A stretch of 45,282 nucleotides of DNA from a virus. The position numbers were made by a program, and so were the translations under genes. The first letter of the stretch is position 1. Each line of letters begins with the position of its first letter. The DNA lies in IMG/VR virus record IMGVR_UViG_3300043313_000557, positions 1-45,282 of that record, one strand, 5' to 3'. The notes under the pieces were generated by a model. That model had not been told where the DNA came from, did no database searches, and saw only the letters and a list, made by a program, of their open reading frames with translations. Positions 1-45,282 of this stretch are shown piece after piece.

Positions 1-70
1 ATCGAAAAAGAACGTCGCCAGCCCGCGCGCCAAGGGCGCTGGCAAGCAATTCGGCGGTGGCGGCGGCAAG
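1..70. repeat. Terminal direct repeat (contig ends overlap)
   Basis: Bases 1-70 are identical to 45213-45282. A coding frame runs without a break across the join (start at 45208, stop at 209-211). This shows that the contig closes into a circle of about 45,212 bp. The simplest reading is an assembler overlap on a circular or circularly permuted genome. A true 70-bp terminal repeat would be very short for a phage and would cut a gene. Confidence 0.95.
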
Positions 71-211
71 ACGCCGTTCACGGCGACGCCGCGTCAGGCG
101 ACCGCCTCGATGATGGGCCGCGACCCGCCGGGCGAGGGCCCGCATAAATCGATCGCCCGTAAGGACGCCAAGAAGAACACGCTGCGCGCCGGCGGCAAGA
201 AGCCATTCTGA
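2..211 (+). CDS. Small basic Gly/Lys-rich phage protein (3' part; start at 45208)
   Basis: This is the 3' part of a 71-residue gene whose start codon lies at 45208 on the far side of the circular join. The first in-frame codon here is bases 2-4 and the stop is TGA at 209-211. The product is very basic, with a Gly-rich stretch near residue 20 and many Lys/Arg, and it ends Lys-Lys-Pro-Phe. I recognise no domain. Its place between the lysis/tail genes and the collar protein suggests a small virion or nucleic-acid-binding protein, but that is inference only. Joining the two ends gives one intact reading frame with an AGGAGG ribosome site upstream of 45208. Confidence 0.8.
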   Translation, partial: SKKNVASPRAKGAGKQFGGGGGKTPFTATPRQATASMMGRDPPGEGPHKSIARKDAKKNTLRAGGKKPF

Positions 212-225
212 TCTAGGAGCCGCCG

Positions 226-930
226 ATGCCCACGTCGACCCCGAACTATGGGCTGATACAGCCGGACATCGACGGCTCATCCGATGTGTGGGGCGAGCTC
301 CTCAATCAGGATCTCGTCACGATCGACACGCTGCTGTTCAACCGGGTCCGCAAGGATCCGGGCGGCGGCGCGCAGATCATGGAAAATGCGCTGGTCCTCA
401 ACCAGCAGCCGGGGCAGACGACAGAAAACGGTATTACCGACCATAGCGCAGCCACAGTCGGCTATGTCGAGGCGCGGCTGCTCGCCTACAATGGTGTTGC
501 CGCCAACTACACCAATACCCGCATCTGCGCCTACCTCAACGCGATGTTCCCGGTCTACTCGATCATCCTGTGGCGGGGAACGGGGAACGGTCCTTGGCCG
601 CCCGGCTGGGCGCCGTGCAATGGTGGCGTTTACGATGGCGTCGCGACGCCGGATCTGCACGATCGTGTAGTGCTCGGCTTCGGCACGCGCGGGGATAGTG
701 GTTCATATCCGGCCAATCCAAGCTGGAACTTCGAGCACAAGCATAACTACGCTCAGTTCAACACCGGGCCGGGCGATAACAACCATCTACTCGTTTATTA
801 CCTGTCGGACGCGGACCCAAATACACGCCCGCCGGGCTGGCCGCCACTGTCCGAGCCGGGCATCAACTTCCCCTATTATGTGCTCGTCTATCTGATGAAG
901 ACACGCAACGTGGTGCCGGGCGATGCATGA
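226..930 (+). CDS. Tail protein with fibre-type N-terminus and phage tail-collar-like domain
   Basis: 234 residues. The first 40 residues carry the pattern seen at the start of many phage tail fibres (Tyr-Gly-Leu-Ile-x-Pro, then Trp-Gly-x-x-Leu-Asn, then Ile-Asp). A related version begins the 880-residue fibre at 38483. Residues about 125-190 contain a Trp-Ala-Pro-Cys-Asn-Gly turn followed by Thr-Pro-Asp-Leu-x-x-Arg and Gly-rich sequence, as in the phage tail-collar domain family (PF07484), here His-rich at the end. It is therefore probably a short tail-fibre or tail-tip protein. A TAGGAG ribosome site precedes the ATG, and the gene overlaps the next one by 8 bp. The exact position in the particle is unknown. 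Confidence 0.75.
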   Translation: MPTSTPNYGLIQPDIDGSSDVWGELLNQDLVTIDTLLFNRVRKDPGGGAQIMENALVLNQQPGQTTENGITDHSAATVGYVEARLLAYNGVAANYTNTRICAYLNAMFPVYSIILWRGTGNGPWPPGWAPCNGGVYDGVATPDLHDRVVLGFGTRGDSGSYPANPSWNFEHKHNYAQFNTGPGDNNHLLVYYLSDADPNTRPPGWPPLSEPGINFPYYVLVYLMKTRNVVPGDA

Positions 931-2572
931 GCCGTTTCCGGTCGAGTTTCCGCCGGGGCTCTTCGAGACCTCGACCAAAGCGGGCATGGCCGGCAAATGG
1001 CATGACGGCCATCTTGTGCGCTGGGTCAAGGGCCGCATCCGGCCTGTGCTCGGCTGGGAGCGCATCGCCTTCCTGAATGGAGCGACGATCGCTTCGCCGA
1101 TCCGGGCGATGCACTTCTGGGTCGACAACAACGGCTTCGAGCGCGTCGGCATCCTGTGCGAGAAGCACCTCTATGTGCTCGAAGGCGATAATCTGATCAA
1201 CATCTCGCCGACGCCGGCGATCGCCGGGCCGGAAGATCCGATCGCGCCTGGCGGTTACGGCACGTATCTCTACGACAAGAATGTCTACGGCACGCCGCGA
1301 CCGACGCGGCCATCGCGTCTGCGCGTCGGCAATGTCTGGCGGCTCGAGAATTGGGGCCAGAACCTGCTGGCGATGGCGTCGACCGACGGGCGCCTGCTGC
1401 AATGGGTGCCGGGCACGCCCGCCGCCATCATTGTGCCGAATGCGCCGACCGAGTGCCGCACATTCCTCGTGACGCCCGAACGCCACGTCATGGTGTTCGG
1501 CATGAAGGAAGCCGGTAAGCAGCATAAACATGCGAGCTTCGGCTGGTGCAGCCAGGAGAATATCGAGGACTGGGATTTTTCGTCGACGACCAATACGGCC
1601 GGCAAATACGATGTCATGCCGGCGTCGCGTATCCTCTACGCCGAGAAGGTGCGCGATGGCATCATCTTCTGGACTGTCCAGGGCGCTTTCGCGGTCAATT
1701 ACCGCGGCCTGCCGTATATGTATTCTTATGCCTATCTTGGCGCATATCTCGGCCCGCTCTCGGGCTGCGCCGCGGCCGTCTATCCGGGCATCTGCATCTG
1801 GCCGGCCGCCGACGGCTTCTGGGAGTTCAACGGCTCGGCTATCCGTCAGGTGAATTGTCCCATCCTCGACTGGTTTCAGCAGACTTACGATTTCGAGATG
1901 ACGCGCGCCTACATGACCGGTTTCTTCAACGGCAATGCGAGCGAGGTCTGGTGGTCGTTCCCGTCGGAGAAATATGACGCGTTCGGCGTCAAGCTGGCGC
2001 CGAACCCGCACAACGATTTCACCATGATCTACAATTTCGAGGAGGGCTGGTGGTCGAAGGCGCAGATCGGCCGCACCGCCGGCTGCCCGGGCACGATGGT
2101 CTATCATCCGTTCATGGCGAACGGCACCACCGTCTACCGGCACGAGAAGGGCGATTACTATGCGGCCGAGGATATTGGGCCCGATCCGCATGGGCCTGAT
2201 CCGACCAGCAAGGATCGGCGCAATCTGCCGTGGGTGCGCTCGGGCGCCATCAATGTCGCGACTGGCAATGTCATGGCGACGACCAAGCAGCTATGGGTCG
2301 ATACCGACGCACCGCTCAATGCGGTCGGTTACGAGCTGTTCGCATCGAAGGGGCGCACGGCCTCGCCGCCGCGCTCGAAGGGGCTCAAGTTCCCGCGCGA
2401 ACCCGGTAAGATCGATTACCGCATCACCGGGCGGGATTTCTTTCTGAAGCTGCAGGCGATGACCGACGGCGTGACCTGGACGCACGGGCAGTCGCACATC
2501 CTGATGTCGCCGCGCGCCCGCAGCGGCTGGGATAACAAGGCCGGCGCCACGCGCGCTCCGACAGGGCCCTGA
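923..2572 (+). CDS. Large phage virion/tail protein of unknown fold
   Basis: 549 residues, starting with an ATG that overlaps the upstream stop by 8 bp. The N-terminus (Phe-Pro-Pro-Gly-Leu, then Lys-Trp-x-Asp-Gly-x-Leu-Val-Arg-Trp) matches a type I associate with podovirus tail or stabilisation proteins: a conserved aromatic opening followed by many Trp/Tyr/Gly beta-type repeats. No enzyme motif and no membrane segment is visible. The Trp-rich, beta-looking body fits a propeller-like tail component, but that is inference. It sits among tail genes, so a virion role is well supported even though the function is not known. Confidence 0.6.
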   Translation: MHEPFPVEFPPGLFETSTKAGMAGKWHDGHLVRWVKGRIRPVLGWERIAFLNGATIASPIRAMHFWVDNNGFERVGILCEKHLYVLEGDNLINISPTPAIAGPEDPIAPGGYGTYLYDKNVYGTPRPTRPSRLRVGNVWRLENWGQNLLAMASTDGRLLQWVPGTPAAIIVPNAPTECRTFLVTPERHVMVFGMKEAGKQHKHASFGWCSQENIEDWDFSSTTNTAGKYDVMPASRILYAEKVRDGIIFWTVQGAFAVNYRGLPYMYSYAYLGAYLGPLSGCAAAVYPGICIWPAADGFWEFNGSAIRQVNCPILDWFQQTYDFEMTRAYMTGFFNGNASEVWWSFPSEKYDAFGVKLAPNPHNDFTMIYNFEEGWWSKAQIGRTAGCPGTMVYHPFMANGTTVYRHEKGDYYAAEDIGPDPHGPDPTSKDRRNLPWVRSGAINVATGNVMATTKQLWVDTDAPLNAVGYELFASKGRTASPPRSKGLKFPREPGKIDYRITGRDFFLKLQAMTDGVTWTHGQSHILMSPRARSGWDNKAGATRAPTGP

Positions 2573-2574
2573 TC

Positions 2575-2832
2575 ATGGTCTCGACCCCGCTCAAGGACAT
2601 CGTTCCGCCGTCGACCGTCACCTTCCCAAACATGACCGGGCTGTTCAAGGACATGCCGCGGGAGCGCGAATATCTTGAGGGCGTTCTGCGCATCATCTCG
2701 ACTGAGTTCACGGCGCGGGCGCGCAATGACGAAGTGCAGTCTTTCCTGCTTTTGAAGGCGCCGAACGGCTCGGTCTGGCGCGTCACCGTCAGTGACGTCG
2801 GCGCGCTGACGCCGACCAAGATCCTCGGATGA
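2575..2832 (+). CDS. Small conserved phage protein, unknown
   Basis: 85 residues, beginning 2 nt after the previous stop and overlapping the next gene by ATGA. The middle is mixed alpha/beta with a Trp-Arg-Val-Thr-Val-Ser segment near the C-terminus. I do not recognise a family. Tight coupling to the virion genes on both sides suggests co-translation with the tail block and a minor structural or assembly role. Confidence 0.6.
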   Translation: MVSTPLKDIVPPSTVTFPNMTGLFKDMPREREYLEGVLRIISTEFTARARNDEVQSFLLLKAPNGSVWRVTVSDVGALTPTKILG

Positions 2833-3206
2833 AGAAAGAACATCTTACGGAGCTGCAGGCGCTGCTGCACGAGATGGGCGGTACGCACACCCTCGAGGAT
2901 ATCGTCGCGCTGATCGAGGACGGCTCGCTGCAGTCCTTCGTCGAGAACCAGACCTGGGTGGTGACGTCGCTGATAACCTTCCCACAGGCGCGCGTGCTCG
3001 ATCTCTTTTTCGTCGTCGGCGATCAGAGTGATTTCGAGATACTCGAGAAGAAGGTTGAAGAGTTCGCCCGCGACGAGGGGGTGACCTTCATGCGGGTATA
3101 CGCCCGCAAGGGCTTCGAGTATCTTATCAACCGACGTGACTGGAAGTTCGGCCGCGGCTGGAAGCCCGGCCCGCGCGTTTATACCAAACGGCTCGATATG
3201 CACTAG
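2829..3206 (+). CDS. GNAT-fold-like phage protein
   Basis: 125 residues. The layout resembles the small phage proteins often annotated as GNAT-like or internal virion proteins: an N-terminal helical half, a central strand pair (Trp-Val-Val-Thr-Ser-Leu and Arg-Val-Leu-Asp-Leu-Phe-Phe-Val-Val-Gly), a helix, then a late Gly-x-Glu-Tyr-Leu and Trp-Lys motif. Such proteins occur beside tail and internal virion genes in T7-like and P60-like phages. A clear acetyl-CoA loop (Arg/Gln-x-x-Gly-x-Gly/Ala) is not visible, so enzyme activity is doubtful. Start overlaps the upstream stop (ATGA). Confidence 0.5.
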   Translation: MKKEHLTELQALLHEMGGTHTLEDIVALIEDGSLQSFVENQTWVVTSLITFPQARVLDLFFVVGDQSDFEILEKKVEEFARDEGVTFMRVYARKGFEYLINRRDWKFGRGWKPGPRVYTKRLDMH

Positions 3207-3215
3207 GAGGCTCAC

Positions 3216-4457
3216 ATGGGTGGCGGCATGGGTGGTGGCGGCCAAAGCACGACGTCGGGCTCGTCGCATCAGGTCACCAAGATCGAGCTGCCGAAGTGGG
3301 TCGAGGACGCGTCCCAGGAAAACTATCAATACGCCAAGGCGCTCTCGGGCCGCCCCTACGAGGGTTACTCCTACAACGTCTGGCCCGAGTTCGATCCGCG
3401 CTCGATCGAAGCGATGAACCGGGTGATGGGCGAGAGCGACCGCTACCGCACCGCCTATGAAGATCCGATCAACGCCGTCCGCTCGATGCTCGGTTGGGGC
3501 AACGTCGAGGGCGTCCGCGACAAGGTCAACAACGTCGACCGCGGCGATCTCAAGGAGTTTATGAACCCCTATACCGACGAGGTCGTCAGCCGGACGATGT
3601 CGGGCATGGAGACGGAGGCCATGAAGGCCCGCCGCGCGCTCGACGTGCAGGGGCAGCAGGCCAAGGCCTTCGGCGGCTCGCGCCACGAGATCGAGCAGGC
3701 GGTGCTCGGCGGCGAGGCGCTGCGCGGCATGGGCGACACCGAGGCCAAGCTGCGCGAGCGGTCCTACGACAAGGCGCGCGAATACCAGACGGCCGACTGG
3801 GGGCGCGAGTTCCAGAACCGCGGGCTCGATCTCAAGAACATCGACAACGAGTTCCGCAACCGCGACATCGATTTCAAGAACCGCGAGATGCTGCAGAGCG
3901 GCGCCAAGACCCTGTCGGGGCTGGCCGGCGCAGCACAGCAGGGGCAGTCGACCGATTACTTCAACATGCTCTCGGTCGGCAAGATGAAGGAAGACCAGAT
4001 GCGCGAGCGTCTGGAAGAGGATTACAAGAAGTGGCAGAAGTTCGCCGACCACGACGAGGAGATGATCAATCTCCGCCTCGCCGCGCTCGGCATGTCGCCC
4101 TACGGCCGCACCGAGACGACCGATAAGACCGAGACCTCGACGACCAAGCAGAAGGGCGGCGGCGATCTCGGCTCGGGCATCCTCGGTGGCATGGGCCTGC
4201 TCAAAGGCCTGATGCCGCTCATGGGCATGTCCGACCGCTCCATGAAGACCAACATCGAGGAGCTCGGTAAGGATCCGGCGACCGACCTGCCGGTCTATGC
4301 GTATGATTATAAAGCTGACGTGAAGGGCAAGAAGACGGCTGGCCCGAAGCGCGTCGGCTATATGGCGCAGGACGTCGAGAAGAAGTATCCGCAGGCGGTC
4401 CGCAAGGTCGCCGGCAAGCGCGTGATCGACTTCACCCAGATCCCGATGGTCGCCTGA
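3216..4457 (+). CDS. Virion protein with C-terminal S74 (intramolecular chaperone) domain
   Basis: 413 residues behind a perfect AGGAGG site. The N-terminus is Gly-rich. Residues about 60-290 are strongly helical and charged with repeated Asn-Arg/Asp-Leu/Ile units (coiled coil likely), followed by a Gly/Leu/Met-rich hydrophobic patch. The C-terminus has the S74 signature: Ser-Asp-Arg-Ser-Met-Lys-x-Asn-Ile, then Tyr-x-Tyr-Asp-Tyr, then Gly-Tyr-Met-Ala-Gln-Asp-Val-Glu. S74 domains trimerise fibre proteins and release themselves by a Ser/Lys dyad; both residues are present. Its place before the hydrolase and ejection-like genes suggests a tail needle, spike or internal protein rather than a long fibre. 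Confidence 0.7.
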   Translation: MGGGMGGGGQSTTSGSSHQVTKIELPKWVEDASQENYQYAKALSGRPYEGYSYNVWPEFDPRSIEAMNRVMGESDRYRTAYEDPINAVRSMLGWGNVEGVRDKVNNVDRGDLKEFMNPYTDEVVSRTMSGMETEAMKARRALDVQGQQAKAFGGSRHEIEQAVLGGEALRGMGDTEAKLRERSYDKAREYQTADWGREFQNRGLDLKNIDNEFRNRDIDFKNREMLQSGAKTLSGLAGAAQQGQSTDYFNMLSVGKMKEDQMRERLEEDYKKWQKFADHDEEMINLRLAALGMSPYGRTETTDKTETSTTKQKGGGDLGSGILGGMGLLKGLMPLMGMSDRSMKTNIEELGKDPATDLPVYAYDYKADVKGKKTAGPKRVGYMAQDVEKKYPQAVRKVAGKRVIDFTQIPMVA

Positions 4458-4458
4458 C

Positions 4459-5496
4459 ATGCCGACGCGCGATCCGCTCGACATCATCGAGTATGCGGAG
4501 AGCAAGGGTAAGAACATCCCGAACTACAAGTTCGGGCCGGGCTTCACGGCGCAGGGTTACTACCAGATAACCGACCCGACGTGGCGGGATCATGCGAAGG
4601 CCGCCGGCGTCGATCTCGGGCAGTATCCGACCGCGATGAGTGCACCCAAGGAGGTGCAGCGCGCGGTCGCCGAGCAGATCTTCGAGAAGAGAGGCTTCCA
4701 GCCTTGGGAGGCAGTCAAACACCTCCGCGGCCAGGAAGCCAGCTATGGCGCGCCGTCCGGCGGGCTGTTGGCGGCCGGCGGCACCCCCGCGGCCAAGACG
4801 ACGACGATCGCCGATCTGCAGAAGCAGCTTCTCGAACGCTACCCTGAGTTGAAGGTCACGTCGGGCTACCGCGACCCGGCGCATAACGCCAAGGTTGGCG
4901 GGGCCAAGAACTCCCAGCATACGCACGGCACGGCGATCGACGTGAGCCTGAAGGGGCTCGACGAGGCGCGTCAGCGCGAGATTGTCGATTATGCCCGTCA
5001 GCTCGGTGCACGCGGCCTCGGCTACTACCCGAACAGCCAATCGGCCCATTTCGATGTCCGCCAGGGTGCGCCGGCGGTGTGGGGTCAGAACTACTCGCGC
5101 ACATCGCTGCCGCAGACACCATCCTGGTTCCAGGAGGTTGCCGAGCAGCACATGAAGAGTAGTGGAACGCCACAGACCCAGACGGCGCAAGCACCAGCAC
5201 CGACACAGACCACTACCCAGACAGCTCAGACAGACATCCCGACGCGGCCCGAGAACGAGGTCCAGGCGCTGATCGCGCAGACGACGGATCCGTGGAAGGC
5301 GCTCGAGGATGCCCAGAAGGAGCAGCAGGCCCGGCAGTTAATGGCGCAGGCTCGTCAAGCCCAGCCGCAGCCCCCCGAGCCTGCGCCTGCACCTCCCCCG
5401 GCGCCTGCTGCTCCCCCAGCCGACTACAGCGCCCTGCTCATGCCGCGTCTTCGGCGCGGCCTCCTCGCCGATCGCGGCTTCGGCCTCTTAGGATAA
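4459..5496 (+). CDS. Virion-associated peptidoglycan hydrolase: lysozyme-like domain plus M15-type peptidase
   Basis: 345 residues. Residues 8-95 resemble a lysozyme/transglycosylase-like fold: Glu14-Ser-Lys-Gly-Lys-Asn, then Ala31-Gln-Gly-Tyr-Tyr-Gln-Ile-Thr. Residues 116-215 match the M15 D-Ala-D-Ala carboxypeptidase/endopeptidase type: Ser-Gly-Tyr-Arg at 135-138, His154 and Asp161 in the Ser-x-His-x-x-Gly-x-Ala-x-Asp motif, and His197 in His-Phe-Asp, i.e. the expected zinc ligands. The tail is Gln/Pro/Ala-rich and disordered. Two wall-cutting activities in one protein inside the virion gene block suggest local wall digestion during DNA ejection. The genome carries a separate endolysin at 44051 for lysis. 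Confidence 0.8.
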   Translation: MPTRDPLDIIEYAESKGKNIPNYKFGPGFTAQGYYQITDPTWRDHAKAAGVDLGQYPTAMSAPKEVQRAVAEQIFEKRGFQPWEAVKHLRGQEASYGAPSGGLLAAGGTPAAKTTTIADLQKQLLERYPELKVTSGYRDPAHNAKVGGAKNSQHTHGTAIDVSLKGLDEARQREIVDYARQLGARGLGYYPNSQSAHFDVRQGAPAVWGQNYSRTSLPQTPSWFQEVAEQHMKSSGTPQTQTAQAPAPTQTTTQTAQTDIPTRPENEVQALIAQTTDPWKALEDAQKEQQARQLMAQARQAQPQPPEPAPAPPPAPAAPPADYSALLMPRLRRGLLADRGFGLLG

Positions 5497-5501
5497 CGAT
5501 C

Positions 5502-6173
5502 ATGTTCGATTGGGATTGGCGCAAGTATCAGACACCTGGCATGACGCCGATGATGCCGATGACGATCCCTGATCAGCCGTTGTCGCCGGTCGCCTCGCCG
5601 TCATTAGCGTCGAACCCGATCCCGATGGCAGGCCAGCCGACCTTCGTCCAGGGCGAGGGCATTCCGACGCCGACGCTGCCGGGCGAGCGCGATTTCGCAA
5701 CGACGTCAGGCACACGCCCGGCTGTCGTGGCGACACAGAACCCGCTCGATCCAATGGCGAGGCCGGTGCAGTCCCCGCTCGGTCCGCCCGAGACGGCAGC
5801 TGTGCCTAACACGACCGGTATGGGTCTGCTCTCGAGCGGCTTCGGTGATGAGCAGCGGCAGGAAGCCGAGAAGCGGGTTATGAAATCGGGCGAGAAGGAC
5901 AGCTGGGACGACAAGTTCCGGCGCGCGCTGGATAACAAGGATGTCAACGGCGGCCTGGCGGCGCTCGCCAAGGCGATGGGCGCCGGCAAGGAGCCGCCCG
6001 GTCCGAGCCGCGTCTCAGGCGCCCAGGCGACATCGCGCTGGTCGCAGGATCTGTCCGGCAAGGCCGCGCAGATGATGGGAGCACGTAAGAAGAAGCTCGG
6101 TGGCGACGAGGATGAACGTAAGAAGAAGCGCCGTCAGCAGGACCGCTACAGTATGCTCGAGAAGGGTATGTGA
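5502..6173 (+). CDS. Proline/methionine-rich virion-block protein, unknown
   Basis: 223 residues. I chose the ATG at 5502, 5 nt after the previous stop and behind a TAGGA site; the reading frame is open further upstream, but only inside the preceding gene. The first 110 residues are rich in Pro, Met, Thr and Gly with few hydrophobic clusters. The last 60 are Lys/Arg-rich with long basic runs. This disordered, basic-tailed composition is common in minor or internal virion proteins. No domain recognised. Confidence 0.6.
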   Translation: MFDWDWRKYQTPGMTPMMPMTIPDQPLSPVASPSLASNPIPMAGQPTFVQGEGIPTPTLPGERDFATTSGTRPAVVATQNPLDPMARPVQSPLGPPETAAVPNTTGMGLLSSGFGDEQRQEAEKRVMKSGEKDSWDDKFRRALDNKDVNGGLAALAKAMGAGKEPPGPSRVSGAQATSRWSQDLSGKAAQMMGARKKKLGGDEDERKKKRRQQDRYSMLEKGM

Positions 6174-7402
6174 TGGGTATCCTCGACAACTACTCGGAGA
6201 TGTTGAAGCGCCGACAGGGGCTTGGTGATTTCCGCAACGACATGCTCCCTGGCAAGAACACGACCGGCATGGGCCCCGGCTCGCTCGGCTTCGGCGATCC
6301 CGGCCGCGTCAAGCCGCCGTTCGATGTCGGCCAGGACGTCATCCCGATGCGCGCGCCGATGGATTTCTCGCTCAGTGATCTCACGCAGGAGAAATACGGC
6401 CTTGCCGGGGTCGGCGGCCGTCCGAAGATACAGGAGGCGCTGCACCGTTCGAACCCAGAGCCGTTACCGGATCTGCCCGAGCCCTTCGAGCCGGCGCTCG
6501 GCGATCTCAAGCGCCGGCCGACGCCCGACCAGAACGCCCGCTTTGGCATGAAAGGGCCTGAGAGCGGTATCCTGAAGCCATCTCCGCCATCATCACCACC
6601 ACCACCAGGGCCGACGATGGTGGCCGACGCGCCCAAGGTGCAGCCACCGCCTGCTTTGGTGGCGCCTAAAGAGCCGCCGGCCGGGATCCTGGCGCCGACG
6701 AAACTCGCTGACGTCGAGCCTGACTTTGCCCGCCGCGCGCCGCCGACCGAGCTGCCGCCACCCGCGCCGGCTCCGAAGCTGCCGGCGCCGGTACAGATGG
6801 CCGAGAAGGCGCCGCTGTCGCCGAAGACCGGCGTGCTCGCTGGCCCGCCGCCATCGCAGGCTGCGCCACCCGCACCGGCTCCGACCCGGTTGGGCTCGAA
6901 TATCAGTCCAGGGCCGGCGCCAGGGCCTGCGGCGCCGCCGCTGCTGGGTGGCACGCCCTCGGTGACGCCGCTGCCGCCCGTGGCCCCGGCAACCGCCACA
7001 GCGCCGAATGTGCAGCCGCCGGGAGCTGCCGAAGCGCCGGGAGCTATGGGGGGCGGCTCGCCGCTGACCATGAACCTGAACATGCCGACGCCGGCCGCCG
7101 ACCCCGGGCCGATCGCCGCCGCCGCGCCCGCCGCCGATGCGGGTGGAGCTGGGGCGATGGGTGGCATGGGCGGCATGGGCGACATCCTCGGCGGCATCAT
7201 GGGGATCGCTGGCGCGTTCGGGGCCGGCAAGAGCGGCCCGCCGCCGCCGAAGCCGCCGCAGATCGCGCCCTCGAATGCCGGGCCGTCGACGGACGCGCAG
7301 ATCGCGGCGACGCGCGGGCCCTCGCAGCAGATCATGGCCGGGCTCTTGGCCGACGACGTCAAGAGCCTGATCGACCCACGTAAGAAGAAGGAGCTCGCAT
7401 GA
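6173..7402 (+). CDS. Low-complexity Pro/Ala/Gly-rich virion-block protein
   Basis: 409 residues from ATG 6173, which overlaps the upstream TGA (TGATG); a GTG at 6170 is the alternative start. Residues about 20-130 are mixed, about 140-290 are long Pro/Ala repeats, and about 320-365 form a Gly/Met/Ala/Ile patch hydrophobic enough to touch a membrane. The string Gly-Ala-Phe-Gly-Ala-Gly-Lys-Ser fits a P-loop pattern, but it lies in low-complexity sequence with no Walker B, so I do not read it as an ATPase. Neighbours suggest a DNA-ejection or internal capsid role. Confidence 0.55.
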   Translation: MGILDNYSEMLKRRQGLGDFRNDMLPGKNTTGMGPGSLGFGDPGRVKPPFDVGQDVIPMRAPMDFSLSDLTQEKYGLAGVGGRPKIQEALHRSNPEPLPDLPEPFEPALGDLKRRPTPDQNARFGMKGPESGILKPSPPSSPPPPGPTMVADAPKVQPPPALVAPKEPPAGILAPTKLADVEPDFARRAPPTELPPPAPAPKLPAPVQMAEKAPLSPKTGVLAGPPPSQAAPPAPAPTRLGSNISPGPAPGPAAPPLLGGTPSVTPLPPVAPATATAPNVQPPGAAEAPGAMGGGSPLTMNLNMPTPAADPGPIAAAAPAADAGGAGAMGGMGGMGDILGGIMGIAGAFGAGKSGPPPPKPPQIAPSNAGPSTDAQIAATRGPSQQIMAGLLADDVKSLIDPRKKKELA

Positions 7403-7575
7403 ACGGCGAAGCCCCGGATCTGCGTATACTGGCTAGGAAGATCGAGCAGGTGACGGACGAGTTCGGCGCCGGCGAGGTGGCGCGGCAGCATGTTAAGATG
7501 TGCTGCGATTACTTATGCCTGCTCGCCCTCGTCATCGAGCTGCAGGCGAAGCTCGGAGAGAAAGAAGAGGCCTGA
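7399..7575 (+). CDS. Small helical protein, 58 residues
   Basis: Start ATG overlaps the previous stop (ATGA), and the stop TGA is at 7573-7575, one base before the next gene's ATG. The product is almost entirely helical: charged first half, then Cys-Cys-Asp-Tyr-Leu-Cys-Leu-Leu and a Leu/Ile/Val-rich helix. The tight fit between two clear genes is good evidence that it is translated. No family recognised. Confidence 0.65.
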   Translation: MNGEAPDLRILARKIEQVTDEFGAGEVARQHVKMCCDYLCLLALVIELQAKLGEKEEA

Positions 7576-7576
7576 G

Positions 7577-9964
7577 ATGCCGACCATCGGCGAAGAGCTG
7601 CAGATCATGTTGGGGATGGTGCCGGTCCGCGACCGCGCCGGCATTGCCCGCTCCAACCTGGCCCAGGAGGCGCAGCAGTCGGCCTCGGCGCAGGGGCTCG
7701 AAATCTCGCCCGACAAGCCGATCCTGCCGCCGCAGCCGGACGGCTCCGACCGCTTCGCCGGCATGCAGCCGCCGCCTCTGCAGTTGCCTGACGACATGAA
7801 CGTGGAGTATGCGAGCGGCAAGCCGCAGGTGAAGGGTAATATTGTTCCGCCGGTGCCGGGGGGTCCGCCAACTCTTCCGGTGCCTTCAGAACGAGTTGTT
7901 GCGTCTTCGCCTGCGGCGGCTCCGTCGCCGGCCGTGCGGCGCAACTCTGATCTCATCCTCGAGATGGCGGAGAGGCGCAAACGGGCGCAGAACATGGAAG
8001 GCCTGTTCGCCTCCATCGGGCTCCTTGCTAACGCCTTCAACCGCAATCCGTCATCGGCTGCGTCGACCCGCAATGCGCTCGCCAGCATGGCTGATGGCTC
8101 TGGCGGTGGCGGCGGCGGCAATAACGACGCGCTCCTGCTTAAAGCCCTCGACATGCGCACGGCTGAGGATACGGCGGCCGAGGCTGGGCGGCAGAAGGCG
8201 AATGCTATTAGCGTGCTGAAGAAGCGTGGCTATAGCGATGCCGACGCCGAGGTGCTCTATCATAGCAACAAATATGCAGACTATTTCGGACCGGCCGCCG
8301 AGAAGGAGGCCGAGGAGAAAGCGCGCACACTCGAGATCCGCCGCCGCCTGAACAACAACGCGGCCGAGATTGCCGTCAAACAGAACCGGCCGATTTGGGA
8401 AGTGCGGGCCGACATCGACAGCGACAAGCTGCTGCCGCAGCTCGAGCCGAAATATCAGGCTGATCTTCTTAACACTCTCTCGACGACACGCGATCGTGAC
8501 GTCGGCACCAACATCAAGATCGCAGATCAGCAGCGTGCCGAACAGGCGCGACAGCTTCTCGATAAGCCGGAGGCCATTCAGGAAGTTATGCGCCGCACCG
8601 GCATGCCGGAATTTCAGGTGCGGGCTGGGATCCTCAACGGTGACATCTTCAAGCAGATTGATCCAAAGGAGCTCGCTGAGATCCAGGACAAGTCGGCACA
8701 GACTAAAGACCGTCTCTCACAGACGCAGCAGCGCGACCAGACCACCAGCATCACCGGCTTCGATTTCAACCTACGCAAAAACGCCGTCGAGAAGCCCGAG
8801 GAGACCGCCCAGGCGTTGAGTAAGGTGTTGCGGCGGGAAGTGTCGCCGACCGAGGTATGGCACGCGGCGCAGACTGAGGACACCTACAAGGATTTCATTA
8901 AACAGATGACGCAGGGCGGTCAGGCCAAGATCGGCGACGAGTTGTCCCAGACAGCCAAGCGCAATCAAGATGTCGAAGGCGTCAAGGCTGCGCGCATGAG
9001 CTTTGAGGACGCCAAGAACAACCGGGGCCGGTTCATGGAGATCAATGACCTTAGCCCGTCGGCAGCCGACAAGGTGCTCGTCAATCAAGCCACCTTCGAC
9101 AAGTTTACAGCGGATCAAGCCTCGGTCCCGCAGGCCCGACAAAAATACGAATATGATCGCGCAAGGGAGCGTGCAAAAGGCCCGGAAGCCCTCCAGGCTT
9201 TCGATACCAAATATCCAGATCTGCCAGCCTATGAGCGATCGGCGCAGCAAGCCCGCGTATCCTCGCCCGGCGATGATGCGTCCAAGGACATCATTAAGAA
9301 AGTTGGTGATAAATACGTCGACTGGCATGATGAAGTTGAGAAATCGAATATAGCTCGCGAAAGCACCGGGCATGAACTCTTCCAGGCCTGGAGCCCAAAT
9401 ATCCGCAGCGGCGGTAGTGCCGCTTTCGCCGAGAAGGAAAATCAGGTCAAAAAGACTTTGTCGCGTGCTTTTGGCCGAGAAGATATTGCCGGGGAAAAGA
9501 CAGATAAGTTCTTTGCTATTCTGTCTAGTGAAGCAACCTCGTTAGTCGATCGACTGCCGGGCGCACTCTCGGACAAGGATGTGCGATTTATCAAGGAGCA
9601 AGCGGGCAGCAAGGAGATGAGCCCGCAAACATTGCGCAAATTGATGATCATTAACGATAACATCAAGATGGCTCAGGATCAGCAGAAGCGCGAACTGATT
9701 ATTCGCGCCAAGCAAGGCGCGACCGAAGGCATGGACGAAGAGACAGTTAAAGCCTTGAAGCGAGTGCCGACCCCCAGCGCACCGAAGCCAAATTGGTTCG
9801 TCACCCATAAACTCGCTAACGATCCCGAAGAAGTTGCCCTGATCATACAAAATCGAAACAACCCGGAATTTCTTAGGGACGTCGACCACGAATGGGGCCG
9901 CCACGCATCCCGTTATGTGCTCGAGAAGTATGACCGCGAGCAGGCGGCTAAAGGAGGGCGTTGA
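7577..9964 (+). CDS. Large helical internal virion / ejection-type protein
   Basis: 795 residues from ATG 7577; the frame is open a little further upstream, but that would overlap the 58-residue gene. The protein has a Pro-rich region at about 45-110, a short hydrophobic/Gly patch near 160-175, then some 500 residues of Gln/Lys/Glu/Ala-rich helical sequence without strong beta elements. Length, composition and position behind the tail and hydrolase genes resemble the large internal (ejection) proteins of podoviruses. There is no catalytic motif that I can see. The 3' half uses a less GC-biased codon mix than the genes before it, which could reflect a different origin. Confidence 0.55.
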   Translation: MPTIGEELQIMLGMVPVRDRAGIARSNLAQEAQQSASAQGLEISPDKPILPPQPDGSDRFAGMQPPPLQLPDDMNVEYASGKPQVKGNIVPPVPGGPPTLPVPSERVVASSPAAAPSPAVRRNSDLILEMAERRKRAQNMEGLFASIGLLANAFNRNPSSAASTRNALASMADGSGGGGGGNNDALLLKALDMRTAEDTAAEAGRQKANAISVLKKRGYSDADAEVLYHSNKYADYFGPAAEKEAEEKARTLEIRRRLNNNAAEIAVKQNRPIWEVRADIDSDKLLPQLEPKYQADLLNTLSTTRDRDVGTNIKIADQQRAEQARQLLDKPEAIQEVMRRTGMPEFQVRAGILNGDIFKQIDPKELAEIQDKSAQTKDRLSQTQQRDQTTSITGFDFNLRKNAVEKPEETAQALSKVLRREVSPTEVWHAAQTEDTYKDFIKQMTQGGQAKIGDELSQTAKRNQDVEGVKAARMSFEDAKNNRGRFMEINDLSPSAADKVLVNQATFDKFTADQASVPQARQKYEYDRARERAKGPEALQAFDTKYPDLPAYERSAQQARVSSPGDDASKDIIKKVGDKYVDWHDEVEKSNIARESTGHELFQAWSPNIRSGGSAAFAEKENQVKKTLSRAFGREDIAGEKTDKFFAILSSEATSLVDRLPGALSDKDVRFIKEQAGSKEMSPQTLRKLMIINDNIKMAQDQQKRELIIRAKQGATEGMDEETVKALKRVPTPSAPKPNWFVTHKLANDPEEVALIIQNRNNPEFLRDVDHEWGRHASRYVLEKYDREQAAKGGR

Positions 9965-9966
9965 TC

Positions 9967-11712
9967 ATGGCCGAGAGTTATAGTGAGCGGATCCAACGCA
10001 AACACTTCTCGACGCCGCAGATGGAGAAACCTCCTGTCGACCCTAATCTCAGCTGGCTGCAGCAAATAAACGCCGGGCTCAAACCACTCGAGGAAGGGAT
10101 CCGCGCCGGGCTCGCCGGTGCCAGCCGGACATTCGGTCCGGCTATTCCCTACGCGGCGGCGAAAGCCGACGAGTTAGCGAGTAAGGCTGTCGGCGCGCTC
10201 ATGGAAAAGACCGGGCCGGGCGGTCGCGGTGATCGCCCCATCACGCCGGCGTGGCAGCCGAAAACGTATGAAGATGTTTACAAAGAAGGCCGGGCCCGGC
10301 GTGACGCTTACCCCGAAGCAGCTAAGGCAGGTGATGTCCTCGGCGGTCTTGGCCGCGATTATTATGCTCTGCGTATCGCAGGGAAAGGTGCCGGCCCAGG
10401 TAGTTTAGTTCGGGCTAATACACCGGCCGGACAGATCCTTCAGTCAGGACTGACGTCGCCAATCGGCGCCACCATCAAGGAGATGAATAAGCATGAGGAC
10501 GAAGCCTACGATAAAGGCATTCCTTGGAACCCTACTGAAGGCCTGACCAATATCGCCCGCGATACAGTGGCCAGCATGACCGGGGGTTTCCTCGGCGGCG
10601 TAACAGGCCGGCGATTTCTGCCTGGTGGGGGCATTCTCAAGCATGGGGAATTACTACCTAAAGAGAAAGACCCCATCCGCGCTAAACATAAGGAAAATGA
10701 AGGTCTGCCGGTCAATCCAAACCTCCATTTCGGTGAGCTCGCCAGCCAGGCGGGACAGACGGAAGTTGCGGCGAAAGCCCATCGCGCTATGCGGGAGGCC
10801 AAGGGCATTGAACTGCCGACGCAGCCGAGCTGGGTGCGCTCGCCGCAGGAGTGGGCAGAGCTTCAGCAGCGATACGGTTCTCCGCCGGTTATTCCGCCCG
10901 CTATGGTCGACAGGCTCAAAGAGCGGGCACAGCCGGGCGGCTTCAATGAAACAGTGCGTGGGATCGACGACCGCATGACGCTCGCCCAGGACCGCATCCA
11001 GCGCGGCGCCGGCGGCACGCCGGGTATTCCCGCCCAACCGGGCCCACCGCCCATCCCGGCCGTGCCAGGCGTTCCGCCGCTCAATCTACAGCTGACCGGG
11101 GTCACCCCGCCCGGCATAAATCCGTTACGCGATCGGCAGCATCAGCTTGCCCGTATGGAAGGACGTAACGCCGATCCGCCCATTCCAGGCAACATGATCC
11201 CTGGCCACTCGATGGACATCTGGGACCGGACAATGAAAGGCCTGCCTCTGTCGCAACAGCTTGAGATCGAAAGGTTGTTGGCTGCGGTCGCTCCGACACG
11301 CGCGCGCAATAACATCAACCTGTCCAGTGCGATCACGGAACGCTCGGGGGTGAAACAGGACGCCGCACAATATCAAAGCGCACGCGATGCCATTAAGGAC
11401 GCCTTCCCGATGGCCGCACCAACACCCTCGTCAATCAATGTCACGGCGCCTGTACTTGCGGCAGCCACCGGGAAAGCCCCGCTCGCGCACATCGGCTTCT
11501 CCCGCGACACCAGCAAATCAGCCGCGAAAGCGACAAAAGGCATGGTCGACGAACCACTGACATTTATGGATCAGATTGGCGTCGCCGGACCGAGACAGAC
11601 CTTCGGGAATGCTCTGGGCCAGACGGTCGGTCGGGAAGGTATCAGCCCGTTGATCGAGACTTACATTGGTTTCGAGGACGAGCGCCGTAAGCGGGAAAAG
11701 GTGTCCCGTTAG
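9967..11712 (+). CDS. Putative internal virion protein, unknown
   Basis: 581 residues. ATG 9967 is preferred because an AGGAGG at 9952-9957 sits 9 nt upstream; a TTG at 9961 would be too close. Residues about 35-75 are Ala/Gly-rich and mildly hydrophobic, residues about 165-225 include a Gly-rich patch, and residues about 340-400 are a Pro-rich linker. It is the last gene of the rightward block and its stop overlaps the convergent small gene at 11709-11849 by 4 bp. No family recognised. Confidence 0.5.
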   Translation: MAESYSERIQRKHFSTPQMEKPPVDPNLSWLQQINAGLKPLEEGIRAGLAGASRTFGPAIPYAAAKADELASKAVGALMEKTGPGGRGDRPITPAWQPKTYEDVYKEGRARRDAYPEAAKAGDVLGGLGRDYYALRIAGKGAGPGSLVRANTPAGQILQSGLTSPIGATIKEMNKHEDEAYDKGIPWNPTEGLTNIARDTVASMTGGFLGGVTGRRFLPGGGILKHGELLPKEKDPIRAKHKENEGLPVNPNLHFGELASQAGQTEVAAKAHRAMREAKGIELPTQPSWVRSPQEWAELQQRYGSPPVIPPAMVDRLKERAQPGGFNETVRGIDDRMTLAQDRIQRGAGGTPGIPAQPGPPPIPAVPGVPPLNLQLTGVTPPGINPLRDRQHQLARMEGRNADPPIPGNMIPGHSMDIWDRTMKGLPLSQQLEIERLLAAVAPTRARNNINLSSAITERSGVKQDAAQYQSARDAIKDAFPMAAPTPSSINVTAPVLAAATGKAPLAHIGFSRDTSKSAAKATKGMVDEPLTFMDQIGVAGPRQTFGNALGQTVGREGISPLIETYIGFEDERRKREKVSR

Positions 11713-11849
11713 CGGCCCAGGAACATTCCGAAGATCCCTAACAGGCCTAGTAGGATTGCCCAGGTGACCGGCTCCATGAGGAGCCGGATGAGGCCGAAGC
11801 CGGCCGCCAGCGCCAGCGGCGCCAGCATGATGATGAGAAGGATTTCCAT
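11709..11849 (-). CDS. Tiny hydrophobic membrane protein, 46 residues
   Basis: Reading leftward, ATG at 11847-11849 and TAA at 11709-11711. The sequence is two hydrophobic helices (about residues 2-20 and 28-44) separated by Arg and Glu, ending Gly-Arg. An AGGTGG site lies upstream and the ATG overlaps the stop of the 66-residue gene. It is the last gene of the leftward operon and converges with the rightward block. A small inner-membrane protein is likely; holin- or superinfection-type roles are possible but unproven. An 8-bp perfect hairpin (11768-11787) lies inside it. Confidence 0.55.
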   Translation of the reverse strand: MEILLIIMLAPLALAAGFGLIRLLMEPVTWAILLGLLGIFGMFLGR

Positions 11850-12049
11850 TACACACCACCTATCTGCTTTACCTCGTCATTGTTATCCTCGTAAAGAAGC
11901 GCCATCGCATCCTTATGCGATATACGTACCGCTACAACATCATCCCCTAGATCTACGACCCAATCCCCCATAGGGCCGTCCCTGGTCATCTTGATGATGC
12001 GCTGCGTGTTAATGATCTCACCATTCGCGGCCTCGACAAAGCGTTTCAT
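11849..12049 (-). CDS. Small acidic phage protein, 66 residues
   Basis: The frame stays open to 12328, but the ATG at 12047-12049 overlaps the stop of the helicase gene (ATGA), the coupling used throughout this operon, so I take that as the start. The product is a compact alpha/beta sequence with Trp-Val-Val-Asp-Leu and Val-Ala-Val-Arg-Ile-Ser strands and an acidic C-terminus. No family recognised. Probably a small accessory to replication or host take-over by position only. Confidence 0.6.
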   Translation of the reverse strand: MKRFVEAANGEIINTQRIIKMTRDGPMGDWVVDLGDDVVAVRISHKDAMALLYEDNNDEVKQIGGV

Positions 12050-13443
12050 TCCGCGGCCTCCTGCGCTGGGAATATCTTGAGGAACATGCGCTCTTTCCTT
12101 TGTAGAGCGCGGGCGACGCGGGCATCGTATTCGGAGCCCGACAGGTCGACGTAGAGACAGCTCTCGGCAACAGCACCCATGCGATTGATGCGGTCCTCGA
12201 GCTGCGAGCGCGTATCGAGCGAGTATGAATTCTCGAAGAAGATCATCGTCGAGCACGGATCGTCGGGCGGGCCGATCAGTGTGTGGCCATACTTGCCGGC
12301 CTCGGCCTGCAGCAGCATGACCCGACATGCCGGCTGATCGAAACGCCGCTTCTCATGCCCGATCTGTGCCGGCTTCATGTCGCCGCGGAGCCAAGCGATC
12401 TTCGTGAAATCCGGATCGGTCAGCGCGCTCATCAGTATGTGCCCGATGTGCCTGTGGCGGTAGACGATCACCGCCTTGCCGGTCACTTCGTCGTCGAGGA
12501 TCTCCTTGAGCAACTGCAGGCGCGGATTGTGCGCGGCCCCGACGAGGTCGGTCGCCCAGCCATCCTTGAGGATGAAGCCGCACTGGATCTGCGAGAGCTT
12601 TTCCCACTTGGCGATCGCCACGGTGACCGACACCTGATCGCCTTCGACGTAGGTGAGGAAATCTTCCTCCATCTCGTCGTAGTGCGGCTGCAGCACGGGC
12701 CCGAGCGCGTAACGGCGGGTCGTGTAGGTCTTCTCGGGCAGGCCGCGGAGCCAGTCCTTCTTCTTGGCCTGGAACGCATGCTTGTTAACGATCTGCTGCA
12801 GCAGATCCTCGTTAAGGAGACCGACCACCTGACGGTTTTCCCAGCCGCCCATCTGACAGAAGCGCGCCTGCCAGCCGAAGTAGGAGATGCCGTCGGTGCC
12901 GTCGATCGCCTTGAGCTGCGCCCACAGATCGTGCGGCCCCTGCGTCATCGGCTTGCCGGACAGGAGCCGCACAAACTTGAACAGCGAGACGAGGCCCGGC
13001 TTCGGATAGCGTTTGTGCTCCTTGCCGACGATCGCCTGCGTCTGCTTCGCTGTCCGGTTCTTCAGCTTGACGCTCTCGTCGAGCGCCAGGTAGCAGTCAT
13101 AGCCATTGGTGAAGCGGACGATCGCCGCCTTGCCGGCCTCGGTACGCGCCGCCTCGTAATTGATGATCAGGACATCGACATCTTCGATGTCCAGCTTGCG
13201 ACCGCTCTCGTAGATGATAGGCTTGAGCGGGAGGCCATGCTTCTCGATCTCATCGACCCAGCCGCCCTTGAAGCTGTTGGGGCAGATGACGACAAGACGC
13301 TCAACGGTGCGACAGGTGCGCAAGACCTGAAACTCTGTCAGTACCGTGAGCGTCTTGCCGAGCCCCATTTCCAGAAAATACGCAAAGCCGCGGCGGCCGT
13401 TAGCCTGCGTGATCGCCTCGAGCTGAACCGGTGCGAGCGTCAT
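12046..13443 (-). CDS. SNF2-type superfamily 2 DNA helicase/ATPase
   Basis: 465 residues. Motif I is Glu-Met-Gly-Leu-Gly-Lys-Thr at 25-31. A Q-like opening (Leu-Glu-Ala-Ile) precedes it. Motif Ia/Ib strands include Val-Val-Ile-Cys-Pro-Asn. Motif II is Asp-Glu-Ser at 122-124 followed by Lys-Leu-Lys-Asn-Arg, as in SNF2 proteins. The C-terminal motif VI-like element is Gln-Leu-Glu-Asp-Arg-Ile-Asn-Arg. Phage SNF2 proteins act on DNA in replication, recombination or branch migration. It is shorter than cellular SNF2 remodelers, as usual in phages. Coupled by ATGA overlap at both ends. Confidence 0.88.
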   Translation of the reverse strand: MTLAPVQLEAITQANGRRGFAYFLEMGLGKTLTVLTEFQVLRTCRTVERLVVICPNSFKGGWVDEIEKHGLPLKPIIYESGRKLDIEDVDVLIINYEAARTEAGKAAIVRFTNGYDCYLALDESVKLKNRTAKQTQAIVGKEHKRYPKPGLVSLFKFVRLLSGKPMTQGPHDLWAQLKAIDGTDGISYFGWQARFCQMGGWENRQVVGLLNEDLLQQIVNKHAFQAKKKDWLRGLPEKTYTTRRYALGPVLQPHYDEMEEDFLTYVEGDQVSVTVAIAKWEKLSQIQCGFILKDGWATDLVGAAHNPRLQLLKEILDDEVTGKAVIVYRHRHIGHILMSALTDPDFTKIAWLRGDMKPAQIGHEKRRFDQPACRVMLLQAEAGKYGHTLIGPPDDPCSTMIFFENSYSLDTRSQLEDRINRMGAVAESCLYVDLSGSEYDARVARALQRKERMFLKIFPAQEAAE

Positions 13444-14231
13444 GGCTTCGACGCGTCCTGTGCCCTGATGCGGGCGAGACGTTCAATGGTGTCGGCGGCT
13501 TCTTTCTGGATCGGCGGTGTTTTGAACTCGCGAGTGAATGTGTCCTTGCCGTCCAATAATCCAGCGCCGTCATTGACGGGGATTGTGTAAATGCCGCGAA
13601 GCCTGTTCACCAACTCCCGCACATCGTCCCCGACCGGCTCGGGTTTATTATTGTCCTGTGCCCTGATGCGGGCGATGATGGGGAGGATGGCGTCGGCATA
13701 GTCGAACCACGCTTCATGGGTTCGCAATGGAGCGCCGATTTCGTTCGCGACATCCTCGTCGTCCAGCCCCGCTATACTGCCGAAAGCACGGACCCACTGA
13801 TCCCGAAGTGCTCGCGCCAGTTCCTCACGCACATCGTCCCCGACCGGCTCGGTGCGGCTATCAGCGACGCTCTGGATGAGTTCTGCGTGAGGCGCTTCTG
13901 CCATATCGACGCGGAGCTTAAGAGAGCGCGTGTCCCCTGCGAGGGCTTCTTTAGCTGCCCTGACCCAGAAGGTGTTCGATTGCAGTAGCTGTCTATCCCG
14001 GAGACGTAGAAGGTGCTGTAATCGCTCGACCTCCCGCACATCGTCCCCGACCGGCTCGTTTTTGTCAGGCCAAACTGGTGGCCCTATGCACTCCCCGACC
14101 GGCTCGGGGCGGGAGAGAGCGTCTGCGGCGCGTCGAAGCAATTTGGCCGTCGCCATGCCGACCTCCCAAAAGTCAGCCGCGTAACGCAACTCTGCGGCGA
14201 GCTCTTCCGGGTCGATCCATTTATCGGTCAT
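13440..14231 (-). CDS. Repeat-built phage protein with four Glu-Pro-Val-Gly modules
   Basis: 263 residues from the ATG at 14229-14231. The protein is a string of helical segments separated by the linker Glu-Pro-Val-Gly-Asp-Asp-Val-Arg-Glu, three times complete and once shortened (Glu-Pro-Val-Gly-Glu). A second repeat, Ala-Arg-Ile-Arg-Ala-Gln-Asp, appears before one linker and at the C-terminus. The linker DNA is almost identical between copies. I recognise no function. The modular structure suggests growth by duplication between short identical DNA tracts; it may be a scaffold or decoy protein. Confidence 0.65.
   Translation of the reverse strand: MTDKWIDPEELAAELRYAADFWEVGMATAKLLRRAADALSRPEPVGECIGPPVWPDKNEPVGDDVREVERLQHLLRLRDRQLLQSNTFWVRAAKEALAGDTRSLKLRVDMAEAPHAELIQSVADSRTEPVGDDVREELARALRDQWVRAFGSIAGLDDEDVANEIGAPLRTHEAWFDYADAILPIIARIRAQDNNKPEPVGDDVRELVNRLRGIYTIPVNDGAGLLDGKDTFTREFKTPPIQKEAADTIERLARIRAQDASKP
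13615..14107. repeat. Dispersed 24-bp repeat, three full copies and one partial
   Basis: On the plus strand the 24-bp unit CGCACATCGTCC followed by CCGACCGGCTCG occurs at about 13619-13641, 13828-13851 and 14035-14058. A partial copy sharing the last 16 bases lies at 14092-14107. Spacing is about 210 bp between the full copies. All copies lie inside the coding sequence on the minus strand and encode the linker Glu-Pro-Val-Gly-Asp-Asp-Val-Arg. Identity at the third codon positions suggests recent duplication or gene conversion rather than protein-level selection alone. Confidence 0.85.
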
Positions 14232-14430
14232 TGGAATGCCCCTGCTCGACTTTGATGCGCGCACAGACGTGACAGAGCGGCCGGAAGCGGTCATGTCCAC
14301 CGAGCACCCAGAAGGCGATGCGCGGGCTCTCGCGGCCGTTGCAGTCGGCGCAGAACTGCTCCTCTGAGATCTTCGTCACCAGCTGGATGCCGAGCCGGCG
14401 CATGCGGATCTGTCCCGTCGTCAATTTCAT
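14221..14430 (-). CDS. Small zinc-ribbon protein, 69 residues
   Basis: Start ATG at 14428-14430 overlaps the nuclease stop (ATGA); the open frame upstream is ignored for that reason. Cys27-x-x-Cys30 and Cys53-x-x-Cys56 form a likely zinc-binding site, with a basic N-terminus (Arg-Met-Arg-Arg-Leu). Small two-CxxC proteins in replication operons usually bind nucleic acid or a partner protein. It overlaps the downstream repeat protein by 11 bp. Function otherwise unknown. Confidence 0.65.
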   Translation of the reverse strand: MKLTTGQIRMRRLGIQLVTKISEEQFCADCNGRESPRIAFWVLGGHDRFRPLCHVCARIKVEQGHSNDR

Positions 14431-14825
14431 GCCGGCTCCTTCTCGAGAATGTGCTCGGCGGCGAGCTCGAGATACTCGGTCAGCGTCACGTTCATCTCGA
14501 GCGGCCACGAACACGCGCAGCGGCTGAGAAAGTGCTCGCCGGGCAGGCCGAAGCCGATCATGCCGTCACGGAAGCCGATGATGAGCGCGCACGCATTCGG
14601 GTTGCCGATCCTGTTGAAGCGGCCGATCTCGGCGCCCTGCGTCGCCCTGATCGGCAGCGTCACCAGGCCTTTCATAATCTTGGCCTCGGCGTAGATGACG
14701 AACCGCTTCGTCATCAGCAGCAGGTCGAGCGTGCCGACCGCATACTTGTCCTCGATGCGGCGGCCGTAGCCGCCCTCTTGGAGCAGCTGCCTGACGAGGT
14801 CGCGCTTGAGATTGGCCTCGATCAT
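14427..14825 (-). CDS. VRR-NUC-like PD-(D/E)XK nuclease
   Basis: 132 residues from ATG 14823-14825, which overlaps the polymerase stop (ATGA). The N-terminus (Glu-Ala-Asn-Leu-Lys-Arg-Asp-Leu) opens as in VRR-NUC proteins. Gly31-Thr-Leu-Asp34 and Tyr-Ala-Glu47-Ala-Lys49 give the D...ExK core, and a Gln63 follows as in the restriction-like fold. VRR-NUC domains are structure-specific nucleases related to Holliday-junction resolvases and occur in phage replication operons. A role in resolving branched DNA before packaging, or in repair, is plausible. Confidence 0.8.
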   Translation of the reverse strand: MIEANLKRDLVRQLLQEGGYGRRIEDKYAVGTLDLLLMTKRFVIYAEAKIMKGLVTLPIRATQGAEIGRFNRIGNPNACALIIGFRDGMIGFGLPGEHFLSRCACSWPLEMNVTLTEYLELAAEHILEKEPA

Positions 14826-16618
14826 GCCGCCTTCTCCTCGATCCACGGCACATCCGGCCACGACGCTTCGGCCCAGTTGCGGCCGCACGAGATCTCGACC
14901 GGCATCGGCGTCGACAGATTGAGAGGCTCGCCCGGATCCTCGAGCAGATCGCGCAATTCGGAGATGCCGAAGCCGCCCTCGGCCTGCCAGATCACGGCGT
15001 CATGGATGGTCATCAACAGGTCGATGTTGCCGTTGCCGTTGGCCTCGACCCAGCGGCAGACATCAAGCAGCCGCACTTTCATATGATCCCCCGCCGACCC
15101 TTGAATGATGCGAGAGACAGCGACGTGCGTCGACAAGTTAGGTGGGAAATGCTGGCGCCGGCCGAGGATGGTGCGCACATAGCCGCGCTGCGCTGCGACG
15201 GATGCGGCGTCACGCTTGAAATCCGAAATTTCGGGGAACGCCCTGAAGAAATCATTGTAGAGGCGTTTAGCCTCTGGTTCGTCGACCCGGAGCCGGCCTG
15301 CCAGTGTCTTCGGCGTCATGCCGTTGAAGATCGACAATCCGAGCGTCTTGGCGCGGTCGCGGTCGATGTGCATGAGCTGGGAGGCTAGAGAATGAACGTC
15401 GATAACCGGCTGGGAGTTGTAACCGTTGAGCAGCCGCTCGCAGCGGGCGAAATGGGCGTATAGTCTCGGCTCCTGCTGCGAGAAATCCGCCTCATAGAGC
15501 ATCATGCCGTGATCAGGGACGATGACCGGGCGGACGATCTTACCGATCTTCTTGTTACGCTTCGGAAAAGCCTGCAGGTTTGGTCCGACGCAGGAAAATC
15601 GACCGAACTTCACACCATACTCACCATCCGACATCTGCTTGAGCTCGGGATAGATGCGATCGACGCCGAGTGCCGGCGCAAGAAACGTCGACTTGGTCTT
15701 GAGTAGCTGGCGCAGCTCCGTGATGCGCTGACCTGCCTCGCTGCCTTCGAGCGTCTTGCTCGTATAGGATGGCTTTCCGGTCTTGGTCAGGTGCGGGGAG
15801 GCGGCGCCTTGGGACGTCATCCACTCGTGAAGTGGACCTATGCTGCCCGGGTTGAAGCCCTGCGGGAAACCCTGCAACGCCTCATCGATCCGCTCGTCGA
15901 GAGCCGCTGTTGCCTCCTCGGCATAGGCCTTGTCGACGCGGATGCCTTTCTGGCGCATCCGGGCCAGATGTGGGATCAGATCACATTCCAGTCGATGGAC
16001 GCGCTCCAGCGTGTGTCCCTGCGGATCCGGTGCGGCGATCTCGTCCTGCTGCACAGCCCACAAGGCGTAGGTGCCGAGTACGTCCGAGCACGCGTAATCC
16101 CAGGCCAGTCGACCATCCCCCGGAAGCCTCCAGAAATTCTTCATCTGGACGCGGCGCGTCTTGGCACCACCAAATCGTCGGCTAAGTTCCTCCAACAACA
16201 ATTGGTCGTCCTTGCCGGGGAACCCTCGACGTTCCAGGCAAGATTGAAGGTCGTAGGCTCGGTGATACTCGTAGATCAGCACTTCATTGATCTGCGCATC
16301 CTCGAGTGGCGCCCATGGACAGACCCCATGGCGACCGGCGTGAAACAGATCAAACCCAAGATTGAAGCCGATCGTCAGAAACCCGCGCCGCGACCGCTCG
16401 CGGAACGCAAGACCGAGAGCTTTCTCGAAGCTCTCCGGTCGGAGCACATTGCCCGAAGCGTGCCGCACCGGCACGTAGACGGCGCGCGTCGCGTCAGAGA
16501 CGGCGTAACCAACCACGACATCGTCGGTCTCTAGCCCCGTCGTCTCCGTGTCGAAGGCGATCCTTGGCGCGGTAGCCACCAGCGCCAAGGCCAATTCGAT
16601 CCTGTCAGTAGGCTGCAT
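14822..16618 (-). CDS. polA: Family A DNA polymerase with 3'-5' exonuclease (PolA, Leu762 type)
   Basis: 598 residues from ATG 16616-16618; an ATG at 16660 is an alternative with a much longer overlap. Exonuclease motifs are intact: Asp23-x-Glu25, Asn86-x-x-x-Asp90 and Tyr175-x-x-x-Asp179. Polymerase motif A is Asp378-Phe-Ser-Gln-Gln-Glu-Pro-Arg. In motif B, Arg420 and Lys424 are present, but the position equal to E. coli Phe762 is Leu428 and that equal to Tyr766 is Asn432. Motif C is His539-Asp540-Ala541, with Ala where Glu is usual. Arg-Ile-Ile-Gln-Gly-Ser precedes motif C. No 5' nuclease domain. It is the replicative polymerase of this phage. Confidence 0.95.
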   Translation of the reverse strand: MQPTDRIELALALVATAPRIAFDTETTGLETDDVVVGYAVSDATRAVYVPVRHASGNVLRPESFEKALGLAFRERSRRGFLTIGFNLGFDLFHAGRHGVCPWAPLEDAQINEVLIYEYHRAYDLQSCLERRGFPGKDDQLLLEELSRRFGGAKTRRVQMKNFWRLPGDGRLAWDYACSDVLGTYALWAVQQDEIAAPDPQGHTLERVHRLECDLIPHLARMRQKGIRVDKAYAEEATAALDERIDEALQGFPQGFNPGSIGPLHEWMTSQGAASPHLTKTGKPSYTSKTLEGSEAGQRITELRQLLKTKSTFLAPALGVDRIYPELKQMSDGEYGVKFGRFSCVGPNLQAFPKRNKKIGKIVRPVIVPDHGMMLYEADFSQQEPRLYAHFARCERLLNGYNSQPVIDVHSLASQLMHIDRDRAKTLGLSIFNGMTPKTLAGRLRVDEPEAKRLYNDFFRAFPEISDFKRDAASVAAQRGYVRTILGRRQHFPPNLSTHVAVSRIIQGSAGDHMKVRLLDVCRWVEANGNGNIDLLMTIHDAVIWQAEGGFGISELRDLLEDPGEPLNLSTPMPVEISCGRNWAEASWPDVPWIEEKAA

Positions 16619-17471
16619 TGGAGGCGCCCGCCCGATCGGGGATCTGGTCGTCGATGCCATCGCTGCCGATGACCTTGATCGAAGGGTAAAGCGCGTCGAG
16701 CCGCTCGGCCTGGCTCATAAACTCGTCGAACTCCGGACCGTCGGGGATCTCGCCGGCGGCCGTGAAATTCGGCACGAACCACGAGATGCCCTGGCCGCCC
16801 TGCCGCTCCTCGGCCGTGATCCGATAGATCTGACGGAGCGGCGGTACGCCCGCGGCGGCGCGCAGATCGATCTTCGAGTTGAGCTGCATGATCTTGCGGT
16901 TCGCCGTCACGCTGCCCGTATAGATCACCGGCCCCTCGATCTTCGGCTCGAGCAGTCTCATAATGACCGTGTAGACATGCTGCGCCGCCGGGGTTGAGTT
17001 CTTGTTGTTGGGATCGGACGAGCCCCAGTCGAGCAGGCGTGAGCTCTCGACATTGCGGCCCGTGAACCACTCGACCTTCTGACCGGTCGGCAGCATCACC
17101 TCGAAGCGGGTATTCGGCTTGTCCCACGTCTTGCCGTCAGCCGCCTTGGCCAGCACGACGCTGTCGACGCCTCGCACATTCTTGGGCGAGCGCAACACGA
17201 CCGAATGATGCACGAGCAGCACGACGACGTCGATCTCGTCGCCGAGATCCTGCTCGAGGATCGAGTGGTAGAAATTGCCGGCGCGGAGCTCGTGGTTCGC
17301 CTTCACCTCGGGCGACAGGCCCTGCAGCAGCTTCAGCGCCGGGATCTCCATATCCTCAATGCCGACATTGCCAAAGCGGCGGAACTGCTTCGGATCGTGC
17401 ACGGCCGGCAGCGGCGCTTCCTGGCGGACGGCCGGGACAGTCGGGGTCTTCTTCTTAGCTACGGTTCGCAT
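16605..17471 (-). CDS. Conserved phage protein next to PolA, possible ssDNA-binding or recombination role
   Basis: 288 residues, ATG at 17469-17471 behind GGAGA. The N-terminus is Lys/Pro-rich and disordered. The centre is a beta-rich domain (Asp-Val-Val-Val-Leu-Leu-Val, Val-Ile-Tyr-Thr-Gly-Ser-Val-Thr) and the C-terminus is acidic. Proteins of this type recur just upstream of phage polymerase genes. An acidic C-terminus plus a beta-rich core fits a single-strand-binding protein, but I see no definite OB-fold signature, so the role is inference. Its stop overlaps the polymerase start. Confidence 0.55.
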   Translation of the reverse strand: MRTVAKKKTPTVPAVRQEAPLPAVHDPKQFRRFGNVGIEDMEIPALKLLQGLSPEVKANHELRAGNFYHSILEQDLGDEIDVVVLLVHHSVVLRSPKNVRGVDSVVLAKAADGKTWDKPNTRFEVMLPTGQKVEWFTGRNVESSRLLDWGSSDPNNKNSTPAAQHVYTVIMRLLEPKIEGPVIYTGSVTANRKIMQLNSKIDLRAAAGVPPLRQIYRITAEERQGGQGISWFVPNFTAAGEIPDGPEFDEFMSQAERLDALYPSIKVIGSDGIDDQIPDRAGASNAAY

Positions 17472-17613
17472 TTGCTTTCTCCACTTTGAGACGTTCGATT
17501 TCAGATTTCAGACGTTCGACTTCGGATTGCAGACGTTCGATCTCTAGCTTCATCCGATCATTTTGCTTGATCAGCAGGCGCGTGAGCGTGTCGAACATAT
17601 CGTCTGGGGACAT
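17455..17613 (-). CDS. Small leucine-zipper-like coiled-coil protein, 52 residues
   Basis: ATG at 17611-17613 with AAGGAG 5 nt upstream; TAA at 17455-17457, so it overlaps the next gene by 17 bp. Residues 22-46 form a near-perfect charged heptad pattern, with the unit Ile/Val-Glu-Arg-Leu-(Gln/Lys)-Ser-Glu repeated three times. The repeat is visible in the DNA as three GACGTTCGA-like blocks (about 17490-17540). A parallel coiled-coil dimer or trimer is likely. It is too short to hold another domain, so it may tether or cap a replication protein. Confidence 0.7.
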   Translation of the reverse strand: MSPDDMFDTLTRLLIKQNDRMKLEIERLQSEVERLKSEIERLKVEKANANRS

Positions 17614-17615
17614 GC

Positions 17616-18137
17616 TCACTCCTTCGTGAACGACGTGTAGGCGTAGGTATTGGCCTGGATGCCGTCCTTCTCAGTCGGCTCGACGCCCTCCTTGATCAGC
17701 TCGGCGACGATCGAGTTGAGGGTCGACGCCGGCACCATCTCGCGCAGCGCATCGCCCTTCTTGTTGAGACGGAGGAAACTGTTCGCCTTGTCCTGATCGA
17801 GCACCTTCGCGGTCGTGCGTGACGACAGGGCGAAACGGCCGATGCCGTCGAGCGTGATCGAGCGGGCATTGACGCGGGTCGAGCGGAAAGCGGCCGGCAG
17901 CTGCTCGTAGCTCATGTGCTTGGAAAGCGCCTCGGCCTCGTTGGCGATTGACTTGACGGCCTCGTAATGCAGCCGGACGGTATGCCAATGGGCGAGCTGA
18001 TCGGGAAGGGGCGCCGTCGGGTCGTTAGTCGCCTCGAGATACAGACGCATTTCGCGCAGGATATCGAGCGCGAGCTGCAGATCTTCGGGCGGCACTGGAA
18101 ACACTTGACAATTTTCAGTTTTCTTTCGGCGTTTCAT
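17616..18137 (-). CDS. Conserved phage protein, unknown
   Basis: 173 residues from ATG 18135-18137, which has GAGGA 6 nt upstream; an ATG 12 nt earlier is less well placed. Residues about 20-90 are helical, and the rest is mixed with Arg-Thr-Thr-Ala-Lys and a small C-terminal Thr/Tyr cluster. I recognise no domain. It ends 2 nt before the coiled-coil gene and is thus co-transcribed with the polymerase genes. Confidence 0.6.
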   Translation of the reverse strand: MKRRKKTENCQVFPVPPEDLQLALDILREMRLYLEATNDPTAPLPDQLAHWHTVRLHYEAVKSIANEAEALSKHMSYEQLPAAFRSTRVNARSITLDGIGRFALSSRTTAKVLDQDKANSFLRLNKKGDALREMVPASTLNSIVAELIKEGVEPTEKDGIQANTYAYTSFTKE

Positions 18138-18143
18138 AGCAAT

Positions 18144-18196
18144 CCTCATCGCATGTTATATGCGTGATAACAGGACTAATAGGATCCGCCGCGTCT
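18144..18196 (-). promoter_or_regulatory. Possible weak promoter between primase-helicase and downstream operon
   Basis: Reading leftward, TTGACA (about 18191-18196) is followed 14 nt later by TATTAG, and TATAAC lies further on, inside small inverted repeats (GTTAT...ATAAC). The -35 to -10 spacing is not ideal. It could re-start transcription for the polymerase cluster, but the signal is weak. Confidence 0.25.
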
Positions 18197-20683
18197 GTCA
18201 AGCCCCCCGAAAACATTAGCCCGATTGCGAATTACCGCGGGATCCGGCTCATAGGCGCCGCGCTGCTCGTGCTCCTGCGTATCGCGTGGAATGTCAGCCC
18301 CCGTCATTTCCTTAAATACATCACACAAGGTGCCAAGTTTAGCCGGGAACCAATACATGCGCTTTGCTTCATGCGCCCGACCGCTCTGCAATTCACCCGA
18401 TTTGCGCAAACACTCCTGCAGCACCTGATTGATCCGGCGACCCGACAACGGCTTCTCGCGCGGTGCGTATTGTTGATAATAGTAATTAAAGCCTTCGTCG
18501 AAGAGCCCACGATCGAACGGCAGACTGAGCGGTGGTGGCCCGTCGAGACGAGGATGAATGCAATTAGTCTCAAGCAGCTTGGCCAACGCCAGTCTTTCGG
18601 CCGACATACCTTGTCCGATATAATCCTCGCTGAAGCTATCGCTCGCCCAAATATCTTCAAGATCTGCTTGTGTCACTGGATATTCCATAAAGATCTGCAT
18701 GATCGCCAAGCAGTAATTATCATCCTCAAATTTAGCCAACATATCGGCACATTCGGTCTTACGTCGCGTCTTAAAGGCCTCGTAATCGACAAGCGACTGG
18801 CAGCCGAGGCTTTTAGGTGTATAGCCCTTGATCACATACAGTGTACGCTCGATCTCACCCGCTTTCGAAAACTCGGGGTGGCTCTCATTCGATATGTAGA
18901 TCGGGATGGTAAACAATCTGTGATAGCCTTTGGCCCCATACTTGACGTTGATCTCATGCCGCTCATTGCGGGCGAGATCCTTAGCCAGCTGCTGGCTCTG
19001 CAAATCAGTCACCTCGTCGACGACAAGAAACGAGGAACCGAGCGCCGACTGCAACGAATAATTAGTGCCGAACAGCATCTCGGCCGTCGTATGCTTGACC
19101 GACATGCCGAATATCTTCTGCGGCATCTGCTCGAGAACGACGTTCTTGCCGATGCCCTGGCCGCCGTAGATGCCGAGCGCGAATTGCGGCTTCGTCATCG
19201 GGTTTTGCGCCTTGAAGGACCACATCTGCATGAGTTTCGCATGGTCCGCAGCACTCGGCGACAACCAGCCCGTCATCGTGCGGAGATCCTGCTCGGCCTC
19301 GGCCCGCCGGGCGAGCGGCTCTTCCCGATAAGGCCAGGCCCAGCCGGCGCCGAGATTAACCAGATGCCGGGAGCGTTCGCCCGGCTCCTCCACGAGCCGA
19401 CCGTCGGCGAGCTGCCAGAGCTCCTGTCCGCGTGGACAGCCAGGAATATTGATCGTGCCGTCAACCTGCCGCCGGCTGGCCGTCGCCCGCAGCCGATCGA
19501 ACAAGAGCACTCGCTTACGGCCGGCGGGCGTGGTCTTATGAGCGTAAGTCGCACGCATGTCGTTGTGCGTGCACGGGACGAGAGCCTCTGTGTCATGCGC
19601 TTGCGAAAGATCAACGACCCAGCTGCCCGCCCCACGGACGAAGACGAGGCTATTGCGCATTTCGTCAAGCGCATCGGTCGCCTGCCCATGCAGCATGCTC
19701 TTCAGGGCGTTTGCCGCTCTCTCGCCTATGCGCTCGCCGAGCAGACGATAGCCGGGCAGGCTCTCAATGCCCGCGAGCGCCATGTCGTGTTCGAATACGC
19801 CCAGGCGATCCTTCAGCTCGGGGTCGCCCTGGAAAAGAGCCAGGAAAAGCTCGCGCGCCTCGTCGCGGTTAAGCCCGCCCTCACCCTCGTTTTCCGTGAA
19901 ATCAACTTCGCGCCGCAGGACGCCCGAAGCGAGTAGCGCGATCTCGTGGCGTTCGCCCTCCTGGGCGAGCGGCTCGAGGGCGAGCAGGAAAGCTGTCCGG
20001 TAGATCGCTTTGGCCACGTCCTCAAGCGGGAACGCCATGAGAACGGAATTGGCGGGCCCGACCGGGCCATTGGGAACGCTGAAGAAGCGGATCCAGTCGC
20101 CCGGGTAGGTCGAGCCAGGCAGGACGCAGGTCTTGCGGCTCTCCTTCTTTCGGGACGATTGACGCACCTCCAGCTTGACAGTGAACCAGCCAAGATCGAC
20201 CTCGAAGCCGAGCCGGGCGAGCCGGCCGCGGCGAATATCGTCGGGCATGCCCTCGGGCGAGGCGATCCTGATCAGACAATGGCCATTGCCGCCGAGCGAA
20301 GCGCGGCCGAACATGGCCCGGAAATCAAAGCCCGGGATCGTCTTCAGGCTCTCGCGGAAAAGCCGGAAGATCTCCTCAGCGCCAGCCTTGTCCTCGGCCG
20401 ACCAGTCAGGCGCTCTCGATCCGGGGTTGTCCTTCAGGCGAACATCGAGGTCGAAATCGACCATGTCGACCGGCATGACGCCGAGCAGATTGAACGGCTT
20501 GCCATGCCGCGCCCAGACGTCGGCCTCCTTCTGCACCTCGAGGAAGCTGGCGTCGGTGATCTTGTCGATCGGCACGCGCGTGCCCGGGTGAGCCCAGACG
20601 GCCGACATCCCCCACGGCTTCAGCACCTCGAGCGTGCGTGTGCGATGACGAACTAAATCTGTCACGGGAGTGCGGTCGTGCAT
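18176..20683 (-). CDS. Primase-helicase: AEP-type primase region plus SF3-like helicase
   Basis: 835 residues from ATG 20681-20683; a GTG 9 nt upstream is possible. An early Asp-Phe-Asp-Leu-Asp cluster (about residues 76-80) and Gly-Gly-Asn-Gly-His-Cys-Leu-Ile (about 131-138) look like motifs I and II of an archaeo-eukaryotic primase (PrimPol). The C-terminal half has a Walker A loop, Gly-Gly-Gln-Gly-Ile-Gly-Lys-Asn (about 507-514), and Walker B, Phe-Leu-Val-Val-Asp-Glu (about 552-557), as in the DUF5906/D5-like SF3 helicases. It would prime and unwind for the phage PolA. First gene after the bidirectional terminator at 20794-20826. Confidence 0.82.
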   Translation of the reverse strand: MHDRTPVTDLVRHRTRTLEVLKPWGMSAVWAHPGTRVPIDKITDASFLEVQKEADVWARHGKPFNLLGVMPVDMVDFDLDVRLKDNPGSRAPDWSAEDKAGAEEIFRLFRESLKTIPGFDFRAMFGRASLGGNGHCLIRIASPEGMPDDIRRGRLARLGFEVDLGWFTVKLEVRQSSRKKESRKTCVLPGSTYPGDWIRFFSVPNGPVGPANSVLMAFPLEDVAKAIYRTAFLLALEPLAQEGERHEIALLASGVLRREVDFTENEGEGGLNRDEARELFLALFQGDPELKDRLGVFEHDMALAGIESLPGYRLLGERIGERAANALKSMLHGQATDALDEMRNSLVFVRGAGSWVVDLSQAHDTEALVPCTHNDMRATYAHKTTPAGRKRVLLFDRLRATASRRQVDGTINIPGCPRGQELWQLADGRLVEEPGERSRHLVNLGAGWAWPYREEPLARRAEAEQDLRTMTGWLSPSAADHAKLMQMWSFKAQNPMTKPQFALGIYGGQGIGKNVVLEQMPQKIFGMSVKHTTAEMLFGTNYSLQSALGSSFLVVDEVTDLQSQQLAKDLARNERHEINVKYGAKGYHRLFTIPIYISNESHPEFSKAGEIERTLYVIKGYTPKSLGCQSLVDYEAFKTRRKTECADMLAKFEDDNYCLAIMQIFMEYPVTQADLEDIWASDSFSEDYIGQGMSAERLALAKLLETNCIHPRLDGPPPLSLPFDRGLFDEGFNYYYQQYAPREKPLSGRRINQVLQECLRKSGELQSGRAHEAKRMYWFPAKLGTLCDVFKEMTGADIPRDTQEHEQRGAYEPDPAVIRNRANVFGGLDRRGGSY

Positions 20684-20715
20684 GGTTTTCACTTATGTTA
20701 AATTGCTACGGCTGG

Positions 20716-20744
20716 TTGACAGCGGCTGTTAGCCGCTATATGTA
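20716..20744 (+). promoter_or_regulatory. Rightward promoter with a perfect palindromic operator between -35 and -10
   Basis: TTGACA at 20716-20721 and TATGTA at 20739-20744 are separated by 17 bp. The spacer holds AGCGGCT-GTT-AGCCGCT (20721-20737), a perfect 7-bp inverted repeat, which is an ideal repressor site. Only minus-strand genes flank it, so this promoter fires against the local gene direction and its transcript would meet the terminator at 20794-20826 after about 80 nt. The same palindrome lies upstream of the primase-helicase gene and could control that gene too. Confidence 0.6.
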
Positions 20745-20749
20745 GCACC

Positions 20750-20830
20750 ATGACAGCAAGGGGTGGGTCGTGCCCCCTGAGCATGTCGGGTCGAAAAAGG
20801 CGCTTTCTTCCTGGGAGCGCCTTTTTCTTT
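20750..20830 (+). ncRNA. Predicted small RNA, about 80 nt
   Basis: It lies between a good rightward promoter (-10 at 20739-20744) and a strong rho-independent terminator (stem 20799-20821, then T-rich tract). The predicted RNA contains a GGGG...CCCC hairpin (about 20760-20776), a single-stranded linker, and the terminator hairpin. A short peptide frame beginning at ATG 20750 runs through the terminator without a ribosome site, so I favour an RNA over a protein. No known RNA family recognised. The start point is an estimate. Confidence 0.45.
20794..20830. terminator. Bidirectional rho-independent terminator
   Basis: GGCGCTTTC (20799-20807), loop TTCCT, GGGAGCGCC (20813-20821), flanked by AAAAA on the left and TTTTTCTTTT on the right. 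It can end the rightward small RNA and also the leftward transcript coming from the zinc-ribbon gene at 20833-21207. Confidence 0.85.
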
Positions 20831-20832
20831 TG

Positions 20833-21207
20833 TCAAAGCAAAGGCATGACCTTCGCCGTCTCGATCTCAGTCGCTTCGCGCAGATCGAGATTGTCCGTAA
20901 ATACGGATAAATTCTTGCACTCGTGGCACAGCCAGAGATTACGCGGCGAAGGCACGCGCGGCTCGGTCGAGATCGCCAGCTGTGTTGCCAGATAGCAATA
21001 CGGACAGACGATCTCTTTCGCCGTCATCACCCGCAGATGGTCATTGGCCCTCGGGACAGTGTCCTCAGGGACAGTACCGCCCTGCTTGGCGAGCTGCTGC
21101 TCGACGATCCAGCAGCCATAGCCCAGATCCCCCCGCCCGCGTGGACAGGGGAATTGCTGGCCCTCGAAAACGAGCTGATCACACCGCTCGCAATGGATCG
21201 AGCTCAT
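20833..21207 (-). CDS. Multi-cysteine zinc-ribbon protein
   Basis: 124 residues; the ATG overlaps the upstream stop (ATGA). Cys6-x-x-Cys9 with Cys21 and Cys32, and then Cys68-x-x-Cys71 with Cys94-x-x-Cys97, give two probable zinc sites. Such proteins bind nucleic acid or host polymerase; here the order RHH regulator, unknown gene, zinc protein suggests an early regulatory group. The stop codon lies immediately beside the terminator, so it is the last gene of its transcript. Confidence 0.65.
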   Translation of the reverse strand: MSSIHCERCDQLVFEGQQFPCPRGRGDLGYGCWIVEQQLAKQGGTVPEDTVPRANDHLRVMTAKEIVCPYCYLATQLAISTEPRVPSPRNLWLCHECKNLSVFTDNLDLREATEIETAKVMPLL

Positions 21208-21572
21208 GTGATGGCCGCTTCGATCTGCTCCGCAACGCGCTCGATGTGCTCGGCGCGCGCCTTGATGTTGCGGGCGCAGAGCCCGGTCAGGGCGAGCAGG
21301 CCTCCGGAGGGTGATACCGACGGGCTCTCGGGCGAGACGAAGCGCGGCGGTTCGCCGATGAGCCGGCTGGCAAGCTCGTCTAGGCGCTTCTGGGCGGAAA
21401 CGACCGCTTGCTGCGCCTCCTGAAGCGACCCGAACGGGTTATGGGCCGTTTCCTGGGGCTGGCGAGCCCCAGGATGGCGAAGCGGCACAACCGGCCTGGG
21501 TGTAGTGCTTGTAGAAAATTGGCCGCTGACGGCCTCCGCAACCGCGTCTGTAACGTCCTTGTGATCTTTCAT
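21204..21572 (-). CDS. Phage protein of unknown function, 122 residues
   Basis: N-terminal third is Thr/Pro-rich and probably disordered. Residues about 47-70 and 95-122 form charged helices (Ala-Gln-Lys-Arg-Leu-Asp-Glu-Leu, Ala-Glu-His-Ile-Glu-Arg-Val) that could make a coiled coil. No family recognised. Lies 21 bp downstream of the ribbon-helix-helix gene and overlaps the zinc-ribbon gene by ATGA. Confidence 0.55.
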   Translation of the reverse strand: MKDHKDVTDAVAEAVSGQFSTSTTPRPVVPLRHPGARQPQETAHNPFGSLQEAQQAVVSAQKRLDELASRLIGEPPRFVSPESPSVSPSGGLLALTGLCARNIKARAEHIERVAEQIEAAIT

Positions 21573-21593
21573 GTGGCCTCCTCGTTGGGTTGA

Positions 21594-21899
21594 TCAGGCC
21601 GCCGCGCCTGATGGCCGCCGGAAAACGCGACGGGCCGGGGTGGTTGGGATGGGTTCCGGCCGGGCTTTCACCGGCGGGCGCCCGAGACGCTTGGCATCGG
21701 CCGGGCGCACCGATCTCGGATTGAATTTACCCTCCGCAATCAAGACGTCAAAGTAGGCGTCGAGGGCGCGGCGGATGTGCTCCTGCTGGGCAAGGCCGGT
21801 CTGGTGCGAGATCGCCTCCAGCTTGATCTTGATCTGCGGCGGCATCCGGATCGCCGTGATGGCGAGATGGGTGCCGACAGGCTTCTTTGGACGGCTCAT
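21594..21899 (-). CDS. Ribbon-helix-helix (CopG/Arc-type) DNA-binding regulator
   Basis: 101 residues. Residues about 12-50 fit the ribbon-helix-helix pattern: a strand with Ala-Ile-Arg-Met, then a helix (Ile-Lys-Leu-Glu-Ala-Ile), Gly turn, and second helix with Arg-Arg-Ala-Leu-Asp-Ala-Tyr. The C-terminus is basic and Pro-rich. It is the only obvious DNA-binding regulator in the window and sits second in the leftward operon, near the divergent control region, so it is the natural candidate to bind the palindromes at 20721, 22575 or the repeated rightward promoters. Overlaps its neighbour by ATGA. Confidence 0.7.
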   Translation of the reverse strand: MSRPKKPVGTHLAITAIRMPPQIKIKLEAISHQTGLAQQEHIRRALDAYFDVLIAEGKFNPRSVRPADAKRLGRPPVKARPEPIPTTPARRVFRRPSGAAA

Positions 21900-22501
21900 T
21901 TGACCTCCTTCGTTGGACGAAGCCGCTTTACGGCCTCTTCGAAAACATTGGCGACGATGTCCGTCACCATCTGACGGATCTGAGCCTCTTGCGAGGGCTC
22001 CGGACCTGGCGTGGTTAGCGGTGGCGCTAAGGGTGGGGGTGGCGGTACACGCGCCGCAACAGCTTCGGCATGCGGGCTCTTATACTCCCCTTTATCAGCC
22101 CCATTGTTGGCCGCCTTGCGCGGAGCTCGCTTCTTGCCCTGGGCCGGAGGCGTTGGGGCTTCGGGCGTCGGCGGCTGTTGATTGATCATCGCCGCATAGG
22201 CCTTCTGCGCCGCAGCATAGGTGTCGGCGAGCAGCTTGCCGCGATGCTCCTGATCCCCGAACTTAACAACGTATTCGTCGGCTTTCTCGTCATATTCGAA
22301 GTTATAGACCGACGACTGCTCGATCGAGCGGAAAGCGCGCGCCTCGGCGACGGCGCCCTCCTCGGTTGCGGCCGGCAGGGCGAGCTCCTCGTCGCCTCCG
22401 AGATCCGGATGCGAGGGCAGCACGGCGAGCCACTCGTCACCCTCCTGCTCGAGCGTGATGTTGAGCTGCTTGGCCTCGGCGATCAGATTTGGGGATTGCA
22501 T
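21896..22501 (-). CDS. First gene of leftward operon, unknown, Pro-rich linker
   Basis: 201 residues from ATG 22499-22501, which has GGAGG 9 nt upstream. Residues about 10-110 look folded (strands, Trp, acidic loops; Tyr-Val-Val-Lys-Phe-Gly), then a Pro/Ala/Lys-rich linker with a poly-Pro run, then a C-terminal helix. No recognised domain. As the first gene behind the leftward promoter it is probably expressed early, together with the RHH regulator downstream. Confidence 0.6.
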   Translation of the reverse strand: MQSPNLIAEAKQLNITLEQEGDEWLAVLPSHPDLGGDEELALPAATEEGAVAEARAFRSIEQSSVYNFEYDEKADEYVVKFGDQEHRGKLLADTYAAAQKAYAAMINQQPPTPEAPTPPAQGKKRAPRKAANNGADKGEYKSPHAEAVAARVPPPPPLAPPLTTPGPEPSQEAQIRQMVTDIVANVFEEAVKRLRPTKEVK

Positions 22502-22527
22502 TTTGATTTGCCTCCGGTTGATTTGCA

Positions 22528-22557
22528 TACATAATGGGGAGGCCTGTCGAATGTCAA
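22528..22557 (-). promoter_or_regulatory. Leftward promoter of the replication/regulation operon
   Basis: Reading leftward, TTGACA (22552-22557), 17-bp spacer, TTATGT (22529-22534). The -35 is consensus. The spacer contains GGAGGCCTG (22538-22546), which is repeated exactly at 22575-22583, upstream of both promoters; these may be operator copies. Confidence 0.6.
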
Positions 22558-22598
22558 GTAGGAATAAAGATGCTGGAGGCCTGCGTCAATCTGTCGCA

Positions 22599-22652
22599 TT
22601 GCATGTTTATGCATAATAATGTATGCTTAATATGCAGTCGAAATTCCGACTG
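22599..22652 (+). promoter_or_regulatory. Promoter-leader cassette P1
   Basis: TTGCAT at 22599-22604, 17-bp spacer, TATGCT at 22622-22627, then exactly 7 nt to a hairpin CAGTCG-AAATTC-CGACTG (22635-22652), then GAGGAG and the ATG at 22665. The upstream block TGTCGCATTG is shared with P2 and P3. P1 alone is packed with GCAT/ATGC inverted repeats (22601-22626) and has a weaker -10, so it may be separately controlled. Confidence 0.65.
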
Positions 22653-22664
22653 AGGAGCACGACC

Positions 22665-22895
22665 ATGAAGATCAACGGCTACGACATTGTCACCGTGCAT
22701 GAGTATCCCCCCATCCCCTACCGCGGCTTCGACTGGTGCGCCCATCTCGACAGCTACGACGGCGCCGAGGATGCCGGCCACCAGCCGGTCGGCTGGGGCG
22801 CCACCGAGAAAGCGGCGATCGAGGATCTCTTAGAGCAGCTCGGCGAGGAAGAAGCCAACGACCAGCTCCGCTGGGATTTCGAACACGGCAAATGA
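22665..22895 (+). CDS. Small early phage protein, 76 residues
   Basis: First rightward gene behind cassette P1; ATG 22665 has GAGGAG upstream. The open frame extends further left but only into the promoter. Compact alpha/beta: strand (Ile-Asn-Gly-Tyr-Asp-Ile-Val-Thr-Val), Pro-rich turn, Trp-Cys-Ala-His-Leu strand, then a C-terminal acidic helix. Small proteins of this shape are frequent among early genes of phages of GC-rich hosts. Function unknown; host take-over or anti-defence is a guess from position. Confidence 0.65.
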   Translation: MKINGYDIVTVHEYPPIPYRGFDWCAHLDSYDGAEDAGHQPVGWGATEKAAIEDLLEQLGEEEANDQLRWDFEHGK

Positions 22896-22909
22896 AAAGG
22901 ATCAGAACC

Positions 22910-23110
22910 ATGCACGAAGCACAATCACCAATCCCGGTTTATGTGCAGCCGCCAAATCGACCGCAAGACGCACACCTGCTCGGCTATGCCGATCAGGATG
23001 TGCCTAAAAATCAGGTCATCGCACAATTCAAACTCGACGCCAACCGCCTCCTCGACGCCAAAGTCAGAACCTTTCAAGGCGAAGTCTGCTGGCTCATCGT
23101 TTCAATCTGA
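22910..23110 (+). CDS. Small early phage protein, 66 residues
   Basis: ATG 22910 follows AAAAGGATCAGAACC, nearly the same leader (AAGGACCAGAACC) that precedes the next gene, so the start is well supported. N-terminal Pro-rich stretch, then mixed alpha/beta ending Cys-Trp-Leu-Ile-Val. No family recognised. In the P1 unit with the neighbouring genes. Confidence 0.6.
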   Translation: MHEAQSPIPVYVQPPNRPQDAHLLGYADQDVPKNQVIAQFKLDANRLLDAKVRTFQGEVCWLIVSI

Positions 23111-23124
23111 GAAGGACCAGAACC

Positions 23125-23625
23125 ATGCAAGCCTCCAAGATTATGCCCGACAAGATCTACGCCATCCGCCACAAGGGCGAGCTCGCCCGCTTCGCGGTCG
23201 ACGAGGTTGTCACCCGACGCACGCGCTCGACGGGCTCGCCGCACGATTACAAGAGCGAGGTCGTCGGCCGCCTCTGGGAAGATGAAAGCCGCCAAGAGCT
23301 GACATTGGCGCCCGAAGCCATCCTCGGCCCCTACGAGGAGCACGCCGAGCTGGTCGTCCGCGAGGCGGCCGAACGCAAGGCCAGGGACGCCGCAAAGAAG
23401 GCCAAAGACCAGACGCGTTATGAACTAGCCCGTCTGCTGTTTGCACTCGTCGGCATGTGGCCGAACGAGGAGGATCTCACAGCCTACCGATCTAAGATCC
23501 GCGTCACATCAGCGACCGTCAACATCGATGACGACCTCGTTGAGCCGATGATCAAAGCGATCCGCCAGCTGTTCGACCCTGGCGAAAACGAGCTCGAGTT
23601 CGCCCGTGAAGCACAGCGCGACTGA
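23125..23625 (+). CDS. Early phage protein of unknown function, 166 residues
   Basis: ATG 23125. Residues 10-70 look like a small beta domain (Ile-Tyr-Ala-Ile-Arg, Phe-Ala-Val-Asp-Glu-Val, Val-Val-Gly-Arg-Leu), residues about 72-100 a long charged helix rich in Ala/Glu/Lys, and the rest a second helical domain with Trp113. No recognised family. Overlaps the next gene by 20 bp. Confidence 0.6.
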   Translation: MQASKIMPDKIYAIRHKGELARFAVDEVVTRRTRSTGSPHDYKSEVVGRLWEDESRQELTLAPEAILGPYEEHAELVVREAAERKARDAAKKAKDQTRYELARLLFALVGMWPNEEDLTAYRSKIRVTSATVNIDDDLVEPMIKAIRQLFDPGENELEFAREAQRD

Positions 23626-23854
23626 CGCGCAGATCCGCCGACAGATGCGCCGCCGCAAGCGGCGCATTTCTGTTCCGCCAGGCTGGGACGAGGCGCGCGA
23701 AGAGGCCGACAATGCCCGCATCAAAGCCGAATGCGAGAACCGCATGGCGGTGTTCGATCAGGCGCCCAAGCTGGTGCGCGACCGCGCCAACGAGCGCGGC
23801 GAGGCCGAGGTCAAACGCTGGTGGGAAAAGAAACAACGCGAAGAATGGTGGTAA
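23606..23854 (+). CDS. Small highly charged protein, 82 residues (GTG start)
   Basis: GTG at 23606 overlaps the upstream gene by 20 bp. Very basic N-terminus (Arg-Arg-Gln-Met-Arg-Arg-Arg-Lys-Arg-Arg), then a long helix and a C-terminal Trp-Trp-Glu-Lys-Lys...Trp-Trp. Possibly nucleic-acid binding. Last gene of the P1 unit; no clear terminator follows before P2. Confidence 0.55.
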   Translation: MKHSATDAQIRRQMRRRKRRISVPPGWDEAREEADNARIKAECENRMAVFDQAPKLVRDRANERGEAEVKRWWEKKQREEWW

Positions 23855-23876
23855 CCCCCTGCGACACTTTGTCGCA

Positions 23877-23933
23877 TTGACTATTTTAACGATATGTGGG
23901 ATAATAAGTATACGGTCGGGATTGACCCTACCG
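23877..23933 (+). promoter_or_regulatory. Promoter-leader cassette P2
   Basis: TTGACT (23877-23882), 17-bp spacer ending TGG (extended -10), GATAAT (23900-23905), 7 nt, then a 21-nt hairpin 23913-23933: CGGT, C bulge, GGG, loop ATTGA, CCC, T, ACCG. The block TGTCGCATTGACT is identical in P3. AGGAG precedes the ATG at 23958. Confidence 0.75.
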
Positions 23934-23957
23934 AACAACCCAAACCAGGAGCCAACC

Positions 23958-24857
23958 ATGTCTTTCCATCATGCAACGTCTGCCCGTATCGCTCGCTTCG
24001 GCCGCGGCGCCGTCATCCTGCGAGGCCGCGAAGCGGCGCTCGATGCCGACACGCTCAGGAGCGCCGCGCCGACGCTGTTCGCCGAGGGCAAGCACTCATC
24101 GCGCTCCGAGCGGTACGCCCACATCCCGACGTTCGAAGTGCTCGCCGGCCTCGAGCGTGAGGGCTTCCGCCCATACGAGGTGCGCGTCGGCGGCTCATCG
24201 GATCTCGACAAGCGCAACCATACGAAGCACCTGATCCGCCTGCGCAAGGACGGCCTCGACGCCCGTAGGGGCCGCGTCCCCGAGGTCGTGCTCATCAATG
24301 CCCACGACGGCACCTCGCGCTACAAGCTCATGTATGGCGTTTTCATCATGGTGTGCTCGAACGGCACCATCGTCAGCGATGGCGAGATGACGGAGCTGAG
24401 TATCCCGCACAAGGGCGACGTCATCAACCGCGTCATCGAGGGCACGTATCAGGTGATCGGCGAAAGCCGGCGCATCGAGGATCATGTGCAGCAGATGGAG
24501 GCCGTGCAGCTGACGCACAGCGAGCAGCGCGCCTTCGCCGAGAGCGCGGCCATGCTCAGGTGGGCGCCCGACGCCGAGACAGGCACGTCCAACGTGCCCG
24601 CCACCATCCAGGCACGCCCCGAGGCGATCCTGATCCCGCGCCGCCATGCGGACAACACGCCCTCGCTCTGGAACGTGTTCAACCGCGCGCAGGAGAACCT
24701 GATCAACGGCGGCGTGTCCTACACGGACACCAACGCCCGCGGCCGGCTTGTGCACAGGACGGCGCGCGCCGTGAACGGGATCGACGGCAACGTCGGCTTG
24801 AACCGTGCGCTCTGGCACTTGGCTGCCCGCATGGCCGAGTTAAAACAAGCGGCGTGA
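23958..24857 (+). CDS. DUF932-type phage/plasmid protein
   Basis: 299 residues from ATG 23958; the longer open frame to the left runs through the promoter and an upstream gene and is rejected. The order of features matches DUF932-type proteins of phages and plasmids: Pro-Thr-Leu-Phe-Ala-Glu, Tyr-Ala-His-Ile-Pro-Thr, Arg-Lys-x-Gly, a His-Asp/Asn-Gly-Thr-Ser strand, Cys-Ser-Asn-Gly-Thr, then a helical end with Trp-Asn-Val-Phe-Asn and Gly-Arg. Biochemical role is not known; such genes often sit among accessory or anti-defence genes. Sole gene of the P2 unit, closed by a strong terminator. Confidence 0.72.
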   Translation: MSFHHATSARIARFGRGAVILRGREAALDADTLRSAAPTLFAEGKHSSRSERYAHIPTFEVLAGLEREGFRPYEVRVGGSSDLDKRNHTKHLIRLRKDGLDARRGRVPEVVLINAHDGTSRYKLMYGVFIMVCSNGTIVSDGEMTELSIPHKGDVINRVIEGTYQVIGESRRIEDHVQQMEAVQLTHSEQRAFAESAAMLRWAPDAETGTSNVPATIQARPEAILIPRRHADNTPSLWNVFNRAQENLINGGVSYTDTNARGRLVHRTARAVNGIDGNVGLNRALWHLAARMAELKQAA

Positions 24858-24888
24858 TCATTTCTCACGTCCCGTGATCACCACCTCA

Positions 24889-24915
24889 GACCCGGCTTCG
24901 GCCGGGTCTCTTTTT
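24889..24915 (+). terminator. Rho-independent terminator of the P2 unit
   Basis: GACCCGGC (24889-24896), loop TTCG, GCCGGGTC (24901-24908), then TCTTTTT. Stable UUCG tetraloop. Confidence 0.92.
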
Positions 24916-24945
24916 GTGCATAAAGGGGTGTGACATTATGTCGCA

Positions 24946-24999
24946 TTGACTTTATTCGGCATATGTGGGATAATATGTATACGGTCGAAAGAGCGACCG
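24946..24999 (+). promoter_or_regulatory. Promoter-leader cassette P3
   Basis: TTGACT (24946-24951), 17-bp spacer ending TGG, GATAAT (24969-24974), 7 nt, then hairpin CGGTCG-AAAGAG-CGACCG (24982-24999). GAGGAGAACGACC leads to ATG 25012, 12 nt after the hairpin, as in P1. Confidence 0.78.
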
Positions 25000-25011
25000 A
25001 GGAGAACGACC

Positions 25012-25587
25012 ATGTCAGCTTACCTCTGCGATCAAGACACCATCAACGCCATCGCCACCTACGCCGCCACCCACGGCCTCGTCGAGGATGCGGCCCTGTT
25101 CGCCGATCTGCTCACCCTCCAGAATGTCGCCTCGATGCATGCCCGTTACGCCGGCCGCGACTGGCTCAAGAGCGAGGTCGATGATGTTGCCGCGGCCTAC
25201 AGCTACGAGCGCGTTCTGACCGATGCCCGCACCGTCGCCGAGTATGCCCGCGAGTATGATTATCAGGCATGCGAGACCGAGGATTATCAGGCGACGCTAT
25301 GCCACCGGCTTGTGCAGCGTGTGCAGGAGCACGCCTATGCCCTCGCCGGGCTCGAGCGCAAGGGCGGATGCGGCGCCGCCGTGAACACCTATCACATCAC
25401 CGCCCGCCGTATGACGGCGCAAGCTTGGCGCCTCATGGGCGAAGCCCGTCAGATGAAGAAGCAAGCCGCGCAAGAGCCGGATAGCATCTACGCCCGCCTC
25501 CTGCTCACCAGCGTATCGAGCTATGCCACCTGTGCCCGCATGTCGCTCGGCACCGCCCGCATCTACCGCAACATGGGAGCACGCTAA
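25012..25587 (+). CDS. Helical accessory protein of unknown function, 191 residues
   Basis: ATG 25012 behind the P3 leader; the longer open frame covers the promoter. The protein is almost wholly helical and Ala/Tyr-rich. One stretch (about 117-140) has Gly-Gly-Cys-Gly-Ala-Ala followed by Arg-Arg-Met and Arg-x-Met; the same Gly-Gly-Cys-Gly-Ala-Ala string occurs in the 478-residue protein at 26131, perhaps by chance. First gene of a three-gene unit (TAATG junctions) ended by the terminator at 26007. Confidence 0.6.
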   Translation: MSAYLCDQDTINAIATYAATHGLVEDAALFADLLTLQNVASMHARYAGRDWLKSEVDDVAAAYSYERVLTDARTVAEYAREYDYQACETEDYQATLCHRLVQRVQEHAYALAGLERKGGCGAAVNTYHITARRMTAQAWRLMGEARQMKKQAAQEPDSIYARLLLTSVSSYATCARMSLGTARIYRNMGAR

Positions 25588-25796
25588 TGAACGACGGTTA
25601 CAAGCGCATTGTGCAAGCGCGCGGCAAAGGCCAGGACCATACCGCATGGGAGCGAGTGTCCCGCGAGTATGACACCGCGGAAGAAGCCGAGGCCCGCCTT
25701 GCCCGCTTTGAGCGCATCTGCCCCGACTTTGAATATCGTGTCTGTTCCCTGATCCCCGTCGATAGCCCGGAAGGGCAAGCCCTAAGGAGAGACTAA
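25587..25796 (+). CDS. Small early phage protein, 69 residues
   Basis: Start overlaps the previous stop (TAATG). Strand-helix-strand plan: Tyr-Lys-Arg-Ile-Val-Gln-Ala, helix Ala-Glu-Glu-Ala-Glu-Ala-Arg-Leu-Ala-Arg, strand Tyr-Arg-Val-Cys-Ser-Leu-Ile. Function unknown. Overlaps the next start by one base. Confidence 0.65.
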   Translation: MNDGYKRIVQARGKGQDHTAWERVSREYDTAEEAEARLARFERICPDFEYRVCSLIPVDSPEGQALRRD

Positions 25797-26002
25797 TGTC
25801 CTGGAAATGCGAAGTGACCACGAACAACGGCATCGACTGGGCATCGAACGCGATCCGCCTGCCGACGCGCGAACAAGCCGAGGCCTATGCTCGAGATCTG
25901 ATGATGCGATGGACGTCTGTGCGCGACTGGCGTGTTGTCGAGTGTGATGATCCGGTGAATTATGACTGGAGCATCACGCAAGGCCTCATCCGCCGCGGCT
26001 AA
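25796..26002 (+). CDS. Small early phage protein, 68 residues
   Basis: TAATG junction with the upstream gene. Beta-helix-beta plan like the preceding protein (Trp-Lys-Cys-Glu-Val, helix Arg-Glu-Gln-Ala-Glu-Ala-Tyr-Ala, strand Asp-Trp-Arg-Val-Val-Glu), which suggests that the two small genes may be distant paralogues. Last gene before the terminator at 26007. Confidence 0.65.
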   Translation: MSWKCEVTTNNGIDWASNAIRLPTREQAEAYARDLMMRWTSVRDWRVVECDDPVNYDWSITQGLIRRG

Positions 26003-26006
26003 ACGA

Positions 26007-26033
26007 GAGGGCGCTTTAAGCGCCCTCTTTTTT
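26007..26033 (+). terminator. Rho-independent terminator of the P3 unit
   Basis: GAGGGCGC (26007-26014), loop TTTAA, GCGCCCTC (26020-26027), then TTTTTT. It starts 4 nt after the last stop codon of the unit. Confidence 0.92.
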
Positions 26034-26060
26034 GCCCATATCTTAGGAATATATGTGGTA

Positions 26061-26117
26061 TTGACATATGTCTGTTAATATGCAATAATATGTTCACGGT
26101 CGAGATGAGCTCAACCG
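26061..26117 (+). promoter_or_regulatory. Promoter-leader cassette P4
   Basis: TTGACA (26061-26066), 17-bp spacer ending TGC (extended -10), AATAAT (26084-26089), 7 nt, then a 21-nt hairpin 26097-26117: CGGT, C, GAG, loop ATGAG, CTC, A, ACCG. Same architecture as P2 with a compensating change in the inner stem. ATAGGAG leads to ATG 26131. Confidence 0.75.
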
Positions 26118-26130
26118 ATAGGAGATTGAC

Positions 26131-27567
26131 ATGGCGGCTTTCCAAAAGGGTTTCGGTTCGTATGTCTGCGCTGGCGATTGGATCGACGGCGAGGCCGACG
26201 GCTTCACAGTGCGCGCCACGGTTTACCGTGACGACAATGCCGACCGGCCGGACCAAATGTCAGAAGGTTTCTGGCCGTCACGCGACCCGAATGATGCGGG
26301 CTATACGCCAAACTATTGGCCGGAATTTTACCGCGCTCAGGAAGCGATGCGCGCCTGGCAAGCTGATGAATGGTTCTATTGCGGCATCGCCGTCACGGTG
26401 TTCAAAGACGACGTCTGCCTGAGCACGCCTTACGAGCATGCGCTCTGGGCAATCGAGGCTAACTATCCCGGCTCCGATAACGCTTATTTGCTCGAGGTGG
26501 CGAACGATTTAGTCGAGGATGCGATCGCGGCCGCAAAGGAAAAGACGGCAGAGCTTGATTGCGATGTGCTCGCCGCTGCGATCCGCAATTGCGCGGCGAA
26601 CATGATCGAAAGCATGCGTGACGCGTATCAAGCCGGCGATGCGCACTATGCCGACGCGGCTGTTCGCTTGATCCGCGATCAGCTTGGATACGATGCCGAG
26701 GCTATCTTTGCCGAGGCGCGCGCCAAGACGATTGGCCATTATGACATTGAACAGCCTGGTGGATGCGGCGCGGCGCGCAACCCGTTGGCGCGCGATTTCC
26801 CGAAACGGGCGCATGGCATGCGGCTGCTCACGCCGGCGCAAGCGAAAATGGACAAGAGCCGCGCGCGCGGCTTTTGGACGTTCGTTCTCCACTTTGCGCC
26901 GCATAAGCTATCGGGCTTCAATGTCTGCCCGAAGGCGTCGGCCGGGTGCATCGCCGCATGCCTGAACCTCTCAGGAAGGGCAGAGATGACCGTGGGCGGC
27001 CGTGTGACGTTGGCCGGTATCAAGAGCGGCCGACGCACGAACACCATTCACCGGGCCCGCCTGAGGCGTACGCGGGCATTCATGGCGAATAGGGGAGAGT
27101 TCATGGCGCTATTGGTGGCAGATATCGAGCGGGCTTGTGATGAGGCCGGTAAGGCCGGTCTCGAGGCGTGCTTCCGCCTGAATGGCACGTCTGACATCAG
27201 ATGGGAGCGCGTCCCATGCATGCGGGGAGGCGTTGTGTTTGACAACGTCATGTCGGCATTTCCGAGTGTGATGTTTTACGATTATACGAAGATCGAGAAT
27301 AGGCGCGGCTTGCCGGCTAACTATCGCCTGACGTTCTCGCTTAACGAGAATAATGGCAAGGCCGCCGCGCGCCTCCTGGCGAGCGGCATGAACGTTGCCG
27401 CCGTGTATCGAACGAAGGCGCTGGCATTACTTGAAGCGGGCAAGCCGGGACGGGTCGACGGGGATCAGGATGACCTGCGCTTTCTCGATCCCGAAGGCGT
27501 CATAGTGGCTCTGTCGGCCAAAGGGCGACTGGCGAAGAGAGATCGATCTGGTTTTGTTCTAGGGTGA
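26131..27567 (+). CDS. Fusion: small early-phage domain plus cysteine-cluster (gp88-like) domain
   Basis: 478 residues. Residues 1-130 look like a stand-alone small phage protein (Trp-Phe-Tyr-Cys-Gly-Ile-Ala-Val-Thr-Val near 81-90, then an Asn-Asp-Leu-Val-Glu-Asp helix). Residues 130-205 are helical. Residues 245-478 resemble the phage Gene-product-88 family (PF17338): Phe-Asn-Val-Cys266-Pro-Lys with Cys273 and Cys277 (C-x6-C-x3-C), then Phe-Arg-Leu-Asn-Gly-Thr-Ser-Asp (348-355), Phe-Tyr-Asp-Tyr-Thr-Lys (382-387) and Leu-Asn-Glu-Asn. The family has no proven function; the Cys cluster could bind metal or an Fe-S centre. Sole gene of the P4 unit. Family call is from pattern memory. Confidence 0.6.
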   Translation: MAAFQKGFGSYVCAGDWIDGEADGFTVRATVYRDDNADRPDQMSEGFWPSRDPNDAGYTPNYWPEFYRAQEAMRAWQADEWFYCGIAVTVFKDDVCLSTPYEHALWAIEANYPGSDNAYLLEVANDLVEDAIAAAKEKTAELDCDVLAAAIRNCAANMIESMRDAYQAGDAHYADAAVRLIRDQLGYDAEAIFAEARAKTIGHYDIEQPGGCGAARNPLARDFPKRAHGMRLLTPAQAKMDKSRARGFWTFVLHFAPHKLSGFNVCPKASAGCIAACLNLSGRAEMTVGGRVTLAGIKSGRRTNTIHRARLRRTRAFMANRGEFMALLVADIERACDEAGKAGLEACFRLNGTSDIRWERVPCMRGGVVFDNVMSAFPSVMFYDYTKIENRRGLPANYRLTFSLNENNGKAAARLLASGMNVAAVYRTKALALLEAGKPGRVDGDQDDLRFLDPEGVIVALSAKGRLAKRDRSGFVLG

Positions 27568-27608
27568 GGGCCGCCCTCAGTCGAGGGTAAGCCTCTGAAT
27601 ATGCTGCT

Positions 27609-27636
27609 AAAAGCCGCTCTCGAGCGGCTTTTCTCA
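27609..27636. terminator. Bidirectional terminator after the P4 unit
   Basis: AAAAGCCGCTC (27609-27619), TC, GAGCGGCTTTT (27622-27632), then TCTC. Perfect 11-bp stem with A/T-rich ends, so it can act in both directions. A smaller perfect hairpin, TGAGGGC-C-GCCCTCA (27565-27579), starts on the stop codon of the preceding gene. Confidence 0.85.
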
Positions 27637-28027
27637 TTGCTGGCACGGGCAAAACGTTCCGTGGAACGGGGAGCCGAGGATGGTGGCATGCTTCGCTGGA
27701 ATGCGAGAATGCGTTTGACCTCAATGTGTTAGCTTCTCCGTTCCAGCGTTCCACTATCTTTCTATAAGAGGGAGGGAGAGAATATAAAACTGAGGTCAGA
27801 CGGGATTTCAATGAGTTAGAGTGTTGCATAAATGTTGGGAGATGCAGTGATACATGTTTTTAGGGAGAGAGTAGGGAAAAGCGATAGTGGAGCGCCTGAT
27901 CGTGGATCGCGCCCTCTCGCCCTCGTAAGCGCCCTCTCGATATTGGCGTTGATCCGCGCTTTCGTGCCAGCATCCGGCCTCGCACATACGCACGCGCGCG
28001 TGTGTGCCCGGACAGGAGCGCATTCCT

Positions 28028-28139
28028 CGTAGTATTCGATAAGTAATCATAAGTAATCACTACGGAAGTAAAGCCTAAGTAATGATGTGCATATGTCTAA
28101 GTATAACTTAGACTAATGAGCATGATTACTTAGGCTTTA
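28028..28139. repeat. Nested inverted repeats with AAGTAAT repeats
   Basis: CGTAGT (28028-28033) pairs with ACTACG (28059-28064) around two direct copies of AAGTAATCA. Next, TAAAGCCTAAGTAAT (28069-28083) pairs perfectly with ATTACTTAGGCTTTA (28125-28139). Within it, GTCTAAGT-ATA-ACTTAGAC (28095-28113) is a perfect 8-bp hairpin, and the bases between pair in part. The whole 71-nt unit could form one long cruciform arm. Confidence 0.85.
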
Positions 28140-28351
28140 TCTTACATAATACTATAAGACTACTAGCCTAGGTGTCATCGCCTACATATGTCGCTTAACT
28201 CCTAGGAATACGTTCTTGTGAGACCCCCCTTGACTAGATTTTATTCCTAGCGGCCTAGGCACTCAGCCATGGCACCCCATTTCCACATTATCAAGCATAT
28301 CCCTGACACACCAACTTGACACCGCCCAAAAGTTCGGCTACGCACGAGACC

Positions 28352-28660
28352 ATGGCACAGGACCGCGACTACAAGCCCGGCTCGGGCAAAGCCCACGACG
28401 CCGACGATCCGGACCACAAGCCCGGCGCCCAGCCGCAGCCGAAACACGAGCCCAGCCCACCGCCGCCCAAGGGCCAGCCGCAACCGCCCGATCCGCCGCC
28501 GCATCGCCCCCAAGGCCAGTCCCAGAGCCAGCTCAAGGGCGGTCCCAGCCAGAAACAGCAGATCGTCGACTACTTCAAATCGCAGGGCAAAAACCCCGAC
28601 GATCCGATCTGGGAAATCCCCGGCGGCCTCAAGCTGACGCTCAAGGATCTGACCGGATGA
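28352..28660 (+). CDS. Disordered Pro/Gln/Lys-rich protein at start of packaging block
   Basis: 102 residues from ATG 28352; a TTG at 28316 would also be in frame but has no ribosome site. Residues 5-70 are Pro, Gln, Asp, Lys and His with almost no hydrophobics. The last 30 residues (Val-Asp-Tyr-Phe-Lys-Ser...Ile-Trp-Glu-Ile-Pro-Gly-Gly) may fold. A TTGACA (28316-28321) lies 30 bp upstream but has no good -10. Unknown function; first gene of the rightward late block, overlapping the next by ATGA. Confidence 0.6.
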   Translation: MAQDRDYKPGSGKAHDADDPDHKPGAQPQPKHEPSPPPPKGQPQPPDPPPHRPQGQSQSQLKGGPSQKQQIVDYFKSQGKNPDDPIWEIPGGLKLTLKDLTG

Positions 28661-29334
28661 CCGACACACCCGATCGCAAGCCCCTGTCGGCCACCGATCT
28701 CGACAGGCCCTCCAAGGAGCTCATCGAGCAGGAGAACAGTCTCGGGCCCATGGAGGTGCTGACGCCGCTCGGCCCGCGGCCGTTCTTCCCGGCCGAGCCG
28801 GAACTGCCGCAGTCCGACGAGTATCCCCAAGCCGATAACCCGTTCAATCCCAAGGGCCAGCCCTCGATGCATCTGCCGCAGCAGGCGACGCCCCTGCGCA
28901 CGCGGCCCGACGGCAACGCCGACCCCAGCGTCAACCCGACTTACACCGATCCCAAGGATCCGGTCGCCATCGATCCGCACGCCACCTACGTGCCGTATCC
29001 GGGCTTCACCGACAACGTCAACAATCCGCGCGGCACGCCGGATTACCTGATTGTCGGCGCCACGCCGGATTACGACGGCGCCGGCGCCGGCTCGCCCAAT
29101 ACGCGCACCGAGCCGCCCACCGGTGCTCCCGATTTCGACAATCCGCAGAACCCGCGCGGGATTGCCAGCAGCAACTGCGACGGTGTGCCCGACGCGCAGG
29201 CCTTCGACAGCCAGAAGGCCCAGAACCCGACGCCGGCGCGGCCGCCGCTCGCCGCCACGATCTTTCCGGATCCGTTCTACGAGCGCGTCTCGGCCGGCCA
29301 GAACCGGGCGCCCCCGCAGGAGCGCATTCCCTGA
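28657..29334 (+). CDS. Pro/Asp/Asn-rich protein of unknown function
   Basis: 225 residues. Nearly the whole chain is low in hydrophobics and rich in Pro, Asp, Asn, Gly and Thr, with repeated Asp-Asn-Pro / Asn-Asn-Pro / Asp-Pro-Lys units, so it is probably largely unfolded. No domain recognised. ATGA overlap upstream; its stop (TGA at 29332-29334) overlaps the CTG that appears to start the small terminase. Confidence 0.6.
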   Translation: MTDTPDRKPLSATDLDRPSKELIEQENSLGPMEVLTPLGPRPFFPAEPELPQSDEYPQADNPFNPKGQPSMHLPQQATPLRTRPDGNADPSVNPTYTDPKDPVAIDPHATYVPYPGFTDNVNNPRGTPDYLIVGATPDYDGAGAGSPNTRTEPPTGAPDFDNPQNPRGIASSNCDGVPDAQAFDSQKAQNPTPARPPLAATIFPDPFYERVSAGQNRAPPQERIP

Positions 29335-29774
29335 GACGGCGGCAGCTCCCGGCTCCCACAACTCTCGATTATCTGCCGACCGATCTCAAACCGCTCCCGG
29401 TTGCGGCCGACGCCGACGATCCCGAGGCCATCCGTGCGGCCCTCTACGTTCATTCTGGCAATATCGGCCTGGCTGCTGCTCATCTCGGCTGTCGCCCTGG
29501 CGATCTGGCTCGGACAGTGGCTCGGTTCCCTGAACTAGCCGCCGACCGCGATGCCGCCCGGCGCATGATCGTCGATCAGGCCGAGCAAGTCATCATCGAG
29601 CAGCTCACCGACACCGCCAACATCGACCGGCGCGATGACGCCGCCCGCTTCGTCCTGACCTCGCTTGGCAGATCCTCGGGCTGGGGGCAGAGTGGCCCGG
29701 CCCAGCCCGCCGCCGGCTTCTCGCTGTCCGACGGCGCCGGCCGAACATTGAGCGTCAAATGGCAGACTGACTGA
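29331..29774 (+). CDS. terS: Small terminase subunit-like HTH protein, apparent CTG start
   Basis: 147 residues if translation starts at CTG 29331-29333. That codon overlaps the previous stop as CTGA, in the same way as the ATGA junctions around it, and has AGGAG (29318-29322) 8 nt upstream. No ATG, GTG or TTG occurs in frame before GTG 29517, which would cut through the DNA-binding helix. The region Gly-Asn-Ile-Gly-Leu-Ala-Ala-Ala-His-Leu-Gly-Cys looks like a Fis/small-terminase HTH; the following Ala-Arg-Arg-Met...Asp-Gln-Ala-Glu...Phe-Val-Leu-Thr-Ser-Leu-Gly-Arg...Gly-Trp pattern is typical of phage small terminases. It lies two genes before the large terminase. Confidence 0.68.
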   Translation: MRRRQLPAPTTLDYLPTDLKPLPVAADADDPEAIRAALYVHSGNIGLAAAHLGCRPGDLARTVARFPELAADRDAARRMIVDQAEQVIIEQLTDTANIDRRDDAARFVLTSLGRSSGWGQSGPAQPAAGFSLSDGAGRTLSVKWQTD

Positions 29775-29785
29775 CGGGGGCGCAC

Positions 29786-30184
29786 ATGGCCCATCTCGTT
29801 CTGACCCCGGCCGTCACGCGGCATATCGAGACGCTCGCCGAGCGCGCCCATGCCGAGCCCCTGACCTTCCACCACATCCGCCGGCTGCACCGGCGCGATG
29901 TCTGGCCGGCCGACGTGCTCGCCCGCTTCCAGCTCGACGTGCCGCGCGGTTACCACCTGCGCTTCTCGACCGCGCATTACCGGCCCGGCTGGGTCTGCCG
30001 GCATCTCACCGTCCGCGGCGAGGGCAGATGGCCGGAACGCCAGGACGTCGACCAGCTCATGCGGCTGACCGGCTTCCGGCATCCGCTCGAGGCGTGCGTC
30101 AACTGGTATGACGGCGATGCCCGCCGTACCGTGCACGTCCTCGAGCCGCTCAATGGCGACTTCAGCCCCATCTGGTCCTCATAG
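29786..30184 (+). CDS. Phage protein between terminase subunits, unknown
   Basis: 132 residues, ATG 29786. His/Arg-rich alpha/beta protein: helices at the start (Thr-Arg-His-Ile-Glu-Thr-Leu-Ala), central strand Tyr-His-Leu-Arg-Phe-Ser, then His-Leu-Thr-Val-Arg and a C-terminal Val-His-Val-Leu-Glu. A small protein between the terminase genes is common and may assist packaging. No family recognised. Confidence 0.6.
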   Translation: MAHLVLTPAVTRHIETLAERAHAEPLTFHHIRRLHRRDVWPADVLARFQLDVPRGYHLRFSTAHYRPGWVCRHLTVRGEGRWPERQDVDQLMRLTGFRHPLEACVNWYDGDARRTVHVLEPLNGDFSPIWSS

Positions 30185-30186
30185 TT

Positions 30187-31470
30187 ATGTCAGATAATGT
30201 CGTTACGCTGCATTACCGGCCCCGCCGGCACTTTCGTGCCTTCCACGCCTCGACCAAGCGATGGCGCTTCGTCGTGGCTCATCGTCGGGCCGGGAAGTCA
30301 GTCGCTTTTATCAACGATCTTATCCGGGCCGCATTGCAGAACGATCGTCCTCTCCCGCCACCTCGCTATGCATATGTCGGTCCGTCTTTCGCCCAGGCTA
30401 AGGATCTCGTCTGGTCCTATATCAAACAATACACTAATCAGCTCCCTGGAACGCGTTACTCGGAGAGCGAGCTTACCTGCCATCTTCCGACTGGAGCGAT
30501 GATCTCGCTCTACGGCGGCGGCCAGGCCTACAACCGCATCCGCGGTCTCTATCTCGACGGAGCCGTGCTCGATGAGTTCCCTCTGCTTAATCCCGAAGCT
30601 CTCAACTCTGTTATCCGACCAGCTCTCGCGGATTACCAGGGTTTCGGCGTCGTCGCCGGCACCCCTGCTGGGCGCGACCATTTCTTCGAGCAGAAGGTCA
30701 AGGCCGAGCACCAGCCCGATCTCTGGGACGTCTTCAACATCCCGGTGACCCAGACCGACGCTCTCGATCCGGACGAGCTCGACGAGATGCGCCGGACCAT
30801 GAGCCCACATCAGTTCGAGCGCGAGATGATGTGTTCGTTCGAGGCGCCCGTCGAGAACTCCTACTACGGCGATCTCATGGTTAACGCGGCGGTCGAGGGC
30901 CGCATCACCCAGGTGCCCTACGATCCGCGCGTGAAAGTTATCACGGCCTGGGATCTCGGCATGAAAGACCTGACGTCGATCTGGTTCGCCCAGCGCATTG
31001 GTCAGGAGATCCATTTCATCGATTACCTGCAGGACAGCGGCAAGGGCCTCGATTATTACGCCGCCCGCCTGCAGGAGAAGAAATACCTCTACAGCCACCA
31101 CCTCCTGCCGCACGACGTCAAGGTCATGGAGCTGGGCACCGGCCGATCGCGGCTCGAGATCCTGCTCTCGCTGCAGCTCGGCGGCGATATTCTGATCGTG
31201 CCCGACCACTCGCCATCCGACGGTATCGCCGCCGTTCGCTCGGTCATTCCGATGGCCTGGTTCGACCAGACCAAGTGCGAGCTAGGCATTGATGCGCTTC
31301 GGTCGTATCATGTGGCGACGACGCCCAAGGGCGACACCGTGCGTGACGCCGCCGCGCATACCTGGGCGAGCCACGGAGCCGACGCCATGCGCTACTTCGC
31401 CAAAGGCTTTGGGTTGACGACGAGCTGGTCGCCCGGGCCGTTCAAGCGCAACGTGAAAGGGCTCGTCTGA
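30187..31470 (+). CDS. terL: Terminase large subunit (packaging ATPase-nuclease)
   Basis: 427 residues. Walker A-like Ala-His-Arg-Arg-Ala-Gly-Lys-Ser at 31-38, Walker B Leu-Asp-Gly-Ala-Val-Leu-Asp-Glu at 123-130, and motif III-like Ala-Gly-Thr-Pro at 157-160. The C-terminal nuclease begins Thr-Ala-Trp-Asp256-Leu-Gly and continues with Phe-Ile-Asp-Tyr-Leu and Leu-Pro-His-Asp. Length is normal for the Terminase_6 type. It drives DNA into the prohead through the portal encoded next; the junction is TGATG. Confidence 0.95.
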   Translation: MSDNVVTLHYRPRRHFRAFHASTKRWRFVVAHRRAGKSVAFINDLIRAALQNDRPLPPPRYAYVGPSFAQAKDLVWSYIKQYTNQLPGTRYSESELTCHLPTGAMISLYGGGQAYNRIRGLYLDGAVLDEFPLLNPEALNSVIRPALADYQGFGVVAGTPAGRDHFFEQKVKAEHQPDLWDVFNIPVTQTDALDPDELDEMRRTMSPHQFEREMMCSFEAPVENSYYGDLMVNAAVEGRITQVPYDPRVKVITAWDLGMKDLTSIWFAQRIGQEIHFIDYLQDSGKGLDYYAARLQEKKYLYSHHLLPHDVKVMELGTGRSRLEILLSLQLGGDILIVPDHSPSDGIAAVRSVIPMAWFDQTKCELGIDALRSYHVATTPKGDTVRDAAAHTWASHGADAMRYFAKGFGLTTSWSPGPFKRNVKGLV

Positions 31471-33911
31471 TGGCTAATCCCGGCCGCACGCGGCCTGCCT
31501 CGCTCGGCCCGATCGATCCCGACGAGCCGCCGATCCCGCAGCTGTTTCCGAAACTGGCGCTCGACGCCGACAAGCTGCGGCAGCTGAAGGACGACGACGA
31601 GGATACCGATTACGCAGCCGCTGTCTGGGCGATCATCGAGGATGCGCGCGACTACAACGAGAGCTTCCTGGCGCCGGCGCGCGAATATGCGGCGGCGCTC
31701 TACAACGGCGACATCCCCGACGCGGTCGACGAGGGCCGCTCCTCGATCGTCATCACCGAGGTGCGCGATCTCGTGCTCGCCATGCTGCCGAGCCTCATTC
31801 GGCAGTTCACGTCCGACGAGCATCCGGTGCATTTCCTGCCACGTACCGAGGCCGACGTGCCGATGGCCGAGGAGGCCGAGGATTACGTCGCGTATGTCTG
31901 GAAATACGATAACGACGGCTTCCTCATTCTCAACGCGCTTCTCAAGGACGCGCTCATCAAGCGCACCGGTATCGTCAAATGGTGGACCGAGCGCGAGGCC
32001 GAGATCGTCGAGATGCAGTATCGCAATCTGACGCTCGAGCAGCGCCAGTATGTGATTTCGCAGCCGCGCACGCAGGTTGTCGACGAGGAGCGCGTCGATA
32101 CCCCGAAGCTCGAGACCTCGGCGCCCGGGCAGCCGAATATCGGGGCGCCCGGCATGACCGAGGGCATCGAGCAGCCGGGCCCGCCGATGGGACCGGGCGG
32201 TCCGCCGCCCGGCATGGGCAAGGTCATCGAGCCGCGCTTCAACATCACGGTCCGGCGCTCGAAGCTGACGCCGAAGCATCGCGTCGCGGCGGTGCCGCCC
32301 GACGAGTTCCGGATCGCGCGCGGCGCCCGCAATGTGCAGAGCGCGGCGCTCGTCGGGCAGGAGCGGGTCGTGCAGCTGTCCGAGCTGATCCAGATGGGCT
32401 TCCCGCCCGATATGCTCGAGGAGTTCTACGGCTCGGGCCCCGGCGCGTCGACGGTCGAGCAGGATCTGCGCAATCCCGGCGGCGACAGTATGTTTCTGGC
32501 GAGCGCCTCGGAAGCGGCGCGCGGCGATCCGCTCATCCATTTCGGCGAATGGTATATCCGCATCGACCGCGACGGCGACGGTATCCCCGAGCTCCGCCAT
32601 ATCTGCACGGCCGGCGACGGCGACACCATCGTGCTCGACGAGCCCGCCAACCGGGCCAAGTTCGCGCTCTTCTGCCCTGATCCTGAGCCGCATACGGCGA
32701 TTGGTAATTCGGTCGGCGAGCAGGTCGAGGATCTGCAGAACATCAAGACCAACGTCCTGCGCAATTTCCTCGATGCGCTCGCTTCGACGATCATCCCGCG
32801 GCTCGTCGTCATCGACAGCCTGACCAACATGGATGACGTCCGCAATAACGAGATCGGCTCGATCATCCGCGTCAAGGCGCAGGAGGCGGTCGCCCAGCTG
32901 CAGCAGCAGCCGCCGTCGCCGGCGATCATGCAGCTGATGGAATATCTCGATCTGATCGGCAATCGCCGTACCGGCGTCACCGAGCAGTCGAAGGGCCTCG
33001 ATCCGAAGGCCATGCAGTCGACCGCCAAGGAAGGGGTCGGCCTCCTCGTCACGGGCGCCCAGGAGCGTATCGAGCTGGTGGCGCGCACGCTCGCTGAGAC
33101 CGGCTTCCGTGATTTTTTCAAAGGCCTGCTGCAGGAGATCATCGAGAACCCGATCCCCGAGCGCATGATCCGGCTGCGCGGCAAGTGGACGAAGGTGACG
33201 CCGGATGCCTACGACGCCACCATGGATGTCGAGGTCAACCCGGCCATCGGCCGTGGTTCGACGCAGGACCGGCTGCAGCTGCTGATGGGCATCAAGGCGA
33301 CCCAGGAGCAGATCATCTCCAGCCAGGGCGCCGACAACCCGATGTGCGGGCCGATGGAGTATCGCAACACGCTGACTGACATCATGGCGATCGGCGGCAT
33401 GAAGAACGTCAGCCGCTACTTCAAGCCGATTGATCAGGCCCAGCTGCAGAAGGCGCTGACCGACGCCGCCCAGAAGCCGAACGCCGAGATGGTCTTCGCC
33501 CAGGCCGAGGCCGACAAGGTGCGGGCGCAGGTCATCAAGATCCTGGCCGATGCCCGGGTCAAGACGACCGAGATGGGCCTCAAGGACGACCGCGAGCGCG
33601 ACAAGCTCGATCAGGACGCCATCATCGAGGCGGCCAAGCTGCAGCTCGAGGGTGGTCAGCTCGATCTGCAGGCCATCCAGACGGCGATCGACGCCGTCCG
33701 GCCCGAGGCCGAGAAGGCGGCGACCGAGGACATTCCGGCGCCCGATACGTCCGGAATGGCCCTGCAACCGCCCCAGGAGGCTCCCGAGCCAATTCCGGCT
33801 CCCCCAATGCCGGGAGGGCCTCCGCGGCCGCCAGCGGGCTCGCCAGGCCCGCCGCCGGGCCTTATACCGCCCATGATTGACCTGCCGAGCGGCTTTGGAG
33901 CCCGTCGATGA
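31470..33911 (+). CDS. Portal protein, P22-like type
   Basis: 813 residues, directly after the large terminase (TGATG). Long helical and mixed domains with Tyr-Asn-Glu-Ser, Arg-Ser-Ser-Ile-Val near 88-92, a Lys-Trp-Trp strand, Asp-Gly-Asp-Gly-Ile-Pro-Glu-Leu and Asn-Val-Leu-Arg-Asn-Phe-Leu-Asp-Ala-Leu, as in P22-like portal proteins of podoviruses. A Pro/Gly-rich insert at about 205-255 and a Pro-rich tail add to the length. It forms the DNA-entry ring at one capsid vertex and overlaps the next gene by ATGA. Confidence 0.85.
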   Translation: MANPGRTRPASLGPIDPDEPPIPQLFPKLALDADKLRQLKDDDEDTDYAAAVWAIIEDARDYNESFLAPAREYAAALYNGDIPDAVDEGRSSIVITEVRDLVLAMLPSLIRQFTSDEHPVHFLPRTEADVPMAEEAEDYVAYVWKYDNDGFLILNALLKDALIKRTGIVKWWTEREAEIVEMQYRNLTLEQRQYVISQPRTQVVDEERVDTPKLETSAPGQPNIGAPGMTEGIEQPGPPMGPGGPPPGMGKVIEPRFNITVRRSKLTPKHRVAAVPPDEFRIARGARNVQSAALVGQERVVQLSELIQMGFPPDMLEEFYGSGPGASTVEQDLRNPGGDSMFLASASEAARGDPLIHFGEWYIRIDRDGDGIPELRHICTAGDGDTIVLDEPANRAKFALFCPDPEPHTAIGNSVGEQVEDLQNIKTNVLRNFLDALASTIIPRLVVIDSLTNMDDVRNNEIGSIIRVKAQEAVAQLQQQPPSPAIMQLMEYLDLIGNRRTGVTEQSKGLDPKAMQSTAKEGVGLLVTGAQERIELVARTLAETGFRDFFKGLLQEIIENPIPERMIRLRGKWTKVTPDAYDATMDVEVNPAIGRGSTQDRLQLLMGIKATQEQIISSQGADNPMCGPMEYRNTLTDIMAIGGMKNVSRYFKPIDQAQLQKALTDAAQKPNAEMVFAQAEADKVRAQVIKILADARVKTTEMGLKDDRERDKLDQDAIIEAAKLQLEGGQLDLQAIQTAIDAVRPEAEKAATEDIPAPDTSGMALQPPQEAPEPIPAPPMPGGPPRPPAGSPGPPPGLIPPMIDLPSGFGARR

Positions 33912-34180
33912 CCGAACCGATCGACATGCTCGAGCGTGACGAGAAGGCGGCCGACGCCAAGGCGCTGCTCGATAATCTTCTGCTGCAGGAGATCTTCCGG
34001 CGGCTCGAGGAAGAGGCGACGACGCAGATGATCGAGAGCGGTCCCATGTCGCCCGAGGCGGTGAGCGCGCATTTCCGGATCCTGGCGATCCGTTCGCTAC
34101 AGGCCGATCTCGTTCGGTTCGTCGATGACCCGAAGATGTTGCGCGCTGCCCAGGAGCGGCGGCGGCGCTTTTCTCAATAG
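33908..34180 (+). CDS. Small head-block protein, 90 residues
   Basis: ATGA junction with the portal gene. Entirely helical, charged (Arg-Arg-Leu-Glu-Glu-Glu, Arg-Ser-Leu-Gln-Ala-Asp-Leu), ending Gln-Glu-Arg-Arg-Arg-Arg-Phe-Ser-Gln. Probably an assembly or minor head protein by position. No family recognised. Confidence 0.6.
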   Translation: MTEPIDMLERDEKAADAKALLDNLLLQEIFRRLEEEATTQMIESGPMSPEAVSAHFRILAIRSLQADLVRFVDDPKMLRAAQERRRRFSQ

Positions 34181-34187
34181 GTGACAT

Positions 34188-35228
34188 ATGGCTGATGAAT
34201 TTCAGGAAGCGGTCGACGCCTTCGAGACCATCCTCGATAAGGAAAATGCGCCTGAAAAAGCGCCTGCTCGACGCGCCAAGAAGGATGACGACGGGCCGGA
34301 AGATCTGTTTCCACAGCGGGAAATAGAGGGCGAGCCGGCTGACGAGGATGATGACGGCGAGATACCGGAAGAGTATCTCGACGAGGACGGCAGGCCTAAA
34401 CAGCCGGTTGACGACGAGGACGAAGAGGAAGAAGGTCCGGAAGAGGAAGAGGAGGAACCAGCACAGACCGCGCTCGATCTCGATCAGATCGTGCGGGTGA
34501 ATGTCGATGGCGAACCAGCCGAGGTCAGTCTCCAAGAAGCACTGAACGGCTACGTCAGATCGGAAACATTCCACCGCCGTCTGAACCAGCTCGGACAGGT
34601 CGCACAGCAAGTCCAGCAGGAGCGTGCAGAGCTCGCCCAAGGGCGGGAATACTACATGCGAATGATCCCTGCCTTGCAACAGCAGCTTGCCTCGCTGCAG
34701 CCACAGGAACCCGACTGGGACAAGCTCTACGAGGAAAACCCTCAGGAAGCTGCCCGCTTGGAACGCCTCTGGCGCTCTTACCGAGAGAAGATGGGCAAGC
34801 TCACCGAAGAGCAGCAGAGAGTTGCTCAGGAGCAAGAGCAGGAGCAGCAGCGTCAGATCGCGATCTATGAGGATACGGAACGCCGCAAATTGGCTCAGTG
34901 GGTCCCTGAGTGGACCGACCCCAAGCGGTGGGAACGGGACCGTAGAGCGATGATCAAAACTGCCTTGGCGGCCGGCTACTCGGAAAAGGAACTTGGTGGG
35001 CTACGTGACGCAAGAGCCACCATCGTCCTCGCCAAAGCCGCCAAATACGATCTGCTGATGGCCAACAAGCCACGGCCGGTCAAACGGCAAGGATCTTTGA
35101 GACCGGGCGCTATCTCCTCACGAGCCGCCCCCAATGGTCTCCTCCGCGCCGAGAAGCGTCTGCAGCGTTCTGGCAACGTCCGTGATGCGGCCAGGGCATT
35201 CGAAGCGGATCTCGATCGTGAGGGATAA
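34188..35228 (+). CDS. Acidic scaffold-like protein
   Basis: 346 residues between portal and capsid genes. Residues 25-90 are a long acidic stretch with runs of Glu and Asp. Residues about 125-240 are helical with Gln/Glu/Arg heptads (coiled coil likely). The last 60 residues are basic (Lys-Arg-Gln-Gly-Ser, Arg-Lys), as needed to touch the capsid protein. Composition, size and place fit a head scaffold. There is no protease motif. Confidence 0.7.
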   Translation: MADEFQEAVDAFETILDKENAPEKAPARRAKKDDDGPEDLFPQREIEGEPADEDDDGEIPEEYLDEDGRPKQPVDDEDEEEEGPEEEEEEPAQTALDLDQIVRVNVDGEPAEVSLQEALNGYVRSETFHRRLNQLGQVAQQVQQERAELAQGREYYMRMIPALQQQLASLQPQEPDWDKLYEENPQEAARLERLWRSYREKMGKLTEEQQRVAQEQEQEQQRQIAIYEDTERRKLAQWVPEWTDPKRWERDRRAMIKTALAAGYSEKELGGLRDARATIVLAKAAKYDLLMANKPRPVKRQGSLRPGAISSRAAPNGLLRAEKRLQRSGNVRDAARAFEADLDREG

Positions 35229-35230
35229 TC

Positions 35231-36361
35231 ATGGCCAAAGTTGCCAATGCAATGACCACCTATCAGGCTGGTGGTAACCGGGAAGACCTGTCTAACCGCA
35301 TCTACAATATCGATCCGTTCGACACGCCCGGCGTGTCGATGATCGGCCGTCGCAACGTCAAGAACCGGACGTTTGACTGGCAGACCGAGAATATGCCTGT
35401 CGTCGACGCCAACAACGCGCAGGAGGAAGGCTTTGAGCTGGTTCGCTCGCCTGCTGTGCCGACTGTTCGGCAATCCAATCTCACACAGATTTCCAAGAGG
35501 GACGCCACTGTCTCGGCCTCCCAGGAAGCGTCTGACGCTGCCGGCAAAAATTCGGAGATGGCGCATCAAATGGCCATCAAGTCGAAAGTTCTGAAATGCG
35601 ATGTCGAGACGATCGCATTTGGCCGCCAGGCTAAGTCAGCCGACGACGGCACGACAGGCATCCGCAAGACTGAGAGCATTCCGCACCAGATCGCGCGGGC
35701 GTCCGATAAGGCTGGCACTAAGGGCACGCACGTTTTCGGCACAACCGCCGGGCTGCCGTTATTGCCGACGGATCCTTGGACTGATCCGGCCGATGTGCCG
35801 TTCAGTGAGGTCATGCTCGGCGATGCGATGGCCAAGGCTTACGCCGACGGCGCCGAGCCGACGCGGCTGATCCTGCCCTACAACGTCAAGCGCAGTCTTG
35901 TGCACTTCAAGGGTCGCGAGAGCACGCAGGTGCTGGTCGGCAAAACCGAAGTCGTCGCGACGGTGGATGTTATCGCGACCGACGGTGGGCGGGTGACGGC
36001 AATGCCTTCCCGTTGGCTGCCCATTGACATGGGACTGCTGCTCGACCCCGAATACGCTCGGCTCGCCTTTTTCCGGAACTTCCGGCAATACCCGATCGCC
36101 AAGATCGGCGACGCCGAGACCCGCATGATCGTCGTCGAGTGGGGCACTCAGGTCGACAGCGGCATGGCACATATCATCTTCAACGGCATCATCGCGGCGA
36201 CCGCGCCGGCGCTGATGTCGACGCAGGCCTATGTCGAGAACCCGGCCGCGCAGGGTCAGCCGATGTCTGCTCAGGATCAGCAGCGGCTCGAGCAGGCCGG
36301 ACAGGCGCCGCAGCTTGAAGGTCGTCGGCAGCGCGAGAAAGAGCCGGTGCCGCGCCAGTAA
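35231..36361 (+). CDS. Major capsid protein, SU10/DUF5309 type
   Basis: 376 residues, 2 nt after the scaffold gene. The start (Thr-Thr-Tyr-x-Ala-Gly-x-Asn-Arg-Glu-Asp-Leu-Ser-Asn-x-Ile-Tyr-Asn-Ile-x-Pro) and the following Thr-Pro-x-x-Ser-Met-Ile-Gly and Trp-Gln-Thr-Glu match the DUF5309 / SU10 major capsid family. The HK97-like body ends near residue 330. About 45 C-terminal residues are Gln/Arg/Glu-rich and disordered, longer than I expect, and may be a decoration or DNA-binding tail. Confidence 0.88.
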   Translation: MAKVANAMTTYQAGGNREDLSNRIYNIDPFDTPGVSMIGRRNVKNRTFDWQTENMPVVDANNAQEEGFELVRSPAVPTVRQSNLTQISKRDATVSASQEASDAAGKNSEMAHQMAIKSKVLKCDVETIAFGRQAKSADDGTTGIRKTESIPHQIARASDKAGTKGTHVFGTTAGLPLLPTDPWTDPADVPFSEVMLGDAMAKAYADGAEPTRLILPYNVKRSLVHFKGRESTQVLVGKTEVVATVDVIATDGGRVTAMPSRWLPIDMGLLLDPEYARLAFFRNFRQYPIAKIGDAETRMIVVEWGTQVDSGMAHIIFNGIIAATAPALMSTQAYVENPAAQGQPMSAQDQQRLEQAGQAPQLEGRRQREKEPVPRQ

Positions 36362-36372
36362 CGGAGGCGGCC

Positions 36373-36672
36373 ATGCCGGAGCGTAAGTTTACGTACATGG
36401 ATGAGTGCGGCATGCGCCGCACTCTAGTCTGGGATGAAGAGGATCAATCGAGCTTCGGCGTCTTTGCCGAGGCCGACATGACCAATCTTGCCCGGCTCAA
36501 TCGTGAACAGGCCGAGCATGAGAGTGCTCGGCACATGACGACGACGGTGGCGCGCGTTCCCTTCACGGTTTGGGAGCGCGCGTACCATGAGAACTGGGAC
36601 CAGAAGGACTGGGACCGGTTTCTCAACGATCCCGATAATCGCGATTTCCGCGTCTGGAACGGGAGGCTTTGA
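36373..36672 (+). CDS. Small protein after capsid gene, 99 residues
   Basis: GGAGG precedes ATG 36373. Aromatic and acidic (Thr-Tyr-Met-Asp-Glu-Cys, Trp-Asp-Glu-Glu-Asp; C-terminus with several Trp: Glu-Asn-Trp-Asp-Gln-Lys-Asp-Trp). Small proteins of this kind often follow SU10-type capsid genes; a head-stabilising or completion role is possible. No family recognised. Confidence 0.6.
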   Translation: MPERKFTYMDECGMRRTLVWDEEDQSSFGVFAEADMTNLARLNREQAEHESARHMTTTVARVPFTVWERAYHENWDQKDWDRFLNDPDNRDFRVWNGRL

Positions 36673-36673
36673 C

Positions 36674-37549
36674 ATGGGCGGCGCTAGCGGGGTGCCCGAC
36701 AATCCAGCTCTCGGCAAGGATCTGGAAGGGCTCGGTGGCTCGCGCGGTCAGCTGCAGCCGGATGTGCAGGTGCCGAGTTGGGCGCAAAGCGGTAATCTGA
36801 AATCGTTCTTCGAGACAGGCGACATGAGCGGCATACAAAGCTGGCTCATGGCGAATAATCCCAACAGCAACGCGGTGCCGGAAGCCGGGGCGGCGAAAGG
36901 GCCTGAGCTGCCGGGCGCCAACGCGGCGCCCGAACCGGCGACGATGGCGTCGATCGCCGCGCCTTCCGGCGTCGCCCAGCCAACGTATAGTGCAGGGACC
37001 GGCGTCGCGTCGCAGCCGACGACACCGCAGGGTGGGCGGCTCGGCGGCATCCTGGCTGGACCTGTGACGCCGGCAGCCCCAGCAGCGCCGGCGGGCATGA
37101 TGACGCGCGAGCAGGTGCAGGCCGAGCAGCAGCGCGCGACTGAGGCCGAGCAGGCGCGGCAGAGCGAATGGGTCTTTGCGCAGCTGCCAGAAAGTATGCC
37201 TAACCAGGTGACAGAGGCCAATCTGCGCGACAGTAATTTCAACGTCGGCGGCCTTTACATGCCGACGCTGCAGGATCCCTGGAACCCGGGGCGGCTTAAT
37301 AACTTCGTCGCGGGCGCGACACAGCCACCAAGCAACTACACGCTGCCCAGTGATCTTGCGACTAGGCAGGCCGGCTCGACGCTCGATGCGGCGACGGCCT
37401 CGCAATATCCACGCATGCGGCGCGCGCTCTATGATTTCAACATGCGGGCCTACGGCAATCCGTATGGGCCGGCGCCAGTGACCCCCCCGCCGCAAACTTT
37501 AGCGGAGCAAGCAGCCGCCAGGACTAATCTTAATTACGGGAACAATTGA
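36674..37549 (+). CDS. Pro/Ala/Gly-rich structural-block protein
   Basis: 291 residues from ATG 36674, one base after the previous stop; the frame is open upstream only inside the previous gene. Middle 120 residues are Ala/Pro/Thr/Gly repeats; a short charged helix at about 165-195 (Arg-Glu-Gln-Val-Gln-Ala-Glu-Gln-Gln-Arg) and a Pro/Asn/Tyr-rich C-terminus follow. Unknown; minor head or head-tail protein by position. Confidence 0.55.
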   Translation: MGGASGVPDNPALGKDLEGLGGSRGQLQPDVQVPSWAQSGNLKSFFETGDMSGIQSWLMANNPNSNAVPEAGAAKGPELPGANAAPEPATMASIAAPSGVAQPTYSAGTGVASQPTTPQGGRLGGILAGPVTPAAPAAPAGMMTREQVQAEQQRATEAEQARQSEWVFAQLPESMPNQVTEANLRDSNFNVGGLYMPTLQDPWNPGRLNNFVAGATQPPSNYTLPSDLATRQAGSTLDAATASQYPRMRRALYDFNMRAYGNPYGPAPVTPPPQTLAEQAAARTNLNYGNN

Positions 37550-37552
37550 GCG

Positions 37553-38317
37553 ATGGCCCTTCTCCCGTGGCTGCAGACTTTCGTCGATAGCCTGTCGGAG
37601 TGGACGGACGATTTCGACGTCTCCGAGCGCATGCTGCTGTCGTGGATCGGCATGGCCGAAGAGCGGTTCAACAACGAGCTGCGCGCGCTCGAGATGGTCA
37701 AGATCACGCGCGTCGATCTTGCCGACCAGTGTGTGCCGCTGCCGCCCGATTTCCTCGAGATGGTCAATCTCCGCTACACGGAGAGCGGCCTGCCGTTGCG
37801 TTACATCTCATCGGACGAGTTCTACCGGGTGCGCGCCAGCTCCGAGTATTACCTGTCGGGCCCGCAGACGACGGCGATCACCTATCTGGATCCACAGACC
37901 GGGCAGCCGCTCGGGCCGCTGCCGCGGCAGCCGGCCTTCGTCGATTATCCGGGCCGGTCGGGGCCGAAGCTGCCGCTGGCGCGCAACGTCTATACGCTGC
38001 TCGGGCAGACCCTGATGGTGCATCCGACCGTCGCCGAGCCGTCGGCTGACGTCGATCCGACCGAGCTCGAGCTCGCCTATTACGGCATGGTGCCGCCGCT
38101 CGTCGAAGCGACCGAGCCGACGCCGCTCTTTAAGCGCGCCCCGAAGCTCTACACCTACGCAACGCTCGCGCAGAGTGCGCCTTATTTGGTCGAGGATCAG
38201 CGCACGCAGGTCTGGGACAGCAATGCGACGGCGCTGATCACCAAGATGAATGAGGCGGCGCGTACCGGCGTGATTGCATCGTCACCGATCGTCATGCAGG
38301 TGCGGAGTTTTGGCTAG
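37553..38317 (+). CDS. Head-tail adaptor protein (SU10 adaptor-like)
   Basis: 254 residues. N-terminal helices (Phe-Val-Asp-Ser-Leu-Ser-Glu-Trp; Ser-Glu-Arg-Met-Leu-Leu-Ser-Trp-Ile-Gly-Met-Ala-Glu), then Pro-Leu-Pro-Pro-Asp-Phe-Leu-Glu-Met, a beta middle, and a C-terminal helix (Asn-Glu-Ala-Ala-Arg). The Leu-Pro-x-Asp-Phe element and the Tyr-Tyr-x-x-x-Pro-Pro-Leu segment near 180-185 are typical of the gp6/SU10-type adaptor that joins portal and tail. Stop overlaps the next gene (TAGTG). Confidence 0.75.
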   Translation: MALLPWLQTFVDSLSEWTDDFDVSERMLLSWIGMAEERFNNELRALEMVKITRVDLADQCVPLPPDFLEMVNLRYTESGLPLRYISSDEFYRVRASSEYYLSGPQTTAITYLDPQTGQPLGPLPRQPAFVDYPGRSGPKLPLARNVYTLLGQTLMVHPTVAEPSADVDPTELELAYYGMVPPLVEATEPTPLFKRAPKLYTYATLAQSAPYLVEDQRTQVWDSNATALITKMNEAARTGVIASSPIVMQVRSFG

Positions 38318-38490
38318 TGTTTGCGTATGGCGAATACGTCTACAGCGCCCACCGGTATTCATGGTTGACCGAATGGGCGCCGCAGGCCTGCGGCCCACCT
38401 TTCTGGAACGGGGTGGGCTGCACGGTCTCACCATGGGTGACGGTGCAGCGGCCGGGCGTCGTCTGGACCGGAGTTAAATGCGATGCCTGA
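38317..38490 (+). CDS. Small Trp/Cys-rich protein, 57 residues (GTG start)
   Basis: GTG 38317 overlaps the adaptor stop, and the stop TGA (38488-38490) lies 8 bp inside the fibre gene. Phe-Ala-Tyr-Gly-Glu-Tyr-Val-Tyr opening, several Trp, three Cys, and a beta-type pattern (Val-Thr-Val-Gln, Val-Val-Trp). A perfect fit between neighbours in both directions supports translation. The aromatic composition suits a small virion component at the head-tail junction. No family recognised. Confidence 0.6.
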   Translation: MFAYGEYVYSAHRYSWLTEWAPQACGPPFWNGVGCTVSPWVTVQRPGVVWTGVKCDA

Positions 38491-41125
38491 TGACCGCACA
38501 CCTATTCTCGATCTGGTGAAGCCGGAAGTAAACGGCCGCCACACTGAGAATGTGTGGGGCTTCGACATCAATGAGAACTTCGACAAGATCGATGCTTGGG
38601 TCGCGGAGCAGTCAGGCTACGTCGACGACAAGGTTGATATTGCCGGCGATACCATGTCGGGCCCGCTGCGTGTCGGGCAGACGCCGAATGGGTCTGTGGG
38701 GTTGGTGCCGGGGTCTACGACGGATGCCGGGCATATTTACTGGACCCGGCCGGATGGGACCCGGGTCGGGTATCAGGGGCCATATCCGGATGGGCATCTC
38801 CATATTGTGCTCGATGCGCCCGGTAAGACGTTGCTGCTTAACGGTAATCCGGTTGCGGTTCTCGACAGTCCAGAATTTATAGGTGATCCGCGGGCGCCGA
38901 CGCCGGCGCTGACCGACAACGACACCACCATCGCCAACACGGCCTTCGTGCGCGCTGCCGTCTACCAGGCGTTATCGGTGCAGGCGACGATCATTGCCGG
39001 CGATCAGCCGCCTGCCGATCCGACCGACAATACGCTGTGGTGGGAGACCGACACAGGCGTCCTGTTCATCTACTTCAACGACGGCTCGTCGAAGCAATGG
39101 GTGTCGGTTGCCGGCGAGCCGGCTGCGGCCGCGGTCTGGGACGAGATTTCAGGCAAGCCGACGACGTTCCCGCCCGATCCGCACGCGCATCCGATCAGCG
39201 ACGTCACCGGCCTGCAGGGCGAGCTCGACGGCAAGGCACCGACTGTTCACAGCCATGCGTGGACGGAGATCACCAGCAAGCCCGCAACTTTTCCACCGGA
39301 TGCGCACAACCATACGTCCGCGCAGATCAGTGATTTTCAGGAAGCGGTCGAGGATCGCATCGGTGCCTCGCTGGTCGCCGGCGCCAATGTTACGGTCGCT
39401 TATGACGATGCGTCCGGCAAGACGATGATCGCATCGACGGCGGCTGGTGGCGGGGGTATTGCGGAAGCGCCCAACGATGGGCAGACCTACGGCCGTAAGA
39501 GCCTCGGCTGGACCGTGCTCGACGTCTCGAGCGTCGACTGGGCTGAGGTCGCCAACAAGCCGCTGACGTTCCCACCGACGGCGCACAATCATGCCATTGC
39601 TGAGGTGACGGGTCTGCAGACGGCGCTCGATGGCAAGGCGCCGGCGGCCCATACACACACGACGGCGCAGGTGACGGGGCTTGACACGGCTTTGGCCGGC
39701 AAGGTCGCCAAGGCCGGCGACACGATGTCCGGCGATCTGACGATCGCGAAGGTCAATCCTTCGCTGATAATCGACAAGACAGCGGCAAATCAGGAAGCCT
39801 CGATTTATTCGAGGGTAAACGGAGTAGCTCGCTGGCATCTGCTGATGGGTAATTCTTCAGTCGAGAGCGGCAGCAATGTCGGGTCGGATTTTTATCTTCG
39901 TCGTTGGAACGACGCCGGCGCGCATCTGGGGGATGTGCTGGTGATCAATCGGGCCTCGGGGGCGGCGACGTTTGGCGTCGGTTCCAAGGTTGGAGTTGCC
40001 GATACCACACCCAGCACGGCGCCGACGACGGGCGCTTTGACAGTTGCGGGCGGTGTCGGCATCGCCAAGGAGCTGCAGGTTGGCGGGCTTATCTATGGCT
40101 CTGGTGATATTTACGCCGTCAATCGTTTGTATGCGCGGGGCGACGGCTCGTTTTTTATGGGCGCGCATGGCAGCGATACGCATTTGCGCACGATCCAGAT
40201 GGCTGGTGGTTATGCTTTTAATTGGTCCGATCAGTCAGGTAATCTGCAATGGTATAGCAACGGGGCGGTTGGTTTTACTGCCTATCTGGGTGGTAATTTT
40301 GGGGTTGCCGCTGTTCTGATCAGTGCGGGCGTCGAGAGTTCAGGCACTATTGTTGCGAAGGGTGGTATTCTTCAACAATACGGCTGGAGCGCCAATCCTG
40401 AAGCATCGCTGCATTATCTCAATCAGTCAGGAACCAAATACTGGGTTAACGGGGGTACCGATAGTCTCGATTTACAAGGATTGAAGTTAAAGATCAATTC
40501 TGGGGTTGATAGCACAAGCACTACAACGGGTGCATTAACGGTTGTGGGAGGTCTTGGAGTTAACGGTCAAATTCAGGTGGGCGGTGCGCTGACGGTGGGT
40601 GGTTCGACCGCGTCTATAAATATGTTTTCTACCGGTGGGGGGTCTGCCGACATTCATTGGTATGTCGGCAGCTCAATCAAATGGCATACGCGGGCTGGGG
40701 GGGATAATAACTTTTATTTTTATGACGCAGATTATTCGCATGCTGTCTATTTGGCACAGGATCCGGTCGATGGCTGGAAGACTGTTTCGGACGGGCGGCT
40801 CAAGGAGAATTTCCGCGAGATCTCGGTGCGCGAGCGGGCCAAGCATTTCCGCTTCGGCGCTTTCAATCAAAAGGGCAATGGCCGTCCAGGGCTTGGTGTC
40901 CTGGCTCAAGAATTTGTGCACGCTTTCCCCGAATGGACTGACGTTGGCGATGACGATCCCGACAAGATCCCGAAGGTGGGTGAGGGGGCCTGGGGGATCG
41001 CCAATGCGCAGGTCGGGCTTGCGGCGATGGGCTATGCGAAAGAGATCGACAGCGACGTCGACGTGCTGAAGGCCTACATTGCCAAACTGGAAACCCGGAT
41101 CGAACAGCTAGAGAGGAGAACGTAA
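38483..41125 (+). CDS. Tail fibre with S74 auto-processing chaperone domain
   Basis: 880 residues. The N-terminal anchor (Pro-Ile-Leu-Asp-Leu-Val-Lys-Pro-Glu-Val, Trp-Gly-x-Asp-Ile-Asn, Lys-Ile-Asp) is related to that at 226-930. Residues about 225-420 hold repeated modules of the type Lys-Pro-(Thr/Ala/Leu)-Thr-Phe-Pro-Pro, His-Asn/His-Ala-His and Gly-Leu-Gln-x-x-Leu-Asp-Gly-Lys, as in fibre repeat segments. The last 110 residues begin Ser-Asp-Gly-Arg-Leu-Lys-Glu-Asn and include Gly-Val-Leu-Ala-Gln-Glu-Phe, the S74 signature. A C-terminal coiled coil ends the chain. Host recognition is the likely role. Confidence 0.85.
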   Translation: MPDDRTPILDLVKPEVNGRHTENVWGFDINENFDKIDAWVAEQSGYVDDKVDIAGDTMSGPLRVGQTPNGSVGLVPGSTTDAGHIYWTRPDGTRVGYQGPYPDGHLHIVLDAPGKTLLLNGNPVAVLDSPEFIGDPRAPTPALTDNDTTIANTAFVRAAVYQALSVQATIIAGDQPPADPTDNTLWWETDTGVLFIYFNDGSSKQWVSVAGEPAAAAVWDEISGKPTTFPPDPHAHPISDVTGLQGELDGKAPTVHSHAWTEITSKPATFPPDAHNHTSAQISDFQEAVEDRIGASLVAGANVTVAYDDASGKTMIASTAAGGGGIAEAPNDGQTYGRKSLGWTVLDVSSVDWAEVANKPLTFPPTAHNHAIAEVTGLQTALDGKAPAAHTHTTAQVTGLDTALAGKVAKAGDTMSGDLTIAKVNPSLIIDKTAANQEASIYSRVNGVARWHLLMGNSSVESGSNVGSDFYLRRWNDAGAHLGDVLVINRASGAATFGVGSKVGVADTTPSTAPTTGALTVAGGVGIAKELQVGGLIYGSGDIYAVNRLYARGDGSFFMGAHGSDTHLRTIQMAGGYAFNWSDQSGNLQWYSNGAVGFTAYLGGNFGVAAVLISAGVESSGTIVAKGGILQQYGWSANPEASLHYLNQSGTKYWVNGGTDSLDLQGLKLKINSGVDSTSTTTGALTVVGGLGVNGQIQVGGALTVGGSTASINMFSTGGGSADIHWYVGSSIKWHTRAGGDNNFYFYDADYSHAVYLAQDPVDGWKTVSDGRLKENFREISVRERAKHFRFGAFNQKGNGRPGLGVLAQEFVHAFPEWTDVGDDDPDKIPKVGEGAWGIANAQVGLAAMGYAKEIDSDVDVLKAYIAKLETRIEQLERRT

Positions 41126-41457
41126 TGGCCAAATCGGTGCCGATGGAAGCGATGCCCGTCAGGGCCGAGGAGCGCACCTGGCGCACCAATGTCGAGACGC
41201 CGGCCGGGCAGCCGTGGTCGATCCAGTTCTACCGCGAGACCGTGCATTACGACGGCAGCGACAACATCGTCACCGTGGCGCCCTCTATGGCGCCCGTGAA
41301 CCGGCAGCTCGACGCTGTCGCCGACGAGCAGGTCATCCTCGAGGACGGCACTGAGATCACGGTGGCGCAGGTCATCGAGGCGCTGTCGTTGTTCGCCGAT
41401 AACTGGCCGGTCGAAACCGTGCCGCCTCCTCCGATGCCCGAGCCGCAGAAGGAGTAG
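41125..41457 (+). CDS. Small protein between fibre genes, 110 residues
   Basis: TAATG junction with the first fibre. Residues 15-55 are beta-like (Trp-Ser-Ile-Gln-Phe-Tyr-Arg-Glu-Thr), then Val-Ile-Leu-Glu-Asp-Gly-Thr-Glu-Ile-Thr and a helix, then a Pro-rich end. A fibre-associated or assembly protein is plausible because it lies between two S74 fibres. No family recognised. Confidence 0.55.
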   Translation: MAKSVPMEAMPVRAEERTWRTNVETPAGQPWSIQFYRETVHYDGSDNIVTVAPSMAPVNRQLDAVADEQVILEDGTEITVAQVIEALSLFADNWPVETVPPPPMPEPQKE

Positions 41458-41462
41458 ATTGG

Positions 41463-43289
41463 GTGTTCGATTTTCCAGCCAATCCGCTTCCCGGCGAGAT
41501 CTACGAATACGGGAGCACGAAGTATCAGTATAACGGCTATGGCTGGAGCCGTCAGGCGCGCGGCGGCGGCGATCCTATTCCTGGGGTGCCCGATGGCGAC
41601 AAGGGCGACATCATCGCGTCCGGCGGCGGCTTCATCTGGACCCTCGATCCGACTGTCGTCACGCCGGCTGCGCGCGCTCTGCTCGACGATCCAAGTGTCG
41701 CGGCGCAGCGGACAACGCTCGGCATCGGCAATGTCGACAATACGTCCGACGCCAACAAGCCTGTCTCCGGAGCCACCCAAGCGGCGCTGAACACGAAGTA
41801 TGACAAGAGCGGCGGGCCGATCAGCGGTGCCGCGACGGTTGCCGGCGATTTCTCGGCGCTCGGCGGTCGCATCTGGGTTTACGGCTACGGCAGCAATCCT
41901 GATGCAAGCGTGATTGCGCTCAATCAGTCGGGGTCGAAGTATCTGCATCAGGACGGTGTCAATCTGAATGTGCAGGGCACGCCCGTCAAAATTACGAATG
42001 GCACTCAATCGACGTCATCTGTCACGGGTGCTCTGACGGTCGGGGGTGGGCTCGGTATTTGGGGTAATGTCGTGGCCGGCGGTGTCGCCGACATCGGCGG
42101 CGCTCTGACGGCGCGCGGCACGACGACGGTCACCAACGGCATCCTGTCGATTTACAATTACGGCGGCACGGCCGACGCGGCGCTGATGTATTGGGGGCAG
42201 TCCGGCACCCATTACATTCATCACAACGGCGTGCTTTGGAATTTCGTCGGTTCGAAGGTCAACTTCGCCGACACGACTGACGCAACGTCCTATGCGGCCG
42301 CGGCTGTGACGCTGGCCGGTGGTCTCGGCGTGCAGAAGGCGATCCGCACCGGCGGCGAGATCATCTCCAACGTCGCTATCCGTTCCGGCAGCTACACGTT
42401 CTTCGGCGCATCCAATCTGCATTACGCCGGCCCGGCCGACGCCAATACTGAGGTGCATTACTTCGGCTCGGGGCGCGGCTGGGTCTACAACAAATCGACC
42501 GGCAATCTCATCTGGGCGAATGCGAGCGGCGCCGGCCTGACGATCAATGACAATGGTGACGTCGTTGCGGCGCGTAATTTTTACGCGGGTGTGATCAGTG
42601 GCACAGGTCTCAATGTTGGGGCGGGGGCCATTGTCGGCGGCAGTCTTAACGTCAGTGGTGCGGCGACGGTCGGCCAGGATCTTAGCTGTCAGGATCTTTT
42701 CGCTGCCGGCATCCTGCAGTCGGGCGCGGCGCTGCAGCTCTACAACGATCCGGGCTTCGGCTTCGTGCAGGGCGGAGGCTATCGCTACCAGCATTTCGAT
42801 GGGAATTTCTACTGGCTCTACAACCAGGCTGGTGGCGGTCTGATATGGACCGGGCCGGGCGGTCAGCCCTACGTGCATTTCCGCGAAGACGCGGCGCTGA
42901 TCATGGCCTTCGACCGCGCCTACAAGCCGGGCGGCGGCCCCTGGGGCGACAGCTCCGACAGCCGCATCAAGAACGTGCTCGGCAACTATGCGCTCGGCCT
43001 CGACGCCATCAAGCAGCTCAGGCCGGTGCGCTATACGTTCAAGGGCAACGATACCAATTCAGCGGACGGACCGTCTCCGCACGCCGCCGTGCTCGACAAG
43101 GAATTTGTCGGCCTCATTGCGCAGGAGGTCGAGGCGGTGCTGCCCGATATGGTCGAGGCGGTGGCAGGTTACATCGATGGGGTCGCCGTTCCGGATCTGC
43201 GCACGCTCAACACGACCGCATTGATCTACACCCTCGTTAACGCCGTCAAGACGCTGGCGTCGCGCGTCGAGGCTTTGGAGGCCGCATGA
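41463..43289 (+). CDS. Second tail fibre/spike with S74 domain (GTG start)
   Basis: 608 residues from GTG 41463. The start (Phe-Pro-Ala-Asn-Pro...Gly-Glu-Ile-Tyr-Glu-Tyr...Tyr-Gly-Trp-Ser-Arg) is a different attachment motif from that of the first fibre. The body has repeated Gly-Ala-Leu-Thr-Val-Gly-Gly-Gly-Leu-Gly units that also appear in the 880-residue fibre (Gly-Ala-Leu-Thr-Val-x-Gly-Gly-x-Gly). The C-terminus has Ser-Asp-Ser-Arg-Ile-Lys-Asn, then Gly-Leu-Ile-Ala-Gln-Glu-Val-Glu (S74). The shared repeats suggest that the two fibres exchange segments. Confidence 0.82.
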   Translation: MFDFPANPLPGEIYEYGSTKYQYNGYGWSRQARGGGDPIPGVPDGDKGDIIASGGGFIWTLDPTVVTPAARALLDDPSVAAQRTTLGIGNVDNTSDANKPVSGATQAALNTKYDKSGGPISGAATVAGDFSALGGRIWVYGYGSNPDASVIALNQSGSKYLHQDGVNLNVQGTPVKITNGTQSTSSVTGALTVGGGLGIWGNVVAGGVADIGGALTARGTTTVTNGILSIYNYGGTADAALMYWGQSGTHYIHHNGVLWNFVGSKVNFADTTDATSYAAAAVTLAGGLGVQKAIRTGGEIISNVAIRSGSYTFFGASNLHYAGPADANTEVHYFGSGRGWVYNKSTGNLIWANASGAGLTINDNGDVVAARNFYAGVISGTGLNVGAGAIVGGSLNVSGAATVGQDLSCQDLFAAGILQSGAALQLYNDPGFGFVQGGGYRYQHFDGNFYWLYNQAGGGLIWTGPGGQPYVHFREDAALIMAFDRAYKPGGGPWGDSSDSRIKNVLGNYALGLDAIKQLRPVRYTFKGNDTNSADGPSPHAAVLDKEFVGLIAQEVEAVLPDMVEAVAGYIDGVAVPDLRTLNTTALIYTLVNAVKTLASRVEALEAA

Positions 43290-43477
43290 CGAACGAGATC
43301 GTCAAGGTCGCCGACAATCTCGTCTCGGGGCTCAAGGGCTCGCCGGCGCTGCTGGCGTTGATTGCACTGAACATCATCATGGTCGGGGCGGCGGTCTGGT
43401 TTCTGAAGGCGCTCGCAGCGGCGCAGGCTTCGCGCTTCGATGTGCTGCTCAAGGCCTGCGTGGGGAAGACACCATGA
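43286..43477 (+). CDS. Small one-helix membrane protein, holin-like
   Basis: 63 residues; ATG overlaps the fibre stop (ATGA). One hydrophobic helix at about residues 20-42 (Leu-Leu-Ala-Leu-Ile-Ala-Leu-Asn-Ile-Ile-Met-Val), amphipathic N-terminus, charged C-terminus. Its position directly before another membrane protein and the endolysin fits the lysis cassette; holin or holin-partner is the likely role. Confidence 0.6.
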   Translation: MTNEIVKVADNLVSGLKGSPALLALIALNIIMVGAAVWFLKALAAAQASRFDVLLKACVGKTP

Positions 43478-43686
43478 TCTCAACGCTGCTGACGCTGATC
43501 ATTTACGCGCTCGTCATCGGGCTGCTGCTCTGGCTCCTCAACTACGTGCTGGCGGCGTTTCCGATCCCACAGCCGTTCAACAAGATCATCTGGATCGGGG
43601 GGGTCGTCATCGCCGTCATCTTCCTGATCATGCTGCTGCTCGATGTCGTCGGCGGCGGCAACATCGGTTTGCCGAGGATCAGATGA
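43474..43686 (+). CDS. Small two-helix membrane protein, holin-like
   Basis: 70 residues; ATG overlaps the previous stop. Helices at about 4-28 and 39-58, with Pro-Ile-Pro-Gln-Pro-Phe between them, as in the short Thivi_2564-type membrane proteins carried by phages and bacteria. Both ends would face the same side. Together with the preceding gene it forms a two-component membrane part of the lysis cassette. Which of the two makes the hole cannot be told. Confidence 0.62.
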   Translation: MISTLLTLIIYALVIGLLLWLLNYVLAAFPIPQPFNKIIWIGGVVIAVIFLIMLLLDVVGGGNIGLPRIR

Positions 43687-44054
43687 CCTTCGACACCCGC
43701 CCGATCCTGTTGCTCGATTTCAACGGCACTGTGCACGCCTATCGGCAGGGCTGGCAGAACAAGGGCGAGTATTACGATAAGCCGACCGAGGGCTTTGGCG
43801 AGTGGGCGCGCGAGATGCACAAGGAGTTCCGCATCGTTATCTGGCCGGCGCGCGCCAAGACGACAATCGATCTCGGACGTGTCCGGCAATGGATGAAGCG
43901 GCACGGATTGCAGGACATTGATTATGATCTGACCGTTTCGACCCCGATTGGCGTCAAGTGCAAGATCGATGACCGGGCCATGCAGTTCACCGGCAACTGG
44001 GCTGATTTTCCGATCGATCGGCTGCGCAACTTCAAGACGTGGTCAGGCCGATGA
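43683..44054 (+). CDS. HAD-superfamily-like protein
   Basis: 123 residues from ATG 43683 (ATGA); the longer open frame upstream covers two other genes. Leu-Leu-Asp12-Phe-Asn-Gly-Thr-Val looks like HAD motif I (Asp-x-Asp-Gly-Thr) but the second Asp is Asn14. A Ile-Trp-Pro-Ala-Arg segment replaces the usual motif II, and Lys-Ile-Asp-Asp-Arg-Ala gives a motif III/IV-like end. Asp12 would be the nucleophile. The Asn for the acid/base Asp suggests weak or altered phosphatase activity. It lies in the lysis cassette. Confidence 0.6.
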   Translation: MTFDTRPILLLDFNGTVHAYRQGWQNKGEYYDKPTEGFGEWAREMHKEFRIVIWPARAKTTIDLGRVRQWMKRHGLQDIDYDLTVSTPIGVKCKIDDRAMQFTGNWADFPIDRLRNFKTWSGR

Positions 44055-44968
44055 TCTTTGACCGGGAGGCATTCTTCGACTGTGTGCGCGAGAAGCCGTT
44101 CGGCGGCTCGCTGACGCAGGATCAGGTCTCGGGCATGAATGCCATTCTCAACGTCTGGGAGACGTCGAGGCCGTCCGAGGATCTGCGCCATCTCGCCTAT
44201 CCGCTGGCGACGACGTATCACGAGACCGCGCAGACGATGCAGCCGATCTCCGAATATGGGCAGGGCGCCGGTCACGAGTATGGCGAGGTTGATCCGGAGA
44301 CGGGCCAGACCTATTACGGGCGCGGCTTCGTGCAGCTGACCTGGCGCGACAACTACCGTAAAGCCGATCAGGAGCTGGGCCTGGCCCAGACGATCTCGCT
44401 CGAATGGCAGGCCGACAATGCGTTGCTGCCGTCAATTGCCGCGGCCGTCATGTTCCGGGGCATGTTCGAAGGCTGGTTCCGCGGTTCGGGGCTGTGGGAC
44501 TACTTCAACGATACCGACGATGATCCCTACGGGGCGCGCGAGATCATCAACGGCGACAAGCATATTGTCCCGAGCTGGTCGAACGGCGTCTCGATCGGCA
44601 ACTTGATCGCTGGCTACCATCGCGCTTTCCTCGAGGCGCTCGACACGGCCTATATCGAGGTCGAGCTGGTCCCGGCGCCGACCATCACCGTGAAGCTCGA
44701 ATTGCAAATCGACTTGGCAAACTCGACCGCGACAGCGACAGTGCTCGATGTCACAGGAGGCGAAAATGCGCAAGGACTTCACGGGCCGGACTGGTCTGAA
44801 GCTGTCGGATCTCCGGGCAAAGGGAAAGACCGAAAACCCGATGTCCAAAAAGAAGGGAAGCGGCGAGTTCCCGTCGATGGAAGAGACCAATTTCTTCGAC
44901 CCGAAGAGCCTCGGGATGACCAGTGGCCGGGGCTCGTCCCTTCCTCGACGAAAGGCCGCCCCCCTTGA
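44051..44968 (+). CDS. Endolysin, GH19 chitinase/lysozyme-like
   Basis: 305 residues from ATG 44051 (ATGA). Tyr-His-Glu58-Thr-Ala, Met-Gln-Pro-Ile-Ser-Glu68-Tyr-Gly, and Tyr-Tyr-Gly-Arg-Gly-Phe-Val-Gln-Leu-Thr-Trp-x-x-Asn-Tyr (about 86-98) match GH19-like phage endolysins; Glu58 is the likely catalytic acid and Glu68 a candidate second acid. There is no signal peptide, so export depends on the holins before it. The catalytic domain ends near residue 205; the remaining region from about 239 reads through the next gene in another frame and looks non-native. Confidence 0.8.
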   Translation: MIFDREAFFDCVREKPFGGSLTQDQVSGMNAILNVWETSRPSEDLRHLAYPLATTYHETAQTMQPISEYGQGAGHEYGEVDPETGQTYYGRGFVQLTWRDNYRKADQELGLAQTISLEWQADNALLPSIAAAVMFRGMFEGWFRGSGLWDYFNDTDDDPYGAREIINGDKHIVPSWSNGVSIGNLIAGYHRAFLEALDTAYIEVELVPAPTITVKLELQIDLANSTATATVLDVTGGENAQGLHGPDWSEAVGSPGKGKDRKPDVQKEGKRRVPVDGRDQFLRPEEPRDDQWPGLVPSSTKGRPP

Positions 44969-45068
44969 GCTCGAGTTCAATTCCGTGCCGGGTCCGGAGC
45001 GCAAGAAGGCGCCCAAGAAGCCGATGCGGATGAAAGGCACTGAGAAGGATCCCTTCGAGGTCTACTGA
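44766..45068 (+). CDS. Small basic structural-block protein overlapping the endolysin gene
   Basis: 100 residues from ATG 44766, with AGGAGG 7 nt upstream. It overlaps the endolysin reading frame by 203 bp. Composition is coherent (Lys/Pro/Gly-rich, ends Asp-Pro-Phe-Glu-Val-Tyr) and the ribosome site is strong, so it is probably the real gene here and the endolysin tail the passenger. No domain recognised. Its stop overlaps the next start (TGATG). Confidence 0.6.
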   Translation: MRKDFTGRTGLKLSDLRAKGKTENPMSKKKGSGEFPSMEETNFFDPKSLGMTSGRGSSLPRRKAAPLELEFNSVPGPERKKAPKKPMRMKGTEKDPFEVY

Positions 45069-45208
45069 TGCTACGCTGGCTGTATTGCCGGTTTGGCTGG
45101 TGCGGCGGTCGGGTTGTTTCGGGCACCCACGACGGTGTGATCTGGATTGGTTTTCGTTGTTCAACGTGCGGGAAAGTCTCGCATTATGAACCAGATAGGA
45201 GGTTGTGA
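45068..45208 (+). CDS. Tiny zinc-finger-like protein, 46 residues
   Basis: ATG 45068 follows the previous stop as TGATG, and its own TGA (45206-45208) overlaps the next ATG. Cys7 and Cys12, then Cys31-x-x-Cys34 near the end, could hold a zinc ion, with Trp-Ile-Gly-Phe-Arg strand between. Perfect packing between two genes supports it. Confidence 0.6.
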   Translation: MLRWLYCRFGWCGGRVVSGTHDGVIWIGFRCSTCGKVSHYEPDRRL

Positions 45209-45282
45209 TGGCATCGAAAAAGAACGTCGCCAGCCCGCGCGCCAAGGGCGCTGGCAAGCAATTCGGCGGTGGCGGCGGCAAG
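45208..45282 (+). CDS. Small basic phage protein (5' part; continues at base 2)
   Basis: ATG 45208 with AGGAGG at 45197-45202. The 25 codons here are continued by base 71 onward at the other end of the window (bases 1-70 repeat 45213-45282), giving a 71-residue basic protein that stops at 211. Described under the entry at 2-211. Confidence 0.8.
   Translation, partial: MASKKNVASPRAKGAGKQFGGGGGK

Follow-up and report, generated by a model that had tools for sequence, protein, structure and literature searches.

A hairpin at the 5' end of an mRNA hinders its conversion by RppH and stabilises the bla message (PMC3997798). Repeated signals in front of phage genes are known from Cluster K mycobacteriophages, in which the 13-bp SAS, GGGATAGGAGCCC, lies at the start codon and was tied by the authors to translation starts, while for the accompanying ESAS repeats the same authors saw no support for RNA pairing (PMC3203893). 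Inverted repeats are also known as the boxes of RegR-type regulators, such as TGCGTCAACGGCGA and TGCGACATCGGCGGC of B. japonicum (PMC4064962 Table 1). Here, we analysed a viral sequence of 45,282 nucleotides (IMG/VR record IMGVR_UViG_3300043313_000557, in the following the window), which belongs to a soil-type phage and carries four accessory gene groups behind the promoters P1–P4. The features of this region are listed in Table 1. We consider it probable that P1–P4 arose by copying of an expression cassette with three layers, namely a promoter, a palindrome (P1–P3) and a start-site hairpin.

Table 1. Predicted features of the P1–P4 region (positions in the window)
Feature	Position	Strand	Details
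P1 putative operator	22582..22598	+	TGCGTCAATCTGTCGCA; 1 mismatch; adjoins -35
P1 promoter	22599..22627	+	TTGCAT-17-TATGCT; -35 only 3/6; no extended -10 TG
P1 leader hairpin	22634..22652	+	stem CAGTCG/CGACTG from +2; second pair A-T, not G-C
P1 unit	22665..23854	+	ORFs 22665-22895, 22910-23110, 23125-23625, 23606-23854
P2 putative operator	23860..23876	+	TGCGACACTTTGTCGCA; perfect palindrome
P2 promoter	23877..23905	+	TTGACT-17-GATAAT; extended -10 TG
P2 leader hairpin	23912..23933	+	CGGT-C-GGG(ATTGA)CCC-T-ACCG from +2
P2 unit	23958..24857	+	DUF932 protein, PF06067, 299 aa
P2-unit intrinsic terminator	24888..24909	+	
P3 putative operator	24929..24945	+	TGTGACATTATGTCGCA
P3 promoter	24946..24974	+	TTGACT-17-GATAAT; extended -10 TG
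P3 leader hairpin	24981..24999	+	CGGTCG(AAAGAG)CGACCG from +2; AGGAG directly after
P3 unit	25012..26002	+	ORFs 25012-25587 (191 aa), 25587-25796 (69 aa), 25796-26002 (68 aa)
P3-unit intrinsic terminator	about 26007..26033	+	GAGGGCGCTTTAAGCGCCCTCTTTTTT; read directly in sequence
P4 promoter	26061..26089	+	TTGACA-17-AATAAT; extended -10 TG; no TGYGACA palindrome
P4 leader hairpin	26096..26117	+	CGGT-C-GAG(ATGAG)CTC-A-ACCG from +2
P4 unit	26131..27567	+	GP88-domain protein, 478 aa, PF17338 over residues 252-476
P4-unit intrinsic terminator	27609..27632	+	AAAAGCCGCTCTCGAGCGGCTTTT; read directly in sequence

The first-pass annotation had described one layout common to P1–P4 (-35, 17-bp spacer, -10, 7 nt, hairpin and ribosome site), and all four copies carry it, with the extended -10 TG in those three promoters for which it was claimed. 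P2–P4 match the -35 plus -10 consensus at 10–11 of 12 positions, and P1, whose +1 is G, is the weakest copy and by consensus (7/12) a poor promoter. Each copy has its hexamers within the distance of 16–18 bp that is typical of host sigma-70 promoters. A sigma-70 scan of the region from 20 to 30 kb returned 10 sites compared to 2.7 expected, whereby P2–P4 ranked within the top four scores. The pattern TTGAC-N19-ATAAT-NNNTNY-ACGGTC matched three times in the window and not once in 100 shuffles, which speaks against a random occurrence. The best reading is that host RNA polymerase transcribes P1–P4 from sigma-70 promoters, which would form the first layer of the cassette. For the four ORFs of the P1 unit no family match was found. 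Three units are closed by intrinsic terminators and not two, as had been annotated.

The spacing between the -10 and the hairpin stem is 7 nt in each of P1, P2, P3 and P4. When the RNAs were folded from +1, one unpaired nucleotide was followed by a hairpin with a free energy between -7.9 and -9.8 kcal/mol, with a 1x1 mismatch in the P2 and P4 stems; for P4, folding in a longer context gave an MFE structure other than this hairpin. Presuming that +1 lies 7 nt after the -10, precisely one 5' nucleotide is left unpaired in all 12 cassettes from four phages (folds of -7.5 to -11.2 kcal/mol), within the 1–2 nucleotides at most that are allowed for a stabilising 5'-terminal hairpin. Pairs 2 and 6 of the stem are either G-C or A-T, so that exchanges among the cassettes preserve the pairing. 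No Rfam family matched in the window, nor at the hairpins of 12 loci from relatives and hairpin-bearing phages. A terminator or attenuator was rejected, since the stem is followed by an AGGAG-type sequence and no U run. A DNA operator was also rejected, since the loop length is too variable (4–12 across sites), which points to an RNA structure. In the third layer, transcription would start at the purine 7 nt past the -10, and the mRNA would begin with one unpaired nucleotide and a 5–7-bp hairpin, C[G/A]GUC..GAC[C/U]G, just 5' of the ribosome site. As such an end is folded up to one free nucleotide, it is probably protected from decay, most likely by blocking the pyrophosphohydrolase RppH and 5'-end-dependent RNase E, which would prolong expression.

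The hairpin ACGGTC-R..GACCG recurs, without the palindrome, in many unrelated phages, which suggests a control part that phages can reuse. Two identical copies are present in MW202621.1, an unrelated phage. Of 72 hairpin sites in the database, 28 had a -35 as well as a ribosome site with start codon. With the stem permuted this held for 1/21 sites, and with the hairpin shifted 4 nt further on for 0/26; hairpin sites in bacterial genomes were at background level (3/44). The hairpin is specific in both position and sequence. Passive 5' protection alone would leave the recurrent CGGTC stem unexplained, which hints at recognition by something else. It might be that the hairpin serves as a site for a specific phage or host RNA-binding protein that controls translation or antitermination, instead of being a passive protector. 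We regard this as quite possible, although not as the favoured reading. It would fit the conservation of the stem across unrelated phages, the purine that is the first loop base in 28/28 sites, the G that follows the stem in 19/28 and the distance of 3–18 nt from hairpin to ribosome site. However, the variable loop length and the existence of a compensatory stem, CAGTC..GACTG (9/50), argue against such a protein, and no common RNA-binding protein was identified. More tentatively, the start-site hairpin ACGGUC-R..GACCG, together with its CAGUC/GACUG variant, could be an undescribed and widely shared phage RNA element. A conserved host factor would recognise its sequence, the element would flag phage mRNAs to be stabilised or preferentially translated, and it would have passed from phage to unrelated phage, either with their promoters or separately from them. 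A description of a start-site phage hairpin was not found in the largely open-access literature searched.

The second layer was missed by the first-pass annotation. It is a 17-bp palindrome, TGYGACA-NNN-TGTCGCA, which directly adjoins the -35 of P1, P2 and P3. At one mismatch or less it occurs at three sites, with none expected by chance, and its gap to the -35 is 0 in 3/3. The 13-bp block TGTCGCATTGACT, which had been reported for P2 and P3, is indeed identical in both, recurs with its first 10 bp in P1, and consists of the right half of the palindrome plus the -35. Since P4 lacks the palindrome, the suggested common control of all four units holds for P1–P3 at most. The promoters without palindrome, P4 and p1 of the relative L002, have a perfect TTGACA; however, p2 and p3 of L002 combine a partial palindrome with a perfect -35, so that palindrome and -35 strength are not strictly inversely related.

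The palindrome also adjoins the -35 in the relative G002, and six copies precede TTGACA-17-TAAAAT-type promoters in the Ochrobactrum phage vB_OspP_OH (Wolominvirus, MT028492, complete genome), the nearest named phage (capsid 63%, polymerase 42%), whose host is an alphaproteobacterium. The CGGTC hairpin was not found in this phage, and we found no promoters described in the paper published on it. Its palindromes lie either 0 bp from a weak -35 or 10–11 bp, i.e., one helical turn, from a near-consensus or consensus -35, whereby four of the six are one turn further upstream than those in the window. These gaps keep to the helical phase, as would suit a factor in contact with RNA polymerase. In P1–P3, a transcription factor bound to the palindrome would contact RNA polymerase and probably activate transcription. 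The leading, though unproven, candidate is a host response regulator of the RegR/RegA/PrrA type, as by eye the palindrome resembles the RegR boxes listed in PMC4064962 Table 1. It is a putative RegR/RegA-type box, and this likeness could be chance because the known boxes are degenerate.

It could also be that the palindrome is a repressor operator, at which a phage or host repressor blocks the -35 of P1–P3, for instance late in infection. The contact of the palindrome with the -35 in the window and G002 would suit such a role, as would the CopG/RHH-like gene next door (21597-21899, minus strand; phrog_7325, E 4e-4), which is conserved in L002, G041 and G048. Its protein gave a poor single-sequence structure prediction (pLDDT 60). 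The RHH/CopG protein was rejected as the palindrome reader owing to its distribution, since G041 and G048 have the gene and no GACANNNTGTC site in their examined records, whereas vB_OspP_OH has six operators and no detectable RHH homolog. The absence of the gene from G002 is uninformative, as this contig ends inside polA and does not include the RHH region. Furthermore, the four vB_OspP_OH operators one full turn upstream are poorly placed for occlusion, and those at gap 0 carry weak -35s. Repression appears rather unlikely, and activation is the reading that we prefer for the palindrome.

Cassettes are also present in related phages, in which the pattern was to be sought according to the first-pass annotation, with four copies in L002/G001, three in G002 (read in L342) and one in G048 (read in L343). 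Over spacer plus discriminator, copies from one phage have a higher mean identity than copies from different phages (0.52 and 0.43, respectively; permutation p 0.009), which supports a copied cassette. The 68-aa gene belongs to the P3 unit in the window and to the first unit in L002, and genes thus move between units. The accessory gene DUF932 was present in only 2 of 15 records searched. Among named phages no DNA homology to the cassette region was found, and Pbunavirus PA8P1, Wifcevirus WFC and Sinorhizobium HMSP1-Susan, which have related downstream genes, contain no cassette in their first 50 kb. The idea of a copied portable module holds insofar as the cassette is repeated in the accessory region and recurs in relatives; it is not one indivisible module, since other phages have the palindrome without the hairpin or the hairpin without the palindrome. 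The cassette would have been copied inside each phage lineage, ahead of exchangeable accessory genes. Ordinary convergence of unrelated strong phage promoters with chance small hairpins, although phages commonly have repeated promoters and 4–11% of random 24-nt segments in this GC-rich genome are equally stable, is highly improbable in view of the exactly common positions, the matches absent from shuffles, the identical layout in relatives, the two copies in MW202621.1, and the permuted-stem and shift controls.

If the cassette works as proposed, phages of many groups make protected accessory-gene messages from a promoter and a hairpin in the first bases, and one lineage wires these cassettes to a regulator that is perhaps host-encoded. 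The cassette would then make it easy to search unannotated phages for accessory and anti-host genes, and it would be a portable and testable expression part.

In comparison with known systems, the N4 virion RNA polymerase promoters likewise combine a hairpin with phage early promoters (PMC4496689), but the N4 hairpin is the promoter itself and lies in the DNA upstream of +1, whereas here a complete sigma-70 promoter precedes the hairpin; an N4-type promoter was rejected, since the hairpin is on the wrong side of the start. The RegR/RegA/PrrA boxes of Alphaproteobacteria (PMC4064962, PMC4263372, PMC5435760) are GCG-type inverted repeats, with a TGCGNC-type half site (TGCGNCA) and a GNCGC-type inverted partner, that the palindrome resembles by eye, but they are degenerate and variable in spacing, whereas the palindrome has 7-bp halves at a spacing of 3. 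A similar layout is known from bla with an added 5' hairpin and from the ompA 5' UTR (PMC3997798), where a hairpin also lies at most 1 nt from the 5' end and before a strong ribosome site. In contrast to these, the stem reported here is conserved among unrelated phages and copied to several promoters in one genome, and its stabilising effect is a prediction. The SAS/ESAS signals (PMC3203893) are likewise present in multiple copies before a subset of genes and include an inverted-repeat pair. By direct reading, the 13-bp SAS was not found at the P1–P4 unit starts, and, unlike SAS/ESAS, the signal of the cassette is tied to the -35, the -10 and the predicted transcription start, with a hairpin whose changes keep the pairs.

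The window, a 45,282-bp IMG/VR virus record with a GC content of 62%, encodes portal, scaffold and capsid proteins that match phage families. Since its nearest named relative is Ochrobactrum phage vB_OspP_OH (capsid 63%, DNA polymerase 42%), its host is probably an alphaproteobacterium. The four promoters P1 to P4 that the first-pass annotation had placed at 22599, 23877, 24946 and 26061 were confirmed in the sequence, including their hexamers and spacers. The pattern TTGAC-N19-ATAAT-NNNTNY-ACGGTC matched at three places in the window but in none of 100 shuffles; P1, with TTGCAT/TATGCT and the stem CAGTCG..CGACTG, represents a weaker copy. The 13-bp block reported as shared by P2 and P3 is present, but it actually consists of the -35 and the right half of a palindrome, which had been overlooked. 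This palindrome, TGYGACA-NNN-TGTCGCA, abuts the -35 of P1, P2 and P3, the only sites in the window at ≤1 mismatch (3 vs 0 expected), and is missing at the -35 of P4.

Palindromes at the -35 regions of the window promoters
Feature	Position	Gap to -35
Palindrome of P1	22582	0
Palindrome of P2	23860	0
Palindrome of P3	24929	0

Among the relatives, L002 (contig IMGVR_UViG_3300043313_000661) encodes a protein 66% identical to the DUF932 protein of the P2 unit and carries four cassettes, G002 (contig behind L081; region L342) has three, all with palindrome and a weak TTGC-type -35, and G048 has one without palindrome. Folding of these cassettes and the four of the window yielded in 12/12 cases a hairpin that leaves a single base unpaired at the presumed 5' end (-7.5 to -11.2 kcal/mol), whereby stem changes preserve pairing (pairs 2 and 6 are each G-C or A-T). 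Cassette likeness over spacer plus discriminator is 0.52 within a phage vs 0.43 between phages (permutation p 0.009) and genes have shifted between units among relatives, which supports the earlier proposal that the cassette was copied to gene groups.

Further elements were seen in these genomes. On the minus strand of the window, a divergent promoter-like site (~22525-22559; TTGACA, 17-18 bp, TATGT-type -10) lies upstream of an ORF preceded by GGAGG that runs from 22501 to 21896. A small CopG/RHH-like protein (21597-21899, minus strand; phrog_7325, E 4e-4) adjoins the divergent control region and is conserved in L002, G041 and G048. The intergenic stretch at ~28010-28200 stands out as AT-rich from the otherwise GC-rich genome; it holds several TAAGTAATCA and CCTAAGTAAT-like repeats and is possibly an origin or regulatory region. 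An exact TGTTTCACGTGAAACA, the ParB parS-type site, occurs in G002 (L342:5753-5768), directly after a TGCGACATGTTGTCGCA palindrome, and in G048 (L343:7302-7317); the window contains none at up to 3 mismatches.

A scan of 2.9 million viral contigs for ATAAT-NNNNNY-ACGGTC-N3..12-GACCG led to 89 stretches. Outside the window and L002, 72 distinct sites remained, with a -35 of at least 4/6 in 36, a ribosome site plus start codon in 38 and both in 28, some of which are closely related, so that independent lineages number fewer than 28. These criteria were picked after inspection of the first matches and applied identically to all controls, where both signals occurred in 1/21 sites with a permuted stem (AGCGTC..GACGC; Fisher p 0.003), in 0/26 with the hairpin moved 4 nt downstream (p 3e-5) and in 9/50 with the compensatory stem ACAGTC..GACTG. 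Bacterial genomes (257 Gb, TATAAT form) gave 3/44, a background level. In all 28 full sites the loop opens with a purine, its length ranges from 4 to 12 and a G follows the stem in 19. The downstream genes are varied and encode chiefly small unknown proteins, but also DUF932; in the named phage MW202621.1 the cassette occurs twice in identical form, once ahead of its DUF932-like gene. The large phage contig L281 (IMGVR_UViG_3300021400_000027, 179787 bp) carries a CAGTC version, ACAGTCAAGGGAAAGACTG, at 163, 2476 and 3133, each 6 nt after TATAAT, and the phage contig L054, which also has a CGGTC hairpin cassette, shows an Rfam RT-15 RNA match (5012-5239, minus strand; 133 bits).

With the predicted start 7 nt after the -10, +1 would be A (or G) and the stem would extend from +2. 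In Escherichia coli a 5' hairpin impedes 5'-end conversion by RppH and stabilises bla mRNA, and the Bacillus enzyme for this conversion acts only on 5' ends with two or more unpaired nucleotides (PMC3997798). Protection of the mRNA is therefore the simplest explanation for the hairpin, but given that the stem is conserved in sequence, a specific binder may also be involved. No Rfam family matches the hairpin, and no description of this widespread start-site hairpin was found in the literature and RNA families searched. Transcription, timing, activation and stability we infer throughout for these cassettes.

In vB_OspP_OH, six palindromes occur at ≤1 mismatch (0 expected), two of them abutting a weak -35 (TAGACA). 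The other four are separated by 10-11 bp from a downstream -35, TTGACA or TTGACG, with TAAAAT after a 17-bp spacer. Such a shift by one helical turn would keep a bound protein on the same DNA face, as expected of a factor touching RNA polymerase. Taken together with perfect -35 hexamers in the palindrome-free promoters P4 and L002 p1, this arrangement favours the palindrome as an activator site, with L002 p2 and p3 as exceptions, and it is probably read by a polymerase-contacting factor. The CGGTC hairpin is absent from vB_OspP_OH, which marks it and the palindrome as separate parts. The cassette is real, copied and composed of separable parts. The palindrome's half sites, TGCG[A/T/G]CA, are similar to putative Bradyrhizobium japonicum RegR boxes (TGCGTCAACGGCGA, TGCGACATCGGCGGC, TGCGGCTTTCGTGCC; PMC4064962 Table 1) and also to the GCG inverted repeat, itself degenerate, that PrrA/RegA recognise (PMC4263372; PMC5435760), a likeness that may be taken as a lead only.
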